Source: Lactobacillus johnsonii (GTDB lineage Bacteria > Bacillota > Bacilli > Lactobacillales > Lactobacillaceae). From it: DNA of 64,000 bases. The stretch spans positions 558,001 through 622,000 of the forward strand of contig NZ_CP059055.1 of assembly GCF_014058685.1 (NCBI RefSeq), given 5' to 3'. Made by a program: the position numbers and the translations under genes. This document shows, piece after piece, positions 1-64,000 of the stretch. Each line of letters starts with the position of its first letter. The stretch's first letter is position 1. The notes under the pieces are model-generated. The model was not told the origin of the DNA and did no database searches. It worked only from the letters and a program-made list of their open reading frames with translations.

Positions 1-1
1 T

Positions 2-385
2 GATGGTTTACCAGAGAAAAAGAAAAATTTTTTAGGGATGACGACAACAGTTGAAAATAAAATGAGTGCCAATGATATGGCGATTGTAGCAAGAAAATTA
101 ATAACTAATTATCCTGAAATTCTAAATACTACGAAACTAGCTAGAGCATATTTTCAAAATACTCTTATGACTAATAGTAATAAAATGTTAAACGGTCTCT
201 CATACTATGATTCGACATTTCCTGTTGATGGTTTAAAGACGGGTACTACTGATGGCGCTGGTTCATGTTTTACTTGTACAGTGAATAAGAATGGAAAAAG
301 AGTGATTACAGTAATTTTAGGTGCTGAAAATGATAATGAACGGTTTGTGGAGACAAAAAAGTTATTAAGTTACTGTTTTAATTAA
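2..385 (+). CDS. D-alanyl-D-alanine carboxypeptidase (PBP5/DacA type), 3' part only
   Basis: The reading frame is open from the window edge, so the 5' part with the SxxK and SxN motifs lies outside. The visible part holds the KTG motif of penicillin-binding proteins in the context GLKTGTTDGAGSC (about residues 79-91 of this fragment), preceded by an ENKMSANDMAIVARKL stretch typical of DacA catalytic domains. The family trims the terminal D-Ala of peptidoglycan pentapeptides outside the membrane. The protein stops at TKKLLSYCFN, where the catalytic domain ends, and lacks the C-terminal beta domain and amphipathic anchor of most PBP5 proteins. The ATG at 38 is internal. No terminator is obvious before the T-box leader that follows. 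Confidence 0.85.
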   Translation, partial: DGLPEKKKNFLGMTTTVENKMSANDMAIVARKLITNYPEILNTTKLARAYFQNTLMTNSNKMLNGLSYYDSTFPVDGLKTGTTDGAGSCFTCTVNKNGKRVITVILGAENDNERFVETKKLLSYCFN

Positions 386-439
386 AATTTTACTATGCAT
401 TCGATTTAATATTGCACTTTCCCTAAGTTTGCTGATATA

Positions 440-648
440 ATCTGCATGACAAAAGGTTAAAAGTAGTAGTATTGCATATGTTTTCAGCGAGTCTATGGTT
501 GGTGGGAGTTAGACAATGGGGCAGTATGAAGGCGTGTTTAACTTTAACTTTAAAATCAATTAATAAGCGGATACTTTGTATCAAGTAGAGTGGTACCGCG
601 GGAACTTTCTCGTCTCTTTCTAGTTTACTAGGAAGAGACTTTTTTTAT
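440..648 (+). promoter_or_regulatory. T-box leader (tRNA-sensing riboswitch) of argS
   Basis: The conserved T-box AGAGTGGTACCGCGG lies at 587-601. It is followed by an intrinsic terminator, a hairpin at 612-639 with a T-run to 646. The upstream part contains GGTGGGAG and GGGGCAGTATGAAGGCGTG segments that fit Stem I. The leader directly precedes argS, so it should sense uncharged tRNA-Arg and switch terminator to antiterminator. I could not place the specifier codon with certainty; a CGT near 524 is one candidate. Confidence 0.9.
612..646 (+). terminator. T-box regulated terminator before argS
   Basis: A GTCTCTTTCTAG / CTAGGAAGAGAC stem is followed by seven T residues. It is the terminator alternative of the argS T-box leader. 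Confidence 0.88.
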
Positions 649-664
649 GCAAGAGGTGTTATAA

Positions 665-2341
665 GTGGATTTTAAACAAAAAGTCGTTGATTTAGTTAGT
701 GAACAGGTAGATTTACCTAAAGAAAAAATTTCTATGTTAATTGAAAGACCAAAGAATCCTAAGATGGGTGATTATGCTTTTCCAGCATTTGCTTTGGCTA
801 AAATTGAACATAAAAATCCTGCTTTAATTGCTAAGGATATTGCAGAAAAAATTAGTGATGATAATTTCACCAGTATTCAAGCAGTTGGACCATATGTAAA
901 CTTCGCAATTGATCATGCAAAATTAGTCAATGCAACTTTAAACGATGTTCTAACTGAAAAAGAACATTTTGGTGATCAAAAACTTGGAGAAGGGAATGTT
1001 CCAATTGACATGTCTTCTCCTAATATTGCTAAGCCAATGTCAATGGGACACCTACGTTCCACGGTGATTGGTAATTCAATTGCTAAGACTTTGGAAAAAG
1101 TTGGTTATACTCCAATTAAAATTAATTATCTTGGGGACTATGGTACCCAATTCGGTAAATTAATTACTGCTTACCGTTTATGGGGTAATGAGGAAGATGT
1201 GAAGAAAGATCCGATCACAAATCTTTTCCATTACTATGTTAAGTTCCATGAAGAAGCTGAAAAAGATCCTAAGTTAGAAGATGAAGGACGTGCTGCCTTT
1301 AAGAAACTAGAAAACGGTGATGAAGAAGAAATCAAATTATGGAAATGGTTCCGTGAAGTTTCCTTACAAGAATTTAACCGTATCTATAAAGAATTAGGAG
1401 TAACTTTTGATTCATATAACGGAGAAGCATTTTTCAACGATAAAATGCAACCAGTAGTTGATGAATTAAGAGAAAAGGGCTTACTTGAAGAATCTCGTGG
1501 AGCTCAAGTTGTTAAGTTGGGAGAAGATGAAAATCCAGCTTTAATTTTAAAATCTGATGGCTCTAGCCTTTATATGACTCGTGATTTGGCTGCTGCCTTA
1601 TATCGTAAAAAAGAATATGACTTTGTTATGTCATTGTATGTTGCTGGTGGTGAACAAACTGGTCACTTTAAGCAATTAAAACAAGTTTTGAAGAAGATGG
1701 GGTATGACTGGTCAGATAACATTCACCACATTCCATTTGGTTTGATTACTCAAGGTGGAAAGAAATTATCTACTCGAAAAGGAAACGTTGTTTTCTTAGA
1801 TCAAGTCCTAAAAGATGCAGTTTCTTTAGCAGAACAACAAATTGAAGAAAAGAATCCAAATCTATCTAATAAGAAGCAAGTTGCTCATGATGTTGGTGTG
1901 GGCGCCGTTGTATTCCATGACCTAAAGAATGATAGAATGGATAACTTTGATTTTGATTTGGAAGAAGTTGTTCGTTTTGAAGGGGATACTGGTCCATACG
2001 TTCAATACACTAATGCTAGAGCTCAAAGTATTTTACGCAAAGCTAATAAAGAGATCTCAATGGATAATTTAAGCTTAAATGATGATTGGTCCTTTGCAGT
2101 TGCAAAAGCATTAGCTGATTTCCCTGCTATTGTAGAAAAAGCTTCAGAAAAATTTGAACCATCAATTATTGCAAAATATGCCTTAGATTTAAGTAAGAAA
2201 TTTAATAAGTATTATGCAAATGTTAGAATTTTAGATGAAGATGATCAACTAAACGCTCGTCTTGCATTAGTTCAAGCAACTTCAATTGTTTTAACAGAAG
2301 CTTTAAGACTTTTGGGTGTAAATGCACCTAAAGAAATGTAA
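665..2341 (+). CDS. argS: arginyl-tRNA synthetase
   Basis: This class I aminoacyl-tRNA synthetase charges tRNA-Arg in the cytoplasm. The 558 residues match the family length. The N-terminal additional domain typical of ArgRS spans about residues 1-110. The HIGH motif appears as MGHLRS at 127-132 after SPNIAKPMS, and the KMSKS-like loop as KLSTRKG at about 366-372. A C-terminal anticodon-binding helical domain (DALR type) ends the protein. The start is GTG, chosen because AAGAGGTG at 651-658 sits at the right spacing and no ATG is near. Expression is governed by the T-box leader just upstream. Confidence 0.97.
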   Translation: MDFKQKVVDLVSEQVDLPKEKISMLIERPKNPKMGDYAFPAFALAKIEHKNPALIAKDIAEKISDDNFTSIQAVGPYVNFAIDHAKLVNATLNDVLTEKEHFGDQKLGEGNVPIDMSSPNIAKPMSMGHLRSTVIGNSIAKTLEKVGYTPIKINYLGDYGTQFGKLITAYRLWGNEEDVKKDPITNLFHYYVKFHEEAEKDPKLEDEGRAAFKKLENGDEEEIKLWKWFREVSLQEFNRIYKELGVTFDSYNGEAFFNDKMQPVVDELREKGLLEESRGAQVVKLGEDENPALILKSDGSSLYMTRDLAAALYRKKEYDFVMSLYVAGGEQTGHFKQLKQVLKKMGYDWSDNIHHIPFGLITQGGKKLSTRKGNVVFLDQVLKDAVSLAEQQIEEKNPNLSNKKQVAHDVGVGAVVFHDLKNDRMDNFDFDLEEVVRFEGDTGPYVQYTNARAQSILRKANKEISMDNLSLNDDWSFAVAKALADFPAIVEKASEKFEPSIIAKYALDLSKKFNKYYANVRILDEDDQLNARLALVQATSIVLTEALRLLGVNAPKEM

Positions 2342-2452
2342 TATTTCTTTAAATAAAAATATTCACTGAATTTTTTTGAGCTAAAGTATGTTAATTTTTG
2401 CACTAATGGGTTAAACTAGTGATGTGTTAAAAATTTAGGAGGTATTTTTTTA

Positions 2453-3370
2453 ATGGCTTATTTAGTAAATGGTAATGACATTTTCAAAGCTGCTCGTGAA
2501 AACCACTACGCTGTAGGTGCATACAACACTAACAACCTTGAATGGACTCGCGCACTTTTAAGAGGTGCTAAGGAAACTAGAACTCCTTTATTGATTCAAG
2601 TTTCTACTGGTGCTGCTAAGTACATGGGTGGTTACAAGACTGTTAAGGACTTAGTTCTTAACGAAATGGACAACATGGATATCGATGTTCCAGTTATTTT
2701 GAACTTGGACCACGGTGACTTTGAATCAGCTAAGGAATGTATTGCACTTGGTTACTCATCAGTTATGTTTGATGGTCACAACTTACCAACTGACGAAAAC
2801 TTAGCAAAGACTAAGGAAATCGTTAAGTTAGCTCACGAAAGAGGTATCTCTGTTGAAGCTGAAATCGGTAAGATTGGTGAAAACCAAGGTGCCGATGGTG
2901 GTGAATTAGCATCAGTTGAAGACGCTAAGACTTTCGTTGCCGCTGGTGTTGACAAGCTTGCTTGTGGTATTGGTAACATCCACGGTGTTTACCCAGAAGG
3001 TTGGACTGGCTTAAACTTCGATCGTTTGAAGGAAATTGCAGAAGCAGTTCCAAACGAACCACTTGTTCTTCACGGTGGTTCAGGAATTCCTCAAGACCAA
3101 ATCGAAAAGGCAATTCAATTAGGTATTGCTAAGATTAACATCAACACTGAATTCCAATTAGCATTCCAAGCTGCAACTCGTAAGTACATCGAAGATAAGA
3201 TGGACTTAGACAAGGGCAACAAGGGTTACGACCCACGTAAGCTTTTGAGAGCTGGTACTGACGCAATTACTGATTCTATGAAAGAAATGATTTCATGGAT
3301 GGGTACTGCACCAATCGACTCAAAGGAATCATCAGTTCAATTTGATGAAGCTTCATTAAACGAAGAATAA
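2453..3370 (+). CDS. fba: class II fructose-1,6-bisphosphate aldolase
   Basis: Glycolytic enzyme that cleaves fructose-1,6-bisphosphate into DHAP and glyceraldehyde-3-phosphate. The 305 residues fit the short class IIB enzymes. The zinc-binding and catalytic motif NLDHGD is at about residues 81-86. Further signature segments are GYSSVMFDGHNLP, VEAEIGKIGENQG, HGVYPEG and LHGGSGIP. A strong RBS (AGGAGGT) precedes the ATG. Codon use is visibly optimised (AAC, GGT, GAA), as expected for a highly expressed glycolytic gene. It is monocistronic, closed by a good terminator. Confidence 0.97.
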   Translation: MAYLVNGNDIFKAARENHYAVGAYNTNNLEWTRALLRGAKETRTPLLIQVSTGAAKYMGGYKTVKDLVLNEMDNMDIDVPVILNLDHGDFESAKECIALGYSSVMFDGHNLPTDENLAKTKEIVKLAHERGISVEAEIGKIGENQGADGGELASVEDAKTFVAAGVDKLACGIGNIHGVYPEGWTGLNFDRLKEIAEAVPNEPLVLHGGSGIPQDQIEKAIQLGIAKININTEFQLAFQAATRKYIEDKMDLDKGNKGYDPRKLLRAGTDAITDSMKEMISWMGTAPIDSKESSVQFDEASLNEE

Positions 3371-3384
3371 TCAAAAACTATATT

Positions 3385-3417
3385 AAAAAAGACCTCAGAA
3401 ATTGAGGTCTTTTTTTA
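3385..3417 (+). terminator. intrinsic terminator after fba
   Basis: The inverted repeat AGACCTCA / TGAGGTCT is followed by a run of seven T. Confidence 0.92.
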
Positions 3418-3436
3418 TTAGCTTAAGTGTGGAAAA

Positions 3437-3748
3437 ATGCAAATAATATTTGATGATCGTGGATGTAAAAGCTTTTTTAAAAAATATAATAGGCAAAAAA
3501 AGATAATCAAGGATCTAATTGAAAAAGCCATTGTTAAAGAAGTTACCACTGGGATGACAAAGATTAAATTGGCTAGTAGAAAAAGAATTAATGGACAAAA
3601 AATTTATGAATTTCGATTAAATCTTGGTACTATTGGATCGGCTCGAATTGCCTTTTCAGTTTTTAAAGATAAAGCCATTATTTATTTCATTAGTAAAGGT
3701 ATGGAAAAAGCATCTTTTAGTAAGGCATTTGAAAAAATTTTTAGATAA
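3437..3748 (+). CDS. small protein, possible orphan RelE/ParE-fold toxin-like
   Basis: A 103-residue basic protein without membrane segments or signal peptide. The C-terminal half, with YEFRLN and then a strand pattern ARIAFSVFKDKAIIYFISK, resembles the core beta-sheet of RelE/HigB/ParE toxins and phage Gp49-like proteins. The resemblance is only in pattern, so the family is inference. No antitoxin-sized ORF lies on either side: fba is upstream and levR is 91 bp downstream. The RBS is weak (GTGGAAAA). It may be an orphan toxin, a decayed TA pair, or an unrelated small protein. Confidence 0.6.
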   Translation: MQIIFDDRGCKSFFKKYNRQKKIIKDLIEKAIVKEVTTGMTKIKLASRKRINGQKIYEFRLNLGTIGSARIAFSVFKDKAIIYFISKGMEKASFSKAFEKIFR

Positions 3749-3839
3749 TACAGGGTAGCCATGATATATAAGCATAGTAAATGATATCGTTTTCAAAATT
3801 GTGATATAATTATAATATTAAATTTTTGGAGAACGAATC

Positions 3840-6407
3840 ATGGATAAAGGAAAAAACAATGTCTTAACTTATTTAAATATGCTTAGCCATGATCATGCAC
3901 TAACAACGGCACAATTAGCTGATAGCTTAAATTTATCCAGATCTGTAGTTAGTCATTATTTAAATGAATTATTTAGAGAAGAAAAAATTCAAAAAATTGC
4001 TGGGCGACCAGTAAAATGGACTAAAAAGGGTAGTATGCCTAATTTGAATCATAATTTTGATGACTTTATTGGCTATCGTGGTTCAATGAAATATGCTATT
4101 GATCAAATCTCAGCAGCAATTATGTATCCACCGGATGGTTTAAACATTTTGATTACGGGTCATTCGGGGGTAGGAAAAAGCTATTTAGCAAGCAAAATTG
4201 CTCAATTAGCTAAGAGCAAAGGAATTATTAGTAATGGGGCTCCATATATTGTTTTGAATTGTGCTGATTATGCGAATAATCCTGAACTTGTCTCCAGTAT
4301 GTTATTTGGTTATGTAAAAGGTGCTTATACAGGAGCTGACGAAGCAAAAGATGGACTTCTTAAGCAGGCAAATGGGGGATACTTATTTTTAGACGAAGTA
4401 CATCGCTTAAGTAGTGAAAATCAAGAAAAACTATTTTCATTTATGGATTCGGGACAATTTTATCCAATGGGAGATAACTCTCATCCTATTAAATCAAAAG
4501 TTCGGCTCGTAATGGCAACCACTGAAAATCCAGAGAAAGTTCTTCTAACTACTTTTCTACGGCGTGTACCTGTACATGTTAAATTGCCCGATTTTGCTAG
4601 TCGTCCAATTGATGAAAGGCTAGAACTACTACGGTATATTTTCTATCAAGAGGCACGTCGGATTAATCGAAAAATTGAAGTAGATAAATATGTCGTATCT
4701 ACCTTACTAAAAATTAAGCATCCCGGAAATATTGGGTATTTGAAAAACATCATTAAGGTTTCCTGTGCAGCTGCTTATCGTGACCAAGAAAATAGTGACG
4801 TAATTAAGCTACATTTAAATAATATTATGGTCGAAGAACTCCCAACATTTGCGGAGTATGGGAATTTATTAGTTGATCCGAATACAGTGCTTGAACGGTC
4901 AGGTAACAGTTTAATTAAGAAAAGTTTTCTTAAATTAGAAGTGTTGTTGAAACAACTTGAGACAAATTATTCTCATGAGGAAATAAGTAAGTGTAAACTA
5001 GCAATTCAAAATTTAAAGTGTTTTGTAGATCCAAGCTCTATTAAATCAGGTTTATATTTACAACATAATAATCTATTTCAAAAAATAATCGGGAATCAAT
5101 TTGGTTTATCTAATACGACATATTTAGAACCGGTCTTATATTTGCTTTATAGTTACCACTTCGAAGTTGATGAAAAGATAATTGATTCTCTAAATGAAAA
5201 ATTTTCTAACCTTATTTCTCGTTCCTTGCATGTTGCAAAGAGTTTTTATAGTAAGCTCCCTATCTTAGTTCCACAGAGTCAAAAAACACTTGAGTTGATT
5301 TTAGCGCTTTTACTAAGTGATCATGTTGATGAAAATATTAAGCTTAGAGGCTTAATGGTTGCTCATGGGGAAAATACTGCAACTAGTATTCAGACCGTTG
5401 TTAATTCTTTATGTGGGACTTATATATTTGATGCCTTAGATATGCCAATTGATACTGGAGTAGAACCAATAATTGATGAAGCTAAGAAATTGATTGCTTC
5501 TTTCAATACTACTGAAGGTTTTATTTTAATGGTTGATATGGGATCGCTCGGGCAACTATATTCGGAAATTAAATCTCACCTCGATGGTGATTTATTGGTA
5601 GTTAATAATTTAACTACATTAACTTCTTTGGATCTGGCTTTAAAGATGCAACAAAATATTTCGTTTAAGCAAATTGCGGAAGCTGCTGATCGCGATTATG
5701 AAATTGGAGTGCAATATTATGAAGGCTTTTCTCAATCTCCTAATATTCTTGTTTCTTGTATTTCAGGACTTGGGATTGCGCAAAAGGTTAGTGAAATTAT
5801 TCAACCATTTTTGCCAAGTGATATTAAGGTGATCCCGGTTGATTATAATTCCTTGAAAGAAAAGATTAAGTCAAAAGAATGGGCATATTTTGATAGGACG
5901 TTGTTTGTGTTAACTACGCTAGATATTTTAGAACCCGTTGAGTTTAGGCATATGAACTTATACGATCTTTTAGATGCTAGTGGAGAGAATAACTTGAAGC
6001 GTTGGTTAGCACCTTACATGACTTCTGAAGAGATTGATGGCTTTAGCCAACAGTTATTGCGCTTTTTCTCTAAAGAGGGTATTTCTGAAAGACTTTCTTT
6101 CTTAAATCCAGATGTTGTGATTCGGCAAGTGGAAGAAATAAATGCTAAGTATGAAAGCTACTATGGTCTGAATTTGGATGGAAAAGTAAAACTTAACTTA
6201 TATATGCATATTGCACTAATGATTGAACGATTAATGGTGCAAAAAACTGCAGAAGTTAAGGTAGAACCACAAACTGAGGCAGAAAAAGATTTTCTTAAAA
6301 TTTCCCATAGTATTTTTCAGCCAATCGAGCTTAAATATAATATTCATATTTCAAATTATGAGATATCACTCTTGTATGAACTGTTTAAGCAATTCATTAA
6401 TAAGTAA
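3840..6407 (+). CDS. levR: LevR-type sigma-54 activator with PRD and PTS EIIA/EIIB-like domains
   Basis: Transcriptional activator of sigma-54 promoters. A winged-helix segment at about 15-60 (LADSLNLSRSVVSHYL) is followed by an AAA+ domain with Walker A GHSGVGKS at 107-114, the sigma-54 contact loop GAYTGA at 161-166, and Walker B LFLDEVHR at about 183-190. Behind it come an EIIA(Man)-like segment (MVAHGENTAT), an EIIB(Gat)-like segment (SCISGLGIA) and a C-terminal PRD carrying SHSIFQPIE. These let PTS phosphorylation state control activity. The 855-residue length is usual for LevR/ManR. Its target is almost certainly the -24/-12 promoter of the adjacent PTS operon. It is separated from that operon by its own terminator. 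Confidence 0.93.
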   Translation: MDKGKNNVLTYLNMLSHDHALTTAQLADSLNLSRSVVSHYLNELFREEKIQKIAGRPVKWTKKGSMPNLNHNFDDFIGYRGSMKYAIDQISAAIMYPPDGLNILITGHSGVGKSYLASKIAQLAKSKGIISNGAPYIVLNCADYANNPELVSSMLFGYVKGAYTGADEAKDGLLKQANGGYLFLDEVHRLSSENQEKLFSFMDSGQFYPMGDNSHPIKSKVRLVMATTENPEKVLLTTFLRRVPVHVKLPDFASRPIDERLELLRYIFYQEARRINRKIEVDKYVVSTLLKIKHPGNIGYLKNIIKVSCAAAYRDQENSDVIKLHLNNIMVEELPTFAEYGNLLVDPNTVLERSGNSLIKKSFLKLEVLLKQLETNYSHEEISKCKLAIQNLKCFVDPSSIKSGLYLQHNNLFQKIIGNQFGLSNTTYLEPVLYLLYSYHFEVDEKIIDSLNEKFSNLISRSLHVAKSFYSKLPILVPQSQKTLELILALLLSDHVDENIKLRGLMVAHGENTATSIQTVVNSLCGTYIFDALDMPIDTGVEPIIDEAKKLIASFNTTEGFILMVDMGSLGQLYSEIKSHLDGDLLVVNNLTTLTSLDLALKMQQNISFKQIAEAADRDYEIGVQYYEGFSQSPNILVSCISGLGIAQKVSEIIQPFLPSDIKVIPVDYNSLKEKIKSKEWAYFDRTLFVLTTLDILEPVEFRHMNLYDLLDASGENNLKRWLAPYMTSEEIDGFSQQLLRFFSKEGISERLSFLNPDVVIRQVEEINAKYESYYGLNLDGKVKLNLYMHIALMIERLMVQKTAEVKVEPQTEAEKDFLKISHSIFQPIELKYNIHISNYEISLLYELFKQFINK

Positions 6408-6439
6408 TTTTTGGAATAATTAGTGTTTAATAAAGTTTA

Positions 6440-6476
6440 AATAAAGTGTTTAAAAAATAAACACTTTATTTTTTTT
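6440..6476 (+). terminator. intrinsic terminator after levR
   Basis: A perfect 13-bp stem (6440-6452 with 6458-6470) with loop AAAAA is followed by a T tract. It lies about 30 bp upstream of the sigma-54 promoter, where activator sites would be expected, so the palindrome could also serve as an enhancer site. Confidence 0.8.
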
Positions 6477-6502
6477 GCCGTAAAATAGCTGTTTTATTAA
6501 CT

Positions 6503-6518
6503 TGGCACGCTTTTTGCT
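6503..6518 (+). promoter_or_regulatory. sigma-54 (-24/-12) promoter of the mannose-class PTS operon
   Basis: TGGCAC at 6503-6508 and TTGCT at 6514-6518 give the invariant GG and GC with exactly ten bases between them. This is the sigma-54 consensus. It is 42 bp upstream of the IIA start and downstream of a LevR-type activator gene, and rpoN is the last gene of the same operon. Confidence 0.93.
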
Positions 6519-6559
6519 ATTAAGTAGGTGTAAAGAGAAAAAAGAGAGGAGCTAAAAAC

Positions 6560-6973
6560 ATGACAGATATTTTAATTGCTAGTCACGGACATTTTGCAAG
6601 TGGATTACAAAGCTCATTAGATATTTTGACTGGGATGGGCAAACAAGTAAATGTGATTGATGCATATGTAGATGATAGTGACTATACTCCTAAAATTGAA
6701 GAATTTATTAAATCCGCCAAAAGGCCAGCAGTAATTTTTACTGACTTAAAAGGAGGAAGCGTAAACCAAAAAGTAATGCTTAAAGCAGCTAATGAAAAAG
6801 ATATTTTTATTGTTACCCAAATGAATTTAGCAGTAATTATGTCTGTGCTGCTTGATAGTGAACCTTTAACTAAAACTCACTTAAAAGATTTGATTAAACA
6901 AAGTCAAGTTGAGCTCATTGCACTAGAAAACGAAAAAGAAGAAAAAGAATCAGATAATGATTTCTTTGCTTAA
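6560..6973 (+). CDS. PTS mannose-class EIIA component
   Basis: Cytoplasmic phosphocarrier of a mannose/fructose/sorbose-family PTS, accepting phosphate from HPr. The 137 residues form a single EIIA(Man) domain. The phospho-histidine is His9 in IASHGHFASG. The acidic tail (ENEKEEKESDND) replaces the linker that joins IIA to IIB in fused ManX proteins; here IIA and IIB are separate, as in the LevDE arrangement. First gene of the sigma-54 operon; RBS GAGAGGAG. The sugar cannot be told from sequence. Confidence 0.93.
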   Translation: MTDILIASHGHFASGLQSSLDILTGMGKQVNVIDAYVDDSDYTPKIEEFIKSAKRPAVIFTDLKGGSVNQKVMLKAANEKDIFIVTQMNLAVIMSVLLDSEPLTKTHLKDLIKQSQVELIALENEKEEKESDNDFFA

Positions 6974-6997
6974 AGGATTTATAGAAGGAGAAAAAAG

Positions 6998-7492
6998 ATG
7001 ATTGCACAATTAAGAGTAGATGACCGTTTGATTCATGGACAAGTTGCTTTAGTTTGGACTAAAGAATTAGATACACCAGGAATTGTAGTAGCAAATGATA
7101 ATGCAGCAAACAATGAGATGGTACAGATGACTTTGAAGATGGCTACACCTACTGGAAAGAAATTATTAATTAGAAATGTAGATGACGCAATTAAGGTCTT
7201 CAATAATCCTAAGGGAGCAAAGATGAGAATTTTTGCTTTAACTAATAATGTTCAAGATGCCTTGAAGATTGCTAAAAATGTTAAAGATATTGAGGGAATT
7301 AATGTAGCAAATGTTGGTCGCTTTACTAAGGATGCTGATAATGCTATTCAACTATCTTCCACATTAATGATGACACCAGAAGAACTAGAAGCATTAAAAG
7401 AATTGGCAAAACTAGATATTCCAGTTTTTCATCAAATCGTACCAAATAATGCTAAAACTCCAATTTCTTCTATTTTGAAAGATGCTAACTAG
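6998..7492 (+). CDS. PTS mannose-class EIIB component
   Basis: Cytoplasmic phosphotransfer subunit taking phosphate from IIA and passing it to sugar bound by IIC/IID. The motif VDDRLIHGQV at the N-terminus carries the phospho-acceptor His13, as in LevE and ManX domain B. The 164 residues are a complete EIIB(Man). It starts 25 bp after the IIA stop with RBS AGAAGGAG, so the two are translated from one message. Confidence 0.94.
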   Translation: MIAQLRVDDRLIHGQVALVWTKELDTPGIVVANDNAANNEMVQMTLKMATPTGKKLLIRNVDDAIKVFNNPKGAKMRIFALTNNVQDALKIAKNVKDIEGINVANVGRFTKDADNAIQLSSTLMMTPEELEALKELAKLDIPVFHQIVPNNAKTPISSILKDAN

Positions 7493-7510
7493 AATTAGGA
7501 GGAAAAGATT

Positions 7511-8344
7511 ATGTTACATACAGCAACGCTAGCAGCGATTTGTGTGTTTGTCTGTTTGGGTGGTAACTGGCTCTGGGGACAAACAATGATTGAACGTCCT
7601 TTAGTTGTAGGGATGGTAGCCGGCTTAATGTTTGGTGATATTCGGACTGGTATTTTAATTGGAGCTTCTCTTGAAGCTATCTTCATGGGAGCTGTTGATA
7701 TTGGTGGTGCAATTTCATCTGAACCAGTAACAGCTACAGTATTAGCAACTACTTTTGCAATCACTTTAGGAGTAGATACCAAAGCAGCTTTGGCTTTAGC
7801 TGTTCCAATTGGTGTATTTGCAGCTTTTATTTCAATGTTCTTAAAAAATGTTGTTATGAACATTTTTGCACCACTTGTTGATAAGGTGGCGGCAGACAAT
7901 AATCCACAAGGTTTGACAAGATTACACTTTGGTATGTGGTTTGTTAACTACTTTACTTTCTCTTTGGCAACTTTCTTTGCTGTTTTAGCGGGTGCACGTC
8001 CTGTGCAACATCTAGTAAATCAGATCCCACCTAACTTAATGGCTGGATTATCTGCAACAGGTGGATTATTGCCAGCAGTTGGTTTTGCAATCTTGATGAG
8101 AATGCTTTGGAGTAAACAATTATCACCGTACTATTTCTTAGGTTTTGTTTTAGCTGCTTACTTAAAGCTCCCTTCAGTAGCGGTAGCGGCAATTGGAATT
8201 ATTATTGTTGTTTTACAATGGATTCGCGATAAGCAGATCATGGATATTGAAAATAAACAAAAAGCAGCTCCAGCTGCTAATGCTGTTACTCATTTAGAAA
8301 CGACTGATCAAATGGACGAAGAAGAGGAGGACTTTTTCTCATGA
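7511..8344 (+). CDS. PTS mannose-class EIIC component
   Basis: Integral membrane subunit of the sugar channel. The 277 residues are strongly hydrophobic with repeated Gly/Ala-rich segments, and the stretch GLMFGDIRTGILIGASLEAIFMGAVDIGG is the EIIC(Man) signature region. The C-terminal tail is acidic (DQMDEEEEDFFS). Good RBS AGGAGG. The stop overlaps the EIID start (ATG at 8341), which indicates translational coupling. Confidence 0.94.
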   Translation: MLHTATLAAICVFVCLGGNWLWGQTMIERPLVVGMVAGLMFGDIRTGILIGASLEAIFMGAVDIGGAISSEPVTATVLATTFAITLGVDTKAALALAVPIGVFAAFISMFLKNVVMNIFAPLVDKVAADNNPQGLTRLHFGMWFVNYFTFSLATFFAVLAGARPVQHLVNQIPPNLMAGLSATGGLLPAVGFAILMRMLWSKQLSPYYFLGFVLAAYLKLPSVAVAAIGIIIVVLQWIRDKQIMDIENKQKAAPAANAVTHLETTDQMDEEEEDFFS

Positions 8345-9168
8345 AAATCACTAAGAATGTCTCACCTGAAGACAAAAAGATAATTAACAAAATATTTTGG
8401 CGCTCCTTTACAGTTTTTGCCAGCCGTGCTGGTGCTACTAAAGCGCATGCTCCTGGTTTTATGTATTCAATTATGCCTGCTTTAGATGAATATTTTAAGG
8501 ATGATAAAGAAGGACATCGGAAAGCAATGATGCGCCATACAACTTGGTATAACATTACACAAAATGTTGGTACTTTTGTAATGGGCCTGGTTGCTTCCAT
8601 GGAAAAGAAAACAGCGCAAGATCCAAACTTTGATCCAGATTCGACTGTTGCCATTAAAACTTCATTAATGGGTCCTTTATCAGGAATTGGTGACTCAATC
8701 TTCTGGGGTGTATTAAGAGTTATTGCAGCTGGCGTTGGTATTAGTTTAGCAAGTCAGGGATCTATTTTAGGACCAATCTTGTTCTTATTAATCTACAATA
8801 TTCCTTCAATTGCTACTCGTTATTATCTTACTTACATGGGCTTTACGGTTGGAGATACCTTTATTCAAGATATGTATAAAAGCGGTAGTATGAAGCTATT
8901 AAACAAAGCTGCTTCAACTTTAGGTTTATTAATGATTGGGTGCATGACTGCAACAATGGTTAAATTTGAATCTAAACTAAGTATCCCAATTGAAGGTGGT
9001 AAGCCAATAAAAATTCAAACTTACTTAGATCAATTATGGGTAGGATTAGTTCCATTAGTTGTAACACTTATTTGCTATTGGTTACTATCAAAGAAAGTGA
9101 ACGTAAACTGGATTTTATTAGGTGTTTTAGTTCTTTCCATTGTTTTAGGATTAATCGGAGTGGTTTAA
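8341..9168 (+). CDS. PTS mannose-class EIID component
   Basis: Membrane partner of IIC. The N-terminus (FWRSFTVFASRAGATKAHAPGF) and the segment LMGPLSGIGDSIFWG are diagnostic of EIID(Man). The 275 residues and terminal hydrophobic helices match the family. The start overlaps the EIIC stop by 4 bp, and the MgtC-like gene begins at the base after its stop codon. Confidence 0.94.
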   Translation: MKITKNVSPEDKKIINKIFWRSFTVFASRAGATKAHAPGFMYSIMPALDEYFKDDKEGHRKAMMRHTTWYNITQNVGTFVMGLVASMEKKTAQDPNFDPDSTVAIKTSLMGPLSGIGDSIFWGVLRVIAAGVGISLASQGSILGPILFLLIYNIPSIATRYYLTYMGFTVGDTFIQDMYKSGSMKLLNKAASTLGLLMIGCMTATMVKFESKLSIPIEGGKPIKIQTYLDQLWVGLVPLVVTLICYWLLSKKVNVNWILLGVLVLSIVLGLIGVV

Positions 9169-9873
9169 ATGCATATAGCAGTGACACTCCCTGAAATAAT
9201 TGTGCGTTTAGCGCTTTCTGTTTTCATGGCTAGTGTCATAGGCTATGATCGTGAACATAAAAATCGTCCTGCTGGAATTAAGACACATGCCTTAGTTTGT
9301 GCTGGTGCGTGTATTATTGCTCTTATTCAGGAAAAGATAGGCTATGATGCAATTCAAATTGCTATTCATCAACCAAAGCTTGCCGGAATAGTAAGAGCGG
9401 ATGAAGCTAGATTGATTGCACAAGTTGTTTCAGGAATAGGATTTTTAGGTGCTGGAACTATCTTAGTCCAACATCGAACAGTGTTAGGATTAACAACAGC
9501 AGCTAGTCTATGGGCAGTTGCTGGAATTGGACTGGCGATAGGAATGGGAGATTATACAATTGGCATTGCCGGTGCTGTAGCAGTAGTTTTAGTATTAGTA
9601 TTTTCTAAAAAACTAATCCAAGTACATGCAATGAAAAGATTGGAAATTCAGTATAAGCATAAAGTTGAGACGAAAGAATTTATCCAACATTATTTTGAAA
9701 AGCACCATATTACTGTAACTAACGTTAACTTTAAGGTAACACAAAAACCAGAAGGACAGATCTATGTTAATATTTATGAGATAGAGATTCCTCGTTCGTT
9801 AAACTACGCAGAAATTATTGAAGATATTTCAATGAATAAAAATATTATGTGTATTCAAATGGTAAGTATTTAA
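9169..9873 (+). CDS. MgtC/SapB family membrane protein
   Basis: The N-terminal half has about four membrane segments with the MgtC signature (GYDREHKNRPAGIKTHALV, then GIGFLGAGTI and LTTAASLWAVAGIGLAIG). The C-terminal soluble part (about 150-234) resembles the ACT-like tail of this family. Family members affect Mg homeostasis, membrane potential or acid tolerance, without a single agreed activity. The ATG follows the EIID stop directly and rpoN begins 25 bp downstream, so it belongs to the sigma-54 PTS operon. This is an unusual partner for a PTS. Confidence 0.88.
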   Translation: MHIAVTLPEIIVRLALSVFMASVIGYDREHKNRPAGIKTHALVCAGACIIALIQEKIGYDAIQIAIHQPKLAGIVRADEARLIAQVVSGIGFLGAGTILVQHRTVLGLTTAASLWAVAGIGLAIGMGDYTIGIAGAVAVVLVLVFSKKLIQVHAMKRLEIQYKHKVETKEFIQHYFEKHHITVTNVNFKVTQKPEGQIYVNIYEIEIPRSLNYAEIIEDISMNKNIMCIQMVSI

Positions 9874-9898
9874 GGTATAAGTAAAGGGAGAAAAGTCG

Positions 9899-11167
9899 AT
9901 GATGCAGGCTCAAAGTATGTCACTTAAGGTACAAGAGAAGCTTGTAACACGGCTTTTTTTGTCTACTAAATTAAGACACGATCTGAGAATTTTATCTTAT
10001 AATGCTCATGATCTCAGTACCGTGATTCAAGAATTTGCTCAAGAGAATCCCTTTGTTGAATTAAAAAATCCAAGTAAAGAATTACAAAATTTAGACTGGA
10101 TTCAAGACAATGAAACTGAAAATCTAATTGATCATCTCTTAAGTCAAGTGAGGATAAGCGATTGGTCTAATAAAAGTAAGAGAGTTGTTACCTTTTTAAT
10201 TTATCAGTTGGATAATGATGGATATTTACGAAAGAGTTTAGAAAATTTAAAAAGTAAAGTAATATTTTCTCTACAAGAACTTAATGCTGGAAGAGATAGA
10301 CTGCAAAAACTTGATCCTATTGGAATAGGTGCTAAGGATTTAAATGAGTGTTTGTTACTTCAAGCTAGGGATAAAAAAGATTTTAATAGCATTGCGATTA
10401 GTTTATTAGAGAAGCATGAGCTGGAAGCCTTAGCTGATCCAAGTAAATGGGCTACTCTGCCGTATGAACATGAAAAAATAATAACGGCACTAAAAGCCAT
10501 TCAAACTCTAAATCCTGCTCCGGCTAGTGAATATGAATTAGGAGAACCAACCCAATATTTAATTCCAGATTTAAAATTTTATTTTGAAGATGGAAGATTA
10601 CTGATTAGCTCTGCTCGATCAAATTTACCTGAAATGATTTTTGATGATGAAAAGTTTGTTGAGCTACAAAAAGATAGCGAAATAAAAGATAAGGATTATT
10701 TTATAAAACAAAAGAAGGATTTTACTGACTTGCATTATGCAATTCAGCAACGTGAAGAGACGCTACTAAATCTAGGGAAATTTTTGGGAAGACGACAAGA
10801 AAAATATTTGTCCTCTCTGAATGAGCAAGATTTAGTAAGCATAAAATTAGAAGATGCAGCTACAGAATTAAATTTAGCAATAAGTACCATAAGTAGAGCA
10901 ATTAAAGATAAATATGTAGAGTGCCAAGGTAAGGTCTTTAGTCTAAAGCTCCTGTTTCCGCGAAAAAGTATCAGTAATTTAACTCAAAATCAACTTGAAA
11001 GAATGTTGAAGGATTTTATTAAGTTAGAAGATCCCCAAGAACCATTAAGTGACGAACAACTGGTAAATAAATTTGAAGAAAAAGAAATTTCAATTAGTCG
11101 TAGAACAATTTCTAAATATCGAAAGAAACTAGGAATTAAAAATAGTTATCAAAGAAATCAAAAATAA
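9899..11167 (+). CDS. rpoN: RNA polymerase sigma-54 factor
   Basis: Alternative sigma factor for -24/-12 promoters. The N-terminal activator-binding region I is Gln/Leu-rich (MSLKVQEKLVTRLFLSTKL), a core-binding middle region follows, and the RpoN box appears as RRTISKYRKKLGI at residues 401-413. The 422 residues are slightly short but normal for Firmicutes. ATG at 9899 with RBS AAAGGGAG; an ATG three bases later is an alternative. Only 25 bp separate it from the MgtC-like gene and I see no separate promoter, so it seems to be transcribed, at least partly, from the sigma-54 promoter at 6503. A bidirectional terminator follows. Confidence 0.95.
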   Translation: MMQAQSMSLKVQEKLVTRLFLSTKLRHDLRILSYNAHDLSTVIQEFAQENPFVELKNPSKELQNLDWIQDNETENLIDHLLSQVRISDWSNKSKRVVTFLIYQLDNDGYLRKSLENLKSKVIFSLQELNAGRDRLQKLDPIGIGAKDLNECLLLQARDKKDFNSIAISLLEKHELEALADPSKWATLPYEHEKIITALKAIQTLNPAPASEYELGEPTQYLIPDLKFYFEDGRLLISSARSNLPEMIFDDEKFVELQKDSEIKDKDYFIKQKKDFTDLHYAIQQREETLLNLGKFLGRRQEKYLSSLNEQDLVSIKLEDAATELNLAISTISRAIKDKYVECQGKVFSLKLLFPRKSISNLTQNQLERMLKDFIKLEDPQEPLSDEQLVNKFEEKEISISRRTISKYRKKLGIKNSYQRNQK

Positions 11168-11170
11168 AGC

Positions 11171-11206
11171 AAAAACCCTCGTTGATCTAAGTCAACGAGG
11201 GTTTTT
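11171..11206. terminator. bidirectional terminator between rpoN and a small antisense-strand ORF
   Basis: AAAAACCCTCGTTGA pairs with TCAACGAGGGTTTTT. The A-run on one side and T-run on the other make it usable from both strands. Confidence 0.9.
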
Positions 11207-11247
11207 AATACTAAATTGTAGAGGAAAATGAAGAATGGATTATGGAT

Positions 11248-11355
11248 TTATTTCCTACGAACCTTTACAGGAACTGGAACTGGTTTATTTATAATTACTG
11301 CGTTGGTAGCAAGTAATGCTACAGCACTAATACCTAAAATTAATAATAATGTCAT
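11248..11355 (-). CDS. putative 35-residue single-span membrane peptide
   Basis: Reading the minus strand, ATG at 11355 opens a 35-codon frame. It encodes a hydrophobic N-terminal helix (MTLLLILGISAVALLA), a polar and proline-rich stretch (KPVPVPV) and a basic tail KVRRK. This is the layout of a small inner-membrane protein with a positive-inside end. AAAGGA lies about nine bases upstream of the ATG, and the shared terminator at 11171 would end the transcript. Its function is unknown. The call rests on topology and RBS only. Confidence 0.5.
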   Translation of the reverse strand: MTLLLILGISAVALLATNAVIINKPVPVPVKVRRK

Positions 11356-11597
11356 TTAAACCATTCCTTTCTTACTTGATTGATATCAATATTAAGAGTA
11401 ATTTATGAATTTTTTGTGACTTATATTTAAGATAAAATCTAAAAAAATATAAATAATTTTTCTTTATTTATAAAATACGAACAATATAATTATTAGTAGT
11501 AAAAATAATTAATAAATAAGTGTAAAAAGACTAAAAAAATCATCGAATTTATGTTAAAATTTCATCATTGGCGATTTTAATAAAGAGGAATTAAAGA
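11356..11597. other. AT-rich intergenic stretch upstream of hpt
   Basis: Very A/T-rich DNA with no convincing ORF or RNA gene. It should hold the promoters of hpt (plus strand) and, if real, of the small minus-strand ORF. No hexamer pair was clear enough to call. Confidence 0.5.
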
Positions 11598-12134
11598 ATG
11601 AATAACGATATCGAAAGTGTATTGTATACTCAAAATGATTTAAACAATCGTATGGATGAAATGGCTGCTGAATTAAATAAAAAATATAAAAATGAAGAGC
11701 CAATTATTATTCCAGTCTTAAATGGAGCAATGATTTTTGCTAGTGATATGATTAAGAGATTAAGTTTTAAGCTAACTATTGATCCTATTAAGGCATCTAG
11801 TTATGAAGGAAGCCAATCCACAGGAAAAGTAAAGATTACGCAGGATATTAAGTCGGATGTAACAAATCGTCCAGTAATTTTTATGGAAGATATTATTGAT
11901 ACGGGACGTACTTTACAAGCACTTAGTGAAATAATGAAAGAACGTGGGGCTAAAAGCGTAGAAGTTGTATCTATGCTTGATAAGCCTGAAACCCGTGTCG
12001 TAGATTTTCATGCAGATTATTATGGTTTTAAGGCTCCTGATGAGTTTTTAGTTGGCTATGGATTAGATTATAATGGCTTGTATAGAAACTTGCCTTATGT
12101 CGGAATTTTAAAGCATGAAGTTTATGCTAGTTAA
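11598..12134 (+). CDS. hpt: hypoxanthine phosphoribosyltransferase
   Basis: Purine salvage enzyme making IMP and GMP from hypoxanthine or guanine with PRPP. The PRPP-binding motif is seen as FMEDIIDTGRTL at about 95-106. The 178-residue length and the C-terminal DEFLVGYGLDY segment are typical of HPRT. RBS AGAGGA. An amidotransferase-like gene follows after 11 bp and is probably cotranscribed. Confidence 0.92.
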   Translation: MNNDIESVLYTQNDLNNRMDEMAAELNKKYKNEEPIIIPVLNGAMIFASDMIKRLSFKLTIDPIKASSYEGSQSTGKVKITQDIKSDVTNRPVIFMEDIIDTGRTLQALSEIMKERGAKSVEVVSMLDKPETRVVDFHADYYGFKAPDEFLVGYGLDYNGLYRNLPYVGILKHEVYAS

Positions 12135-12145
12135 AGGGATAAATA

Positions 12146-12817
12146 ATGCGCGTTAATATATTGCAACATACTCCAAACGAGGGGCCCGGTGCAATTAAAA
12201 CCTGGGCCGATAGTCACCATTATGAACTCTATGTGTATCACCCTGAAACTTTTGGTAAATTGCCAACTGCTAATGAAACAGATCTACTCGTAATTCTAGG
12301 TGGTCCCATGAGTCCAAACGATAATCTAGAGTGGATTAAGCAAGAGAGAGTTCTAATTAAAAGAATGCTTGATGCCGGTAAGCCGATGTTTGGGGCTTGT
12401 CTTGGCGCACAACAAATTGCAATGACTACCGGAGCTAAAATTTTAGATGCTCCTCATAAAGAAGTAGGCTGGGCTCCAGTTTATTTAAAAGATACAACAC
12501 TACCGGATATTCCTAAAGAATTAACGGCCCTTCATTGGCACCAACAAATGTTTGAAATTCCTGTAGGTGCAAAACTTTTATTTTCGAGTGACTTAGTAGA
12601 GAATCAGGGCTTTTTATTAGGAGATAATGTTATCGGCTTACAGTTTCATTTTGAGCCTGAAGAAGATAACGTTCGAGAAATTGCGATTAACGATAGTGGG
12701 TATCCACTTGAAAATAATGATCTAAATCAGACTGCTGAAGAAATCATTGCTCATGGTGTACCGAAAGAAAATAAAGAGGTAATGTTTAAATTACTCGATT
12801 TTATTACTAAAAAATGA
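12146..12817 (+). CDS. class I glutamine amidotransferase-like protein
   Basis: A stand-alone GATase1-fold protein of 223 residues. The nucleophile elbow FGACLGAQQIA places Cys at about residue 84, and the His-Glu pair appears in LQFHFEPEED near 166-172. LHWHQQMFEIP is typical of the GMP-synthase-like amidotransferase subgroup. The glutamine-derived ammonia acceptor is unknown. Close spacing behind hpt hints at purine metabolism, but that is inference from context. RBS AAAGGGAT. Confidence 0.85.
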   Translation: MRVNILQHTPNEGPGAIKTWADSHHYELYVYHPETFGKLPTANETDLLVILGGPMSPNDNLEWIKQERVLIKRMLDAGKPMFGACLGAQQIAMTTGAKILDAPHKEVGWAPVYLKDTTLPDIPKELTALHWHQQMFEIPVGAKLLFSSDLVENQGFLLGDNVIGLQFHFEPEEDNVREIAINDSGYPLENNDLNQTAEEIIAHGVPKENKEVMFKLLDFITKK

Positions 12818-12888
12818 GTGTAAATTTTGGACTACTAATAAAAAGTAAGCTATCATAAAGCTGTAAGTTTTTTTGAGGAGGAAAAATT

Positions 12889-13521
12889 ATGGCTAAAATA
12901 TTTATTTTTGGTGGTTCCGGAAGAGTAGCTACAGATTTAATTAAAGATTTAGTAGCTGATGGTAATACAGTGACAGCAGCAGCTCGTCATCCAGAAAATA
13001 TTATTAAACTTGATGGTGTAACACCTGATAAGCTTGATTTACATGCTGATGTAGAAGATATTACTAAACAAGTAAAAGGTTTTGATACTATTTACTTTAC
13101 GGCTGGATCTCGTGGTAAGGACCTTATTCAAACTGATGCTATGGGAGCAATAAAAACTATGATGGCTGCTGAAAAAGCAGGTGTTAAACGCTATATTATG
13201 CTCAGTTCAATGCTTAGCTTAGATGTAGACTCATGGAAGAAGATTCCAGGTCTTGATGACTATCTAGCTGCTAAATTCTTTGCTGATACTTATTTAATGG
13301 ATTCAACTAATCTTGAATATACAATTTTGCAACCTACGAATCTCACTGAAGAAGCCGGAACAGGCAAAATCAAACTTAATGCTGGACCAAGTGACTCCAA
13401 TCCAATTCCTGATGTTGCTAAAACATTGGCTGAAATTCTAAAATATCCAAATACTATTGATAAGGTTATTCCAATGAGTAGTGGGAATACTCCAATTGAT
13501 CAAGCCTTGAAAGAAATTTAA
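12889..13521 (+). CDS. NAD(P)-binding atypical short-chain reductase (NmrA/YwnB-like)
   Basis: A Rossmann-fold protein of 210 residues. The dinucleotide-binding loop is IFGGSGRVATDL at the N-terminus, an acidic residue follows the second strand, and MLSSM takes the place of the SDR serine region. These NAD(P)H-binding proteins include reductases, epimerases and redox sensors; the substrate is unknown. RBS GAGGAGG gives a clear start. A terminator follows. Confidence 0.85.
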   Translation: MAKIFIFGGSGRVATDLIKDLVADGNTVTAAARHPENIIKLDGVTPDKLDLHADVEDITKQVKGFDTIYFTAGSRGKDLIQTDAMGAIKTMMAAEKAGVKRYIMLSSMLSLDVDSWKKIPGLDDYLAAKFFADTYLMDSTNLEYTILQPTNLTEEAGTGKIKLNAGPSDSNPIPDVAKTLAEILKYPNTIDKVIPMSSGNTPIDQALKEI

Positions 13522-13528
13522 CTATAAG

Positions 13529-13554
13529 AAAAAGCTCCATTGTGGAGCTTTTTT
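13529..13554 (+). terminator. intrinsic terminator
   Basis: AAAGCTCCA / TGGAGCTTTTTT hairpin between the reductase gene and the convergent fRMsr gene. Confidence 0.85.
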
Positions 13555-13582
13555 GTGTTTATAGTGTTAAAAAAATTGATTT

Positions 13583-14041
13583 TTAGAATTTAAATACCTT
13601 AGAAATTTCTTCTAAGTATTTTTGATCTAACTCATCGAAGTTAGCTAATTTAGTTGAATCAAAATCAAAAACTCCCCATAGATTGCCGTTTGTTTTAAAG
13701 ATAGGGACAACAATTTCAGAATTTGATTCACTATCGCAGGCAATATGTCCAGCAAATTCATGTACATTTTTTACAATTTGAGTTTGCTTTTCTTTTGCAG
13801 CTGTTCCGCATACTCCTTTGCCAATTTGAATATGAACACAAGCTGGTTTTCCTTGGAAAGGACCAAGAATTAATTCTTGATTCTCATAACGATATACACC
13901 AGCAAAGTTAACATTATTAAGTGAATTAAACAATAAAGCTGAAATATTTGCTGTATTTGCAATCCAATCGTTTTCGCCTTCGACTAAGGCTTGGGCTTGT
14001 TTTAATAATAATTGATAATTGTCTTCTGTAGTGGCAGCCAT
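13583..14041 (-). CDS. free methionine-(R)-sulfoxide reductase (GAF-domain)
   Basis: A 152-residue single GAF domain enzyme reducing free Met-R-sulfoxide with thioredoxin. Three cysteines stand at 68, 78 (GKGVCGTAA) and 102 (HIACDSES). The spacings of 10 and 24 equal those I recall for the catalytic set of E. coli fRMsr. The flanking DSESNSEIVVPI and GVFDFDS segments are also family-typical. RBS AGAAGG precedes the ATG. It likely serves oxidative stress repair. Confidence 0.92.
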   Translation of the reverse strand: MAATTEDNYQLLLKQAQALVEGENDWIANTANISALLFNSLNNVNFAGVYRYENQELILGPFQGKPACVHIQIGKGVCGTAAKEKQTQIVKNVHEFAGHIACDSESNSEIVVPIFKTNGNLWGVFDFDSTKLANFDELDQKYLEEISKVFKF

Positions 14042-14088
14042 AATTGAATACCTTCTTTCTGTTAAATTGTTCTAATTCTAACATTAAT

Positions 14089-15300
14089 TTAGTAAATTAA
14101 GGATTTTAAGCCAATTTTTTTCAGAAGAAACTTATGTATCACCATAACTATATAGGCAGTAATAAAAATAAGTGGAGCTAAAGAAATTGGTAATAAAAAA
14201 ATTAACAAGATAGCGGTAAGGAGTGGCTTTTCTAAAATAATCGTAATGCTGGTAGCTACTGCTAGTGATACAGTAATTGCGGGCTGAATAGGGATGAATT
14301 GAGCAATTGCAGCACCAACAGCGACACTAGCAAAAATTGCTGGAAAAATTTTACCCCCACGCCATCCCATTGCAAATCCAACATGGGTAGAAATTGTTTT
14401 TATTAGAGCAATTAATAGTAAAAATAATGGCGAATAGGAAAGAGCAGTTTTAGAAAATGGAACAATGTGAAATTCGCCTGAAAAGAGTGCGTAATCAGTT
14501 ACTAAAGTTAAAACGCTTAGCACAATGCCCCATAAGGTTGCTTTTAAAAGTGCTGGTAAGGCCCAAGTCTCTACTCTAGTAAATATTTTTTCTAAATATA
14601 AGAAGAAATATGCAAAAAGCATCCCACCTATAAGAGGAATTAGACTATACCAGAGAATAGTCCATGACCAGTGAATTGGACGTTCATGAATTCCGAATGC
14701 TCCTTCTTCAGGAAAAAGTTTAAAGATCAAAATTGTTCCAATTAATCCAATTAAAATATTAAAAGTGATGAACCATTTTTTTTGATTTTTAGTTCTAAAA
14801 AGCTCACTAAACTTTGGGGATTGCAATAGAGTATCTTTATCAATGCCTATTTGCCAAACATGAACCCAGCTTTTGTAATGAGTAGTCATCAATCTAATTT
14901 TATCTCCGAGCCAATTTATCATCCCGGAAGTAAGAACAGTGGTGGAAGCTTCTGGCCCAATACTTCCGCCAGCTCCTAATGATAAAAGCCCTAAAGTAAA
15001 AGATTTCCACCAAGAATGATAATCAAGTTTTCCACTTTTTCGCACATCATGTAGTACTTCTTCAATCGTTAAAGGATAGGAACCTAATTTCTTTACTAAG
15101 AAACCAATAATTATTCCAAATGGTATACAAATAAGAAAGGGATAAGCGGGACGCAAAGAAAAATTACTATGATGATTAAAGTAACCCCAAATAAAGTCAA
15201 TAACATAATTGATTAGGTTGAGGTATAAAGCAGTTAAAATACCAATAATAAAACTCCATATGCCACTAAAAATTAGAATATTTATGCTTTTTTTAGCCAT
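14089..15300 (-). CDS. ClC-family chloride channel/transporter
   Basis: A multi-pass membrane protein of 403 residues. The GKEGP-type motif is present as GAGGSIGPEAS (about 110-120) and the GxFxP-type motif as GGKIFPAIFAS (about 312-322). These loops form the anion path in ClC proteins. Bacterial ClCs are mostly H+/Cl- or fluoride antiporters, and the sequence alone does not decide which. Family length is usual. It is transcribed away from the helveticin-like gene. Confidence 0.85.
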   Translation of the reverse strand: MAKKSINILIFSGIWSFIIGILTALYLNLINYVIDFIWGYFNHHSNFSLRPAYPFLICIPFGIIIGFLVKKLGSYPLTIEEVLHDVRKSGKLDYHSWWKSFTLGLLSLGAGGSIGPEASTTVLTSGMINWLGDKIRLMTTHYKSWVHVWQIGIDKDTLLQSPKFSELFRTKNQKKWFITFNILIGLIGTILIFKLFPEEGAFGIHERPIHWSWTILWYSLIPLIGGMLFAYFFLYLEKIFTRVETWALPALLKATLWGIVLSVLTLVTDYALFSGEFHIVPFSKTALSYSPLFLLLIALIKTISTHVGFAMGWRGGKIFPAIFASVAVGAAIAQFIPIQPAITVSLAVATSITIILEKPLLTAILLIFLLPISLAPLIFITAYIVMVIHKFLLKKIGLKSLIY

Positions 15301-15426
15301 TATTTTCTATCAATTCCTTTATGCAATTTAGATTCATGATAGCAGTGTACTTTATTTGTTGTCTTGGTTCAAATCGCTCATAATAAATTTGGGAGCAGAA
15401 TAAATAAAGAAAGGATTGGTCCATTT

Positions 15427-16422
15427 ATGATTGGAAGAGAAACTCAAATATGCCTAGTAAATAAATTAGAGAATATTCACCATGTTGTAGTTCAAGCTTC
15501 CGCAATTGATGGAAGTAACGTCTTTGCCTTGCAGCTTCTTCATAAACAAAGTGACGTTGTTGTTTATCAAACTCCAAATGATAGCGAAACTGTTACATTT
15601 GATGAAGACCATCCTATTTTATACTTAAAAGGTCCAAATTCAGCTGGAACTGCTGGTGGACATACCCAGACCTGGATACAAAGTGGAGAAAATAATAAAT
15701 GGTTTGTTGGTACTAAACCCAAAAGACATGGAAATACATATTGGACCACACAAATTGCAAGAGTAACAGTACCGGGGTATCAAACACAGGTATTTGCTAA
15801 TAATACTGATTTACCACGTCTTTCCTATCTTAACCGAGCAGGAGCTGGTTATGGGGATGGAGGTACAGTTTATCCCGGAAAAGATTTAGTAAGAGTAGAG
15901 GCCACTGTTTCACCAAATGGTCATTATTTCTTGATTGCAAGTATTGATATAAATCATACGGGCTATTTTGCGCTTTATGACCTTAACGAAGTAAATAACA
16001 AATTAGATGCGGCAGAAGAAAAAGCTGAAGATATTAATATTGAAACCTTAACATGCTTAGGAGCATTTAAGGTTCCTCATTTTAATGATCAAAAGATTAT
16101 TTCAATTCAGGGTTATGGAATAGATGATAATAAAGACATTTATATTTCAAGTCAACCAAGTCCTCATACAACTTTTTTGGGTTTTCCAAGACAGGGAAAG
16201 CCGCGTGAAATTGTTAAAATTCCGTGGGGGATGGTTGATCCCGATAAATGGTCTGTAGTTAATTTAGATAATAGCTTAAAACTTGATGCGTTAGATTTTT
16301 GTACTGAATTTGAAGGAATTCAAGTAACTAGCGATTGTCTTTACTTAACAGTAGCTTATCATCAGCGCAACAGTGACTTAACAACTCTAATGAATCGTAT
16401 TTACCAAGTTGAAAAATTTTAG
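15427..16422 (+). CDS. helveticin J family class III bacteriocin-like protein
   Basis: It matches helveticin J of L. helveticus along its length by recalled motifs: AGGHTQTW, ARVTVPG, DLPRLSYLNRAG, VSPNGHYFLIAS, a GHF-like GYF, ISIQGYGIDDNKDIYISSQ and LYLTVAYH near the C-terminus. I chose ATG 15427 because AGAAAGGA lies upstream and the resulting 331 residues equal helveticin J in size; an upstream TTG at 15364 would add 21 residues. There is no signal peptide, as in helveticin J. No immunity or export gene adjoins it. Such proteins are heat-labile bacteriocins or cell-surface proteins; activity here is unproven. Confidence 0.88.
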   Translation: MIGRETQICLVNKLENIHHVVVQASAIDGSNVFALQLLHKQSDVVVYQTPNDSETVTFDEDHPILYLKGPNSAGTAGGHTQTWIQSGENNKWFVGTKPKRHGNTYWTTQIARVTVPGYQTQVFANNTDLPRLSYLNRAGAGYGDGGTVYPGKDLVRVEATVSPNGHYFLIASIDINHTGYFALYDLNEVNNKLDAAEEKAEDINIETLTCLGAFKVPHFNDQKIISIQGYGIDDNKDIYISSQPSPHTTFLGFPRQGKPREIVKIPWGMVDPDKWSVVNLDNSLKLDALDFCTEFEGIQVTSDCLYLTVAYHQRNSDLTTLMNRIYQVEKF

Positions 16423-16426
16423 AATG

Positions 16427-16458
16427 AAAAATAGGCAGACTTTTATGTCTGTCTATTT
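16427..16458 (+). terminator. intrinsic terminator after the helveticin-like gene
   Basis: ATAGGCAGAC / GTCTGTCTAT stem flanked by an A-run and a T-run. Confidence 0.85.
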
Positions 16459-16489
16459 TGCTATAATTGATAAAAATGAGGTGTAAGAA

Positions 16490-17056
16490 ATGGAAAAAAT
16501 TCGTTGTAGTTGGGGAAATAGTAAGAATTCACTCTACCGAAAATACCACGATGAAGAGTGGGGTAAGTTAAATCTAGATTCAACTTACTTATATGAAATG
16601 CTTGTATTAGAAAGTTTTCAATCGGGATTATCCTGGGAAACAATTTTAAATAAACGTGAAAATTTTCGAAAGGCATTTGCAAATTTTAACTATCATAAAG
16701 TAGCCAAATTTAATGAAGCTGATTTTGAAAGATTAATGCAAGACAAAGGAATTATCCGAAATCGACTAAAGATTAATGCTGCAATTAATAATGCGAAAGT
16801 TTTAGTTAAACTAGAAAACAACAATCAAACGTTCAAACAAATTCTAACTAAGTTTATCCCTGAACCAATAAATCACCATCCTAAAAAAATGGAAGATATT
16901 CCTGCTTCAAATGAATTATCTAACCAAATTTCAAAAGAAATGAAAAATCTCGGATTTAAATTTGTTGGTCCAATAACAATATATTCATTTTTACAGGCAG
17001 TTGGATTAATAAATGATCATATAGAAAATTGTAGTTTTAAGAATGGAGAACTGTAA
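16490..17056 (+). CDS. tag: DNA-3-methyladenine glycosylase I
   Basis: Base-excision enzyme removing 3-methyladenine. The N-terminus RCSWGNSKNSLYRKYHDEEWG carries the zinc-binding Cys and the conserved HDxEWG. FQSGLSWETILNKRENFRKAF is the helix-hairpin region. The C-terminal VGLINDHIENC contains the distal His and Cys zinc ligands. The 188 residues are full length. RBS GAGGTG. The stop overlaps the next start (TAATG). Confidence 0.95.
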   Translation: MEKIRCSWGNSKNSLYRKYHDEEWGKLNLDSTYLYEMLVLESFQSGLSWETILNKRENFRKAFANFNYHKVAKFNEADFERLMQDKGIIRNRLKINAAINNAKVLVKLENNNQTFKQILTKFIPEPINHHPKKMEDIPASNELSNQISKEMKNLGFKFVGPITIYSFLQAVGLINDHIENCSFKNGEL

Positions 17057-17994
17057 TGCCTTTACTACTACCGACAAAACAAGTAGTGATTATGTTTATT
17101 TTAATGTTTGTTGGATGGATTTGCTATCAGGTAAAATTTCTCCATGAACAAACAGTAAAAGATTTAACTAAGATACTTCTTTATGTGGTATCGCCATGCT
17201 TAATTATTAATTCTTTTCGCCAATCTTTTTCAGTTACTAGATTAATACAATTTAGTTTGATTTTTTTACTAGTACTTGTTTTATTTGTGTTCAAAATTAT
17301 TGTAAGCTCGATTCTCTTTAACAAAAGAACAATTAAAGACGAGCAAAAAAGAACAATTCTACGATATGCTGGAACTTACACTAATGCAGGTTTTATGGGA
17401 ATTCCCTTAGTACAAGCGCTTTTAGGGAATAATGGTGTATTTTTCGCAGTACCATATTTGATTATTTATAACATCTTTATGTGGACGCATGGGATTAGGA
17501 TGTTTACTAGAAAAAAGCAATCATTTAAAGAAAGTTTTCATCAAGCTATAGTTAACCCTAATATCATTGCAGCTATTGTAGGGATGATATTATTTGTAAT
17601 TCAAATTAAATTACCTGATATAGTTTCTGACCCTATGAATTATATTGCTAATTTGAATACTCCGCTAAGTATGATTGTTATTGGTACAAATCTTGGAGCT
17701 ATTAATTTAAAAGAAGACTGGCATGATAAATTAGTTTGGAGTGGGGTATTAGTTAGAAACTTCTTTTTCCCATTAATAATTTTAGGCTTCTTACTAATTT
17801 TGCCACTTCCATCAATTGCTAAAATGACAACTTTAATTATGGCAGCTTGTCCGGTGGCAGGAGTAGTAGTGCTTTTTAGCTTAATCAGTAATTTTGAAGT
17901 AAAATTTCCTACTAAATTAATGTGTTTATCTACTTTAGTAGCCATTATTACCATTCCAGTCATAATTAGTTTTGCTAATTTAATGGGAATATAG
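17056..17994 (+). CDS. AEC family (auxin efflux carrier-like) transporter
   Basis: A membrane protein of 312 residues with about ten predicted spans in two halves, a conserved ATYTNAGFMGIPLV-like segment (YAGTYTNAGFMGIPLV) and PLSMIVIGTNLG in the second half. Bacterial AEC members include malate and malonate carriers; the substrate is not evident. The ATG shares bases with the tag stop codon, so translation is coupled. Confidence 0.85.
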   Translation: MPLLLPTKQVVIMFILMFVGWICYQVKFLHEQTVKDLTKILLYVVSPCLIINSFRQSFSVTRLIQFSLIFLLVLVLFVFKIIVSSILFNKRTIKDEQKRTILRYAGTYTNAGFMGIPLVQALLGNNGVFFAVPYLIIYNIFMWTHGIRMFTRKKQSFKESFHQAIVNPNIIAAIVGMILFVIQIKLPDIVSDPMNYIANLNTPLSMIVIGTNLGAINLKEDWHDKLVWSGVLVRNFFFPLIILGFLLILPLPSIAKMTTLIMAACPVAGVVVLFSLISNFEVKFPTKLMCLSTLVAIITIPVIISFANLMGI

Positions 17995-18009
17995 GGGGAA
18001 AATGGAAAA

Positions 18010-18795
18010 ATGAAAGAAAAGAAGAAGAACTATTTAGCAATCAATAAAACTAGTGTATCAATTAAGTGGCTCACAATAGCATCACTCGTCTATCTGCTAA
18101 TCTATACTGAAGCTGGTCAGATAGTAACAGCATTTTCTGAAATTTGGGCTCCAATATTATATTTAGTGATTGTTTGCTTTTTAGCACTGGGAGCAAAAAT
18201 ATTTTATAAAACAGATCGTGTTTTTATTAAGTTACCTAAAGAGGGTAAAGTTAAGATCTTAACCATTATCTTTTGTATTATGTTAATGGCTTTATACTTT
18301 TTAATGAATCTGATTACAAGTTGGGTCCAGGTCTTTAATTTAATGCCTGAAATGATGTGGTCTTCCATTTGTGTTGCTTTAGCTGCTGGAATTGGAGAGG
18401 AATTTCTTTGCCGTGTAACTTTGTTTAATTTATTTACCAAGATTTTTGAAAATAAACAGTACGTTTTGCTTTGGTCGAGCATTTTTTCCTCAGTTTTATT
18501 TGGATTATTTCATTTGATTAACTTAGGACATGGGGCAGCGCTAGATGCAACTTTCCAACAAGTTTATTATGCAACTGCTGTTGGATTAGCTTTCTCCTAT
18601 CTGCATATTTTTACTAATCGAATCTGGCCATGTATTCTAATGCATTTTTTGTTAGATTTACAACCCAATATTGCAAATATGAATGCTGAAGTTTCACCAT
18701 GGGGTCCGATATTAATTATTTTTGGAATTGTAATAATTGTTTCGATAATTTGTATTTATGCCTTTAATAAAAGGATTAATAAAATTGAAAATTAA
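18010..18795 (+). CDS. CPBP family intramembrane glutamic endopeptidase
   Basis: Abi/CAAX-type membrane protease of 261 residues with about eight spans. Motif 1 EExxxR is GEEFLCR near residue 128, motif 2 FxxxH is FGLFHL, and motif 3 is ILMHFLLDL. In lactobacilli such proteins process or give immunity to bacteriocin-like peptides, though the role of this one is unknown. It lies 15 bp after the AEC gene and closes the operon. Confidence 0.88.
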   Translation: MKEKKKNYLAINKTSVSIKWLTIASLVYLLIYTEAGQIVTAFSEIWAPILYLVIVCFLALGAKIFYKTDRVFIKLPKEGKVKILTIIFCIMLMALYFLMNLITSWVQVFNLMPEMMWSSICVALAAGIGEEFLCRVTLFNLFTKIFENKQYVLLWSSIFSSVLFGLFHLINLGHGAALDATFQQVYYATAVGLAFSYLHIFTNRIWPCILMHFLLDLQPNIANMNAEVSPWGPILIIFGIVIIVSIICIYAFNKRINKIEN

Positions 18796-18824
18796 AAAAA
18801 GCAGATCGACTGATCTGCTTTTTT
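18795..18824. terminator. terminator between CPBP gene and convergent glpF
   Basis: AAGCAGATC / GATCTGCTT hairpin with A-run before and T-run after; usable from both strands. Confidence 0.88.
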
Positions 18825-18834
18825 GTCTGAATAA

Positions 18835-19587
18835 TTAAAGTCCAAATGGAATCTTGTAAAGGAAAATTCCAATGATTGCACCTAAGATAGGGGCAACTAC
18901 AGGAACCCAACCATAGCTCCAGTGAGCATCCTTTTTATTAGGAATTGGTAAGATTGAGTAAACAAGTCTTGGACCGAAGTCACGTGCTGGGTTAAGGGCT
19001 GGGCCAGTTGGACCACCAAGTGCCATAACCAAAGCAGTGATTAAGAATCCTACACCGATATTGGCAATGTCAACTGCTTGTTTGAAGAACATACCCTTGT
19101 ATAAACCGATTGCAACAAACATCAAGACACCAGTACCGACAAGCTCAGAAATGAAACCATTCCATTTACTGTTAACACAGTCACTAGTAGCAAAACATGC
19201 AAAAACAATGTTAGAGTCGGTAGATTTTTTGATGTATGGCCAGTAAATAGTGATAATAAGAAGTTGACCACAAATTGCGCCAAGAACTTGTGAAATAATG
19301 TAAGGTGTTACTTGTGCCCAAGGGAAGACACCAGCAGTAGCTTGAGCAAGTGTAACGGCTGGATTAAGGTGATTACCAGAAATTGATCCAAAAAGCATTG
19401 CTGGAAGCATAACACCAAAACCAAAACTGAAGGCAATTAAAATCCAACCCCCATTGGCTTTGCCATCATGAGCATTACCAGTAGTTCCTTTTAAAAATGA
19501 GTTGGCAACGGCACCGTTACCAAACATAACCATGATTAGTGTACCGAAAAATTCGGCAAAATACTTGAGCATCCAACTATGTTCCAT
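18835..19587 (-). CDS. glpF: aquaglyceroporin, GlpF-like
   Basis: MIP-family channel for glycerol and other small solutes. The two NPA half-helix motifs are at residues 75-77 (NHLNPAVTLA) and 199-201 (ALNPARDFGPR). The Asp after the second NPA marks the glycerol-conducting subgroup. The 250 residues give six spans. Related lactobacillar channels can also pass lactic acid. The annotated ATG has only a distant AGAGG, so the start is moderately sure. Confidence 0.92.
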   Translation of the reverse strand: MEHSWMLKYFAEFFGTLIMVMFGNGAVANSFLKGTTGNAHDGKANGGWILIAFSFGFGVMLPAMLFGSISGNHLNPAVTLAQATAGVFPWAQVTPYIISQVLGAICGQLLIITIYWPYIKKSTDSNIVFACFATSDCVNSKWNGFISELVGTGVLMFVAIGLYKGMFFKQAVDIANIGVGFLITALVMALGGPTGPALNPARDFGPRLVYSILPIPNKKDAHWSYGWVPVVAPILGAIIGIFLYKIPFGL

Positions 19588-19688
19588 AAGATACTTTTTT
19601 CCTCTCTTGAAAAAATAAGTGAAAAATAAACACAGCTACTGATTATACCTAAGTTTACAAAAAAAGCATAGATATTTTTTAAAGAATC

Positions 19689-19770
19689 TTGCAATTTTAA
19701 GCAAAAAGTTTGCATAATAAGAAGATAAATGTCCAAGCTCTAATTACAAAATGTAATAAGGGCTCTTTTT
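19689..19770 (+). promoter_or_regulatory. promoter and terminator-like leader of the first DHA2 exporter gene
   Basis: A TTGCAA at 19689-19694 and CATAAT at 19713-19718 form a plausible promoter with an 18-bp spacer. Downstream, AGCTCTAATTAC (19736-19747) pairs with GTAATAAGGGCT (19753-19764) with G-U pairs and one mismatch, followed by a T-run: an intrinsic terminator inside the 5' leader. A four-codon frame (ATG TCC AAG CTC TAA) starts at 19729, overlapping the hairpin. This is the layout of attenuation; control is inferred. Confidence 0.55.
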
Positions 19771-19791
19771 GTTGTTGAGGGAAGTGCTTTA

Positions 19792-21270
19792 ATGAATAAA
19801 AAACAGATTACGATGGTGACTGTAGCGTTGATGTTAGGGAACGTTATGGCAGGTTTAGATGGAACTATTACTAATACGGCTATTCCTGCCATCGTTTCAG
19901 CGCTACATGGGATCCAATTTATGGGATGGATTGTGGCGATCTATCTCTTAGGAATGTCTGTTTCAATACCAATTTGGACAAAAATTGGAGAAAAAATTAC
20001 TAATAAATTAGCTTTTGAGATTGCACTAGTGCTGTTTGTTTTAGGTTCAACGCTTGAAGGACTAGCACCTAATATCTACTTTTTCTTAGTTGCCCGAATG
20101 ATTATGGGAATTGGTGGTGGAGGAATGGGGTCCTTGCCTTATATTATTGCAGGATACGTCTTTCCAAATATTAAGAAAAGAACTCAAGTTTTAGGATATT
20201 TGACAGCTAGTTTCAATGGAGCAGCAATTTTAGGACCTTTAGTGGGAGGTTGGCTAATTGATGCTCTATCATGGCACTGGGTATTTTATATTAATATTCC
20301 AATTGGTTTAGTTGCTTTGTTAATTTCCTTGATCTACTACAAGCCAGTTACACCAAAAACTGCCCCAGTTTTTGATTTACAAGGGGCGTTTTTGTTAGTA
20401 AGTGGTTTAATTATGTTTTTAATGGGAATCCAACTCTTGGGATTAACAGCAACTTGGATTGTAGTAGGGTTGATCCTATTTAGCTTAGTTTTACTGATCT
20501 TTTTCTTTTTGCATGAAGCTAAAGCGGAGAATCCAATTATTCCTTTATCTATTTTTAGTAATCATGATCTAAATGGTGATTTGATTTTATTTGCGACTAC
20601 GTGGGGAGCTTTTATTGCTGTAAATACATATTTGCCAATGTGGGCTCAAGCTCTTTTAGGAATGTCGGCTTTAATGGGTGGGATGACGTTAATTACTAAC
20701 TCCATCGTTGAAATTATTGCTTCTCAAACAGTTGCCACAATTCAAGAGAAAATTAGAACTTTTACGCCAGTAATGATTGGAATTGTTACAATGATGATTT
20801 CATCTGGTGGTCTTTTCTTAGCTAATGATCAAACTCCTCTCTGGATATTAATTTTGATTGGGGCATTTTCCGGCATTGGAGTAGGATTTATTTTTGTTGC
20901 ACTTCAAGTAAAAGTACAAATCGATGCTGGAATGGAAGATATGGCAACTGCGACCTCAACTTCTTATTTAATTAGAATTTTAGCTCAAACTGTTATGGCA
21001 GCCGTATACGGGGTCATCATGAATTTAGCGTTAGCGAGTGGCATTAATACCCATTCAAATATCACGATGCATATGATGAATGAACTAAGTGACGCAAAAT
21101 CAGCTAAATTATTGCCACAATCCTTATTGCCAGAAATGCGGAAAATTTTTCACAGTGGTATTCATGAAATTATGGCAGTCTCTTTTATTTTGTTGATAAT
21201 TGCTACTGTCTTTAATTTTTATTTCAATTTTAGGCAGCCAAATAAAAAACTTAATAGATCATCAAAATAA
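19792..21270 (+). CDS. DHA2 family (EmrB/QacA-type) multidrug exporter, copy 1
   Basis: MFS transporter of 492 residues with 14 predicted spans. The N-terminal LDGTITNTAIPAI is the DHA2 motif D1 region, and GGWLIDALSWHWVFYINIPIG is the typical motif in the fifth span region. Probable role is proton-driven drug or toxic-compound export. RBS GAGGGAAG. It is a close paralogue of the next gene, so the pair arose by tandem duplication. Confidence 0.9.
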   Translation: MNKKQITMVTVALMLGNVMAGLDGTITNTAIPAIVSALHGIQFMGWIVAIYLLGMSVSIPIWTKIGEKITNKLAFEIALVLFVLGSTLEGLAPNIYFFLVARMIMGIGGGGMGSLPYIIAGYVFPNIKKRTQVLGYLTASFNGAAILGPLVGGWLIDALSWHWVFYINIPIGLVALLISLIYYKPVTPKTAPVFDLQGAFLLVSGLIMFLMGIQLLGLTATWIVVGLILFSLVLLIFFFLHEAKAENPIIPLSIFSNHDLNGDLILFATTWGAFIAVNTYLPMWAQALLGMSALMGGMTLITNSIVEIIASQTVATIQEKIRTFTPVMIGIVTMMISSGGLFLANDQTPLWILILIGAFSGIGVGFIFVALQVKVQIDAGMEDMATATSTSYLIRILAQTVMAAVYGVIMNLALASGINTHSNITMHMMNELSDAKSAKLLPQSLLPEMRKIFHSGIHEIMAVSFILLIIATVFNFYFNFRQPNKKLNRSSK

Positions 21271-21318
21271 AGCTTGTGTTTAAGGAATTAAGCAAGTATA
21301 TTTTAGATAAGATTATTA

Positions 21319-21352
21319 TCCTTGATTATTGCAAAATAATTGGGGCTTTTTA
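21319..21352 (+). terminator. terminator-like hairpin between the two DHA2 genes
   Basis: CCTTGATTATT pairs fully, counting G-U, with AATAATTGGGG, followed by CTTTTT. It resembles the leader hairpin of the first copy in sequence (AATAAGGGGCT-like end) and distance to the next start. It may end the first gene and attenuate the second. Confidence 0.6.
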
Positions 21353-21376
21353 TTTCATAGAAAAGTAGGTGTACTG

Positions 21377-22828
21377 ATGACAAAAAAGCAAGTAACGATG
21401 GTCACATTTGCTATGGTTTTGGCAAATGTAATGGCGGGATTAGATAGTACGATTATTAATACAGCGATTCCAGCTATTATTGCAGACTTACATGGAATTC
21501 AATTAATGGGATGGATAATTGCTATTATGCTCTTAGGAATGTCTGTTTCAACCCCAATTTGGACTAAAGTTGGGGAAAAGATTGGTAATAAGTCGGCTTT
21601 TGAATTATCGTTACTCTTTTTTGTATTAGGGTCACTTTTTCAGGGACTGGCAAATAATATGTATTTTTTCCTTTTAGCTCGAGCTTTAATGGGAGTAGGA
21701 GCTGGAGGAATGGGCTCGCTACCCTATATAATGGCTGGTTTTATCTTTGATAATATTAAAGCGAGAACAAAAATTTTAGGTTATTTAGGGGCTGCCTTTA
21801 GTGTGGCAGCTATTATCGGACCACTAGTTGGTGGTTATTTGGTTGATTCACTTTCTTGGCATTGGGTCTTTTATATCAATATTCCGATTGGACTTTTAGC
21901 AATTTTTCTTTCATTACTCTACTATCGTGAAGGTACAATTAAAGAGACTCCAAAGTTTGATGTATTGGGCTCTTTCCTAATTATTGTTGGTTTAACTTTA
22001 CTTTTATTAGGAATCCAACTTCTTGGTTTAACTAGCAGCTGGATTGTGATCAGCTTAGTCGTTGCTGGCATAGTTTTACTAGTCTTATTTTTTATGCATG
22101 AAGAAAATCACCCCAATCCAGTTGTACCGATTAGCATGTTTAAAAATCGTGCTTTAGTTGGAGATTTTTTACTTTTTATTTTTAGCTGGGGAGCTTTTTT
22201 AGCTGTAAATACCTATTTGCCAATGTGGGCGCAAGGATTACTTGGAACCACTGCATTACTTGGCGGGATGACGCTAATTCCTAATTCTTTAGTTGATGTT
22301 GTAGGGACTTTAGTAGTTAACCCCTTAAAAGCACGCTTTAGTAATCGAACTCTGCTCTCAATGGGATTAATTTGTATTTTGATTTCGTCTTTAGGTTTAG
22401 CACTAGCGCCGCAAAGTACTAACATTTGGTGGTTAGCTGGTATCGGAACTTTTTCTGGCTTTGGTGTGGGTTTTATTTTTGTTTTACTTCAAATAAAAGT
22501 TCAGGTTGATGCTAGTGAAAAAAATATGGCCCCAGCAACTTCACTCTCGTATTTAATTCGTATTCTTGCTCAAACGATAATGGCAGCTGTTTATGGTGTA
22601 ATTATGAATATGGAATTAGCGCGGGGTGTAAGAGAGAATCATGGAATAACAATGAGCATGCTTAATAAATTAAGTGATGCATCTTCCGCAAAAAGTTTGC
22701 CGCAGAATTTACTTCCAACAATGAGAAATATTTTTCATTTAGGACTTCAAGAAATTATGTGGTGTGCGACCGCCTTATTAGTAATTGCAATTGGTTTAAA
22801 TTTAGTATTTAACAAAAAGAGTAAATAA
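21377..22828 (+). CDS. DHA2 family multidrug exporter, copy 2
   Basis: Paralogue of the upstream exporter, 483 residues from the ATG at 21377. AAAGTAGGTG upstream of it is the better RBS; an upstream TTG frame at 21329 runs through the hairpin and is unlikely. Motifs LDSTIINTAIPAI and GGYLVDSLSWHWVFYINIPIG match copy 1. Fourteen spans predicted. Substrate unknown. A bidirectional terminator follows. Confidence 0.9.
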   Translation: MTKKQVTMVTFAMVLANVMAGLDSTIINTAIPAIIADLHGIQLMGWIIAIMLLGMSVSTPIWTKVGEKIGNKSAFELSLLFFVLGSLFQGLANNMYFFLLARALMGVGAGGMGSLPYIMAGFIFDNIKARTKILGYLGAAFSVAAIIGPLVGGYLVDSLSWHWVFYINIPIGLLAIFLSLLYYREGTIKETPKFDVLGSFLIIVGLTLLLLGIQLLGLTSSWIVISLVVAGIVLLVLFFMHEENHPNPVVPISMFKNRALVGDFLLFIFSWGAFLAVNTYLPMWAQGLLGTTALLGGMTLIPNSLVDVVGTLVVNPLKARFSNRTLLSMGLICILISSLGLALAPQSTNIWWLAGIGTFSGFGVGFIFVLLQIKVQVDASEKNMAPATSLSYLIRILAQTIMAAVYGVIMNMELARGVRENHGITMSMLNKLSDASSAKSLPQNLLPTMRNIFHLGLQEIMWCATALLVIAIGLNLVFNKKSK

Positions 22829-22877
22829 AAAGGTTGATAGATAATCGTTAAAGAAAACGACTATCTATCAACCTTTT
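22829..22877. terminator. bidirectional terminator
   Basis: AAAAGGTTGATAGATA..CGTT pairs with AACG..TATCTATCAACCTTTT. It serves the exporter and the convergent gene. Confidence 0.88.
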
Positions 22878-22897
22878 ACTTTATTAATTATTATTTA

Positions 22898-23461
22898 CTA
22901 ATTACTCTTTTTAATTTTGCCGACAGCTATTGGTAAAGTAACATGTGGACCATAGTTTAAAACGCTGCCTTGAACCGTATCTGGAAGAGATAAGCTGTTA
23001 GGCACGCCGTGAATATAAACTACGCGTTTATCTAGAGCTAGATCAGTTGTATTAAAGATTTCTTTAAAATGCTTCTTTAATTCATTTAAAGGAACATCAG
23101 CTTCGTATAGATAGTGACCATATTCATCAGCATGTGGATAAGAATCAGTAGGAATATTAATAGTTTCTGGATCTGCATTGAATGGAACCATCGTTGTACC
23201 TGATACCGGTTCAGTTTCTGGTAAATCGACAAAACCATCTCCGTTTAAGTCATTGTCCATTGTTGCTACATGAGCATCTTTACCATCAGGGAAACCATGG
23301 AAGTGTTGCCAGTGTTCGATGTTTGCTGGAGTGTCAAACATTTCAATCATAATATGTAGCGTATCTTGTTTCTCATCTTCAGTAAAAGTAGCAGTTCCGT
23401 GAGGAGAGCAAGCTATTTTTTCGGCATTAAGTGGTCCAATTTTAGCAATATATTTCTTCAT
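22898..23461 (-). CDS. hypothetical protein with an EF-hand-like calcium loop
   Basis: A 187-residue acidic cytoplasmic-looking protein without signal peptide. A loop at 71-82 (DLNGDGFVDLPE) has Asp/Asn/Asp/Asp/Glu at positions 1, 3, 5, 9 and 12, the full EF-hand ligand set. Histidine-rich segments HWQHFHGF (50-57) and VVYIHGV stand before and after, which recalls CHRD or Cu/Zn-SOD-like folds; this is only a pattern resemblance. RBS AAGGAA. The start region is covered by a long inverted repeat (see separate entry). I do not recognise the function. Confidence 0.75.
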   Translation of the reverse strand: MKKYIAKIGPLNAEKIACSPHGTATFTEDEKQDTLHIMIEMFDTPANIEHWQHFHGFPDGKDAHVATMDNDLNGDGFVDLPETEPVSGTTMVPFNADPETINIPTDSYPHADEYGHYLYEADVPLNELKKHFKEIFNTTDLALDKRVVYIHGVPNSLSLPDTVQGSVLNYGPHVTLPIAVGKIKKSN

Positions 23462-23527
23462 TTTAATTTCCTTCCTAAAAAATTAAACTTTCAACTGTAT
23501 TATAGAAAGGAAATTAAAATGAAGAAA
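23453..23527. repeat. 21-bp perfect inverted repeat across an RBS and start codon
   Basis: The arm at 23453-23473 is the complement of the arm at 23507-23527, with a 33-bp spacer. The left arm, read on the minus strand, contains the RBS and start codon of the EF-hand-like gene; the right arm is a mirrored copy that reads RBS-ATG-AAG-AAA on the plus strand but meets a stop after four codons. A minus-strand TATAAT lies in the spacer (23499-23504). Confidence 0.85.
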
Positions 23528-23620
23528 ATATGATGCTTAGAAATTATTGTTAGATAATGATAGGAGAAGATTTAACTATTAATGACGATATGATTCTCAA
23601 TTATTTGTAATGTAATTAAA

Positions 23621-23844
23621 GAGGAGGACAAATTATTAGACGACGAACTTTCACTTATCATTGATATGACAATTAAACCAATACCTTTTATTGAGACGGT
23701 GCCAGATGTAAAATTAAGTTTGTCAGCAGAACAAGTTAAGCAATTGTGGTAGTAACGGGAGTAGCAGCTATTCTTGTAGTATTTAGTATAGCTGGTTTTT
23801 CAATTGCATCTTTGGGAGGAATCATTTCAGGATTATTGGTTTGA
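23621..23844 (+). pseudogene. remnant of a small membrane protein gene
   Basis: A GAGGAGG RBS at 23621 is followed by a frame without start codon (TTA TTA GAC GAC GAA) that reads IIDMTIKPIPFIETVPDVK and ends in SAEQVKQLW then TAG. A one-base shift continues into a hydrophobic helix (VVTGVAAILVVFSIAGFSIA) and GGIISGLLV to the TGA at 23842. Joined, this is a 70-residue one-span protein with a Gly-rich end, similar in layout to small bacteriocin-like or holin-like proteins. Family unknown. Confidence 0.4.
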
Positions 23845-24033
23845 TAAATTAATGTAATGTTTGCTTTTTATTATTTGATTATTGTATAAATCATAGTGTG
23901 AAAGCAACTTCTGATTTTGTTTCTTAGATATTATGAACAGAACAAAATAATATTTAACTTTATAATTTTGTTTAATCTTTATTGGTCCTGATAAAATAAG
24001 AAATTTTTTCGTGCTAATAATAAAATTGTACTT

Positions 24034-24420
24034 TTATTTTTTTAGAGCAATTTTCCAGATTTTTATCTTCTTGAAGCTGTCATCTAAGTTGCTTCTGTTT
24101 TGTATAGGATAATTGAGAGGAATGGCAATATTAGATGGAAGAAGTTTTGCATATATTAAACCAAGGAATAAAGAAATTAAACATGGACTTAAAAGTATCA
24201 AAAGAATGTATAAATTAAATCTAAAAATAGGATAAAAAGTAAATATTAATAAACAGATTATATAACTTACCCAATACACTATATATGAAAAACAATGTAT
24301 GAGACGCAATTTGTGAAAATTAGGAAAAAATAAGTTAAAAAAGGCTGCCAAACTGCTACACTTAAATACATCCCATTTAGTTAAATGGGAAACAAAAATA
24401 GGGTTATCTTGTGAATTCAT
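24034..24420 (-). CDS. hypothetical small membrane protein
   Basis: A 128-residue protein with two adjoining hydrophobic segments (LIHCFSYIVYWVSYIICLLIFTF region and LYILLILLSPCLISLFLGLIY region) between polar ends and a Lys-rich C-terminus. I chose the ATG at 24420 because AAAGGTG lies six bases upstream; a GTG at 24429 falls inside that RBS. No family recognised. It lies in a low-density, AT-rich accessory patch. Confidence 0.6.
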   Translation of the reverse strand: MNSQDNPIFVSHLTKWDVFKCSSLAAFFNLFFPNFHKLRLIHCFSYIVYWVSYIICLLIFTFYPIFRFNLYILLILLSPCLISLFLGLIYAKLLPSNIAIPLNYPIQNRSNLDDSFKKIKIWKIALKK

Positions 24421-24513
24421 GAAAAACACCTTTCGAAAGTTATAGATGTTATGTTTTTAAAAGATGAAAAGTTGAATGTCAAAATTAATTAGTTTAAAGA
24501 AAAGAGGAGAGGA

Positions 24514-24840
24514 TTGAGTACAAAGGACTATATAGAATTAGTAGAGCTGACTTTATGGATTATTAGTATTATTAGTGTGACTGTATTAGGGTATGTTCAT
24601 TTTAAGGAAAAACAACAAATATATTTTATCCAACTTGCTAGACAGCTAATGATTGATTATGTATATTTTTATGATAAAGAACTTATCTCAAATGAGAAAA
24701 AGTTAAATAATGTAGTAAGAGCAGTTGTGACCAGCTTAGAGAAAAAAGGATTCGTAGTTTCTGAAAATGATGTAAAAAATATCATTGCTGGTATTGAAAA
24801 GATAGTAACTGACTTACGATTGAAACAGATTAATAGTTAA
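24514..24840 (+). CDS. LLH-type phage-holin-like protein
   Basis: A 108-residue protein with one N-terminal membrane span (LTLWIISIISVTVLGYVHF), a helical middle and a C-terminal segment VVRAVVTSLEKKGFVVSENDVKNIIAGIEKIV. This layout is that of LLH-family holins, which form membrane lesions for endolysin release. TTG start at 24514 behind GAGGAGAGGA; no ATG is available. No endolysin or tail gene is near, so it is an orphan or has been recruited for another role. Confidence 0.55.
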   Translation: MSTKDYIELVELTLWIISIISVTVLGYVHFKEKQQIYFIQLARQLMIDYVYFYDKELISNEKKLNNVVRAVVTSLEKKGFVVSENDVKNIIAGIEKIVTDLRLKQINS

Positions 24841-24893
24841 AGCAATAGGGGCGAGCAGACAAGCTTGTCCCTATTTTATATAGCATTAGAAAT

Positions 24894-25496
24894 TTGATTT
24901 TTAAAGAAAAGTATTTTTTAATTAAAGAAGTAAATTATAATTTAGAAAAGAGAAGGATTCTTATTTTAGACGAACAACCCGCCCGATGGGGCTCTAAGAA
25001 TTATCATAAAGTTAAAGATTTATATTATAGTGCTTTTCCAGAATGGGAAAGGTTTTCTTGGTTCTCAATGGTATTAATGAGTTTTCGAAGAAAACTAAAG
25101 CTGAATGCTGTCTATGATGGAGAAACATTTTGTGGGATGATTTGTTACTACATTAGTGATTCTACTGTGTACTTAGCCTATTTGGCTGTCACTGCAGAAT
25201 TGCGTGGCAATGGATATGGAAGCAAAATTTTACATATGCTTGAAGAAAAATATCCAGAGCAGCAAATTGTATTAGATATTGAACCACTTGATCCTGATGC
25301 AGAGAATTATCATCAACGTGTTAGCCGATTGCGGTTTTATCAAAAGAATGGTTGGCGTAGAACTCACCAGATGTTAATCGATGCAGATGGTGAATTTGAA
25401 GCATTAGTAGATCAAAACCATTTTGATAAAAAAGATTTTGCCAAAACATTGAAACAAATGAGTTTAGGTTTTTATCGTTTTAGAATTGAAAAATAA
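24894..25496 (+). CDS. GNAT family N-acetyltransferase
   Basis: A 200-residue GNAT-fold protein from TTG 24894. The acetyl-CoA binding motif A is LAVTAELRGNGYGSKIL (R/QxxGxG/A as RGNGYG), followed by the motif B region SRLRFYQKNGW. Substrate unknown. The start is doubtful: the TTG lacks a ribosome site, while AGAGAAGG at 24950-24957 is well formed but followed only by ATT in frame. The N-terminal 20-25 residues may not be real. A terminator closes the gene. Confidence 0.75.
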   Translation: MIFKEKYFLIKEVNYNLEKRRILILDEQPARWGSKNYHKVKDLYYSAFPEWERFSWFSMVLMSFRRKLKLNAVYDGETFCGMICYYISDSTVYLAYLAVTAELRGNGYGSKILHMLEEKYPEQQIVLDIEPLDPDAENYHQRVSRLRFYQKNGWRRTHQMLIDADGEFEALVDQNHFDKKDFAKTLKQMSLGFYRFRIEK

Positions 25497-25502
25497 TATC
25501 TT

Positions 25503-25534
25503 TAGTCACTCAATAGTTGAGTGACTATTTTTTT
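25503..25534 (+). terminator. intrinsic terminator after the GNAT gene
   Basis: TAGTCACTCAA / TTGAGTGACTA followed by T-run. Confidence 0.88.
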
Positions 25535-25541
25535 ATGAAAA

Positions 25542-25600
25542 AGTATAAAATAGTATAAAAATAGATTTAAAGTATAAAATAGTATAAAATAGTATAAAAA
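25542..25600. repeat. five 10-bp direct repeats upstream of the AAA ATPase gene
   Basis: Units of AGTATAAAAT (last base A in two) begin at 25542, 25552, 25571, 25581 and 25591, with a 9-bp spacer after the second. The 10-bp step is about one helical turn. The array ends 8 bp before the RBS (GGAGGTG) and contains several TATAAA-like hexamers, so it overlaps the likely promoter. Confidence 0.85.
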
Positions 25601-25621
25601 TAATAATAGGAGGTGAGATAC

Positions 25622-26707
25622 ATGAACCCATTTAATCCTACATTTGGTGATGTGCCTAAAATATTTTTGGATAGAACCAAGCAATTGGATACTGTGATCA
25701 AGGGGTTAGAACATGAAACAAGTCCGTATCATACTACTTTGGTTTACGGATTACGGGGATCGGGAAAGACAACTTTTCTAAGTGACATCAGCAATCAAAT
25801 GTCTAAAAAAGATAATTGGATTGTAATTAACTTAGCTGTTGGAGAAGATTTATTAATTACATTAGTAAAATTAATCTATGAACGGATGAACAATAAATTT
25901 CATAAGATATTTGATCAGCTAGATTGGCATTTTGAACTTTGGGGTATTAGCTTTAATAAGGAATCACAGAAGCTGGAAAGTAACGATGCAAGAATAATCT
26001 TAGAAGGAATTCTTAAGCAACTAAAGGCTAAGGGAATAAAAGTTTTAGTAACTTTAGATGAAGCTCAGTCTACAGTAGAAGTAAAACAATTTGCAACAAC
26101 TTATCAACTAATGAGACGGGAAAAGTATGATATTTTTTTGATTATGACTGGCTTACCCTCAGAAGTATCTGAATTACAAAATGATGATATACTAACATTT
26201 CTTCTAAGAAGTGGAAGAATAACTTTAACGCCGCTTGATGCTATAAGTATGAAATATAGCTATCTCTCTGCTTTTACAAAAGGTAGAAGAAAAATTGATG
26301 ATGTCGTTTTAACTAAAATGGTTAGAATGACGGCTGGTTATGCATATGCATTTCAATTATTGGGATATCTGGTTTGGGATACGGAAGATAAATTAATTAC
26401 TGATAACACTCTGCAAACTATATTGCCTGAATATAAGGAAATGCTTTTTAGAAATGTATATGTAAAAGTTTACAGCTCATTATCACCAAAGGATAAAGAA
26501 TTTATACAAGCTATGATTGAGAGTGATGAAGATAAAGTTGCTATTAGTAAAATAATGGCGAAAATGGATAAGCCTAAAAATTATATTTCTATTTATCGCC
26601 GTAGATTAATTGATGACCAGGTAATCATTAGTAAAGAACGGGGAAGTGTTGAATTTACGTTGCCATATTTTGCTGATTTTGTTGAAGAATTTGGTGATAT
26701 GTATTAA
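25622..26707 (+). CDS. AAA+ ATP-binding protein (AAA_16/archaeal-ATPase-like) with C-terminal winged helix
   Basis: A 361-residue ATPase. The P-loop GLRGSGKT is at 43-50 and Walker B VLVTLDEAQ at 141-149 (Asp146, Glu147). An arginine-bearing lid region and a C-terminal helix-turn-helix-like segment (VAISKIMAKMDKPKNYISIYRRRLIDDQVI) follow, the Orc1/Cdc6-like or SSO1545-like layout. ATG 25622 follows RBS AGGAGGTG. It stands alone with its own repeat array and terminator. Role unknown; comparable genes serve as regulators, in DNA transactions, or in defence. Confidence 0.8.
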   Translation: MNPFNPTFGDVPKIFLDRTKQLDTVIKGLEHETSPYHTTLVYGLRGSGKTTFLSDISNQMSKKDNWIVINLAVGEDLLITLVKLIYERMNNKFHKIFDQLDWHFELWGISFNKESQKLESNDARIILEGILKQLKAKGIKVLVTLDEAQSTVEVKQFATTYQLMRREKYDIFLIMTGLPSEVSELQNDDILTFLLRSGRITLTPLDAISMKYSYLSAFTKGRRKIDDVVLTKMVRMTAGYAYAFQLLGYLVWDTEDKLITDNTLQTILPEYKEMLFRNVYVKVYSSLSPKDKEFIQAMIESDEDKVAISKIMAKMDKPKNYISIYRRRLIDDQVIISKERGSVEFTLPYFADFVEEFGDMY

Positions 26708-26712
26708 AAAGT

Positions 26713-26750
26713 AAAAAGGCATGAAACGGGGGATTGTTTCATGTCTTTTT
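26713..26750. terminator. terminator between ATPase and convergent HAD gene
   Basis: AAAAAGGCATGAAAC pairs with GTTTCATGTCTTTTT with one G-U; A- and T-runs on both sides. Confidence 0.85.
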
Positions 26751-26751
26751 A

Positions 26752-27540
26752 CTAAAGAATATTATCTGTAATGTAAGTAAGGACACCTTGGTCATTATTT
26801 GATGTAGTTGTATGATTTGCAATCTGTAAAACGGCCGGATCTGCATTTGCCATAGCAACTCCATCTCCAACTTCCTTAATCATTTCTAGATCATTTCCAC
26901 CATCACCAAAAGCAGTCATTTCAGATAAAGGAATATTAAGTAGCGTGCCGAGCTCCTGTAAGCCGTGAGCTTTATGGATTCCAGGCTGAATGATGTCGAT
27001 ATCACCATGACCGCTGCTTGTAACATCGCAATAATCAAATAGGTTTTCTTTTAAGAAATTTACATAATAATCAGTTTTATCATCGGGACAAGAAATAGCA
27101 AATTTAACAATGTGGTCCTTAATATCTGCTAGATCATTAATTTTTTTAAGATGATAATAGTAGTGAGTTGATACATCATAGTAGCGGACTGAATATCTAA
27201 TTGGAAAATACGCACTTTCGACTCCAGAAACTAAAAATTCTAGTTCTGGTTGTTTTAATAAAAAGTTGTAGATTACTTTACTTGATTCATCTGAAAAATA
27301 ACTTAGTTTTAAAATTTCTTTTTGATTTCTAACAATCGCACCATTTTCCGCAACATAGATTACATCAGGAAAATCTTTAAAGAAAGAAACAAGTTGGTAA
27401 TATTGATTGCCACTAGCAACAGTAAATTTAATATTCTTTCTTTCTAATTCTTGATAAATTTTAGTGAATTTGTCTTTATCATAAGTTTTATTATCATTTA
27501 AGAAAGTACCGTCCATATCAACGGCAATTAGTTTTGTCAT
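26752..27540 (-). CDS. Cof-type HAD-IIB family phosphatase
   Basis: A 262-residue haloacid dehalogenase-like hydrolase. The nucleophile motif I is IAVDMDGTFL at residues 5-14, and motif IV GDGGNDLEM lies near 217-225. The Cof/YkrA subgroup dephosphorylates sugar phosphates or flavin nucleotides. RBS AAAGGAGA. Substrate unknown. A second, more distant family member lies 0.7 kb away. Confidence 0.9.
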   Translation of the reverse strand: MTKLIAVDMDGTFLNDNKTYDKDKFTKIYQELERKNIKFTVASGNQYYQLVSFFKDFPDVIYVAENGAIVRNQKEILKLSYFSDESSKVIYNFLLKQPELEFLVSGVESAYFPIRYSVRYYDVSTHYYYHLKKINDLADIKDHIVKFAISCPDDKTDYYVNFLKENLFDYCDVTSSGHGDIDIIQPGIHKAHGLQELGTLLNIPLSEMTAFGDGGNDLEMIKEVGDGVAMANADPAVLQIANHTTTSNNDQGVLTYITDNIL

Positions 27541-27646
27541 TTAATATTTCTCCTTTAATTAGGTGTTAGTAGGGTATAAGATCTCAAAATATGTATTGAT
27601 AAATTGAACTCATTTTCTATAATTAGTTATTAAAGAGGGGAAAACT

Positions 27647-28186
27647 ATGAATAAGAGCTCAAATGGTTGGTGCGTCTTTTTAAAGAGCGTCTGGTTTGGT
27701 ATTATTGCGGGAATGATCTCTGGAATGGTTAAGATTGGTTGGGAGAAAATCTTACCACCGAGAACCTTAGCACGTGATGTTGTTAATCCACCACAACATA
27801 TGTTACAACAAATGGGTGCATCTTATAAATTTACTCATGCTTACGTAATTTATAATACTGATCAAAAAGTTTTCTGGGTTGCCTTAATTTTACACTTTAG
27901 CTTCTCAATTTTCTTTGCATGGCTTTTGATTTATATGGTCCAATTCAAGAAAACTGCTTGGGCTGGCCTGTGGGAAGGTGCTTTGTATGGAATCATTATT
28001 TGGGTCGCATGGCATTTAATTATTATGCCAGTTCTTGGTACAACGCCAGCACCTTGGCAAATGCCATTTGCGGAACACTTCTCAGAATTCTTTGGCCATA
28101 TTGTTTGGGGTTGGTCAATTGCCGCAGTAGGCTACTACTTAATTGCTAAACAAAAGGTTAAGACTTTAACAAATCAATATTGGTAA
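27647..28186 (+). CDS. YagU family inner membrane protein (DUF1440)
   Basis: A 179-residue protein with about four membrane segments. The N-terminal GIIAGMISGMVKIGWEKILPPR is the hallmark of YagU, which is linked in E. coli to acid resistance. RBS AGAGGGG. It is a single gene between two minus-strand phosphatase genes. Confidence 0.88.
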   Translation: MNKSSNGWCVFLKSVWFGIIAGMISGMVKIGWEKILPPRTLARDVVNPPQHMLQQMGASYKFTHAYVIYNTDQKVFWVALILHFSFSIFFAWLLIYMVQFKKTAWAGLWEGALYGIIIWVAWHLIIMPVLGTTPAPWQMPFAEHFSEFFGHIVWGWSIAAVGYYLIAKQKVKTLTNQYW

Positions 28187-28193
28187 AAACATC

Positions 28194-28225
28194 AATCGAT
28201 CTTTCATTAGGAAGGTCGATTTTTT
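28194..28225. terminator. terminator between yagU-like and convergent HAD gene
   Basis: AATCGATCTTTC / GGAAGGTCGATTTTTT stem with G-U, then T-run. Confidence 0.8.
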
Positions 28226-28226
28226 G

Positions 28227-29033
28227 TTAAAAAACAAATTTATCTAATGCTTTAGCAATCCCATCATTATCATTTGACGAGGTAATGTAGTCCGCATGAT
28301 CTTTTGCTTCTTGGCTTCCATTGCCCATAGCAACTGCAGTACCAACAATATCAAACATTGAAATATCGTTCTTTTCATCGCCAAAAGCAATCATTTCATC
28401 TGGAGTAATGCCTATCTTTTCACCCAACTCTTTTAAGCCATTTCCTTTATTAACATTGGGATGTAAACATTCTAGGAAATGATCATCAGCTCGAACAATA
28501 TAAAGATTCTTGCTAAATTTTTCTCTTAGAGTAGGTTCAACTTGATCGAGGATTTCCTTTGAACCAACAAAACATCCCTTTGAAATTTCAAAATTGTCGG
28601 GCATTTCATCAGGGGTTCGAATGAACATAGGGGCTGTATTTTCCCAGGCCTGAAGCAATTCAAAATAGTCTACATCATGATCAGCAGTAATAATTCTTGA
28701 ATCAGGATCGACAATATTGAAAGGGACTTTTTGTTCTTTGGCAAATTTAGTTAAAGCACGATAAAGCGCATTGTTAACTAAATCTTGAGTCATTATTTTG
28801 CCATCAGCAGTTCTGGTGATTGCACCATTTAAAGTAACTGCATATTGATCACTGCCTTCAATACCTAGTTCTTTTATGAAATGTGCTAAACCTGCAATTG
28901 GTCGACCCGAACAAAGTACAACTTTAATTCCTAGGTCTAAGGCTTTTTTTATAGCTCTCTTGGTTGAAGGTAAGATTTTATTTTTTGAGCTTAAGAGCGT
29001 ACCGTCTGTGTCTAAGGCAATTAGTTTAATCAA
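28227..29033 (-). CDS. Cof-type HAD-IIB phosphatase, YidA-like
   Basis: A 268-residue HAD hydrolase with motif I IALDTDGTLL, the YidA-like LCSGRPIAGL segment and motif IV GDEKNDISM. YidA-type enzymes hydrolyse sugar phosphates. The start is TTG at 29033: AGGAGG stands at ideal distance and the protein begins at the usual position relative to the DxD motif. No ATG fits. Confidence 0.9.
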   Translation of the reverse strand: MIKLIALDTDGTLLSSKNKILPSTKRAIKKALDLGIKVVLCSGRPIAGLAHFIKELGIEGSDQYAVTLNGAITRTADGKIMTQDLVNNALYRALTKFAKEQKVPFNIVDPDSRIITADHDVDYFELLQAWENTAPMFIRTPDEMPDNFEISKGCFVGSKEILDQVEPTLREKFSKNLYIVRADDHFLECLHPNVNKGNGLKELGEKIGITPDEMIAFGDEKNDISMFDIVGTAVAMGNGSQEAKDHADYITSSNDNDGIAKALDKFVF

Positions 29034-29137
29034 TTTAATTCCTCCTCGTGTTTTATATATGATTAAGATATCATTTATAAATAGAGACTAAGTGTCGTTT
29101 TTGTAACTAAGAAGTAATTATTTTGAAAGGGATTACA

Positions 29138-29971
29138 ATGATTGAACATGAAGAGGTTCAAAATAATCAGCGACTACCATTTTATTTTTATTATGATAAT
29201 AAAGTTATGCAGCCGGAACATTGGCATCAGGGAATTGAGCTGAACTATTTAATTAAGGGAAAAGATCTTCGTTTTGCTCTTGAAGGACAGACTTATCATT
29301 TCAATAGTGGAGATATTTGGTTAGTTAATCGGCGTCAAATTCATAGTGCATCAGGTGAAGCAGGCGAATGGGAATATGAGGGGTTAATTATTGATGATGA
29401 TTTTTTATTAAGTCAGTATCCGTCAAGTATTAACTGGAATCTTAACTTATTAGGTCAGAAGAGTACAAAAAAGAATCGGGCATATAATGAATTGGTAAAA
29501 GAGGTAGCAGAACTTGGTCGGTTATGCCGAAAACCATTAACTGATGCTCGTCGTTTTATAGTATTAAGTCATCTGATGAAAATTATTGTTTTACTTGATC
29601 AAAACTTTAATAATAAAGAGCAAGTTGTTCAAAGTCCCAATCTAGCTTTAGGGGATGAGATAATTAAGTATATTAACGAACACTTTCAAGAGGATATTCA
29701 AGTTGGTGATATTGCAGAAAAGTTTAATATTTCTCATGTGACATTAAACCGTCAATTGAAGCAGACTAATAACTTAAGCATGGGAAAATATCTAAAATTG
29801 GTTCGTTTAATGCATGCTAGAGAACTACTTTTGAATACAAATAAATCAATTGAATTAGTCGCTTATGAAAGTGGCTTTTCTAACACTAGAGTTTTAAATA
29901 GAAATTTTAAGTCTTGGAAACATAAGACTCCTACAGAGTATCGTAATGAATTTAGCAAATATTTTAGCTAA
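29138..29971 (+). CDS. AraC family transcriptional regulator
   Basis: A 277-residue regulator. An N-terminal cupin-like sensor (PEHWHQGIELNYLIKG, FNSGDIWLVN) is followed by two helix-turn-helix motifs at the C-terminus (VGDIAEKFNISHVTLNRQLKQ and IELVAYESGFSNTRVLNRNFK). ATG 29138 is preferred because AAAGGG stands just upstream; the TTG at 29123 is less likely. The target is unknown; no transporter or sugar gene is cotranscribed. Confidence 0.9.
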   Translation: MIEHEEVQNNQRLPFYFYYDNKVMQPEHWHQGIELNYLIKGKDLRFALEGQTYHFNSGDIWLVNRRQIHSASGEAGEWEYEGLIIDDDFLLSQYPSSINWNLNLLGQKSTKKNRAYNELVKEVAELGRLCRKPLTDARRFIVLSHLMKIIVLLDQNFNNKEQVVQSPNLALGDEIIKYINEHFQEDIQVGDIAEKFNISHVTLNRQLKQTNNLSMGKYLKLVRLMHARELLLNTNKSIELVAYESGFSNTRVLNRNFKSWKHKTPTEYRNEFSKYFS

Positions 29972-30029
29972 GAGAACTTGAGTATTATTTGTCAACTACA
30001 CAGCAATTAAACAATATTTTTAGTGAATT

Positions 30030-30067
30030 AAAAAACTAGAGCTACATTACTTGCAGCTCTAGTTTTT
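30030..30067. terminator. bidirectional terminator between the AraC gene and uraA
   Basis: AAAACTAGAGCT / AGCTCTAGTTTT hairpin flanked by A and T runs. Confidence 0.88.
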
Positions 30068-30079
30068 TGAAATATTCAA

Positions 30080-31414
30080 TTAATTAAAATATTTTTGTTC
30101 AGATTTTTCTTTCTTTTCAGCTTCAAGTGCTTTTTCACTGGCTGCTTGTTTAGGTAAGATCCAGTTCATTAACATACCAAAGATGGTACATAAAGCAACT
30201 GAAGTTAATTGGAAGTTACCAAGTTGTAGGTAGGCCCCACCAATACCAATAACTAAGATGACAGAAGCGATTAACATATTACGTTTTTCGCCAAAGTCGA
30301 TTCTATCATCAACTAAAATCTTTAGACCATTAGATGCAATGGTTCCAAATAGTAAGAATGAAATACCACCAATAACTGGCATTGGAATTGATTCGATGAC
30401 TGCAGCAACTTTACCAACAAAACTAAAGATAATTGCAAATACTGCAGCTCCTGCTAATACCCAAACTGAATGAACTTTGGTCATAGCTAAAACACCGATA
30501 TTTTCACCGTAAGAAGTAGTCGGAGGACCACCGATAAAACCAGCAATAATTGTTGAAAGACCGTCACCCATCATAGTACGGTGTAAACCTGGATTCTTAA
30601 AGAAGTTTCTCTTAGTTAGAGAGTTAAGAACCATAATGTGTCCCATGTGTTCAGTCATTGTAACAAAGGCGATTGGGGCCATTGTTAAGATGGCTGCTGG
30701 ATACCATTTGAAGTGGTAGCTAATTCCAGGTACATCTAAATCGGGCATTGAGAACCAAGCAGCCTTTGCTACTCCTGAAAAATCAACTATTCCTAGAACG
30801 CAAGATAGGGCGTAACCACAAACGATTCCAAGCATAATTGAAACTAAACTAGTGAAGCCTTTAAAACACATTTGGAAAATTAAGGTCATCACTAAGGTAA
30901 AGATGGCAACACCGAAGTAAGTTAAGTTGTACTTGGTACCTTTCATCATGGCATCATTTGCAGCAGTAGTTGCAAGAGATAGTCCAATTACGATAATGAT
31001 TGGTCCTACAACAATTGGTGGTAAGACTTTGTTTACCCAATTAGATCCAACCTTTGCGATAACTAAGGCAACGATAACATATACTAACCCAGCTGCAATT
31101 GCACCTTGAGCAATTGCTGGATAACCGTCTTGCTTCATTAAAGCTTGCATAGTTGCAACGAAAGCAAAACTTGATCCTAAGTATGCTGGAATCTTGAAAC
31201 GGGTTAGTAGCATATGGACTAAAGTACCCACACCAGATGAAAGAAGAGCAATACTTGGATTAATTCCGACTAAGATTGGAACCAGAACCGTTGAACCAAA
31301 CATGGCAAACAAGTGTTGCATGGAAAGTAGAATTCCTTGTCCTAATTCTGGCTTCTCATAAACGTCTAAGATCGCATCATCATTATGAAATGTGTCTTTA
31401 GGCATCTTTTTCAT
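30080..31414 (-). CDS. uraA: uracil permease (NCS2 family)
   Basis: Membrane symporter for uracil, 444 residues with about 14 segments. The family signature GENIGVLAMTKVHS and the LGSSFAFVATMQAL segment are seen. RBS AAGGAGG before the ATG. The upstream leader holds a PyrR-type attenuator, which supports uracil as substrate: pyrimidine excess would shut the gene down. Confidence 0.93.
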   Translation of the reverse strand: MKKMPKDTFHNDDAILDVYEKPELGQGILLSMQHLFAMFGSTVLVPILVGINPSIALLSSGVGTLVHMLLTRFKIPAYLGSSFAFVATMQALMKQDGYPAIAQGAIAAGLVYVIVALVIAKVGSNWVNKVLPPIVVGPIIIVIGLSLATTAANDAMMKGTKYNLTYFGVAIFTLVMTLIFQMCFKGFTSLVSIMLGIVCGYALSCVLGIVDFSGVAKAAWFSMPDLDVPGISYHFKWYPAAILTMAPIAFVTMTEHMGHIMVLNSLTKRNFFKNPGLHRTMMGDGLSTIIAGFIGGPPTTSYGENIGVLAMTKVHSVWVLAGAAVFAIIFSFVGKVAAVIESIPMPVIGGISFLLFGTIASNGLKILVDDRIDFGEKRNMLIASVILVIGIGGAYLQLGNFQLTSVALCTIFGMLMNWILPKQAASEKALEAEKKEKSEQKYFN

Positions 31415-31454
31415 AATTTCCTCCTTGAAATTAAAATCTTGATGACCTAAAGAA

Positions 31455-31575
31455 AAAACGACTATCTAAAGAGGATTCCTTTAAGATAGTCGTTTCTGTT
31501 TAAAACTATGTCAAAAAATAGTTTACGCGCAGATTTCCTTGATAGCCTCACGGGACTATATTAAAGGTCATCACA
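31455..31575 (-). promoter_or_regulatory. PyrR attenuation leader of uraA
   Basis: On the minus strand the leader contains TAGTCCCGTGAGGCTA (31542-31557), a good match to the PyrR-binding loop. It is followed by a strong terminator AAACGACTATCTTAAAGG / CCTCTTTAGATAGTCGTTT with a T-run (31455-31496). PyrR bound to UMP would favour the terminator. Confidence 0.88.
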
Positions 31576-31700
31576 TTATTTCTTTCTTAATTTAACTAAG
31601 ATATAAGAAAAAAGTCAAGCATAAAATTAGCTCTGTTCTAAGTTGTTGATTTTAAAGTTTGTAAACATAAAAAAATTTTTTGTGTAAGCGATATCCTTGC

Positions 31701-31818
31701 TATAATACGGCTAAGGAGGACTATTTGGCTTTTTAAACAAATAATGAACATAAATTAACTTTGACAAACATAAATGAACATATATAATAAAGATGTAATG
31801 AGTTAGTTAGCCAAATAG
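31701..31818 (+). promoter_or_regulatory. promoter/operator region of lacR with inverted and direct repeats
   Basis: A good promoter TTGACA-N16-TATAAT ends about 40 bp before lacR (TTGACA near 31762, TATAAT near 31784). Copies of AACATA (TGAACATAA, AAACATAAATGAACATA) overlap it, as expected for a DeoR/LacR operator. A second TATAAT is at 31701-31706. CTATTTGGCT (31721-31730) and AGCCAAATAG (31809-31818) form a perfect 10-bp inverted repeat around the region. Confidence 0.65.
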
Positions 31819-31832
31819 AATTAAGGTGAATA

Positions 31833-32597
31833 ATGCTTAAAAGAGAACGATTAAGAAATATTTTAGAAATTGTAACTGATAGAAAGTTTGTAACCGTTGA
31901 TGAATTGGCTAAAACATTGCAAGTTTCAGACATGACGATTAGACGGGACCTTAATGAATTAAATACTACTGGTAAAGTGATGAGAATTCATGGCGGGGCA
32001 CAGGTAATTTCTCAACAAGATTCTGTTGAAAAAAATTATATCCAGAAACGAGAAATTAACATCTCTGAAAAACAAGCGGCAGCTGAAGTTGCAAGTAAAA
32101 TTGTTCAAGATGATGAAACAATTTATGTTGGACCAGGAACAACTTTAGAATTTATGGTTGCAAAATTGAATCAAAAAAACTTGCGAATTGTTACTAATTC
32201 TTTACCTGTTTTTGAAGCTGCTAAAAAGAATGCGAATAATTATGAACTAATTTTAATTGGAGGTTCATATCGTAGAGTTAGTGGGGCTTTTATTGGAGCG
32301 TTAGCAAACAATCAGTTAAGAGGAATATCTTTTGATCGGGGCTTTGTTGGCGTAAACGGAATTAAAGACACCTCGATGATGACAGCTAATTTAGAAGAAG
32401 GACAGACGCAAGGACTAGGATTAAATCGCTCACGTAAAAAATATGTTGTAGCTGATTATCATAAAATTAACCGCAATGATTTTTATGAATTTTACCATTT
32501 GTATGATGTAGATGGGTTAATTACAAGTCCTGGGCTTGATCCTGATATCGTAAAACATTACAGCCAAATCACGACTTTATATCAGGGTAGTGAATAG
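31833..32597 (+). CDS. lacR: lactose PTS repressor, DeoR family
   Basis: A 254-residue DeoR/GlpR-type regulator. The N-terminal winged helix (VTVDELAKTLQVSDMTIRRDLNEL) is followed by the sugar-phosphate sensing DeoRC domain with GGAQVIS, VGPGTTLEFM and LIGGSYRRVSGAF segments. Position directly before lacAB makes it the LacR repressor sensing tagatose-6-phosphate; that assignment is by context. RBS AAGGTG. lacA follows after 15 bp. Confidence 0.9.
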   Translation: MLKRERLRNILEIVTDRKFVTVDELAKTLQVSDMTIRRDLNELNTTGKVMRIHGGAQVISQQDSVEKNYIQKREINISEKQAAAEVASKIVQDDETIYVGPGTTLEFMVAKLNQKNLRIVTNSLPVFEAAKKNANNYELILIGGSYRRVSGAFIGALANNQLRGISFDRGFVGVNGIKDTSMMTANLEEGQTQGLGLNRSRKKYVVADYHKINRNDFYEFYHLYDVDGLITSPGLDPDIVKHYSQITTLYQGSE

Positions 32598-32612
32598 TGA
32601 AAGGAGAACAAC

Positions 32613-33041
32613 ATGAAAGTTGTTATTGGTAGTGACAAGAATGGTTTTGAACTAAAAGAAAAAGTAAAAAAATACTTAGAAGATGGGGGCTACGAGGTGC
32701 TAGATGTAACGCCAGAACCTGCAGAAGATTTTGTGGAATCTAGCTTAAAAGTAACTCACGAAGTATTAGAGCACGGTATTAAAAAAGCTATTATGTTTGA
32801 TGAATACGGTGTAGGGTCTGCTATGGCTTCAAATAAGGTTAAAGGTATGGTAACTGCAGACGTTAATGAAGAAAGAACCGGCCATATGACTGCTATGCAT
32901 AACGGCGCAAAGGCATTAGCAATTGGTAGTGGTATTGTTGGTGAAAAGCTTGCTGAATCAATCATTGACTATTATCTACATACTGAGTATGCGGCTGGAC
33001 GTCATCAAGTTCGTTTAGATATGCTTGAAAAAATGATTTAG
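32613..33041 (+). CDS. lacA: galactose-6-phosphate isomerase subunit LacA
   Basis: RpiB/LacAB-family isomerase subunit, 142 residues. With LacB it converts galactose-6-phosphate to tagatose-6-phosphate in the cytoplasm. The N-terminus [20 protein letters not shown] and the [18 protein letters not shown] segment are diagnostic. RBS AAAGGAG. It is followed 13 bp later by lacB. No lacC or lacD lies in the window. Confidence 0.94.
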
Positions 33042-33054
33042 AGGAGGTATTGGA

Positions 33055-33630
33055 ATGTTTGATAATGATAGACCACAACCAGAATTTGTAGACCCAAAGA
33101 TTGATAAACATACTGTTGTTGCTTTAGGAAATGACCATATTGTCACTCCAATTAAAATGGCACTATCTGATCACTTGAAAGAGGAAGGTTATCAAGTATT
33201 AGATTTCGGTACCTATGATAATACTAGAACACACTATCCAATGTATGGAAAACGTGTTGCCGAAGCTGTTGCCGATGGTAGAGCTGATGTTGGTATTGTA
33301 ATGTGTGGTACTGGTATTGGTATTTCAACGGCGGCTGATAAGAATGAAGGAATTCGGGCAGCCATGGTTGGTGATGTTGTTCAAGCTAAATATGCTAAGC
33401 GTGAATTAAATGCTAACGTTTTAGGGATGGGTGGTATTGTCTTAGGAAGAGACTTTATTTTCTATATTGCGGATGCATTTTTGAATGAAAAGTATCAACC
33501 AACTGAAGAAAATAAGAAGCTAATTGAAAAAATTGATAATATTGCTAAACCAAATCCTGATCAAAAGGATAACGAACACTTCTTTGATGAAGAAAACAAG
33601 AAGTGGGCTGAAGGAGTATATCACGATTAG
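33055..33630 (+). CDS. lacB: galactose-6-phosphate isomerase subunit LacB
   Basis: Partner of Lac[21 protein letters not shown] and [18 protein letters not shown] (catalytic Cys region) are diagnostic. At 191 residues it is about 20 longer than common LacB proteins, mainly through the N-terminal segment [27 protein letters not shown]. It ends the lacRAB group; the lacTFEG group starts behind its own promoter. Confidence 0.94.
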
Positions 33631-33748
33631 GTAGAATGATCATTATTTAGCTTAAGATATAGATTTATAAACCGCACGTAGAAAGGAGATTAATTAATGA
33701 TTAGTCTCTTTTTATTTAAACTACCAATAATAAAATAGTTATAATAAA

Positions 33749-33781
33749 AACGTTTACATTAAAGAGATAACATGCTATTAT
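33749..33781 (+). promoter_or_regulatory. lacTFEG promoter with overlapping cre-like site
   Basis: TTTACA at 33753-33758 and TATTAT at 33776-33781 are 17 bp apart, with a TGC extended -10. AAAACGTTTACAT overlaps the -35; its complement ATGTAAACGTTTT fits the catabolite-responsive-element consensus except at its last conserved bases. CcpA repression is inferred. Confidence 0.75.
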
Positions 33782-33805
33782 ACATACGTAAGCAAAAATA
33801 AATGT

Positions 33806-33893
33806 GGATTGTAACTAATACGATTAGGCAAAACCGCGAACTTTTGATACAGACAACTGCCTGTAAGTCTGTATTGAAATTTCGCGGTTTTTT
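33806..33893 (+). promoter_or_regulatory. ribonucleic antiterminator (RAT) and overlapping terminator of the lac operon
   Basis: The RAT is at 33806-33835, GGATTGTAACTAATACGATT then AGGCAAAACC, a close match to LicT/LacT targets. It overlaps the 5' arm of the terminator formed by AAACCGCGAA (33831) and TTCGCGGTTT (33881) with a T-run. A LacT-type protein must bind the RAT to allow transcription into lacTFEG. Confidence 0.92.
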
Positions 33894-33914
33894 ATTTTCC
33901 TGGAGGAGTGAGAC

Positions 33915-34754
33915 ATGGAATATCGAATAGTCCAAATATTAAACAATAATGTTGCAATTGTTCATACCAGGGATAATAAACAAAATATTGTTATGGGAAG
34001 GGGTGTTGCTTTTCATAAGCAAAAAGGAGATTTAATTTAGGAAGAAAATGTTGATAAGGTATTCGAAATAAAAGATAAGAATACCGTTAATGATCTAACA
34101 ACTTTATTAGCAAATGTGCCATTAGATTTTGTAACAACGAGCTATGATTTGATTGATCAAGTACAAGCTAAATATAAATTTGCTGTTGAGCCATATATTT
34201 ATGTGACCTTAACGACGCACCTATTTGGAGCATATCAACGTTTGATTAAGAACGAAGAAGACGTCAATTATTTGCCAGATTTAAGTGATGCTTATCCTAT
34301 TCCATATCAGATTGCAGATGATATTATTACTGGTTTTCGAAATAGCTTAGATATTTCTTTTCCGGAATCAGAACATAAGAGCATCGCTCTTCACTTCATT
34401 AATGCCCATACTAGTGACGGTATTAAAGATGATAAGAATCAAATAGAAAATGATGAGATTATCGAAGTTGTTCAAGATGAACTGAATAGAAATGGAATAT
34501 ACAGAAGGCAAACGAATGCTAATGATTATGACAGGCTATTAGTTCATCTAAAATATTTTATTAATCGACTTAATAATAATGAACCAGATAGCTTACCAAT
34601 CTCAGAAGGAATGATTGGTGAAATAGAAACTAATTATTCACAAGCATGGCACATAGTTCAGCGCATTAAAGAATTAATGGAGGAAAAATTACAAATAAAG
34701 TTGTCACTAAGTGAACAAACGTATTTAACAATTCATATTCAAAGATTAATTTAA
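33915..34754 (+). pseudogene. lacT: lacT, BglG-family antiterminator, disrupted
   Basis: The gene starts with a good RBS (TGGAGGAG) and MEYRIVQILNNNVAIV, the CAT RNA-binding domain. After residue 36 a one-base loss in the A-run at 34021-34024 leads to TAA at 34032. In the homologous frame a TAG at 34037 follows. An extra A around 34079-34081 restores the first frame, which then runs open through both PRD domains to the stop at 34754. The PRD part is intact (an internal GTG at 34116 could start a 212-residue product), but the RNA-binding domain is destroyed. Regulation of the operon should be affected. Confidence 0.88.
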
Positions 34755-34766
34755 GGAGAATTAGAA

Positions 34767-35123
34767 ATGGATGCAGAAAATCAAATTACTAAAGAAGAAA
34801 TTTCAATGACAGGTTTTTCAATTGTTGCTTATTCAGGAGATGCAAGAACTTATTTAATGGAAGCCATGGATAAGGCTAGTGAAGGAAAGATCACAGAGGC
34901 AAAAGAACTTGTTAGGAAAGCCGAAGAATCTATTAACCTAGCTCATAATGAACAAACTAAGCTCTTAAGCAAGGAAGCTGGAGGAAATGACTTAGATGTA
35001 ACCTTCATTATGGTTCATGGTCAAGATACCTTGATGACAACGATGCTTTTAAAGGACCAGATGAAGACAATTATTAACCTTTATGAACGAGTAAATAAAC
35101 TCGAAGGAAAAAATATTGAATAA
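34767..35123 (+). CDS. lacF: lactose PTS EIIA component
   Basis: Cytoplasmic phosphocarrier of the lactose/cellobiose PTS family, 118 residues, an all-helical trimer in the family. The phospho-histidine is probably His84 in MVHGQDTLMTTML. FSIVAYSGDARTYLMEAM is typical of EIIA(Lac). RBS AGGAGA. It lies 12 bp after the lacT remnant and 51 bp before lacE. Confidence 0.95.
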   Translation: MDAENQITKEEISMTGFSIVAYSGDARTYLMEAMDKASEGKITEAKELVRKAEESINLAHNEQTKLLSKEAGGNDLDVTFIMVHGQDTLMTTMLLKDQMKTIINLYERVNKLEGKNIE

Positions 35124-35174
35124 AGTAATACTGATATGAGTATTTAAAAATTTTGTGAAAGAGGAGGAAGAAAA

Positions 35175-36917
35175 ATGAATGGTTTTACCAAAACAATGGA
35201 TAAGATGAAACCAAAATTTGAAAAAATTGCTTCTAATCCATATGTTTCTGCGGTTCGTGACGGTTTTATTGCCGCGATGCCAATCATTTTGTTTTCGAGT
35301 TTGTTTACATTGATTGCCTATGTACCAAATGCGTGGGGATTTTATTGGCCAAAATCAGTCGAAAATGCACTGGTCTTACCTTACAACTATTCAATGGGAC
35401 TACTTGCCTTATATGTAACTGCAACTTGTGCAAAGAATTTAACTGATTATAAGAACTTGAAGTTGCCTAAGACAAATCAAATCAATTCAATGAATGTTAT
35501 CTTGGCTGCAGAAATCTCATTTATTATTATTGCGATTAAAGTTGGCAAAAATGGGTTAGACTTAACTTATTTAGGCACTCAAGGATTAATTGCATCATAT
35601 ATTGTTGGTTTAATTGTTCCAAATATTTATTACCAATGTGTTAAGCACAATGTAACTATTAAAATGCCAGATGTAGTACCACAAAATATTGCACAGACTT
35701 TTAAAGATATTTTTCCAATGACATTTTCAGTTACATTATTCTGGTTAGTACAAATTGTCTTGAATCAATTATTTGGGGCTAATTTATCTGAAGGTGTGGT
35801 AAAAGTTCTTTCTCCACTATTCCACGCAAGTGATACTTATGGTGGTTTAGCTTTAGTTGCTGGTGCGATGGCTTTCTTCTGGTTTGTTGGTGTACAAGGT
35901 CCTTCAATTGTTGCTCCAGCTGTAGCTGCAATTGAAACGACTAATGTAGGTTTGAACCAACAATTAGTTCATGCCGGAATACAAGCTAGTCATGCTTTAA
36001 CTATTAACGCTCAAGATTACGTTATGAATATGGGTGGTACTGGGTCAACTTTTGTAGTTCCATTTATCTTCTTACTTTTGGCGAAATCAGCTCAAAACAA
36101 GGCAGCAGGTAAGGCAGCAGTTATTCCTGGATGTTTTGGAGTTAATGAGCCTATTTTGTTTGGTGCCCCAATCATCATGAACCCAGTCTTCTTCGTTCCA
36201 TTCTTGATAACACCGATGTTCAATGTTTGTGCTTATAAATTCTTCGTTCAAGTTCTTCATATGAACGCCTTATACAACACTCTTCCTTGGACAGTACCTG
36301 CACCAATTGGTATTATCGTATCCTCTGGTTTTGCTGGCTTATCATTTGTTTATGTGATTTTGACCTTAGTTGTTGATACTTTAATTTGGCTTCCATTCTT
36401 TAAGTTTTATGACAACGATTTGTACAAGCAAGAGCAAGCTAAACTTGCTAAAGAAGAAGCTGCTGGTGTAACTACAGTTCCTACTACTGATTCAGAAGCA
36501 ACTCTTGCAGCTACTGATAAAGAAGCTAAAGATGGCATAACTAAAGACACTAACGTTATGGTTATCTGTGCCGGCGGTGGTACTTCCGGAATTTTGGCTA
36601 AAGCATTAAACAAGATGGCAAAAGAACGTAATTTACCTCTTCATGCTGCAGCTCGTGCTTATGGACAGCATATGGATATTATTAATGACATGGACTTAAT
36701 TATCTTAGCTCCACAAATGGATAGTATGAAAGGTAATTTGCAAGAAATTGCTGATCATGATGGCTCAAAATTAGTTACGACTACGGGACGTCAGTATATT
36801 GAATTAACTCAAAATTCTGATAAAGCATTTAAATTTGTAGTCGATAGCTTAGCTGGTAAAAATGATGAAAAGAAAGATGAAGATACGACAGGAAGTGTAC
36901 CAAATGCAACAATTTAA
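35175..36917 (+). CDS. lacE: lactose PTS EIICB component
   Basis: Membrane permease domain (about 1-410, ten or so spans, with GCFGVNEPILFGAPI-type signature GVNEPILFGAPIIMNP) fused to a C-terminal EIIB domain. Its phospho-cysteine is Cys465 in VICAGGGTSG. It imports lactose with phosphorylation to lactose-6-phosphate. The 580 residues are full length. RBS GAGGAGG. Its end overlaps the lacG start by 14 bp. Confidence 0.96.
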   Translation: MNGFTKTMDKMKPKFEKIASNPYVSAVRDGFIAAMPIILFSSLFTLIAYVPNAWGFYWPKSVENALVLPYNYSMGLLALYVTATCAKNLTDYKNLKLPKTNQINSMNVILAAEISFIIIAIKVGKNGLDLTYLGTQGLIASYIVGLIVPNIYYQCVKHNVTIKMPDVVPQNIAQTFKDIFPMTFSVTLFWLVQIVLNQLFGANLSEGVVKVLSPLFHASDTYGGLALVAGAMAFFWFVGVQGPSIVAPAVAAIETTNVGLNQQLVHAGIQASHALTINAQDYVMNMGGTGSTFVVPFIFLLLAKSAQNKAAGKAAVIPGCFGVNEPILFGAPIIMNPVFFVPFLITPMFNVCAYKFFVQVLHMNALYNTLPWTVPAPIGIIVSSGFAGLSFVYVILTLVVDTLIWLPFFKFYDNDLYKQEQAKLAKEEAAGVTTVPTTDSEATLAATDKEAKDGITKDTNVMVICAGGGTSGILAKALNKMAKERNLPLHAAARAYGQHMDIINDMDLIILAPQMDSMKGNLQEIADHDGSKLVTTTGRQYIELTQNSDKAFKFVVDSLAGKNDEKKDEDTTGSVPNATI

Positions 36918-38331
36918 ATTTCCAAAAGATTTTTATTTCGGTGGAGCAACTGCTGCTTACCAATGTGAAGGCGCAACTAAAGAAGATGGTAAAGGTGAAG
37001 TGATTTGGGATAAGTACTTGCGTGAACAGGGGACCATTAATCCTGATCCGGCCTGTGATTTTTATCATCGTTACCCAGAAGATTTAGATCTATGTAAAAA
37101 ATTCCATATTAATGCAATCAGAGTCTCAATTGACTGGGCAAGAATTTTCCCAGAAGGTGAAGGAAAAATGGAGCCAAGAGGCGTGGAATACTATCACAAG
37201 CTATTCAAAAAATGTCGTGAAGATGGTGTTGAACCTTTTGTAACCCTTCATCACTTTGATACTCCACAAGCTCTGCAAGATAAAGGTGGATGGTTATCAC
37301 AAGAAATGCTGGATGCATTTGTTGAATATGCTAAGTTTTGCTTTAAAGAATATGCCGATGAGGTTAGATACTGGATTACAATTAATGAACCAACTTCAAT
37401 GGCTGGTCAGCAATATGTTAGTGGAACTTTTCCTCCAGCATATAAAGATCAGTTTGATAAATGTTTTGAAGCAGAATATAACCAGAACTTAGTCCATGCA
37501 CGAATCGTTAATGCCTATAAAGAAGCTGGATATACAGGCCAAATTGGTATTGTTCATGCTCTTCAAACTGTCTACCCAGCAACTGATAGTGAAGGTGACA
37601 AGCATGCTGCCGAATTAAAAGATGTGTTGGAAAATAAGTTTTACCTCGATGGAACTTTAGCCGGTAAATATTCTAAAGAAACTCTAGCTTTAGTTAGAGA
37701 AATAATTGAAGCTAATGATCAGAAGATGATTGATATTAAGCCAGAAGATGAAAAAGTTCTCTTAAAGGCCGCTAAGCAGTTAGACTTTGTGGGAGTTAAC
37801 TATTACTTCTCGAAATTTATGAAGGAATATCATGGCGCCACAGAAATTGTTCATAATGGTACTGGTAAAAAAGGAACAGATGTCAATCGAATGAAGGGTG
37901 TTGGTGAGGAGATTCATCCAAAGGACTTGCCAGCAACTGACTGGGACTGGATTATTTATCCACAAGGGATGTATGATCAATTAAAACGTATTTATGATGA
38001 TTATCCTTTAGTTCATTCAATGTATATTACTGAAAATGGTATGGGCTATAAGGATAAGTTTGAAGGTGAAGACAAGATAGTTGATGATACACCTAGAATT
38101 AAATATTTAAGAGATCATATGGAACAAGTAGCTAAGGCAATTGAAGCTGGTATTCCAGTTGATGGTTACTTTGTCTGGTCATTACAAGATATGTTCTCTT
38201 GGACTAATGGTTATTCAAAACGATATGGCTTATTCTATGTCGATTTTAAGACCCAGAAACGTTATGCAAAAAAGAGTGCATATTGGTATAAAGAACTAGC
38301 AGAAACTAGAGAGATTCCTCCGATTGATTAA
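36904..38331 (+). CDS. lacG: 6-phospho-beta-galactosidase (GH1)
   Basis: Hydrolyses lactose-6-phosphate to glucose and galactose-6-phosphate, feeding LacAB. The GH1 acid/base is Glu162 in ITINEP and the nucleophile Glu377 in YITENGMG. The phosphate-site segment FSWTNGYSKRYGLFYVDF near the C-terminus fits LacG. I prefer ATG 36904 (AGGAAG nine bases upstream, 475 residues) over ATG 36862, which would add 14 residues absent from the family. It is coupled to lacE. Confidence 0.95.
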   Translation: MQQFKFPKDFYFGGATAAYQCEGATKEDGKGEVIWDKYLREQGTINPDPACDFYHRYPEDLDLCKKFHINAIRVSIDWARIFPEGEGKMEPRGVEYYHKLFKKCREDGVEPFVTLHHFDTPQALQDKGGWLSQEMLDAFVEYAKFCFKEYADEVRYWITINEPTSMAGQQYVSGTFPPAYKDQFDKCFEAEYNQNLVHARIVNAYKEAGYTGQIGIVHALQTVYPATDSEGDKHAAELKDVLENKFYLDGTLAGKYSKETLALVREIIEANDQKMIDIKPEDEKVLLKAAKQLDFVGVNYYFSKFMKEYHGATEIVHNGTGKKGTDVNRMKGVGEEIHPKDLPATDWDWIIYPQGMYDQLKRIYDDYPLVHSMYITENGMGYKDKFEGEDKIVDDTPRIKYLRDHMEQVAKAIEAGIPVDGYFVWSLQDMFSWTNGYSKRYGLFYVDFKTQKRYAKKSAYWYKELAETREIPPID

Positions 38332-38344
38332 GGCAAGTTAATGA

Positions 38345-38378
38345 AAAGTTACGTATTAAGTAGGTACGTAACTTTTTT
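38345..38378 (+). terminator. terminator of the lac operon
   Basis: AAAGTTACGTA / TACGTAACTTTTTT hairpin with T-run. Confidence 0.88.
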
Positions 38379-38465
38379 AGTAATAATAAATGCAAATATT
38401 TCACCTAATCAATTGAATCGACTATGCTTAAAGTGAGAGTGTATTTTCATAGAAAAGAGATAGCT

Positions 38466-39386
38466 ATGATTCAATTAGAAAAATTAGTTAAGAAGAATTT
38501 GCCTAAAGAAAAAGAAGGAAAAGTTGCTAGCTATATTCCAGCTTTAGCTGAAGTTAATCCTAAGCAACTCGGAATTGCCTTATACGATTTAGAAGATGGT
38601 GAAGTAGGTGAAGCAGGCCAAAGTGAAGTACGTTTTGCAATTGAAAGTATTTCTAAGGTAATTACCTTAATGCTTGCTATTAAAAAGATGGGCATACAAG
38701 AAGTATTTAAACATGTAGGCTCCCGTCAAACGGGCTTTGCCTTCAATTCAATTCTAAATATGGAAATTGAAAGAGCTAAGTATCCGTTGAATCCTTTTAT
38801 TAACGCTGGAGCAATTGCTACAACTTCGATGGTAGTAAGTAAGACTGGTGACGATGCATTTGAAGAAATCTTAGATTTTGCTCGTGATATTTGTAATGAC
38901 CCAGATCTTTACTTAGATCAAATAATTTATCATTCTGAAAGACGAACGGGTAATCTAGATCGGTCGTTAGCATATTATATGGAATCTAAAAACATGATGC
39001 TGGGGGATGTAGTGACTAGTCTTGATACTTACTTTAAGCAGTGTTCAATGATGGTGACTGCACGTTCTTTAGCAAATTTAGGGGCTGTTTTAGCTAATGG
39101 CGGTGTAAAACCATGGGACAACAAACGCATTATCCCTGATGAAGAAGCTCGTTGTATCAAGTCATTAATGATGACAACTGGCCTATATAATCAATCAGGC
39201 ACCTATTCACGACTAATTGGTGTACCAACGAAGAGTGGTGTTGGTGGTGGTCTTATGTCCGCTGCACCTCACAAATATGGAATTGGGATCTTTAGTCCGG
39301 CCTTAGATAAAGATGGGAACAGTATCGCAGGTTTAGATTTGTTGAGAGATATTGTTGATGGATTAGAGCTAGATATATTTGATTAA
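38466..39386 (+). CDS. glsA: glutaminase A
   Basis: Serine-dependent glutaminase with beta-lactamase fold releasing ammonia and glutamate from glutamine, often used in acid resistance. The SxxK motif is Ser61-Lys64 (ESISKVIT), with NPFINAGAIAT and GVPTKSGVGGG further on. ATG 38466 gives 306 residues, the family length; the upstream ATG at 38424 would add an atypical tail. Probable relevance: two GadC-like antiporter genes lie 4-10 kb downstream. Confidence 0.93.
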   Translation: MIQLEKLVKKNLPKEKEGKVASYIPALAEVNPKQLGIALYDLEDGEVGEAGQSEVRFAIESISKVITLMLAIKKMGIQEVFKHVGSRQTGFAFNSILNMEIERAKYPLNPFINAGAIATTSMVVSKTGDDAFEEILDFARDICNDPDLYLDQIIYHSERRTGNLDRSLAYYMESKNMMLGDVVTSLDTYFKQCSMMVTARSLANLGAVLANGGVKPWDNKRIIPDEEARCIKSLMMTTGLYNQSGTYSRLIGVPTKSGVGGGLMSAAPHKYGIGIFSPALDKDGNSIAGLDLLRDIVDGLELDIFD

Positions 39387-39412
39387 GTAAGAATTGAAAA
39401 ATTAATATTTTA

Positions 39413-39446
39413 GAAGCTAAGCATGCGGTAAGTGCTTAGCTTTTTT
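39413..39446 (+). terminator. terminator after glsA
   Basis: AAGCTAAGCA / TGCTTAGCTT with T-run. Confidence 0.9.
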
Positions 39447-39526
39447 GTTAAATTATAACGGATTGTGTTGAGCTCTTTAGATAAGTGGTAAAATAAGAAA
39501 AAACATTATTGAAAACAGGAGTAAAA

Positions 39527-40147
39527 ATGAAAAGATATTCAAAAGCGATATATTGGGGCTTACCCATTAGTTTGATTCTCGCCATTTCGATTATTTTACA
39601 CTTAGGTTGGATTAATGCCTTTGATAATTTCTTTGAAGGATTAGTTCACATTGTTCCTAATTTAAAGGGATTGATGCTAAAGATTACATTTTTAGCAGAT
39701 ACCAAGGTTGACTTGATCTGGATGGTATTAATTGCAGTAATCTTATGGTTTAGAAAACAACGTCCTCTTGCGACTAACTTAGTTTTAACAATGATTACAG
39801 GGGATGCAGTTGGTTGGGTAATTAAGCATTTGATTCAAAGAGCTCGTCCTGTACAGCACTTAGCAGTTGATGATGGATTTAGTTTTCCTAGTGGTCATAC
39901 TTTAGGTATGGGGATGATTGTTATTTGGATCATTATGGTGCTTTTACCAGTGGTATTGAAAGATAGAACTAAACGTTTTTGGATTGATTTTCTATTGATC
40001 GTTTGGCTAGTTATTGTAATGATTTCTAGAGTATATGTTTATGCTCACTATCCATCTGATGTTTGCGGTTCAGTTGCTATCGCTTTAACTTGGGTTGGAG
40101 TAATGCAATTTGTCTTTGAAAAGATTAAGCAAGTAGTAAATAAATAG
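39527..40147 (+). CDS. PAP2 family membrane phosphatase
   Basis: A 206-residue six-span protein. The three PAP2 motifs are IKHLIQRARP (KxxxxxxRP), FPSGHT (PSGH) and SRVYVYAHYPSD (SRxxxxxHxxxD). Such enzymes dephosphorylate undecaprenyl pyrophosphate or phosphatidic-acid-like lipids at the outer membrane face. ATG 39527 with RBS CAGGAG is preferred to the TTG at 39509. Confidence 0.92.
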   Translation: MKRYSKAIYWGLPISLILAISIILHLGWINAFDNFFEGLVHIVPNLKGLMLKITFLADTKVDLIWMVLIAVILWFRKQRPLATNLVLTMITGDAVGWVIKHLIQRARPVQHLAVDDGFSFPSGHTLGMGMIVIWIIMVLLPVVLKDRTKRFWIDFLLIVWLVIVMISRVYVYAHYPSDVCGSVAIALTWVGVMQFVFEKIKQVVNK

Positions 40148-40153
40148 TTAACA

Positions 40154-40186
40154 AAATAGGGTTAAGCATTATGCTTAACCCTATTT
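40154..40186. terminator. bidirectional terminator
   Basis: AAATAGGGTTAAGCAT / ATGCTTAACCCTATTT, a near-perfect palindrome between convergent genes. Confidence 0.88.
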
Positions 40187-40236
40187 GTGTGAGTAGTTTT
40201 TATGATTTTGTTTTTGATTAAGTTAATTGAACTGAT

Positions 40237-41592
40237 TTAGTCAAACAGTGTCCAAGGTTGACTTGGTCTATCATACAGATAACCTTTTTGCCAGTTCCAT
40301 TCAGGATGTTGCTTCATAAAGTCTTTGGCGTCAAATGGTTCACCATCAGCTCTGCCAAAAATGCCCCACATATTCAAGTTTTCAATATCAGTGGCATCAG
40401 CACATTTACCATCACATGAACCACCTGGGAAGAAAGGTACATTCCAAACGCCATGTGGATCGTCAGCATAGTATTGTGGATCAACATCATAGTGAGCACA
40501 AATATCACGTGAAGAAGCACATTGATAGCCCAAATATGGATCATACTTATCTGCTAAGATTCTCTTAGCAACGCCATCATCAATTGTCCCAGATACCTCT
40601 GGTAATAATTCTTCAAAGCGTGCTCTACGGGCACCAGTTTGTTGACGAGTATCATTATAGCCGTTGTCAACACACTCAAGGTTACGAATCCGTGGATTGT
40701 GACAAGCATTACAGCCATAGTAGAAACCATCAGTTGATTCTAGCAATTCTTGGTGCTTTAATCCTTGTTCAAAGCGTGCGATTTCACCAGTATTAATGTT
40801 GCAAAGAAGCCAAATGTTAGCATAACCACCGTTGTTGCCTTCATTAACCAATTTTACCCATTGATCAATATTGTTTGCATATTGAGTAGCTTTCCGAGCA
40901 CGAATAAATTCAGGCATTCCATGTACATCATAGCCAACAAAGCCAGCAATTGTTGTTTCAGTAATACCAAGACCAGCATCAGTAACGTAGAAGTCAGTCA
41001 TTGAATCAATGTAACCAGGAACGGTTTGCATCTTAAATGCGTGACCATTAGTTGGATGAACTTCTTCACAAACATTAAAGTATTGACCACTCCAGAAGTC
41101 ATCGAAACTTTCATGGGCAATAACTGGTTTACCGTCTCTTGTGGCAGATCCTGTAGCAACAAATCCGGAACAGTGAGAACCACGTGGGCCTTGAGGAGGA
41201 TTGTTAGAATAATTAGCAGCTACTTGTGGCCACCAATAGCCAGTTAGTTCCATCCAATCATTCCAGCCGATAACGTCGTCAACGCTGGTTTCAAATCCAT
41301 TAGCAGTAAAGCCATCAGCCATACCTTGCATTTCTTCCAAATATTCTTCTGGAATCTTGTCTTTGTGCATTTTAACTGCTTGATTGACAAAGAATGAATA
41401 GTCCATTCCATATAGTTCAAGTGTCATATGAGTGTAAACACGCACTGCATCCCTAAATTCATCAGTTAAAAGATAACCATGTTGGAAACCAATTTCATAA
41501 GGATCACCTTGAACTGTTAAATAATGCCAACCATTAACATCTTTTTTAGTAGCTTTTGCAACAATTTTACTTTGCGTATCTGTCAATGTCAT
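40237..41592 (-). CDS. C45 family autoproteolytic acyltransferase/hydrolase (Ntn fold)
   Basis: A 451-residue protein from ATG 41592 (AAGGTG upstream; ATG 41607 lies before this site). PYEIGFQHGYLL near the N-terminus and SHCSGFVATGSATRDGKPVIAHESFD in the middle are typical of the AAT/C45 family. Self-cleavage before Cys141 would expose the catalytic nucleophile. Known relatives hydrolyse acyl or peptide amide bonds (penicillin acyltransferase, phospholipase-B-like). No signal peptide. It is the last gene of the peptidase/permease block, suggesting an N-acyl amino acid or peptide substrate; that is inference. Confidence 0.85.
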   Translation of the reverse strand: MTLTDTQSKIVAKATKKDVNGWHYLTVQGDPYEIGFQHGYLLTDEFRDAVRVYTHMTLELYGMDYSFFVNQAVKMHKDKIPEEYLEEMQGMADGFTANGFETSVDDVIGWNDWMELTGYWWPQVAANYSNNPPQGPRGSHCSGFVATGSATRDGKPVIAHESFDDFWSGQYFNVCEEVHPTNGHAFKMQTVPGYIDSMTDFYVTDAGLGITETTIAGFVGYDVHGMPEFIRARKATQYANNIDQWVKLVNEGNNGGYANIWLLCNINTGEIARFEQGLKHQELLESTDGFYYGCNACHNPRIRNLECVDNGYNDTRQQTGARRARFEELLPEVSGTIDDGVAKRILADKYDPYLGYQCASSRDICAHYDVDPQYYADDPHGVWNVPFFPGGSCDGKCADATDIENLNMWGIFGRADGEPFDAKDFMKQHPEWNWQKGYLYDRPSQPWTLFD

Positions 41593-41625
41593 AACATTCA
41601 CCTTCATTTTTAAATCAATTAAAGA

Positions 41626-42951
41626 CTAATCAGATAACATTGCAGTCCAATATGGAAGATTGATCTCAGCTTTTTCGTAAGCTGCACGTTCGGTATCAGT
41701 CAAATACTTCTTGTTAACTACAGTGTTATAAGTGTATTGATCCATCCATGAATTGTCCATGATAAAGTAGCCTTTGTGACCAGGCTTATCACCCCATGAA
41801 TTTTGGACCTTCCATTTAGTTGGTTCATTGTCATGTAAATCAACACCACAAATTAACATAGCGTGAGTTGGCATACTTTCACGGTATTGTACACGAGTAG
41901 CCTTGTCTTTGCCTAAGCTAATACCAAATGAACGCTTCCAATCATAAACCTTTAAAGAAAGTAAGCCAGCAGGATTATTCCATTCTTGTAAGACATCACA
42001 AGCAAACCATACAGGTTCATCATCTTTTAATTGATCTATGACCATACGTCTCATATCATGCATTGGAACATTTAAGTAGCGAATATTTTTACCACCGACT
42101 ACGTTATTGCATAGTTCAATACCATATGTTTGGTTGTACTTATAGCCACCACCAGGTAAGTTCATTAGTTCAACATAGTCATCTAAGTTAATATCTGCAA
42201 ACTTCTTGTAAAATTCTAATGGTGTAACTTCACCAGTAGTATGATACTTCTTATTCTTATCACGATATTCATAAGTGAATTTTTCTGGAGGAGTACCAAA
42301 GCAGATACTTAAGACACGATAGTTTTCTTGGTTTAGTTGACGAATAACGCTTTTAATCTTTGTATCGGAAGCATTGTTGTTAACTAAATCACGTAATTTC
42401 ATAGCATCTTTGTCTAATTTTCTGTTGTACATCCGATTAATTTCGGTAGTATTCCAGGCTGGCTTTGTTTCAGGCATTAATTCGTTTGGAACTAGACCAT
42501 ATTTTTCAATTAAGTTGGTCAATAGTGGCCAATCACCACCATCTTCTTGAGGAGTGGCGAGAAGGAACATAACTTCACGGTCGGATAGGGGCTTAGCAGC
42601 AGTTTTTACAATATTGTTGTAGAAGTAATTACCACGTTCCAACTTATCGTAGAAGAATAGGTAGTCTGGAGATAGTTCCATATCTTTTAAATTATGTTTC
42701 TTTTCAATTAAGAAACGAACAAAGTTTAAACCACTAAACATCCAGCAACGGCCAGAATGTTTTTGATTCATTACTTTATTTGAATCAACATCAATTGAAA
42801 AGTTAAAACTACTATTTTCAATTGCGCGTTCGTTAGTAATGGCTTTTTTAATACCATTTTTCATAACCGCATTTTGAGTAATACGTAATCTTTGAGTATC
42901 AAGAAAGTCTGATCTGATTGTTTTCAAATCAGTAGGGTTAATTTCAGACAT
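41626..42951 (-). CDS. pepC: aminopeptidase C (C1B), copy 1
   Basis: Cytoplasmic bleomycin-hydrolase-type cysteine aminopeptidase, 441 residues. The triad is Cys69 (QKHSGRCW), His363 (PTHAMLI) and Asn384 (VQNSWGD). The family forms hexamers with a C-terminal tail entering the active site. Downstream of a GadC-like permease by 26 bp; the same pair is repeated 4.5 kb away. Spacing to the C45 gene is 33 bp, so they are probably cotranscribed. Confidence 0.95.
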   Translation of the reverse strand: MSEINPTDLKTIRSDFLDTQRLRITQNAVMKNGIKKAITNERAIENSSFNFSIDVDSNKVMNQKHSGRCWMFSGLNFVRFLIEKKHNLKDMELSPDYLFFYDKLERGNYFYNNIVKTAAKPLSDREVMFLLATPQEDGGDWPLLTNLIEKYGLVPNELMPETKPAWNTTEINRMYNRKLDKDAMKLRDLVNNNASDTKIKSVIRQLNQENYRVLSICFGTPPEKFTYEYRDKNKKYHTTGEVTPLEFYKKFADINLDDYVELMNLPGGGYKYNQTYGIELCNNVVGGKNIRYLNVPMHDMRRMVIDQLKDDEPVWFACDVLQEWNNPAGLLSLKVYDWKRSFGISLGKDKATRVQYRESMPTHAMLICGVDLHDNEPTKWKVQNSWGDKPGHKGYFIMDNSWMDQYTYNTVVNKKYLTDTERAAYEKAEINLPYWTAMLSD

Positions 42952-42977
42952 AATACAATCTCTTTTCTAATATAAAA

Positions 42978-44639
42978 CTAATTGTCGGCATCCGGTGGGG
43001 TAAGCTTATTGTCTTCAGCAGCCTTAAAGACGGAACTTGAAACTTGTTCATCTGGGCTGTAGTGACGCTTAATTGGCATACCCATTGGGTTTTGATCCTT
43101 AGACATAATTTCAGTAGGGACATTTGAAGAAACTTTTCCTGGTTTATTTAATCCCTCAATTTCCCAAGTAAATGGAGCGAATTTGTTGCGTGGATCAACC
43201 CATTCAGGGTGCTTCTTTGACATGATAAAGCAGATAGCCAAGATTACTGCAACGAGGATACAGATAATTACCACATAAGTTACAGGTGAACCAACTTCTG
43301 ACTTAACTTGTGCTGGTGGGTAAATGGCTAATACAATGCCGAATACACTGGAAATTAAGCCGATACCAGCTACAATCCAAGCACCAACTTTACCACCAGG
43401 CACTTTAAATGGACGTGGACGGTTAGGTTGGTCGTATCTTAATCTCAAGAATGTGATGAACATTAAGATGTAGTAGAACATGTAAAGAATGGTAATAGTC
43501 TGAGTTAAAAGAATAACAAAGCCTTCGACGTTTGGAATTAATTTAACTAGATAGGCAATAATTGTCATACCTGCAATTTGTGTGTACATTAAGTGAGCAG
43601 GCATGTGGTGCTTGTTCTTTTCCTGGAACCATTTTGGTAAGAAGCCACTACCACCAGCTTGTCCAAGCATGAATGATGGACCAGCCATATTGGTAATAAC
43701 ATTAGCCAAAACGTTACATAATCCAGCCCAAACAAGAACCATATATAACCAAGGCATTCCGATCGTAGCACCTAATTCTCTGAAGACAGTGTTCAAAGAA
43801 TAGATAACATTTAATTGGTTTTCTGGTACGACCATCGCAATAATCACAGTACCAACAACGAATATCAAGAAAACTAAAATAATAGTAATAAAAGTAGCTT
43901 TGGTGAAGTCTTTTTCAGGGTGCTTCAACTGCTTAATGTGAGCGGCATTAGTATCAATACCGGTATATGAGAAGAAGACCCCAGCAGCTAACGCTAAGGT
44001 ACTCATTCCGTTCCACTTAGGAATTAAGCCTTTAGGAGTCATTGGAATAGCAGGAGTGTGGCCCTGACATAACCAAACGATAGCCAAAATAATCATGATA
44101 GCTAAGGGAATAAAAGTACCAATTAAAACACCATATTTTGCGACATTACTAAAAGCTTTAACACCTTTAGTAGCAATAAATGTTAGGATCCAATATAAAA
44201 TTATGAATCCAGTCATGATTAACACTTCGTGTTGTGGGTGTTGTGCAAATTGAACAGCCTTATCATACATTGGTGTATAGAACATGATCGTAGCAGCATA
44301 GCTTGGCTTCCCCATACCAAAACTAATCATGGTTTGAAACCAAAGTATCAATAGACAAGTTAAAGCCCAGCCTTTACCAAGGCCTTCACCAACCCATCGA
44401 AAGATACCACCACGGTTGCTCCAACCAGATGCTAATTCAGCAGCTACTAAAGCCGTAGGAATGAAGAAGCAAATGGCACCAATGGCAAAATAAGTAACAG
44501 CAGACAAGCCGTAGAAGGCTTGCTGAACGTCATTACCAATACCAGCGATAATGGAGACGTTCATAAGTGTTAATGCAAGGATAGAAATATAAATCTGTTT
44601 GACAGATTTTTTTTCTTTTTCCTTTGCATCTTCCATCAT
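42978..44639 (-). CDS. APC superfamily amino acid antiporter, GadC-like, copy 1
   Basis: A 553-residue permease with 12 predicted spans and a long cytoplasmic tail. It has the glutamate:GABA antiporter family pattern (AELASGWSNRGGIFRWVGEGLG, FFSYTGIDTNAAHIKQLKHPEKDF). I took ATG 44639: GGAG lies nine bases upstream, while ATG 44648 touches it. No glutamate decarboxylase is present in the window, so the exchange pair may be other amino acids. About 80 percent similar by eye to the copy at 47525. Confidence 0.88.
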   Translation of the reverse strand: MMEDAKEKEKKSVKQIYISILALTLMNVSIIAGIGNDVQQAFYGLSAVTYFAIGAICFFIPTALVAAELASGWSNRGGIFRWVGEGLGKGWALTCLLILWFQTMISFGMGKPSYAATIMFYTPMYDKAVQFAQHPQHEVLIMTGFIILYWILTFIATKGVKAFSNVAKYGVLIGTFIPLAIMIILAIVWLCQGHTPAIPMTPKGLIPKWNGMSTLALAAGVFFSYTGIDTNAAHIKQLKHPEKDFTKATFITIILVFLIFVVGTVIIAMVVPENQLNVIYSLNTVFRELGATIGMPWLYMVLVWAGLCNVLANVITNMAGPSFMLGQAGGSGFLPKWFQEKNKHHMPAHLMYTQIAGMTIIAYLVKLIPNVEGFVILLTQTITILYMFYYILMFITFLRLRYDQPNRPRPFKVPGGKVGAWIVAGIGLISSVFGIVLAIYPPAQVKSEVGSPVTYVVIICILVAVILAICFIMSKKHPEWVDPRNKFAPFTWEIEGLNKPGKVSSNVPTEIMSKDQNPMGMPIKRHYSPDEQVSSSVFKAAEDNKLTPPDADN

Positions 44640-44707
44640 TGTTATCATCTCCTAAATAACATACGTTAAAGAAAAAGCCAGGTGAGAATCACCTAGCTTT
44701 TCTTTGA

Positions 44708-46132
44708 TTAACTTTGTAAACGATCAGTATTAATGGAGAAACTTAAACGAGATAAAGTTAATTCACGCTTTACTAAGTTGCCAACAGTTTTATGAGTAAG
44801 GTCAAGAACCTTTTGTGCATTAGCTGCATTAGCCTTAGTTAAATATTGAATTAGCTTTTGTCCACTTAATTTTTCAGCTTCTAAATCAGTTTGATGAATT
44901 AAGTGATTGGTAAGCTGATCAGCAGTAGGCAAAAATCCATCTAATCCACTTAATAGAGATTTCATTTCGTTATAACTTGGTTGAATTAAAGCAGCAACAG
45001 TTCTTGAGAGCCAATATGCTTCATTTGGATCATATGCATCAGTAGTGTTCTCATATTCGGGAGCAGTGCCATTGGCATTAGCATAAAATGGAACATAAGG
45101 GTTAAAGGCCGTTGGAGCAAAATTAAGCCATGCAATACCAGCAATGCCTGCTGGAACTTTATTTCTGATTTCGAGAATGTGTGATTCAGCACATCTTGCC
45201 ATAGAAATTGGACGGAATTTAGTTCTATCATCTTTTGGTGTGTTATCAGCTAATGGATCATAGATCGTCTCATTATAGTGAGAGCTAAGAACATAACCAA
45301 CATCTTCACGTTTTAACTTACGATTTGGCTTGAAACTAAAATCTAGGTCGTTGCTGGTAGGTGAGAAAGCAATATGTCCTAAATAGCGTTGACCAAACCA
45401 AACACGTGGTGTGTTATAGCAACGATCACGTGAATTAGATGTACCAAAAATATGGCGGAAGTTAAATTCATCAGGATCAGGGTTAAGATTATTTTCCTCT
45501 ACAAATTCTCTAATGCCAGGAGCCCACATAAAGCGACTACTGTCATCAAAGTCGATATCTTGTAAGGAAACTTGGTTGGCTATTACAGCAGCTTTGTCAT
45601 CATCAAGTTTTTCTGCAACCCAATAGTGACCTGTTGGAATTTCCATATACCAAATTTCATCTTTGTCACTAAAAGCAATTCCATTTCCTTCATGAGAACC
45701 ATATTTTTCAATTAATTTTCCTAGGTATTGAACACCATCGCGAGCAGAATGAATAAATGGCAATACTATACTTAATAGAGCATCTTCACCAATTCCATTA
45801 CTTACTAGTGGATCTAATCCCAATACTTGAGGATTCCCATATAAGCTTTCAGTAGCACTCATAGCAACGTTTTCACTGTTGATTCCACATTCACCGAATT
45901 GACCGTGAATTTTATAATCAACAAAAGGAGCCATTTGGTAACGAAGTGCATTTTCAGGTAGAGGAATATCTAATCCTGTTACATATGAATGAAAAGTTTG
46001 CTTTTCTGATTTAGCAGGAACAACTACAAACTTTACTGGCACGTTACATACTTCAGCGTCACAATCTCGTGCAATAATTGTCGAACCAGCAATATTGGCT
46101 TTTTTACCAACTAGAACAGTGGTACATGCCAT
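44708..46132 (-). CDS. pepD: dipeptidase, C69 family
   Basis: Cytoplasmic Ntn-type dipeptidase of 474 residues. The N-terminal MACTTVLVGKKANIAGSTIIARD carries Cys3, which becomes the nucleophile after removal of the first residues. Length equals PepDA-type enzymes of lactobacilli. RBS AGAAAGGA. It sits between the two permease-PepC pairs, 33 bp after the second pepC copy. Confidence 0.93.
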   Translation of the reverse strand: MACTTVLVGKKANIAGSTIIARDCDAEVCNVPVKFVVVPAKSEKQTFHSYVTGLDIPLPENALRYQMAPFVDYKIHGQFGECGINSENVAMSATESLYGNPQVLGLDPLVSNGIGEDALLSIVLPFIHSARDGVQYLGKLIEKYGSHEGNGIAFSDKDEIWYMEIPTGHYWVAEKLDDDKAAVIANQVSLQDIDFDDSSRFMWAPGIREFVEENNLNPDPDEFNFRHIFGTSNSRDRCYNTPRVWFGQRYLGHIAFSPTSNDLDFSFKPNRKLKREDVGYVLSSHYNETIYDPLADNTPKDDRTKFRPISMARCAESHILEIRNKVPAGIAGIAWLNFAPTAFNPYVPFYANANGTAPEYENTTDAYDPNEAYWLSRTVAALIQPSYNEMKSLLSGLDGFLPTADQLTNHLIHQTDLEAEKLSGQKLIQYLTKANAANAQKVLDLTHKTVGNLVKRELTLSRLSFSINTDRLQS

Positions 46133-46165
46133 ATATAATCGTCCTTTCTAAAGATATTTTTCTCT

Positions 46166-47491
46166 TTAAATTGGGTTCATTGCGTTCCAGTATGGAAGCA
46201 TTACTGGTTCTTTTTCATAAGCAGCAAGTTGTTCGTCAGTTAAGTACTTCTTATTGACAACAGTTTCGTAGGTGTATTGTTCCATCCAGTCATTGCCCAT
46301 AATGAAGTAACCTTTGTGACCAACTTTTGGACCCCAAGAGTTTTGAATCTTCCATCTAATTGGCTTGTCATCACGCATGTCAACACCAGAGATAAGCATT
46401 GCATGTGTTGGTAAACTTTCACGGTATTCAAATCTCTTAGTCTTGTCAGTACCTAACTTAATACCAAATGAACGATCCCAGTCAAAGACTTTTTCAGTTA
46501 AAAGACCAGCTTGTGGTGCCCATTCTTGAAGAACGTCACAACCAAACCATACAGGTTCATCATCTTTCAATTGTTCAATAGCAGTCTTTTCCATATCCTT
46601 CATTGAAACGTTGAAGTAACGACTTGGTTGTCCACCAACCATATTGCCAGAAATTTCAACTCCGAATGGGGTGTTGTATGGATACTTTTCACCTGGTAAG
46701 TTCATTAACTCAACATAGTCACCTAAGTTAATGTCAACGAACTTCTTGAAGAACTCTAATGGAGTAATTTGACCAGTGGTGTGGTATTCATTGTTTTCGT
46801 CACGGTATTCATAAGTGAATTTCTCTGGAGGAGTACCTAAAGCAATAGCTAATACACGGTAGTTTTCTGCGTTCATTTGACGAAGTACACTCTTCATCTT
46901 TTCATCAGATGCATCACTGTTAGCTAAATCACGTAACTTCAAAGCGTCCTTTTGTAACTTTCTGTCATACATACGGTTTAATTCTTGAGAGTTAGCACTA
47001 ACTGCATCTTCTGGCATTTCTTCGATTGGAACAATACCGTACTTTTCGATTAAGTCGACTAGTAATTGCCAATCACCACCATCTTGTTGTGGAGTAGTAA
47101 GTAACCAGTTAACTAGACGGTCAGACAATGGACGATCAGCTGTGTTAATAATGTTTTGGTAGAAGTAGTTACCCTTTTCTAGCTTGTCGTAGAAGTAAAC
47201 GTAGCTAGGTGACAATTCCATGTCCTTAATGTGGTGCTCTTTTTCAATGTGGTAACGAATGAAGTTTAAACCTGAGAAGTCCCAGCAACGACCAGATTGT
47301 TTTTGGTTTAAAACTTTATTTGAATCAACATCAATTGAGAATACAAATGGGTGAGAATTAATTTCACTTTGATTTGTAATTGATTTCTTGATACCGTTCT
47401 TCATTACGGCATTTTGAGTGTTACGATACTTTGGTGTATCTAAAAATTCTGATCTAACTTGTTTTAAATCTTCATTATCAATTTGTACCAT
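46166..47491 (-). CDS. pepC: aminopeptidase C (C1B), copy 2
   Basis: Paralogue of the PepC at 41626, also 441 residues with Cys69 (QKQSGRCW), the PTHAMLI histidine and IQNSWGP asparagine segments. Synonymous codon use looks more optimised than in copy 1, so this may be the more highly expressed form. It follows the second permease copy by 33 bp. Confidence 0.95.
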   Translation of the reverse strand: MVQIDNEDLKQVRSEFLDTPKYRNTQNAVMKNGIKKSITNQSEINSHPFVFSIDVDSNKVLNQKQSGRCWDFSGLNFIRYHIEKEHHIKDMELSPSYVYFYDKLEKGNYFYQNIINTADRPLSDRLVNWLLTTPQQDGGDWQLLVDLIEKYGIVPIEEMPEDAVSANSQELNRMYDRKLQKDALKLRDLANSDASDEKMKSVLRQMNAENYRVLAIALGTPPEKFTYEYRDENNEYHTTGQITPLEFFKKFVDINLGDYVELMNLPGEKYPYNTPFGVEISGNMVGGQPSRYFNVSMKDMEKTAIEQLKDDEPVWFGCDVLQEWAPQAGLLTEKVFDWDRSFGIKLGTDKTKRFEYRESLPTHAMLISGVDMRDDKPIRWKIQNSWGPKVGHKGYFIMGNDWMEQYTYETVVNKKYLTDEQLAAYEKEPVMLPYWNAMNPI

Positions 47492-47524
47492 AATAATCTC
47501 TTTTCTTTAAAATCGATAATCTAT

Positions 47525-49174
47525 TTAACTTTCATCAGTTGAAATCTCGTTGTTTTCATCAGCTTTAACAATGTCGTCGGATACTTGTTCGTTTGGCTTA
47601 TAAGGACGCTTGATTGGCATACCCATTGGGTTTTGATCTTTAGACATAACAGTTGTTGGGACGTTTGATAAAGCCTTTCCAGGTTTCTTAAGTCCTTCAA
47701 TTTCCCAAGTAAATGGGGCAAACTTGTTATTTGGATTTACCCAATCAGTGTGTTTCTTTGAAAGTTGATATAAAACAAAACAAACTATCAAAACAACAGC
47801 AACTAAGGCTAAAATAACAGAAACATAAACTATTGGTGAACCAACTTCTGCTTTAACTTGTGCTGGTGGATAGATAGCAAGAACAATTCCGAAAACCGAT
47901 GAAATTATACCTACTCCTCCAACAAGCCAAGCCCCAAACTTACCACCTGGTACTTTAAATGAACGAGGGCGGTTAGGTTGGTCATAACGTAAACGTAGGA
48001 AAGCAGTAAACATTAAAATGTAGTAAAACATATATAAAACAGTGATTGTTTGAGTTAATAAGATAACAAATCCTTCAACATTTGGAATCAGTTTTACTAA
48101 GTAAGCAACAACTGTCATTCCTGCAATTTGCGTATACATTAAGTGTGCCGGCATATTGTGTTTATTGTTCTTTTGGAACCAATGTGGCAAGAAACCACTT
48201 CCTCCGACTTGACCTAACATAAATGATGGACCTGCCATATTAGTTACAACCATAGCAATTGTGTTGAAAAGTAGAGCCCAAACAAGAACCATGTACAACC
48301 AAGGCATCCCAATTGTTGATCCTAAAATCCTGAATACAGAGTAGAGAGTGTATAAAACATTAATTTGTTTTTCAGGAATAATCATAGCAATGATTACAGT
48401 ACCAACAACAAAGATTAAGAAAGCAAGAATAATTGAAATAAACATTGCTTTTGTGAAATCTTTTTCAGGATGTTTTAGTTGTTTAATATGAGCTGCATTA
48501 GTATCAATACCTGTGTATGAGAAGAATACACCAGCAGCTAGAGCTAACGTACTCATACCATTCCACTTAGGAATCAATCCTTTAGGTGTCATCGGAATAA
48601 CAGGTTGATGCCCTTGGGCTACCCACACAATAGCTAAAATAACCATAACCGCTAAAGGAATTAGACTTCCGATAATAACACCGTATTTAGCGATGTTGGA
48701 GAAAGCCTTAACACCTTTAGTAGCTAAATAAGTAAGGACCCAGTATAAAATGATCCAACCTGTCATAATCAACAATTCATGTTGTGGTGCTTGAGCAAAC
48801 TTAACAGCTGCATCATAGTTAGGTGTATAGAACATGATTGTTGCTGTAAAACTTGGCATCCCCATCCCAAAGTTCAAAATCAATTGAAACCATAGGATAA
48901 GTAAACAGGTTAGTCCCCAGCCTTTACCTAAACCTTCACCAACCCAGCGGAAAATTCCTCCGCGGTTACTCCAACCAGAAGCTAATTCAGCTGCAACTAA
49001 AGCAGTTGGGATAAAGAAACAAATAGCTCCGATAGCAAAGTACGTTACTGATGCAAGTCCATAGAATGATTGCTGAACATCATTTGCTATTCCAGCAACT
49101 ATGGAAACATTCATCATCGTTAGGGCAAGGACAGATATATAGGTCTTTTTCTGTTGAGTTTTATTGTCTTCCAT
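47525..49174 (-). CDS. APC superfamily amino acid antiporter, GadC-like, copy 2
   Basis: A 549-residue 12-span permease, closely similar to the copy at 42978 through the whole length, including the C-terminal MSKDQNPMGMPIKRPY tail. ATG 49174 with RBS AGAAGGAG is preferred; an upstream frame from 49255 would add 27 hydrophobic residues without RBS. It is the first gene of the block reading leftward to 40237, so the promoter should be in 49175-49500. Confidence 0.88.
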   Translation of the reverse strand: MEDNKTQQKKTYISVLALTMMNVSIVAGIANDVQQSFYGLASVTYFAIGAICFFIPTALVAAELASGWSNRGGIFRWVGEGLGKGWGLTCLLILWFQLILNFGMGMPSFTATIMFYTPNYDAAVKFAQAPQHELLIMTGWIILYWVLTYLATKGVKAFSNIAKYGVIIGSLIPLAVMVILAIVWVAQGHQPVIPMTPKGLIPKWNGMSTLALAAGVFFSYTGIDTNAAHIKQLKHPEKDFTKAMFISIILAFLIFVVGTVIIAMIIPEKQINVLYTLYSVFRILGSTIGMPWLYMVLVWALLFNTIAMVVTNMAGPSFMLGQVGGSGFLPHWFQKNNKHNMPAHLMYTQIAGMTVVAYLVKLIPNVEGFVILLTQTITVLYMFYYILMFTAFLRLRYDQPNRPRSFKVPGGKFGAWLVGGVGIISSVFGIVLAIYPPAQVKAEVGSPIVYVSVILALVAVVLIVCFVLYQLSKKHTDWVNPNNKFAPFTWEIEGLKKPGKALSNVPTTVMSKDQNPMGMPIKRPYKPNEQVSDDIVKADENNEISTDES

Positions 49175-49689
49175 GAAAATACCCACTCCTTCTAAAAGGC
49201 AAAAGAAACTAACTAAAAAGATGGTTGGCTTGTGAATCTGTTTTATTAGCAACATCTGTTATTGATAATAAAGAGCGCTAGTAAAAGTTAGTAGTTCACA
49301 TGAGTTTTCATCAAAATAGAAAGTTAGTAAAAATAAATAGATATTTATATAACGACTTGCAAGTTTGAATAATAATTATCTATTCGCCTATTAGGGTAGA
49401 TGTTGTAAAGTAAAAAATCAAATAATAAGACTCGGTATGTTATTTAAAGGAAAATAAGTAATCTGAGTGCAATAAAGATTAGTATAGAGAGCATTTAACA
49501 AGTCTATAATATTAAAAAACAGAAATTATATAATTATATACTGGCAATAGAAATAACAGCATTACGTGCTAATAAACTATGAGTTAAAAGTATACGAAAA
49601 GAGCATGTCTAGGAATGAAGTTTAGACATGCTCTTTAGAAAATTATTTATCTTCGTATTGTGTTTGTAAAATAGTATTAAAAAATATAA
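49175..49689. other. intergenic region before the permease/peptidase block
   Basis: AT-rich DNA without a convincing ORF. AAAGTTAGTA occurs twice (near 49287 and 49320). A terminator hairpin is at 49598-49636. The promoter for the leftward block should lie here, but no hexamer pair was clear. Confidence 0.6.
49598..49636 (-). terminator. terminator downstream of the tyrosine-type permease gene
   Basis: AAAGAGCATGTCTA / TAGACATGCTCTTT stem of 14 bp, about 55 bp beyond the stop codon of the gene at 49690. It reads as a terminator mainly for the leftward transcript. Confidence 0.8.
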
Positions 49690-51126
49690 TTAATGTTTAG
49701 AAAAATTATTTTTTAAATTATACTTAGTCATTAAATTCTTAACTTCTGTTGTCCATGAATCTTTTCTAATTTTAACGAACCAGAATGGTAAAAGTGTCAA
49801 TACAATACTAATGATGGCTACAACAATGAAGTTGCTTAAAGTACCAACTGCAAAAGTAGCAATTAAAGCAATGATAATTGTGGCAATTAGTACAATAGAA
49901 ACAATCCATGCAATAAATGTATTTCCGACTTTAAATGGACGTTTTAGGTTAGGTTTTTGCAATCTCAATTTAATAAATCCAATTGCCATAAATACATATA
50001 CTACACAGTATAGAACTGTCGTAGCATTTACTAATTCTAGAAAGGCAGCGTTGATACCAGGAATTAATAGATATACTAAAGCAAAGAGGGAAATAATCGT
50101 AGCTTGAGTAAGGAGAACGGTATGTGAATCACCAAATTTGTCTGTCTTCCAGAATTTGAATTTTGGTGGATATAATCCCTTTTGTGCACTTGAAATAATA
50201 GTTTTTCCGGGTCCGGATGCCCATGCAGACAATTGAACACTTACCCCAATGAAGACTAGAATACTAAAGATATTAGCAATCCAAGATGGTAAGCCCAAAA
50301 TTTTATCAAAAACAATAACTGGTTGAACGATATTGTTTAAGTCAATTTGTGAAGATGGAACTACCGCACTTTCTAGAAATCCATTTACGGTATTTAATAA
50401 GAACATGAATACTAAAGTTATTAAAACACCAATTGGATAGTAAGATACTTTTTTAATTCTAGTAATGTAAACCGATGACATCTCAATTCCCGTAAAAATA
50501 AAGATGATAGGAGAAAAATACTGAAGAGATTTCATATCGGTTGGATCCGGAATTAATTTAGTGGCATTAAAATGACCTAAAATAGAAGCAGGGTGAATAC
50601 CGCTTTTGATTACTGCGCAAATACCCAGAATAGTCATTACAGCTAATGGAATATAAATTCCTAACCAAGCACCTATTTGGCCCGTAATCTTAGCCATATC
50701 GAATTTCATATTCAAAAATGTAATAATCCAATACACTACTAAAATAACGATGAGAGTAAATATGTTATTAGTACCTAGTTTATCTTGATTAATAGCTGTT
50801 GCCAAGAGTGGCGGTAGAGCAGAAGCAACCATAACCATTCCAGGAAACATTTGTACCCAAAGAAGCCAAGAAGTTGCAAACCCGAAGCTGGGACCTAATG
50901 AATTATTAACCCAAAGCTCAGGACCACCTTTTTCAGGAAAGGTACTACCAAATTCACCAGATATTAAACATATCGGTAAAGCAAATAGAAATGCAGCTAT
51001 TCCCATGTAGAAGAACATTGTCCAACCACTACCGGCAACATCAGGAATATTACGAATACTTGCTGCTAGGGCCACCGTCATCCCAATAAAGGTCATTAGA
51101 CCTACTTTTGAAGTTTGAGTTTTCAT
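49690..51126 (-). CDS. APC amino acid/amine exchanger, TyrP-like
   Basis: A 478-residue 12-span permease. The N-terminal LAASIRNIPDVAGSGWTMFF and the segment GGPELWVNNSLG..WLLWVQMFPGMVMVAS resemble tyrosine/tyramine exchangers (TyrP) of enterococci and lactobacilli. It lies 19 bp after the decarboxylase gene and is probably cotranscribed. A precursor/amine exchange coupled to decarboxylation would generate proton motive force; substrates are inferred from context. Confidence 0.83.
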   Translation of the reverse strand: MKTQTSKVGLMTFIGMTVALAASIRNIPDVAGSGWTMFFYMGIAAFLFALPICLISGEFGSTFPEKGGPELWVNNSLGPSFGFATSWLLWVQMFPGMVMVASALPPLLATAINQDKLGTNNIFTLIVILVVYWIITFLNMKFDMAKITGQIGAWLGIYIPLAVMTILGICAVIKSGIHPASILGHFNATKLIPDPTDMKSLQYFSPIIFIFTGIEMSSVYITRIKKVSYYPIGVLITLVFMFLLNTVNGFLESAVVPSSQIDLNNIVQPVIVFDKILGLPSWIANIFSILVFIGVSVQLSAWASGPGKTIISSAQKGLYPPKFKFWKTDKFGDSHTVLLTQATIISLFALVYLLIPGINAAFLELVNATTVLYCVVYVFMAIGFIKLRLQKPNLKRPFKVGNTFIAWIVSIVLIATIIIALIATFAVGTLSNFIVVAIISIVLTLLPFWFVKIRKDSWTTEVKNLMTKYNLKNNFSKH

Positions 51127-51145
51127 AACCTATACTTCCTTTAGA

Positions 51146-52984
51146 TTAAAGAATTTCGTTTAATTTCTTCTCCATAGATTTAGCTATTCCCTTTGAATAG
51201 AAGTCAAATAGCTTATTGTCATTTAGATAAGGAGTCATAATAGCGGCACGTAACAAGGTTACAGAACCAACTTTGTTCCATTCATCTTTGGTAAAGCCCA
51301 TCTTCTCGATAAATGGAACTGGTGAATCGCCATATGTATCTTTTCTAAAGATAGTGTGGGAGGTAAGGAATCTATTTGAGTAAACGTGACTATCGTACAT
51401 TGATGAGAAGTCAAACATTTTTTCGTTTAATTCGTTTGTCTTTTCTAGACTAGTTTCACCATTAATCTTTAATACCCAATCAACCATGTTAAAGTCAGGG
51501 TTATCTAGTGGATAAACATCAACTTCTTTGCCTTTTACATTAAACTTCAATTTCTTTAAGAAGTTTCTGAATCTTTGAGCAGCTTCAATAGATGATCCAA
51601 CTAAACGTCCATATCCTGTTACATTCAATGGAAGAGTACGATGTGCAGCCCAAACGGCAGCTGCAGTAGCACCAGCTTTCGATCCACCAATAATGTATGA
51701 ACCTAACATGTCAGGTGCAGAAGCTGTCTTCTTTTCAAATACATATGGAGCAAAGTAAGAAATAACGTTACGCATAGCTTGATACTTAATGGCGATACCA
51801 CCTGCTGAATATGGAACATAACCCATCTTGTGTGGATCAACTGTTACTGATTCAGCCTCTTCAATAGCCTTAAAACCACGGTAAACATGTTCAGAAATTC
51901 TAACTGGGTAATTGAATACATGGTGTTTCTTTAAGAGATCAGCTAATTGATCGTATTCTACAAAGTTTCCATTTTCATCCTTGAATAATGCACGACCATA
52001 ACCACCGTAAGCAGCATCAACGTGAAGATAGAAGTAAACGCCTTGTTTTTCCATTTCTTTACGGAACTTAACGATACGATCTACTTCATCAACTTGTCCT
52101 TCTTCAGTAGTACCGACAACAGCTACAACGCCTAAGATTGGAATCTTCTTTGCAGCAAGATCCTTAATAGTGCTTTCTAACTTGTCAATATCCATTCTGA
52201 AGTCGCTCCTTACAGGAATTTGAATCATTTGATCCAAGCCAACTCCAGAAATATCTAAGGCCTTCAACCAAGAATAGTGCTTAGTGTAAGGAACAATGAA
52301 CTTACCTAATTTTTGAATGTTTTTACCACTACGTGAAGAGTGGGCTTTAACTTCATCAATTTGTTCAGGTGTAAGAGTAGCAAGGATTTTTAGGACATCT
52401 TCGACAGACATGTTGAGCAATTCCCATTCGCTCTTACCCTTCACTTTATCTGGAACAACTTCCTTGAAAGCTAAAGGCATAGATTTAAATTGACGAGCGT
52501 ACCATAAACCTTCAAGGTTAGCCATTGAACCATCATGAGTAATGTGACCCCAGCCATGCTTATAATCAAAAAGCTTAGCGAAGTCTTCACCAACTTCTGC
52601 TTCCATCTTTGAGGTTGCCATTGAAGATTCCAAAGCAACGTTATTACTATTCCATAGCATTGCGTAGCAGTATGCTAACATTGAGGGCATCAAGGTATCT
52701 GAATTCATTTGTCCCCAATAACGACCAGCTGACATCCATGGAATAGTGCCTGGCCGTAATCTTTGGTCCAATTCACTTAATACTTCATGTTGACGACGTA
52801 AAGAATCTTGATATTCTTTCTTTGTTTCCTCATTATCTGTAATGGCAGGAATATCGGAAGGAATATAATTCTTTCTCCATCCTAAATGGTTTTGGACCAA
52901 TCTAGTTAATTCATTGAGATAGGTCGAACCATTTTCCGACTTATCACCAATAAACAATGATTTATAGTTTACATCTTCGCTCAT
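51146..52984 (-). CDS. PLP-dependent tyrosine-decarboxylase-type enzyme
   Basis: Group II decarboxylase of 612 residues from ATG 52984 (AAGGAGG upstream). It matches bacterial tyrosine decarboxylases: SLFIGDKSENG, LGWRKNYIPSD, GRYWGQMNSDTLMPSMLAY, HGWGHITHDGSMANLEGLWYAR and the PLP lysine (about 384) in DPHKMGYVPYSAGG. The product would be tyramine and/or phenylethylamine with consumption of a proton. It pairs with the exchanger downstream. No tyrS or nhaC copy adjoins it, unlike enterococcal tdc clusters. Substrate choice is not settled by sequence. Confidence 0.87.
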   Translation of the reverse strand: MSEDVNYKSLFIGDKSENGSTYLNELTRLVQNHLGWRKNYIPSDIPAITDNEETKKEYQDSLRRQHEVLSELDQRLRPGTIPWMSAGRYWGQMNSDTLMPSMLAYCYAMLWNSNNVALESSMATSKMEAEVGEDFAKLFDYKHGWGHITHDGSMANLEGLWYARQFKSMPLAFKEVVPDKVKGKSEWELLNMSVEDVLKILATLTPEQIDEVKAHSSRSGKNIQKLGKFIVPYTKHYSWLKALDISGVGLDQMIQIPVRSDFRMDIDKLESTIKDLAAKKIPILGVVAVVGTTEEGQVDEVDRIVKFRKEMEKQGVYFYLHVDAAYGGYGRALFKDENGNFVEYDQLADLLKKHHVFNYPVRISEHVYRGFKAIEEAESVTVDPHKMGYVPYSAGGIAIKYQAMRNVISYFAPYVFEKKTASAPDMLGSYIIGGSKAGATAAAVWAAHRTLPLNVTGYGRLVGSSIEAAQRFRNFLKKLKFNVKGKEVDVYPLDNPDFNMVDWVLKINGETSLEKTNELNEKMFDFSSMYDSHVYSNRFLTSHTIFRKDTYGDSPVPFIEKMGFTKDEWNKVGSVTLLRAAIMTPYLNDNKLFDFYSKGIAKSMEKKLNEIL

Positions 52985-53049
52985 TTTAATAATCCTCCTT
53001 TTAAAATAAGCAGCGCTTATTAAATAACGCTTCTTCACTTTCAGCATTC

Positions 53050-53077
53050 AGTATAATTTAAAAAAAAAAAAAAGCAA
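53050..53077 (-). promoter_or_regulatory. putative decarboxylase promoter with an A14/T14 spacer tract
   Basis: On the minus strand TTGCTT (53072-53077) and TATACT (53050-53055) are 16 bp apart, and most of the spacer is a homopolymer of 14 (A at 53060-53073 on the plus strand). It ends 66 bp before the start codon. Slippage in the tract would change promoter spacing. Confidence 0.55.
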
Positions 53078-53151
53078 TAATTTACCCTCGAGAGATGAAA
53101 AAGCAATAAATATATAACTATTTATTCTTGAAGTTAGAGCTAGGAAAAACA

Positions 53152-53197
53152 TAAAAAGGACACCTAACAATTACACTAATTTTTTAGGTGTCTTTTA
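53152..53197. terminator. terminator-like hairpin between divergent genes
   Basis: AAAAGGACACCTAA pairs with TTAGGTGTCTTTT with one bulge, and T- and A-runs on the outside. It stands between the divergent decarboxylase and APC genes and so may be a leader hairpin or an insulator. Confidence 0.65.
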
Positions 53198-53320
53198 AGC
53201 ACAATATATACAATATATTGGATACGAAAAATTTGTTTTTTTAATTTTCTACTGCTATGGTAAGCATGAGAGTAAATATGTAGCTAATATAAATGAACAG
53301 TTTCAAAGGTGGTAAGTACT

Positions 53321-54694
53321 ATGGTTAAAAAAACTGTTCCTAAAAAGTTAACTTTTATGTCAATTTACTTTTTAGGAATTAATGGAATTATAGGATCAGG
53401 AGCATTTTTACTTCCGCAATCTATTTATAAAGATATGGATCTATTGAGTGTAGTTGTCTTACTTTCTGCTGCATTAACGGTAGGGTTAATCGCATTATGT
53501 TATGCGGATTTGGCTAGTCGTTTTACCGGTTCCGGAGCTGCATGGCTATATTCGTACAATGCATTTGGTAGATTTGCAGGCTATGAGCTTGGTGTATTTA
53601 CATGGTTTTTGGGCTGTTGTACTTATGCTGCTGAAGTAGTAGCATTTTTAACAACGCTTAAAAGTTTTGTACCTGCATTCAATCAAAGCTCAGTCTATTT
53701 TGCTGTCGGGATAGGATTAGTTTTATTGTTCTCAATTATTAATTTCTTTGGTCGTGCCTTAGTTAAAATAATTGATAACACTTCCTCCATTGCTAAGCTA
53801 TCAACTATTATTTTGTTTATTATTGTTGGTATGTTCTTCATGCATATTGCAAACTTCCATCCCGTTTTACCAGCCGCAGCTGCAAAGGGTGTAGGACCAT
53901 TTTTCCATCACTTTGGTGCAGCCTTTAGTGTTGTGTTTTATTTGTTTAGTGGTTTCTCATTTATTCCAATTGCTGCCTCTCAGATGAAAGATCCAGCTAA
54001 AAATATTCCACGGGCTTTAGTTGCTGTTATGGTTACGGTAACTATTCTTTATACTTTGATGGTATTAATTGCTATTGGTATTTTGGGTCACAAGATGTCA
54101 TGGTACACCATTCCTATTGCTAATGCCTTTAAGTCTGCTGTAGGAGAATGGGGCTATGTGATTATTATCATTGGAGTTTTGTTAAGTATTTTCGGTGTGG
54201 CATTTACGTGCTCGTTTAATACACCAGCTTTGATTGCTTCCTTAGCTCTAGAACACCAATTATTACCAAATTGGGTAGGAAAAAAGAATAAATTTGATGC
54301 TCCATGGGTAGGTATTATTTTAACTGCCGCTGTAACCTTACTTTTAATTACTCAATCATACTTATTCTTAGTTGGATGTATTGTTTTAGCTTCATTTGTT
54401 CAATATGTACCATCTATTTTTGCGGTTATTAAATTTAAGCATACTGGCCAATATCCAAACCATGGCTTTAAGCTTCCAGGTGGCTACACAATTCCGATTT
54501 TAGCTTTATTAGTAGCTTGCTATTTAATCTTTAACTTTACTTGGGAAACTATTTTACTCTCAATAGTTGTAGCTGCTGTAACAGCTGTTTTATACCTATT
54601 CTTAGGAAAGAAGAGATTGGCTAAGATGGGTGGAATTCCAACTGCAGTTAGAGAGAAAAAGAATCATTCTAATACTGTTGAAAAGAAAAATTAA
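53321..54694 (+). CDS. APC family amino acid permease
   Basis: A 457-residue 12-span transporter. IYFLGINGIIGSGAFLLPQ is the APC signature in span 1, GSGAAWLYSYNAFGRFAGYELG in the span 3 region, and SGFSFIPIAASQMKDPAKNIPRA is the conserved loop after span 6. ATG 53321 is chosen because AAAGGTGG is eight bases upstream; the GTG at 53309 overlaps that site. Divergent from the decarboxylase, it may supply its amino acid, but this is only positional. Confidence 0.88.
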   Translation: MVKKTVPKKLTFMSIYFLGINGIIGSGAFLLPQSIYKDMDLLSVVVLLSAALTVGLIALCYADLASRFTGSGAAWLYSYNAFGRFAGYELGVFTWFLGCCTYAAEVVAFLTTLKSFVPAFNQSSVYFAVGIGLVLLFSIINFFGRALVKIIDNTSSIAKLSTIILFIIVGMFFMHIANFHPVLPAAAAKGVGPFFHHFGAAFSVVFYLFSGFSFIPIAASQMKDPAKNIPRALVAVMVTVTILYTLMVLIAIGILGHKMSWYTIPIANAFKSAVGEWGYVIIIIGVLLSIFGVAFTCSFNTPALIASLALEHQLLPNWVGKKNKFDAPWVGIILTAAVTLLLITQSYLFLVGCIVLASFVQYVPSIFAVIKFKHTGQYPNHGFKLPGGYTIPILALLVACYLIFNFTWETILLSIVVAAVTAVLYLFLGKKRLAKMGGIPTAVREKKNHSNTVEKKN

Positions 54695-54740
54695 TTGACT
54701 TAATTACAGTTTATTTAGAATAAGTTAATTTGTATTAAAT

Positions 54741-54780
54741 AAAAACAGCATTTCTCGTACGTACGAGAAATGCTGTTTTT
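54741..54780. terminator. perfect 40-bp palindromic bidirectional terminator
   Basis: The 40 bases are fully self-complementary, from AAAAACAGCATTTCTC to GAGAAATGCTGTTTTT around CGTACG-type centre. It serves the convergent APC and MFS genes. Confidence 0.92.
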
Positions 54781-54783
54781 ATG

Positions 54784-55995
54784 TTATTTAGCAAGATTTT
54801 TAACAACATTAAAATTAAATAGAATCAAGTTTAAGACAACAATGCCTGCTGTCACAATAAAGACCATACTATAACTTGAAATTCCGGCAATGAAAGAGCC
54901 GAGGAATGGGCCCACGATATTTCCAATATACATTGCACTCTGATTCCATGAAAAGACGCGACCAGTTACAGCAGCGGGTGAATTTTTGGTTAATAAAGTT
55001 TGCACTTGCGGGAAGAGGCATGCGTCGGTAAAGCCAACTAAAAATCGTAAAATACCTAATTGCACTGTATTGTGAACAAAGGCAGTCAAAAAGAATAAAA
55101 TCGTTGCACCAATAAAACCACCGATAATAATTTTGTGAGTTCCGATTTTATCTCCTAATGCGCCAAAACGTGAAGCAGCTAAAAACGTTGCAATTCCAGG
55201 TAAAGCGGCAATAACTCCAGAAACAAAGACAACATTTCCGTCCCCATTCATTAATTGTTTAACATATAAAGAAACAATGGGATTGATTGAATTGTTAGCT
55301 GCTTGAATAATTAAAGTAGTTAGTAGTAAACCAAATATCAAGGTTGGAGAGTGAAGAGTAGCAATGACACCACTTGCTTTATCTAATTTCTTTTCTGTAA
55401 CAGGTTTAAATCCTTCCTCATGAACAAAGAATAGTGAGAGAAGGAAGGAGATTAATAATAATCCTCCTGTAATAAAGAAAGTAACGCGGTAACTAAATGC
55501 AGAAGCAAGTGCTCCGCCTAAGAACGGCCCAAGTAAGTTTCCGGCCGTAAAAGAAGAGGCCATTGTTCCTAACGCCTGACCAGATTTTTCTTTAGGTGTT
55601 TCTGTAGCGATTAAAGCATTTGAATTTGAAACAAATCCTGCAAAAACACCCTGCAACATTCTTAAGAAAAATAGTTGCCAGACATTAGTAACTAACCCCA
55701 TACTTCCAAGGACAAGGGCCATCCCAAGGGAAGCCCTGAGAATCATTAGTTTTCTACCTTTTTTATCAGCTAATTTACCCCACCATGGTGAAATAATAGC
55801 TGAGACGAAGTACACTCCGGAAAAAATAAATCCCGACCAAAAGTTTAACTGTTGGTGAGTAAAATGTCCTAAGGTATCGATATATAGAGGTAGGAAGGGC
55901 ATAATCTCTGAAAATGCGATTCCTGCGATAAATACGGCGATAGAGAGAACATAAAGATTCTTTTTCCAAATTGGCTTATCTAATTTTTGTGTCAT
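54784..55995 (-). CDS. MFS multidrug transporter (DHA1 family)
   Basis: A 403-residue 12-span exporter. Motif A appears as GKLADKKGRKLMILRASLG and motif C-like glycines as GNLLGPFLGG. ATG 55995 follows GGAGGGG; the upstream ATG frame reads through that RBS. It overlaps the end of the small ORF upstream by 20 bp and lies in an operon headed by a MarR regulator, consistent with inducible drug efflux. Confidence 0.9.
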   Translation of the reverse strand: MTQKLDKPIWKKNLYVLSIAVFIAGIAFSEIMPFLPLYIDTLGHFTHQQLNFWSGFIFSGVYFVSAIISPWWGKLADKKGRKLMILRASLGMALVLGSMGLVTNVWQLFFLRMLQGVFAGFVSNSNALIATETPKEKSGQALGTMASSFTAGNLLGPFLGGALASAFSYRVTFFITGGLLLISFLLSLFFVHEEGFKPVTEKKLDKASGVIATLHSPTLIFGLLLTTLIIQAANNSINPIVSLYVKQLMNGDGNVVFVSGVIAALPGIATFLAASRFGALGDKIGTHKIIIGGFIGATILFFLTAFVHNTVQLGILRFLVGFTDACLFPQVQTLLTKNSPAAVTGRVFSWNQSAMYIGNIVGPFLGSFIAGISSYSMVFIVTAGIVVLNLILFNFNVVKNLAK

Positions 55996-56206
55996 TTTTC
56001 CCCTCCAATTTCTCAAAATCTACCGTTTTATTTTTAAGGGATATTTTTCCTACTTTAAAACCATAGTTTAATAATTCTTTTTTATAATTTAAGAAAGAAT
56101 GATCAATTGGTAGGCCGACAATCTTTTGAATTTGGTTAAAAGATAATTGAAAGTCTTGGTCATGATTATCTTTAATATATTGCCACAATGGTAAAAATTT
56201 GCTCAT
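55976..56206 (-). CDS. conserved small protein of unknown function
   Basis: A 76-residue soluble protein (KFLPLWQYIKDNHDQDFQLSFNQIQKIVG) with an apparent alpha plus beta pattern like small DUF proteins that follow regulators. Its stop is inside the MFS gene start region and its start is 14 bp after the marR stop, so it belongs to the marR-efflux operon. RBS is weak (AAAGAAA), suggesting translational coupling. Function unknown. Confidence 0.7.
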   Translation of the reverse strand: MSKFLPLWQYIKDNHDQDFQLSFNQIQKIVGLPIDHSFLNYKKELLNYGFKVGKISLKNKTVDFEKLEGKNDTKIR

Positions 56207-56220
56207 TAGTTTTTCTTTCT

Positions 56221-56631
56221 TTAAATCTGCTTTTCTAAATTGATTGAAATCTTTTCAAGTTTAGCTAAAGTATCAGGATCTACTGTTCCAACTAGTTGAT
56301 TTACTTCTTCAAAGGCGTCGTTCACTTGTCTAAGAGCCTCAACTCCAGCTGGAAGTAAGAATAATTGTTTTTTTAGGCCATTGTTTGGATCTGCTCGCCG
56401 TTCAATCATTTTTCTTTTTTCTAATAACTTAACTACATTAGTAAAACTGGCAGGTTGGTAAAAAAGATAGTCTGCAACTTCCTTTTGAATGCAACCGGGG
56501 TGCTTTTGAATATATCTTAAAACATGGGCATGGGTCATTCTTAGATTAATAGAGGCCAATCGTTGATTGATCAGGAGGTTTTCTAATTTACCAATATGGT
56601 AGAGTAAGTTGGCTAGTGGTCTTTTTCGCAT
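56221..56631 (-). CDS. MarR family transcriptional regulator
   Basis: A 136-residue winged-helix repressor: HPGCIQKEVADYLFYQPASFTNVVKLLEKRKMIERRADPNNG covers the recognition helix and wing. It heads the operon with the small ORF and the MFS exporter. Two palindromic TTGTAATTACAA operators precede it, so autoregulation is likely. Ligand unknown. Confidence 0.92.
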   Translation of the reverse strand: MRKRPLANLLYHIGKLENLLINQRLASINLRMTHAHVLRYIQKHPGCIQKEVADYLFYQPASFTNVVKLLEKRKMIERRADPNNGLKKQLFLLPAGVEALRQVNDAFEEVNQLVGTVDPDTLAKLEKISINLEKQI

Positions 56632-56648
56632 AATTCTGCCTTTCTAAG

Positions 56649-56709
56649 TTGTAATTACAACTAATACTTTAAACAAGTATAACGCAACTAATTGTAATTA
56701 CAATTAGTT
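56649..56709 (-). promoter_or_regulatory. MarR operators and promoter
   Basis: TTGTAATTACAA occurs at 56649-56660 and again inside a perfect 24-bp palindrome at 56686-56709. On the minus strand TTGTAA, 16 bases, then TATACT gives a promoter placed between and over these sites, so bound MarR would block it. Confidence 0.85.
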
Positions 56710-56710
56710 T

Positions 56711-57292
56711 TTAGTTTAAAGGATTAGTAATTTTAGAGAAATCATATTTACGATATTTTAATGCTGCTTTTTTGTCCTTAAACATAGCACTATGAATATC
56801 ACCGGAAGAATAAGCTAAATAAAGGCACTGATTTCCTTTAAAAGTACCTGTGATATAGATGATATCAACAGTATCTAAAAATCCCCGTGCTCGGAGCCAC
56901 TGCGAACCATTCTTATCTTCCAAAGAGATCATTGTTGCGTCTCCAGCATACACTTTATTATTCTTTTCTGAGCGATGATTTAGGTTTAGGGTTGGATCTG
57001 TTTTTTGATAGACTACAGAATCCATGATCGTATGTTTAGTTATAATGAATTTTCTCGCTGTTTTACTGTAGCGATCAGTTTGATACCACGTTCCTTGAAA
57101 TACAGTAGGAATCGTAGCTAACTTAAAACCGGGGTATTTTTTATTTAAATTGGGTTTAGAGGAAGTTTTAACAGTATTTTTTGAAGTAGTAATTGAAGAT
57201 TTTGAACTAGAAGATTTAGGTTGATTATTCTGTGTGTTGCTGCAGGCAGTGAGTAATAAGGTGGAGAATAGAATTAGAGCTACTTTTTTCAT
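56711..57292 (-). CDS. putative lipoprotein
   Basis: A 193-residue secreted lipoprotein. The signal peptide MKKVALILFSTLLLTAC has a lipobox with Cys17 as the acylation site. A Ser/Thr/Lys-rich linker (about 18-50) leads to a compact domain starting WYQTDRYSKTARKF. No enzyme motif recognised; similar short lipoproteins are common at the surface of lactobacilli. RBS AAGGAT. Its 3' end overlaps none, but lies next to the MarR operator. Confidence 0.8.
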   Translation of the reverse strand: MKKVALILFSTLLLTACSNTQNNQPKSSSSKSSITTSKNTVKTSSKPNLNKKYPGFKLATIPTVFQGTWYQTDRYSKTARKFIITKHTIMDSVVYQKTDPTLNLNHRSEKNNKVYAGDATMISLEDKNGSQWLRARGFLDTVDIIYITGTFKGNQCLYLAYSSGDIHSAMFKDKKAALKYRKYDFSKITNPLN

Positions 57293-57371
57293 GATTTTGA
57301 ATCCTTGTAATATAAATTTTACTCAGTATAGCATAAGTAAATTTAGTTATAGAAAAAATTTTTACAAAACA

Positions 57372-57408
57372 AAAAGCAGACGTTCTGGGGGATTAGAAGT
57401 CTGCTTTT
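57372..57408. terminator. terminator-like hairpin between divergent genes
   Basis: AAAAGCAGAC.TTCT pairs with AGAA.GTCTGCTTTT. It lies between the lipoprotein and the M42 peptidase, which diverge, so it ends no visible gene. Confidence 0.65.
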
Positions 57409-57590
57409 AATTGTCGTATGTTATTTTGGGAGAATAAGTAAGGTGTAGAAGTTCCCTTACTTGTTAAATAGAATACCCTTCCTTTTTTAAATAAGATTTG
57501 GTATTAGATTTAAAATTTGCAAAGAATTTCTTTAAAAAGTTTAAAGACACAAATATAATTAAAATAAAAGCGTTTGCGAGAGAAAAAATC

Positions 57591-58673
57591 ATGAAAAAAG
57601 AACAAGAAATTCAAATGTTAAGAGAATTTTCAGATGCAAATTCTACATCTGGCTTCGAAGAAGAATTTGTAAAATTATTTTCTACTTATGCTAAAAATAC
57701 TGCTGATATTACGGTAGATGGGATGCTCAATGTATACGCAGCTAAGAAGGAAAACAAAGGTAATCGACCTGTTATTCAAATGGATGCTCACTCTGATGCA
57801 GTTGGTTTTATTACACAAGCCGTTCGTCCCAATGGATTAATTAAATTTGTTCCACTTGGGGGTTGGGTAAAGTATAATATTCCGGCTTTAAGAGTGAAAA
57901 TTCGTAATCGTGATGGTGAATATATTCCTGGTGTAGTGGCTACAAAGCCTCCGCACTTTATGACTGCTGCTGAAAGAAATTCAATTCCGGAAGTTGCAGA
58001 TATGTCTATTGATGTAGGTTCATCAAGCCGGGAAGAAACTATTAAAGATTATAAAGTTGACACTGGTTGTCCAATTTTTGTTGATGTAAAATGCGAATAC
58101 CATGAAAAATCCGGTTTATTCTTTGGTAAAGACTTTGATGATCGCTTTGGTGCAGGAGCCATGGTAGACATCTTAGATAATTTGAAGGGTGAAGAGACTA
58201 ATTTTGATGTAGTAGCTGCCTTATCTAGTCAAGAAGAAGTAGGACTTCGCGGTGCATATGTCACTGGACGAAAAATTAAGCCTGATTTATGTATTGTTTT
58301 AGAAAGTTGTCCAGCTGACGATACTTTTGAGCCTGAATGGTTATCTCAAACAGGCTTAAAACGCGGCCCAATGCTCAGAGATATGGATACTACATTTTTA
58401 CCAAATCCTAAGTTTCAACAGTATGCGTGTGATATAGCTGATAAAAATAATATTCCATATACTCGCTCTGTTAAAACTGGTGGCGGCCAAGATGGGGCAG
58501 CAATTTATTATGAATATGGAGCTCCAACAATTGTTATTGGAATTCCAGTTCGTTATGAGCACTCCCCATATTGTTTCTCAGCATATAAAGACTTTAAGGC
58601 TTCAGTTGATTTAGCAACTGCAATTATTCGCGATATGACACAAGAAAAGCTAGATAGTTTTAAGGTGATCTAA
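57591..58673 (+). CDS. M42 family metallo-aminopeptidase
   Basis: Glutamyl aminopeptidase/deblocking aminopeptidase type, 360 residues. Metal-binding and catalytic segments are MDAHSDAVGF, FDDRFGAGAM, SSQEEVGLRGA (catalytic Glu pair), and RSVKTGGGQDG..YEHSPYC near the end. These enzymes form cytoplasmic dodecamers. ATG 57591 is chosen for family length; the frame upstream to 57498 is low-complexity. A cre-like ATAAAAGCGTTTGCG (two mismatches) lies at 57564-57578. The stop overlaps the next start. Confidence 0.92.
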   Translation: MKKEQEIQMLREFSDANSTSGFEEEFVKLFSTYAKNTADITVDGMLNVYAAKKENKGNRPVIQMDAHSDAVGFITQAVRPNGLIKFVPLGGWVKYNIPALRVKIRNRDGEYIPGVVATKPPHFMTAAERNSIPEVADMSIDVGSSSREETIKDYKVDTGCPIFVDVKCEYHEKSGLFFGKDFDDRFGAGAMVDILDNLKGEETNFDVVAALSSQEEVGLRGAYVTGRKIKPDLCIVLESCPADDTFEPEWLSQTGLKRGPMLRDMDTTFLPNPKFQQYACDIADKNNIPYTRSVKTGGGQDGAAIYYEYGAPTIVIGIPVRYEHSPYCFSAYKDFKASVDLATAIIRDMTQEKLDSFKVI

Positions 58674-58873
58674 TGGATTGGAAAGTATTTTTCAAAAAAA
58701 TGGCAATTTTTAGCTGGTGCATGGCTATTATTAGTATTTTGATTTATATTGTTCGTTATACCGCAAGTGAAATTGGCAATCTTTTTATGTGGGATCAGCC
58801 ATTTATTTGGGAGTTGATTTTAGGACTTATTTTTTGTCTCTTAGCAGTTTTTTGGCCTAAGAAAAGTAAATAG
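58673..58873 (+). CDS. small two-span membrane protein
   Basis: A 66-residue protein with hydrophobic segments MAIFSWCMAIISILIYIV and FIWELILGLIFCLLAVF and a basic end PKKSK. The ATG overlaps the M42 stop (TAATG), indicating translational coupling. Function unknown. Confidence 0.7.
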   Translation: MDWKVFFKKMAIFSWCMAIISILIYIVRYTASEIGNLFMWDQPFIWELILGLIFCLLAVFWPKKSK

Positions 58874-58886
58874 AATATAAATCATA

Positions 58887-58930
58887 GATATGAACCCCGG
58901 AAGTCAGATAAGAATTTCGGGGTTCATATC
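58887..58930 (+). terminator. hairpin after the M42 operon
   Basis: GATATGAACCCCG.GAA pairs with TTCGGGGTTCATATC. The stem is strong, but the following T-run is weak. Confidence 0.65.
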
Positions 58931-58969
58931 GTTTATAATAAAAATAAGCATTTATATAGAAGGTTAGTT

Positions 58970-59623
58970 ATGCATGTTTTAGAAATTAAAAATTTAAATT
59001 ATTCTGTTGATGGAAATGCTATTCTAAAAAATATTAATCTAAGCGTAAATTCAGGAGACTTTTTAACGATTGTAGGGCCCTCAGGTGCAGGGAAAAGTAC
59101 ACTTTTAAAAATTATTGCCAGCTTACTTACACCTACATCTGGTTCAATTGAATATGAGGGAAAAGATATTGGTCAATATTCTCCGCTTGAATATCGTCGG
59201 CAAGTTTCCTATTGCTTCCAGCAACCATCTCTTTTTGGAAAAACGGTAAGAGATAATCTGATTTTTCCTTACCAAATTCGAAGGGAAGAAGTCAATGAAG
59301 AGCATCTAACTGAATTATTAGATAAAGTAAGTCTAAATCAGACTTTTTTAAAGAAAAATATTAATTCTTTATCTGGTGGAGAAAAGCAACGAGTTGCCTT
59401 AATTCGAAATTTAGTCTTTTTACCACAAATTTTATTATTGGATGAAGTAACTACAGGACTTGATGAGAATAGTAAAGAAATTGTTCATCATTTATTTGAT
59501 GATGTGCGCAAGAAGCATGTTACTATCTTACAAGTAACTCATGATAAAAGTGAAATTGAAAAAGCTAATAAAATTTTTGAAGTGAAGAAGGCATTCCTCA
59601 ATGAAAAACGTAGTTGTCAGTAA
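58970..59623 (+). CDS. fetA: ABC transporter ATP-binding protein, FetA-like
   Basis: A 217-residue ATPase with Walker A GPSGAGKST (36-44), signature LSGGEKQR, Walker B ILLLDEVTTG and switch His in VTHDK. Paired with the UPF0014 permease downstream it forms the FetAB (YbbL/YbbM) exporter, linked to iron export and oxidative stress tolerance in E. coli. RBS AGAAGG. It overlaps fetB by 23 bp. Confidence 0.9.
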   Translation: MHVLEIKNLNYSVDGNAILKNINLSVNSGDFLTIVGPSGAGKSTLLKIIASLLTPTSGSIEYEGKDIGQYSPLEYRRQVSYCFQQPSLFGKTVRDNLIFPYQIRREEVNEEHLTELLDKVSLNQTFLKKNINSLSGGEKQRVALIRNLVFLPQILLLDEVTTGLDENSKEIVHHLFDDVRKKHVTILQVTHDKSEIEKANKIFEVKKAFLNEKRSCQ

Positions 59624-60362
59624 CTGGTCCCTAGTCTTTGCATTCTTATTAGTCTTAGTATCAATTGGAATTTCCGTTAAAGAAAAGCTTGGCCTTACTA
59701 AAGATATTTTGATTAGTGTTGTGCGAGCCATTATTCAGCTAGTCATTATTGGCTATATTTTAAAAGTAATTTTCAATGTAAATACTTTTTGGCTAACCTT
59801 TGTTTCTACACTTGTCATTATTTTTAATGCTTCATGGAATGCGAATGGTAGAGATCCAAATACTAATCGAAAATTATGGAATTCAATTATAGCTGAGGCC
59901 GTAGGAACCTACATTACATTAGCTGTATTACTTCTTTCTGGCGTCATTAAACCAATACCCATGCAAGTAATTCCAATTACAGGGATGATTGCAGGTAATG
60001 AAATGGTTGCAATAGGTCTTTGCTATAAATCTTTAAACGAAAGTTTTCATGATTTAAGACAGCCCGTTTTAGAAAAGTTAGCTTTAGGTAGTGATATTAA
60101 AACAGCATCGATGCCAATTATTCGGCGTAGTATTAAGACTGCTATGCAGCCAACGATTGATTCAGCTAAAACAGTAGGTTTAGTTAATTTGCCAGGGATG
60201 ATGTCAGGATTGATCTTTGCCGGAGTAAACCCAATTTATGCAATTAAGTATCAGATTATGGTAACCTTTATGCTTCTATCTGCTACAAGTTTAGGAGCGA
60301 TTATTTCTGTTTATCTTGCGTATAAGAATTATTTTAATGATCAAATGCAATTAATGCTCTAA
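59601..60362 (+). CDS. fetB: ABC transporter permease, FetB-like (UPF0014)
   Basis: A 253-residue permease with seven or so spans. Signature segments are FNASWNANGRDP-like FNASWNANGR, ITGMIAGNEMVAIGLCYK and LVNLPGMMSGLIFAGVNP. It starts inside the ATPase gene and a terminator follows, so the two genes form a complete operon. Confidence 0.92.
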   Translation: MKNVVVSNWSLVFAFLLVLVSIGISVKEKLGLTKDILISVVRAIIQLVIIGYILKVIFNVNTFWLTFVSTLVIIFNASWNANGRDPNTNRKLWNSIIAEAVGTYITLAVLLLSGVIKPIPMQVIPITGMIAGNEMVAIGLCYKSLNESFHDLRQPVLEKLALGSDIKTASMPIIRRSIKTAMQPTIDSAKTVGLVNLPGMMSGLIFAGVNPIYAIKYQIMVTFMLLSATSLGAIISVYLAYKNYFNDQMQLML

Positions 60363-60363
60363 C

Positions 60364-60402
60364 AAAAAGCCTGTTCCGATATTATTTCAGAACAGGCTTT
60401 TT
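60364..60402 (+). terminator. terminator after fetB
   Basis: AAAAAGCCTGTTC / GAACAGGCTTTTT hairpin, directly beside the IS insertion site. Confidence 0.9.
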
Positions 60403-60412
60403 GAATTATATG

Positions 60413-61873
60413 GGCTGTATAATTTTTCCTGTTGATGAATATCTATGATATTCTATCGACAGGATTTTTTTACGTAAAAAAAGAGGCCATAGTCCTCTCT
60501 TACTTAAAATCCTTCTTCGACCAATTCAATTAAGTGTATGGAGATTTAAACTATGTCCTCTTTAAATGATTATATTAAATTTACTCTTGATATTGAAGAT
60601 AAAAACATTATTTTTTCTGATTATTCAAATGAAAATATTAACAGTAAGATTTACAAAATATATTTAGCTGAGCTGATCCAGCCTACTTGTCCTTATTGTC
60701 GTTCTACTAATCTTAAGCATAACGGTCATTACGTCTCTAACGTTCGTTTCATTACTGCTGATGCTAGTAAGCCCGTTACTATCAGATTAAGAAAACAACG
60801 TGTTCTCTGCAATTACTGTTTAAAAAGATCTATGGCTCAATCTAATCTGGTTAATAAAGGCTGCTATATCTCTAACACTTCTAAGCGAAAAATACTTTCT
60901 GCTCTTACTGAAGATCGTTCAATGACCAGCATTGCTAGAGAACATAATGTATCTGTCAACACGGTTCAAAGAGTATTAGAAGTCTGCTCTTCTAAGTTCT
61001 ATGATGCCTTTGATCATCTCCCTGAACACTTAGCTTTTGATGAATTTAAGGGCGTAGGCAAAAAGCTTCACTTTATTTGTCTAGATGGTGATACTCACAA
61101 AGTTGTTCAAATTCTTAGAACTCGTTTCAAACCTGATATTCTACGCTATTTTTACAAGTTCACTCCTAAAGCTCGTGCAATGGTTAAAACAGTAACTATG
61201 GATCTTAATTGTTATTATCCTTTAGTTGCTAGAGAATTATTTCCAAATGCTCAGATAGTTATTGACCGTTTTCATATGGTTCAAATGCTTACTAGATCGT
61301 TTAATATTTTCAGAGTTCAAATCATGAAGCAATTTAATAAAAGAAGCCGTGAATATAAGCTTTTAAAGTCCCCTTGGAAGCTTTATCTCATGAAATATGA
61401 CAAACTTAATAAGACTACTCCTTATTACGACTGGCATTTTAAGGACTGTCTAACACAGGAACATGTTGTCTTAGATGGTTTAGATTGTGACCAAACCTTA
61501 GAAAATACTTATTGGGTTATGCAGGACTTTATGACTGCTATTCAGGATAACGATGAAAAGAAAGTTATCCATCTACTTCATTCAAAACAAAATGTTGGTA
61601 AACAAATGCATCAAACTCTATTAACTTTTAAACGTAATTATTCTGGTGTCCTAAACGGTATTACCTCAACTTATTCTAATGGTTGTCTTGAAGGAGTTAA
61701 CCGTAAGATTAAACAAATTGAACGTACTGCTTATGGCTATAGAAATTTCAAACATTTATTAATTAGAATTAGACTCGAAGAAAATATTATAAAAGAAAAG
61801 GAATCAAACAGCTATTTCTTAGCTGCTTAATTCCTTCTTAAAATTATCCATCAACAGGATTTGCAAAAGAGCC
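60413..61873 (+). mobile_element. complete ISL3-family insertion sequence (1461 bp)
   Basis: The ends are imperfect 28-bp inverted repeats, GGCT.T.T......TCCTGTTGATG.AT on both sides. ATTATATG flanks the element directly at 60405-60412 and 61874-61881, an exact 8-bp target duplication typical of ISL3. One full transposase is inside. It sits between the fetB terminator and the 3' end of the convergent decarboxylase gene, so no gene is cut. Confidence 0.95.
60553..61830 (+). CDS. ISL3 family transposase
   Basis: A 425-residue transposase. An N-terminal zinc ribbon (CPYCRSTNLKHNGHY and CNYC) and a helix-turn-helix (MTSIAREHNVSVNTVQRV) precede the DDE domain (LAFDEFKG, VTMDL, IVIDRFHM, and GCLEGVNRKIKQIERTAYGYRNF with the final Glu). 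Intact and full length. ATG 60553 with TATGGAG upstream. Confidence 0.94.
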   Translation: MSSLNDYIKFTLDIEDKNIIFSDYSNENINSKIYKIYLAELIQPTCPYCRSTNLKHNGHYVSNVRFITADASKPVTIRLRKQRVLCNYCLKRSMAQSNLVNKGCYISNTSKRKILSALTEDRSMTSIAREHNVSVNTVQRVLEVCSSKFYDAFDHLPEHLAFDEFKGVGKKLHFICLDGDTHKVVQILRTRFKPDILRYFYKFTPKARAMVKTVTMDLNCYYPLVARELFPNAQIVIDRFHMVQMLTRSFNIFRVQIMKQFNKRSREYKLLKSPWKLYLMKYDKLNKTTPYYDWHFKDCLTQEHVVLDGLDCDQTLENTYWVMQDFMTAIQDNDEKKVIHLLHSKQNVGKQMHQTLLTFKRNYSGVLNGITSTYSNGCLEGVNRKIKQIERTAYGYRNFKHLLIRIRLEENIIKEKESNSYFLAA

Positions 61874-61901
61874 ATTATATGAAACTAAAATTTAATGTAT
61901 T

Positions 61902-63188
61902 TTATTCAACTCTAGCGATTTCTGCTTTAACTTTAATATTATTTCCTGCAATACTTGGTTTTTGACCATGTAGATTAAATTCAAGTTTAGTTTCAGGTCT
62001 AAAAAGCAAGACGTGAGTTGAGCCACCAAAGTGAAACATGCCTAATTGGTCTCCTTTATTAACATGTTGACCTACCCGAACGGTAATCTCATCACTAGAT
62101 ACTTCGGACATTCCGACTGCAATAAAGGCCATTAAACCAATTTTAGGATTATCAGCTTGAATAAAAATGACAGCTCGTGTTGCTGTTGAAGTAAGAAAGG
62201 CTTGCGAATCGTTAGCAGCTGCCGGGTCGGCACCTCTAGGATTTTCGAATCCTTGATATAAACTCTCTGCATAATAAGTGCCTGGTAAATTATATGCTTT
62301 GACAATTTTTCCGGAGACAGGACTGTTCCATCTATGATAACTTAGAGCACTTAAAAATGCTTGATATAATGTACCTCCTTCAAATTTGGAAGCCCATGGA
62401 TCTCCATCAAGTAGATCAACTAGAGAGTAAGGTTGACCTTTAATCCAAAATTTAGCTTTTAGGGGAAGATTGTGAGCGATGCGAAATGGGGCAGATTCAC
62501 AAGCATTAGCAATAGAATCAGCATCATCAGCATTTTGAACAGGACGTACTCCAGGATTAAAAGTTCGGGTAAAAAATTTATCCCATGAAGTAAATCCTAA
62601 ATGTTTAGTTTTATCATGATTAGGACAATTAAAGATGTTAAAGAAGTCGTCTCCGTAGGCAACTTTTGACATTTCATTTAGTGCATAGTCACTTAGCCAT
62701 CCAGTTTCAGAAGTGTTAAGAACATATGTAGAATCTGCCGTTTGAAGGAACTTTCCCCAATAGTCTAGAATGTTTTTCAAACAAGCATTAACTTTTGGAT
62801 TATTGAAAAAGACATAGCCTGCTTTCGTAGCCATAGGGTAATCAAAGATAGCATTAATTGGTGTTCCTACTAATCCAGTTTTATTAAATTCTGGTGCTCT
62901 TTGGATAATGCGATTAAGCATTAAAAGCATTTGCTGATAGGTCCGGACTTGCGGAGTACCAGTCGGAGTATCGACATCATTTACTGGAATTTCTGCGAAC
63001 ATTAATTGAGTAATATTGTAAATATATCTATCAGATTCTATTAAATGTTTAAGGGCTTGAACTGGTGGTAAGAGATATTGATTTTCTTCACTTTCTGCTT
63101 CTTTTAAAACTTTTCCAAGCCATTGATTAAAAAATTTTTGATCAGTTGGTAACCATTTACCAACATTATATGGGATTGTTTTTGACAT
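61902..63188 (-). CDS. soluble PSD-family pyruvoyl decarboxylase with PsiD-like N-terminal domain
   Basis: A 428-residue protein without membrane segments. Residues about 35-175 form the PSDC-type domain (PQVRTYQQMLLMLNRIIQRAPEF and GLVGTPINAIFDYPMAT), which is found in fungal and bacterial relatives, including tryptophan decarboxylase PsiD. The C-terminal PSD domain has YHRWNSPVSG and the self-cleavage site FHFGGSTHV, with Ser390 becoming the pyruvoyl group. Classical PSDs are membrane-bound and shorter. An amino acid may thus be the substrate rather than phosphatidylserine; this is inference. RBS AGAGGTG. Confidence 0.87.
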   Translation of the reverse strand: MSKTIPYNVGKWLPTDQKFFNQWLGKVLKEAESEENQYLLPPVQALKHLIESDRYIYNITQLMFAEIPVNDVDTPTGTPQVRTYQQMLLMLNRIIQRAPEFNKTGLVGTPINAIFDYPMATKAGYVFFNNPKVNACLKNILDYWGKFLQTADSTYVLNTSETGWLSDYALNEMSKVAYGDDFFNIFNCPNHDKTKHLGFTSWDKFFTRTFNPGVRPVQNADDADSIANACESAPFRIAHNLPLKAKFWIKGQPYSLVDLLDGDPWASKFEGGTLYQAFLSALSYHRWNSPVSGKIVKAYNLPGTYYAESLYQGFENPRGADPAAANDSQAFLTSTATRAVIFIQADNPKIGLMAFIAVGMSEVSSDEITVRVGQHVNKGDQLGMFHFGGSTHVLLFRPETKLEFNLHGQKPSIAGNNIKVKAEIARVE

Positions 63189-63265
63189 AATCTAGCACCT
63201 CTATAAAAATACTCTTTCAAATTAAAACTAGTGCTACTTTAGTTTGAAGTCAAAGAAAGTGCATT

Positions 63266-63299
63266 AAAAAAACAGCTGACTTTTACATCAGCTGTTTTT
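63266..63299. terminator. terminator-like hairpin upstream of the PsiD-like gene
   Basis: AAAAACAGCTGA / TCAGCTGTTTTT with A- and T-runs on both sides. It lies in the divergent gap to the beta-galactosidase remnant. Confidence 0.75.
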
Positions 63300-63373
63300 G
63301 TATACATTTAATTTGAATTTAAATATAAAAAATGGACGAATTGGAGTTTAAAAAAGCGATATGATTATTTTAA

Positions 63374-63996
63374 ATGAGTAAGTCCTACTTAGAAAAAATA
63401 AATAACTATGTTAAGAATGGTGGTAAGATAGTCGGCATTATATTAGCGGAGTTGTTGATGAAAATGATCTTGCCTATATGAATGAATGGCCAAAAGAACT
63501 ACAAAAAATTTACGGACTTGAGCCTCTTGAAACTGATGTTTTATATCCTGGGCAATCGAATTTAATTAATTTTGAAGGAAAAGAATATCCGGTGTATGAT
63601 TATTGCGAAACGCTAATTAACTGTACGGGAAAAGTTCTGGCTACATACAGTATAGATTTTTATCGAAATACACCTGCTATTGTTGAGCATTCCTACGGAG
63701 CTGGCAAAGGCTATTACCTTGCTTGTCGTACTGCTTATTCTTTCTTAGGAAAGTTTTATGAAAAAATAGCTAGTGAATTCGTTCCTGAAATTCCAATTAC
63801 AAAATTTAACAGTAGAGTGTCAATTCAAATACGTGAAAATAAATCAGAAAAATATTGGTTGGTTCAGAATTTTTCTGATAAAGAAGAAAAAATTGAATTG
63901 AGTTGTGAATTAGTTAATTTACTTGAAGATGTGAAAGATAAGGGAATAGTTGGCTTAAAGCCATTTGAGAGTAAAGTTTATAAATTATGTAGATAA
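63374..63996 (+). pseudogene. 3' remnant of a GH42 beta-galactosidase
   Basis: The reading NNYVKNGGKIVG is followed, after a one-base loss near 63437-63443, by ISGVVDENDLAYMNEWPKEL and then an open frame to the stop at 63994. This order matches the trimerisation domain of GH42 enzymes (NGG..V..Y.SG.VDENDL) and its C-terminal beta domain. Only about the last 205 residues of roughly 670 remain, so the catalytic barrel is gone. The frame from 63478 (172 residues) could still be translated but would be inactive. Confidence 0.82.
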
Positions 63997-64000
63997 ATAT

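Follow-up and report, generated by a model that had tools for sequence, protein, structure and literature searches.

The lac region and its leader

The window, by which I mean the whole stretch of 64,000 nucleotides that was analysed, contains a group of genes for lactose uptake and breakdown in the order lacR-like regulator, lacA, lacB, leader, lacT, lacF, lacE, lacG, so that lacAB lie directly upstream of the leader and lacT. The genome consists of a single contig of 1,951,416 bases, with estimated completeness of 99.99 and estimated contamination of 0. The genes flanking lacT and its leader are these:

31833–32597, plus strand: DeoR/GlpR-type regulator gene, likely lacR (matches DeoR/GlpR NCBIfam models, none reaching its curated cut-off; name given from position)
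32613–33041, plus strand: lacA, galactose-6-phosphate isomerase subunit (NCBIfam NF006380, over cut-off)
33055–33630, plus strand: lacB, galactose-6-phosphate isomerase subunit (NCBIfam NF006381, over cut-off)
34767–35123, plus strand: lacF, lactose PTS EIIA (NCBIfam TIGR00823, 133.6 bits, just under the cut-off of 136.95)
35175–36917, plus strand: lacE, lactose PTS EIICB (TIGR00394, 590 bits against a cut-off of 614; TIGR00410 and TIGR00853 over their cut-offs)
36904–38331, plus strand: lacG, 6-phospho-beta-galactosidase (TIGR01233, 728 bits, over cut-off; start chosen by eye, the ATG immediately ahead of the family match)

By the mechanism known for its family, full-length LacT forms a dimer by way of its CAT domain, and the dimer binds the ribonucleic antiterminator (RAT) in the leader of its own message and thereby blocks the terminator that overlaps it, so that lacT, lacF, lacE, and lacG are transcribed when lactose is present. 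The elements that such a scheme calls for are found between lacB and lacT:

33745–33758, plus strand: cre-like box, partly shared with the -35 (agrees with a cre consensus at 13 of 14 letters)
33753–33781, plus strand: sigma-70-type promoter, -35 TTTACA, 17-base spacer, -10 TATTAT (10/12 in a consensus scan, with TG before the -10)
33806–33835, plus strand: RAT site (by sequence; conserved in relatives)
33830–33891, plus strand: intrinsic terminator, its 5' arm overlapping the 3' end of the RAT (by folding)

The initial annotation had placed a promoter, a RAT, and a terminator ahead of lacT, and sequence, folding, and the consensus scan together bear out a promoter-like site, the RAT, and the terminator. 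The terminator is strong: the fold of 33828–33892 reaches -31 kcal/mol (z -8.8), and none of 200 shuffled sequences did as well. A simple terminator scan does not list it, probably because its stem and loop fall outside the limits of that scan. The RAT is the genome's only match to a fixed-length RAT pattern with three or fewer mismatches, the reversed pattern giving none, and that pattern is blind to shorter RATs. Folded alone, the site does not adopt the expected two-loop structure as its minimum-energy form; this is common where a protein stabilises the site, and it lends no support either. The promoter scan finds two sites against a mean of 1.9 in shuffled sequence and so is no evidence by itself; the position of the promoter is, however, matched in the alignment of close relatives. 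All the leader elements can be aligned with their counterparts in relatives, and the match is close in the nearest six rows (five genomes, one represented twice), from all of which the cre-like box of the window differs at one base. Rfam at its gathering threshold gives no RAT match; its one match in the window is a PyrR binding site on the minus strand (31451–31571; 58 bits, over the gathering score).

A single stop in lacT

The lacT frame runs on the plus strand from the ATG at 33915 to 34754 and falls into three parts:

33915–34037, plus strand: first 41 codons of lacT (Pfam PF03123, E 1.4e-13, CAT positions 1-39 of 57)
34038–34040, plus strand: premature in-frame TAG in lacT (frame reading, CAT model match, gapless comparison)
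34041–34754, plus strand: remainder of lacT, frame unchanged, coding for the last part of the CAT domain and the two PRDs (Pfam PF00874, two stretches; aligned to close LacT copies)

The initial annotation drew a more complicated picture, in which 36 good codons were followed by a one-base loss at 34021–34024, a TAG in the homologous frame at 34037, and a one-base gain at 34079–34081. A premature TAG does exist, shifted from that position to 34038–34040 and lying inside the CAT domain. Before it reaches the TAG the frame stays open for 41 codons rather than 36. The TAG is the sole internal stop: the frame has no others besides 34038 and the natural end at 34752. The loss and the gain are both absent. 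When the DNA is read through the stop, positions 1-55 of 57 of the Pfam CAT model are matched in one frame with one TAG inside, the alignment with four other copies of the gene needs no gap, and the frame that begins with the ATG at 33915 remains the homologous one over its whole length. Two of these observations, the gapless comparison and the one-frame family match, lead me to reject the frameshift hypothesis. The lesion, judged from this comparison, is one substitution-type change, and no homopolymer indel is present where two had been claimed. Both PRDs are in frame behind the stop. What is left is one stop in place of three lesions, no multi-hit decay, and no argument from the number of lesions against a sequencing error.

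The translated piece of 41 residues covers CAT positions 1-39 of 57 and is thus an incomplete domain; the stop falls at about position 40, upstream of the conserved KVFEI-type segment. In the solved structures of the LicT and SacY CAT domains (1l1c, 1auu) the chains are 55 residues long, and in the BglG/LicT family the whole domain, as a dimer, is needed to clamp the RAT. The part of lacT behind the stop has as its best family the NCBIfam LacT model NF041678 (190.6 bits, where the cut-off of 500 is set for the whole protein), and its two PRDs are probably not translated. The next in-frame start is the GTG at 34116, with no ribosome-binding site evident by eye, and a product from there would consist of the PRDs only, with no RNA-binding domain. 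On these grounds a split gene with a working PRD product was considered and rejected.

Comparing lacT with intact homologues, which had been suggested as a check on the three lesions, shows no frameshift. Position by position, with gaps disallowed, the 837-base coding sequence is identical to the same-species copy (L034/L038) at 818 of 837 bases and to three further Lactobacillus copies (L005, L006, L007) at 694, 691, and 695; none of the four contains an internal stop, and tblastn aligns each as one piece with zero gaps. The lacT of L. johnsonii ATCC 33200 (L008/L035) aligns by tblastn in the same frame, its sole gap lying far downstream in the PRD part. That gap reflects a 12-residue in-frame deletion in the ATCC 33200 gene relative to the other close copies.

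Wider searches find the stop nowhere else. With the same-species lacT as query and a threshold of E 1e-40 or better, the genus yields 20 matches in 16 of 75 genomes, and the one match with a stop is that of this genome; 10 other genomes of the genus with a match at 46-100% identity have no internal stop. Across the order, 93 LacT-like matches were found in 81 of 395 genomes (mostly one genome per species, at most six candidates per genome scored), and a stop is present in this genome's match and in none of the other 92, in a survey that reads through stops and could miss genes split by a frameshift. Among more remote relatives of the BglG type some stops are present, in five rows, all below 30% identity. 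The same-species comparison consists of one other genome, MGBC166701 (a code that I take to denote a mouse-gut collection), in which lacT is open. The stop is absent from every relative compared and so is not conserved; it is therefore not a programmed element, and a programmed or conserved stop was rejected. It appears to be a nonsense allele, found in this genome only among those compared.

Probable effect of the stop and alternative readings

I propose that the allele is a simple regulatory null and that the lactose PTS operon, which is controlled by antitermination, is otherwise intact, a reading that I hold with good though not complete confidence. Translation would end after 41 residues, leaving the RNA-binding domain incomplete and LacT presumably unable to bind the RAT. 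Most transcripts would then end at the terminator ahead of lacTFEG, and these genes would be expressed only by leaky read-through, with low expression of lacFEG and a PTS lactose phenotype that is weak or absent. Two features of the sequence agree with the proposal: a RAT overlapping an intrinsic terminator is present ahead of the operon, and lacT is interrupted by a stop while the lac PTS genes lacF, lacE, and lacG remain open. The leader and these three genes look intact, and the lactose uptake genes are probably mostly off in this strain.

How old might such an allele be? Over 6.7 kb around lacT, the window differs from the same-species contig at 53 sites (99.2% identity), of which 27 fall within 1.1 kb, 33862–34938, bounds that were chosen after the sites were seen. 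Inside lacT there are 19 differences from the same-species strain, 14 of them L. johnsonii-like in the window and 5 L. johnsonii-like in the other strain. The stretch 33862–34938 looks like a local recombination tract separating the two strains; such a tract is ordinary within-species mosaicism and is silent on function. Counted by codon, the differences from the same-species copy are 8 silent and 3 residue-changing behind the stop and 4 and 2, respectively, before it. There is no sign here of prolonged decay behind the stop, and the stop is for that reason either recent or an error.

The second of these possibilities is the leading rival: that the TAG is an error of sequencing or assembly, or a mutation acquired in culture and absent from the natural population, so that lacT is intact in nature. 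The initial annotation had thought simple error unlikely in view of three lesions, an argument that falls with the lesions themselves. A sequencing error could account for one lesion of the substitution type, which weakens the null reading, and the lesion occurs in no other genome compared and has no decay behind it. Against error stand the single contig with its estimates of completeness and contamination, the absence of internal stops from the neighbouring lac genes and from two paralogous antiterminators, and the nature of the lesion, a point change unlike the usual homopolymer indel. I judge error or culture mutation to be unlikely, though a rival to be taken seriously.

A little less likely still is a second rival, that a different antiterminator with a CAT domain acts in trans to open the lac terminator, so that lacFEG stays inducible by another sugar. 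It is compatible with a null allele, and both may hold. A search of the genome for other BglG-family proteins with CAT domains, which had been suggested in the hope of matching domains, found two uninterrupted CAT-PRD proteins, each with its own, different RAT-like site ahead of it and a gene reading by eye as its own PTS EII behind it. One lies at about 934-937 kb (L036:2757-5892) and the other at about 1.78-1.79 Mb, near 1787 kb (L037:3132-7327), where a GH1 gene follows the PTS EII-like gene. In both RAT-like sites, which were read by eye, the apical part is unlike that of the lac RAT. The site at 934 kb has the flanks GGATTGT.AC and GGCAA.ACC in common with the lac RAT, and cross-talk between its antiterminator and the lac RAT is possible on that account; it is, however, three bases shorter (27 vs 30, with boundaries set by eye). 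That each paralogue precedes what looks like its own PTS gene also tells against a role at lac. A stronger version, in which the operon has been handed to another antiterminator (most likely that at 934 kb), the PTS is induced by a different sugar in trans, and the stop is tolerated with the role of LacT replaced, seems to me very improbable. The earlier suggestion that lacFEG is off, leaky, or opened in trans thus survives in narrower form: these genes are probably expressed weakly, by leakage, or through another antiterminator, and the candidates for the last are now two proteins.

The weakest rival, that read-through of the stop or reinitiation yields enough full-length LacT for partial regulation, has in its favor that the remainder of the frame is open, and is scarcely credible given a stop that is not programmed, a reinitiation product from 34116 that would lack the RNA-binding domain, and no suppressor-type anticodon (for TAG, TAA, or TGA) among 80 tRNA genes found by ARAGORN on selected stretches and tallied by eye. 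A suppressor tRNA was rejected on that tally; Rfam counts 78 tRNAs with 150 of 209 candidates scored, and a missed tRNA gene is possible.

If the stop is real, the regulatory null gives a simple genetic reason why a strain with a complete lactose PTS cluster might use it poorly, in line with what has been reported for L. rhamnosus GG. It also makes cross-talk between RATs testable, in a strain that retains two other CAT-domain antiterminators.

Lactose might still be used without the PTS. At 1384-1391 kb (L110:470-6661) the genome encodes a LacS-like GPH symporter with a C-terminal EIIA domain, and both domain models score over their cut-offs. Also encoded there is a GH2 beta-galactosidase in two parts that resemble LacL/LacM, each part matching one end of the model and scoring below the cut-off for the whole protein. 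This permease and beta-galactosidase may compensate for a loss of lacT. Elsewhere in the same genome, 1692284–1692811 carries what remains of a decayed beta-glycosidase, a piece of a GH1 gene interrupted by three internal stops.

Losses of lacT in other lactic acid bacteria

Growth data from related strains fit the null reading, yet they cut both ways. In Table 3 of PMC2997000, none of five L. taiwanensis isolates grew on lactose, and one of them, BL263, is reported to have a lactose utilization cluster. If the present strain belongs to L. taiwanensis, failure to grow on lactose may be a general trait of the species for reasons besides the stop, because lacT is open in the one other genome of the same species; and the same table lists three of seven L. 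johnsonii strains as unable to grow on lactose.

The closest model for the arrangement is the lacTEGF operon of Lacticaseibacillus casei, where, according to PMC5940811, a cre, a RAT, and a terminator likewise precede lacT, and genes for the lac PTS and phospho-beta-galactosidase follow. Use of lactose there reportedly depends on antitermination by LacT, and BL195, a lacT mutant, served on lactose as a negative control. The present operon differs in the premature stop in lacT and in its gene order, T-F-E-G rather than T-E-G-F.

No published account of this particular allele was found in the open-licence literature; natural loss of lacT has been described elsewhere. L. rhamnosus GG, as described in PMC3744422, has a non-functional lacT with the lac PTS genes retained and is said not to metabolise lactose. 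In that strain lacG is altered too, whereas in the present genome a single stop codon is the lesion and lacG appears intact. In Streptococcus infantarius, a different genus, PMC4051162 describes lacT as disrupted by transposases and the lactose PTS as inactivated thereby, an insertion in place of the nonsense codon seen here. Loss of lacT as such is thus already known in other lactic acid bacteria, and the allele in this genome would be an ordinary regulatory null of the same kind.
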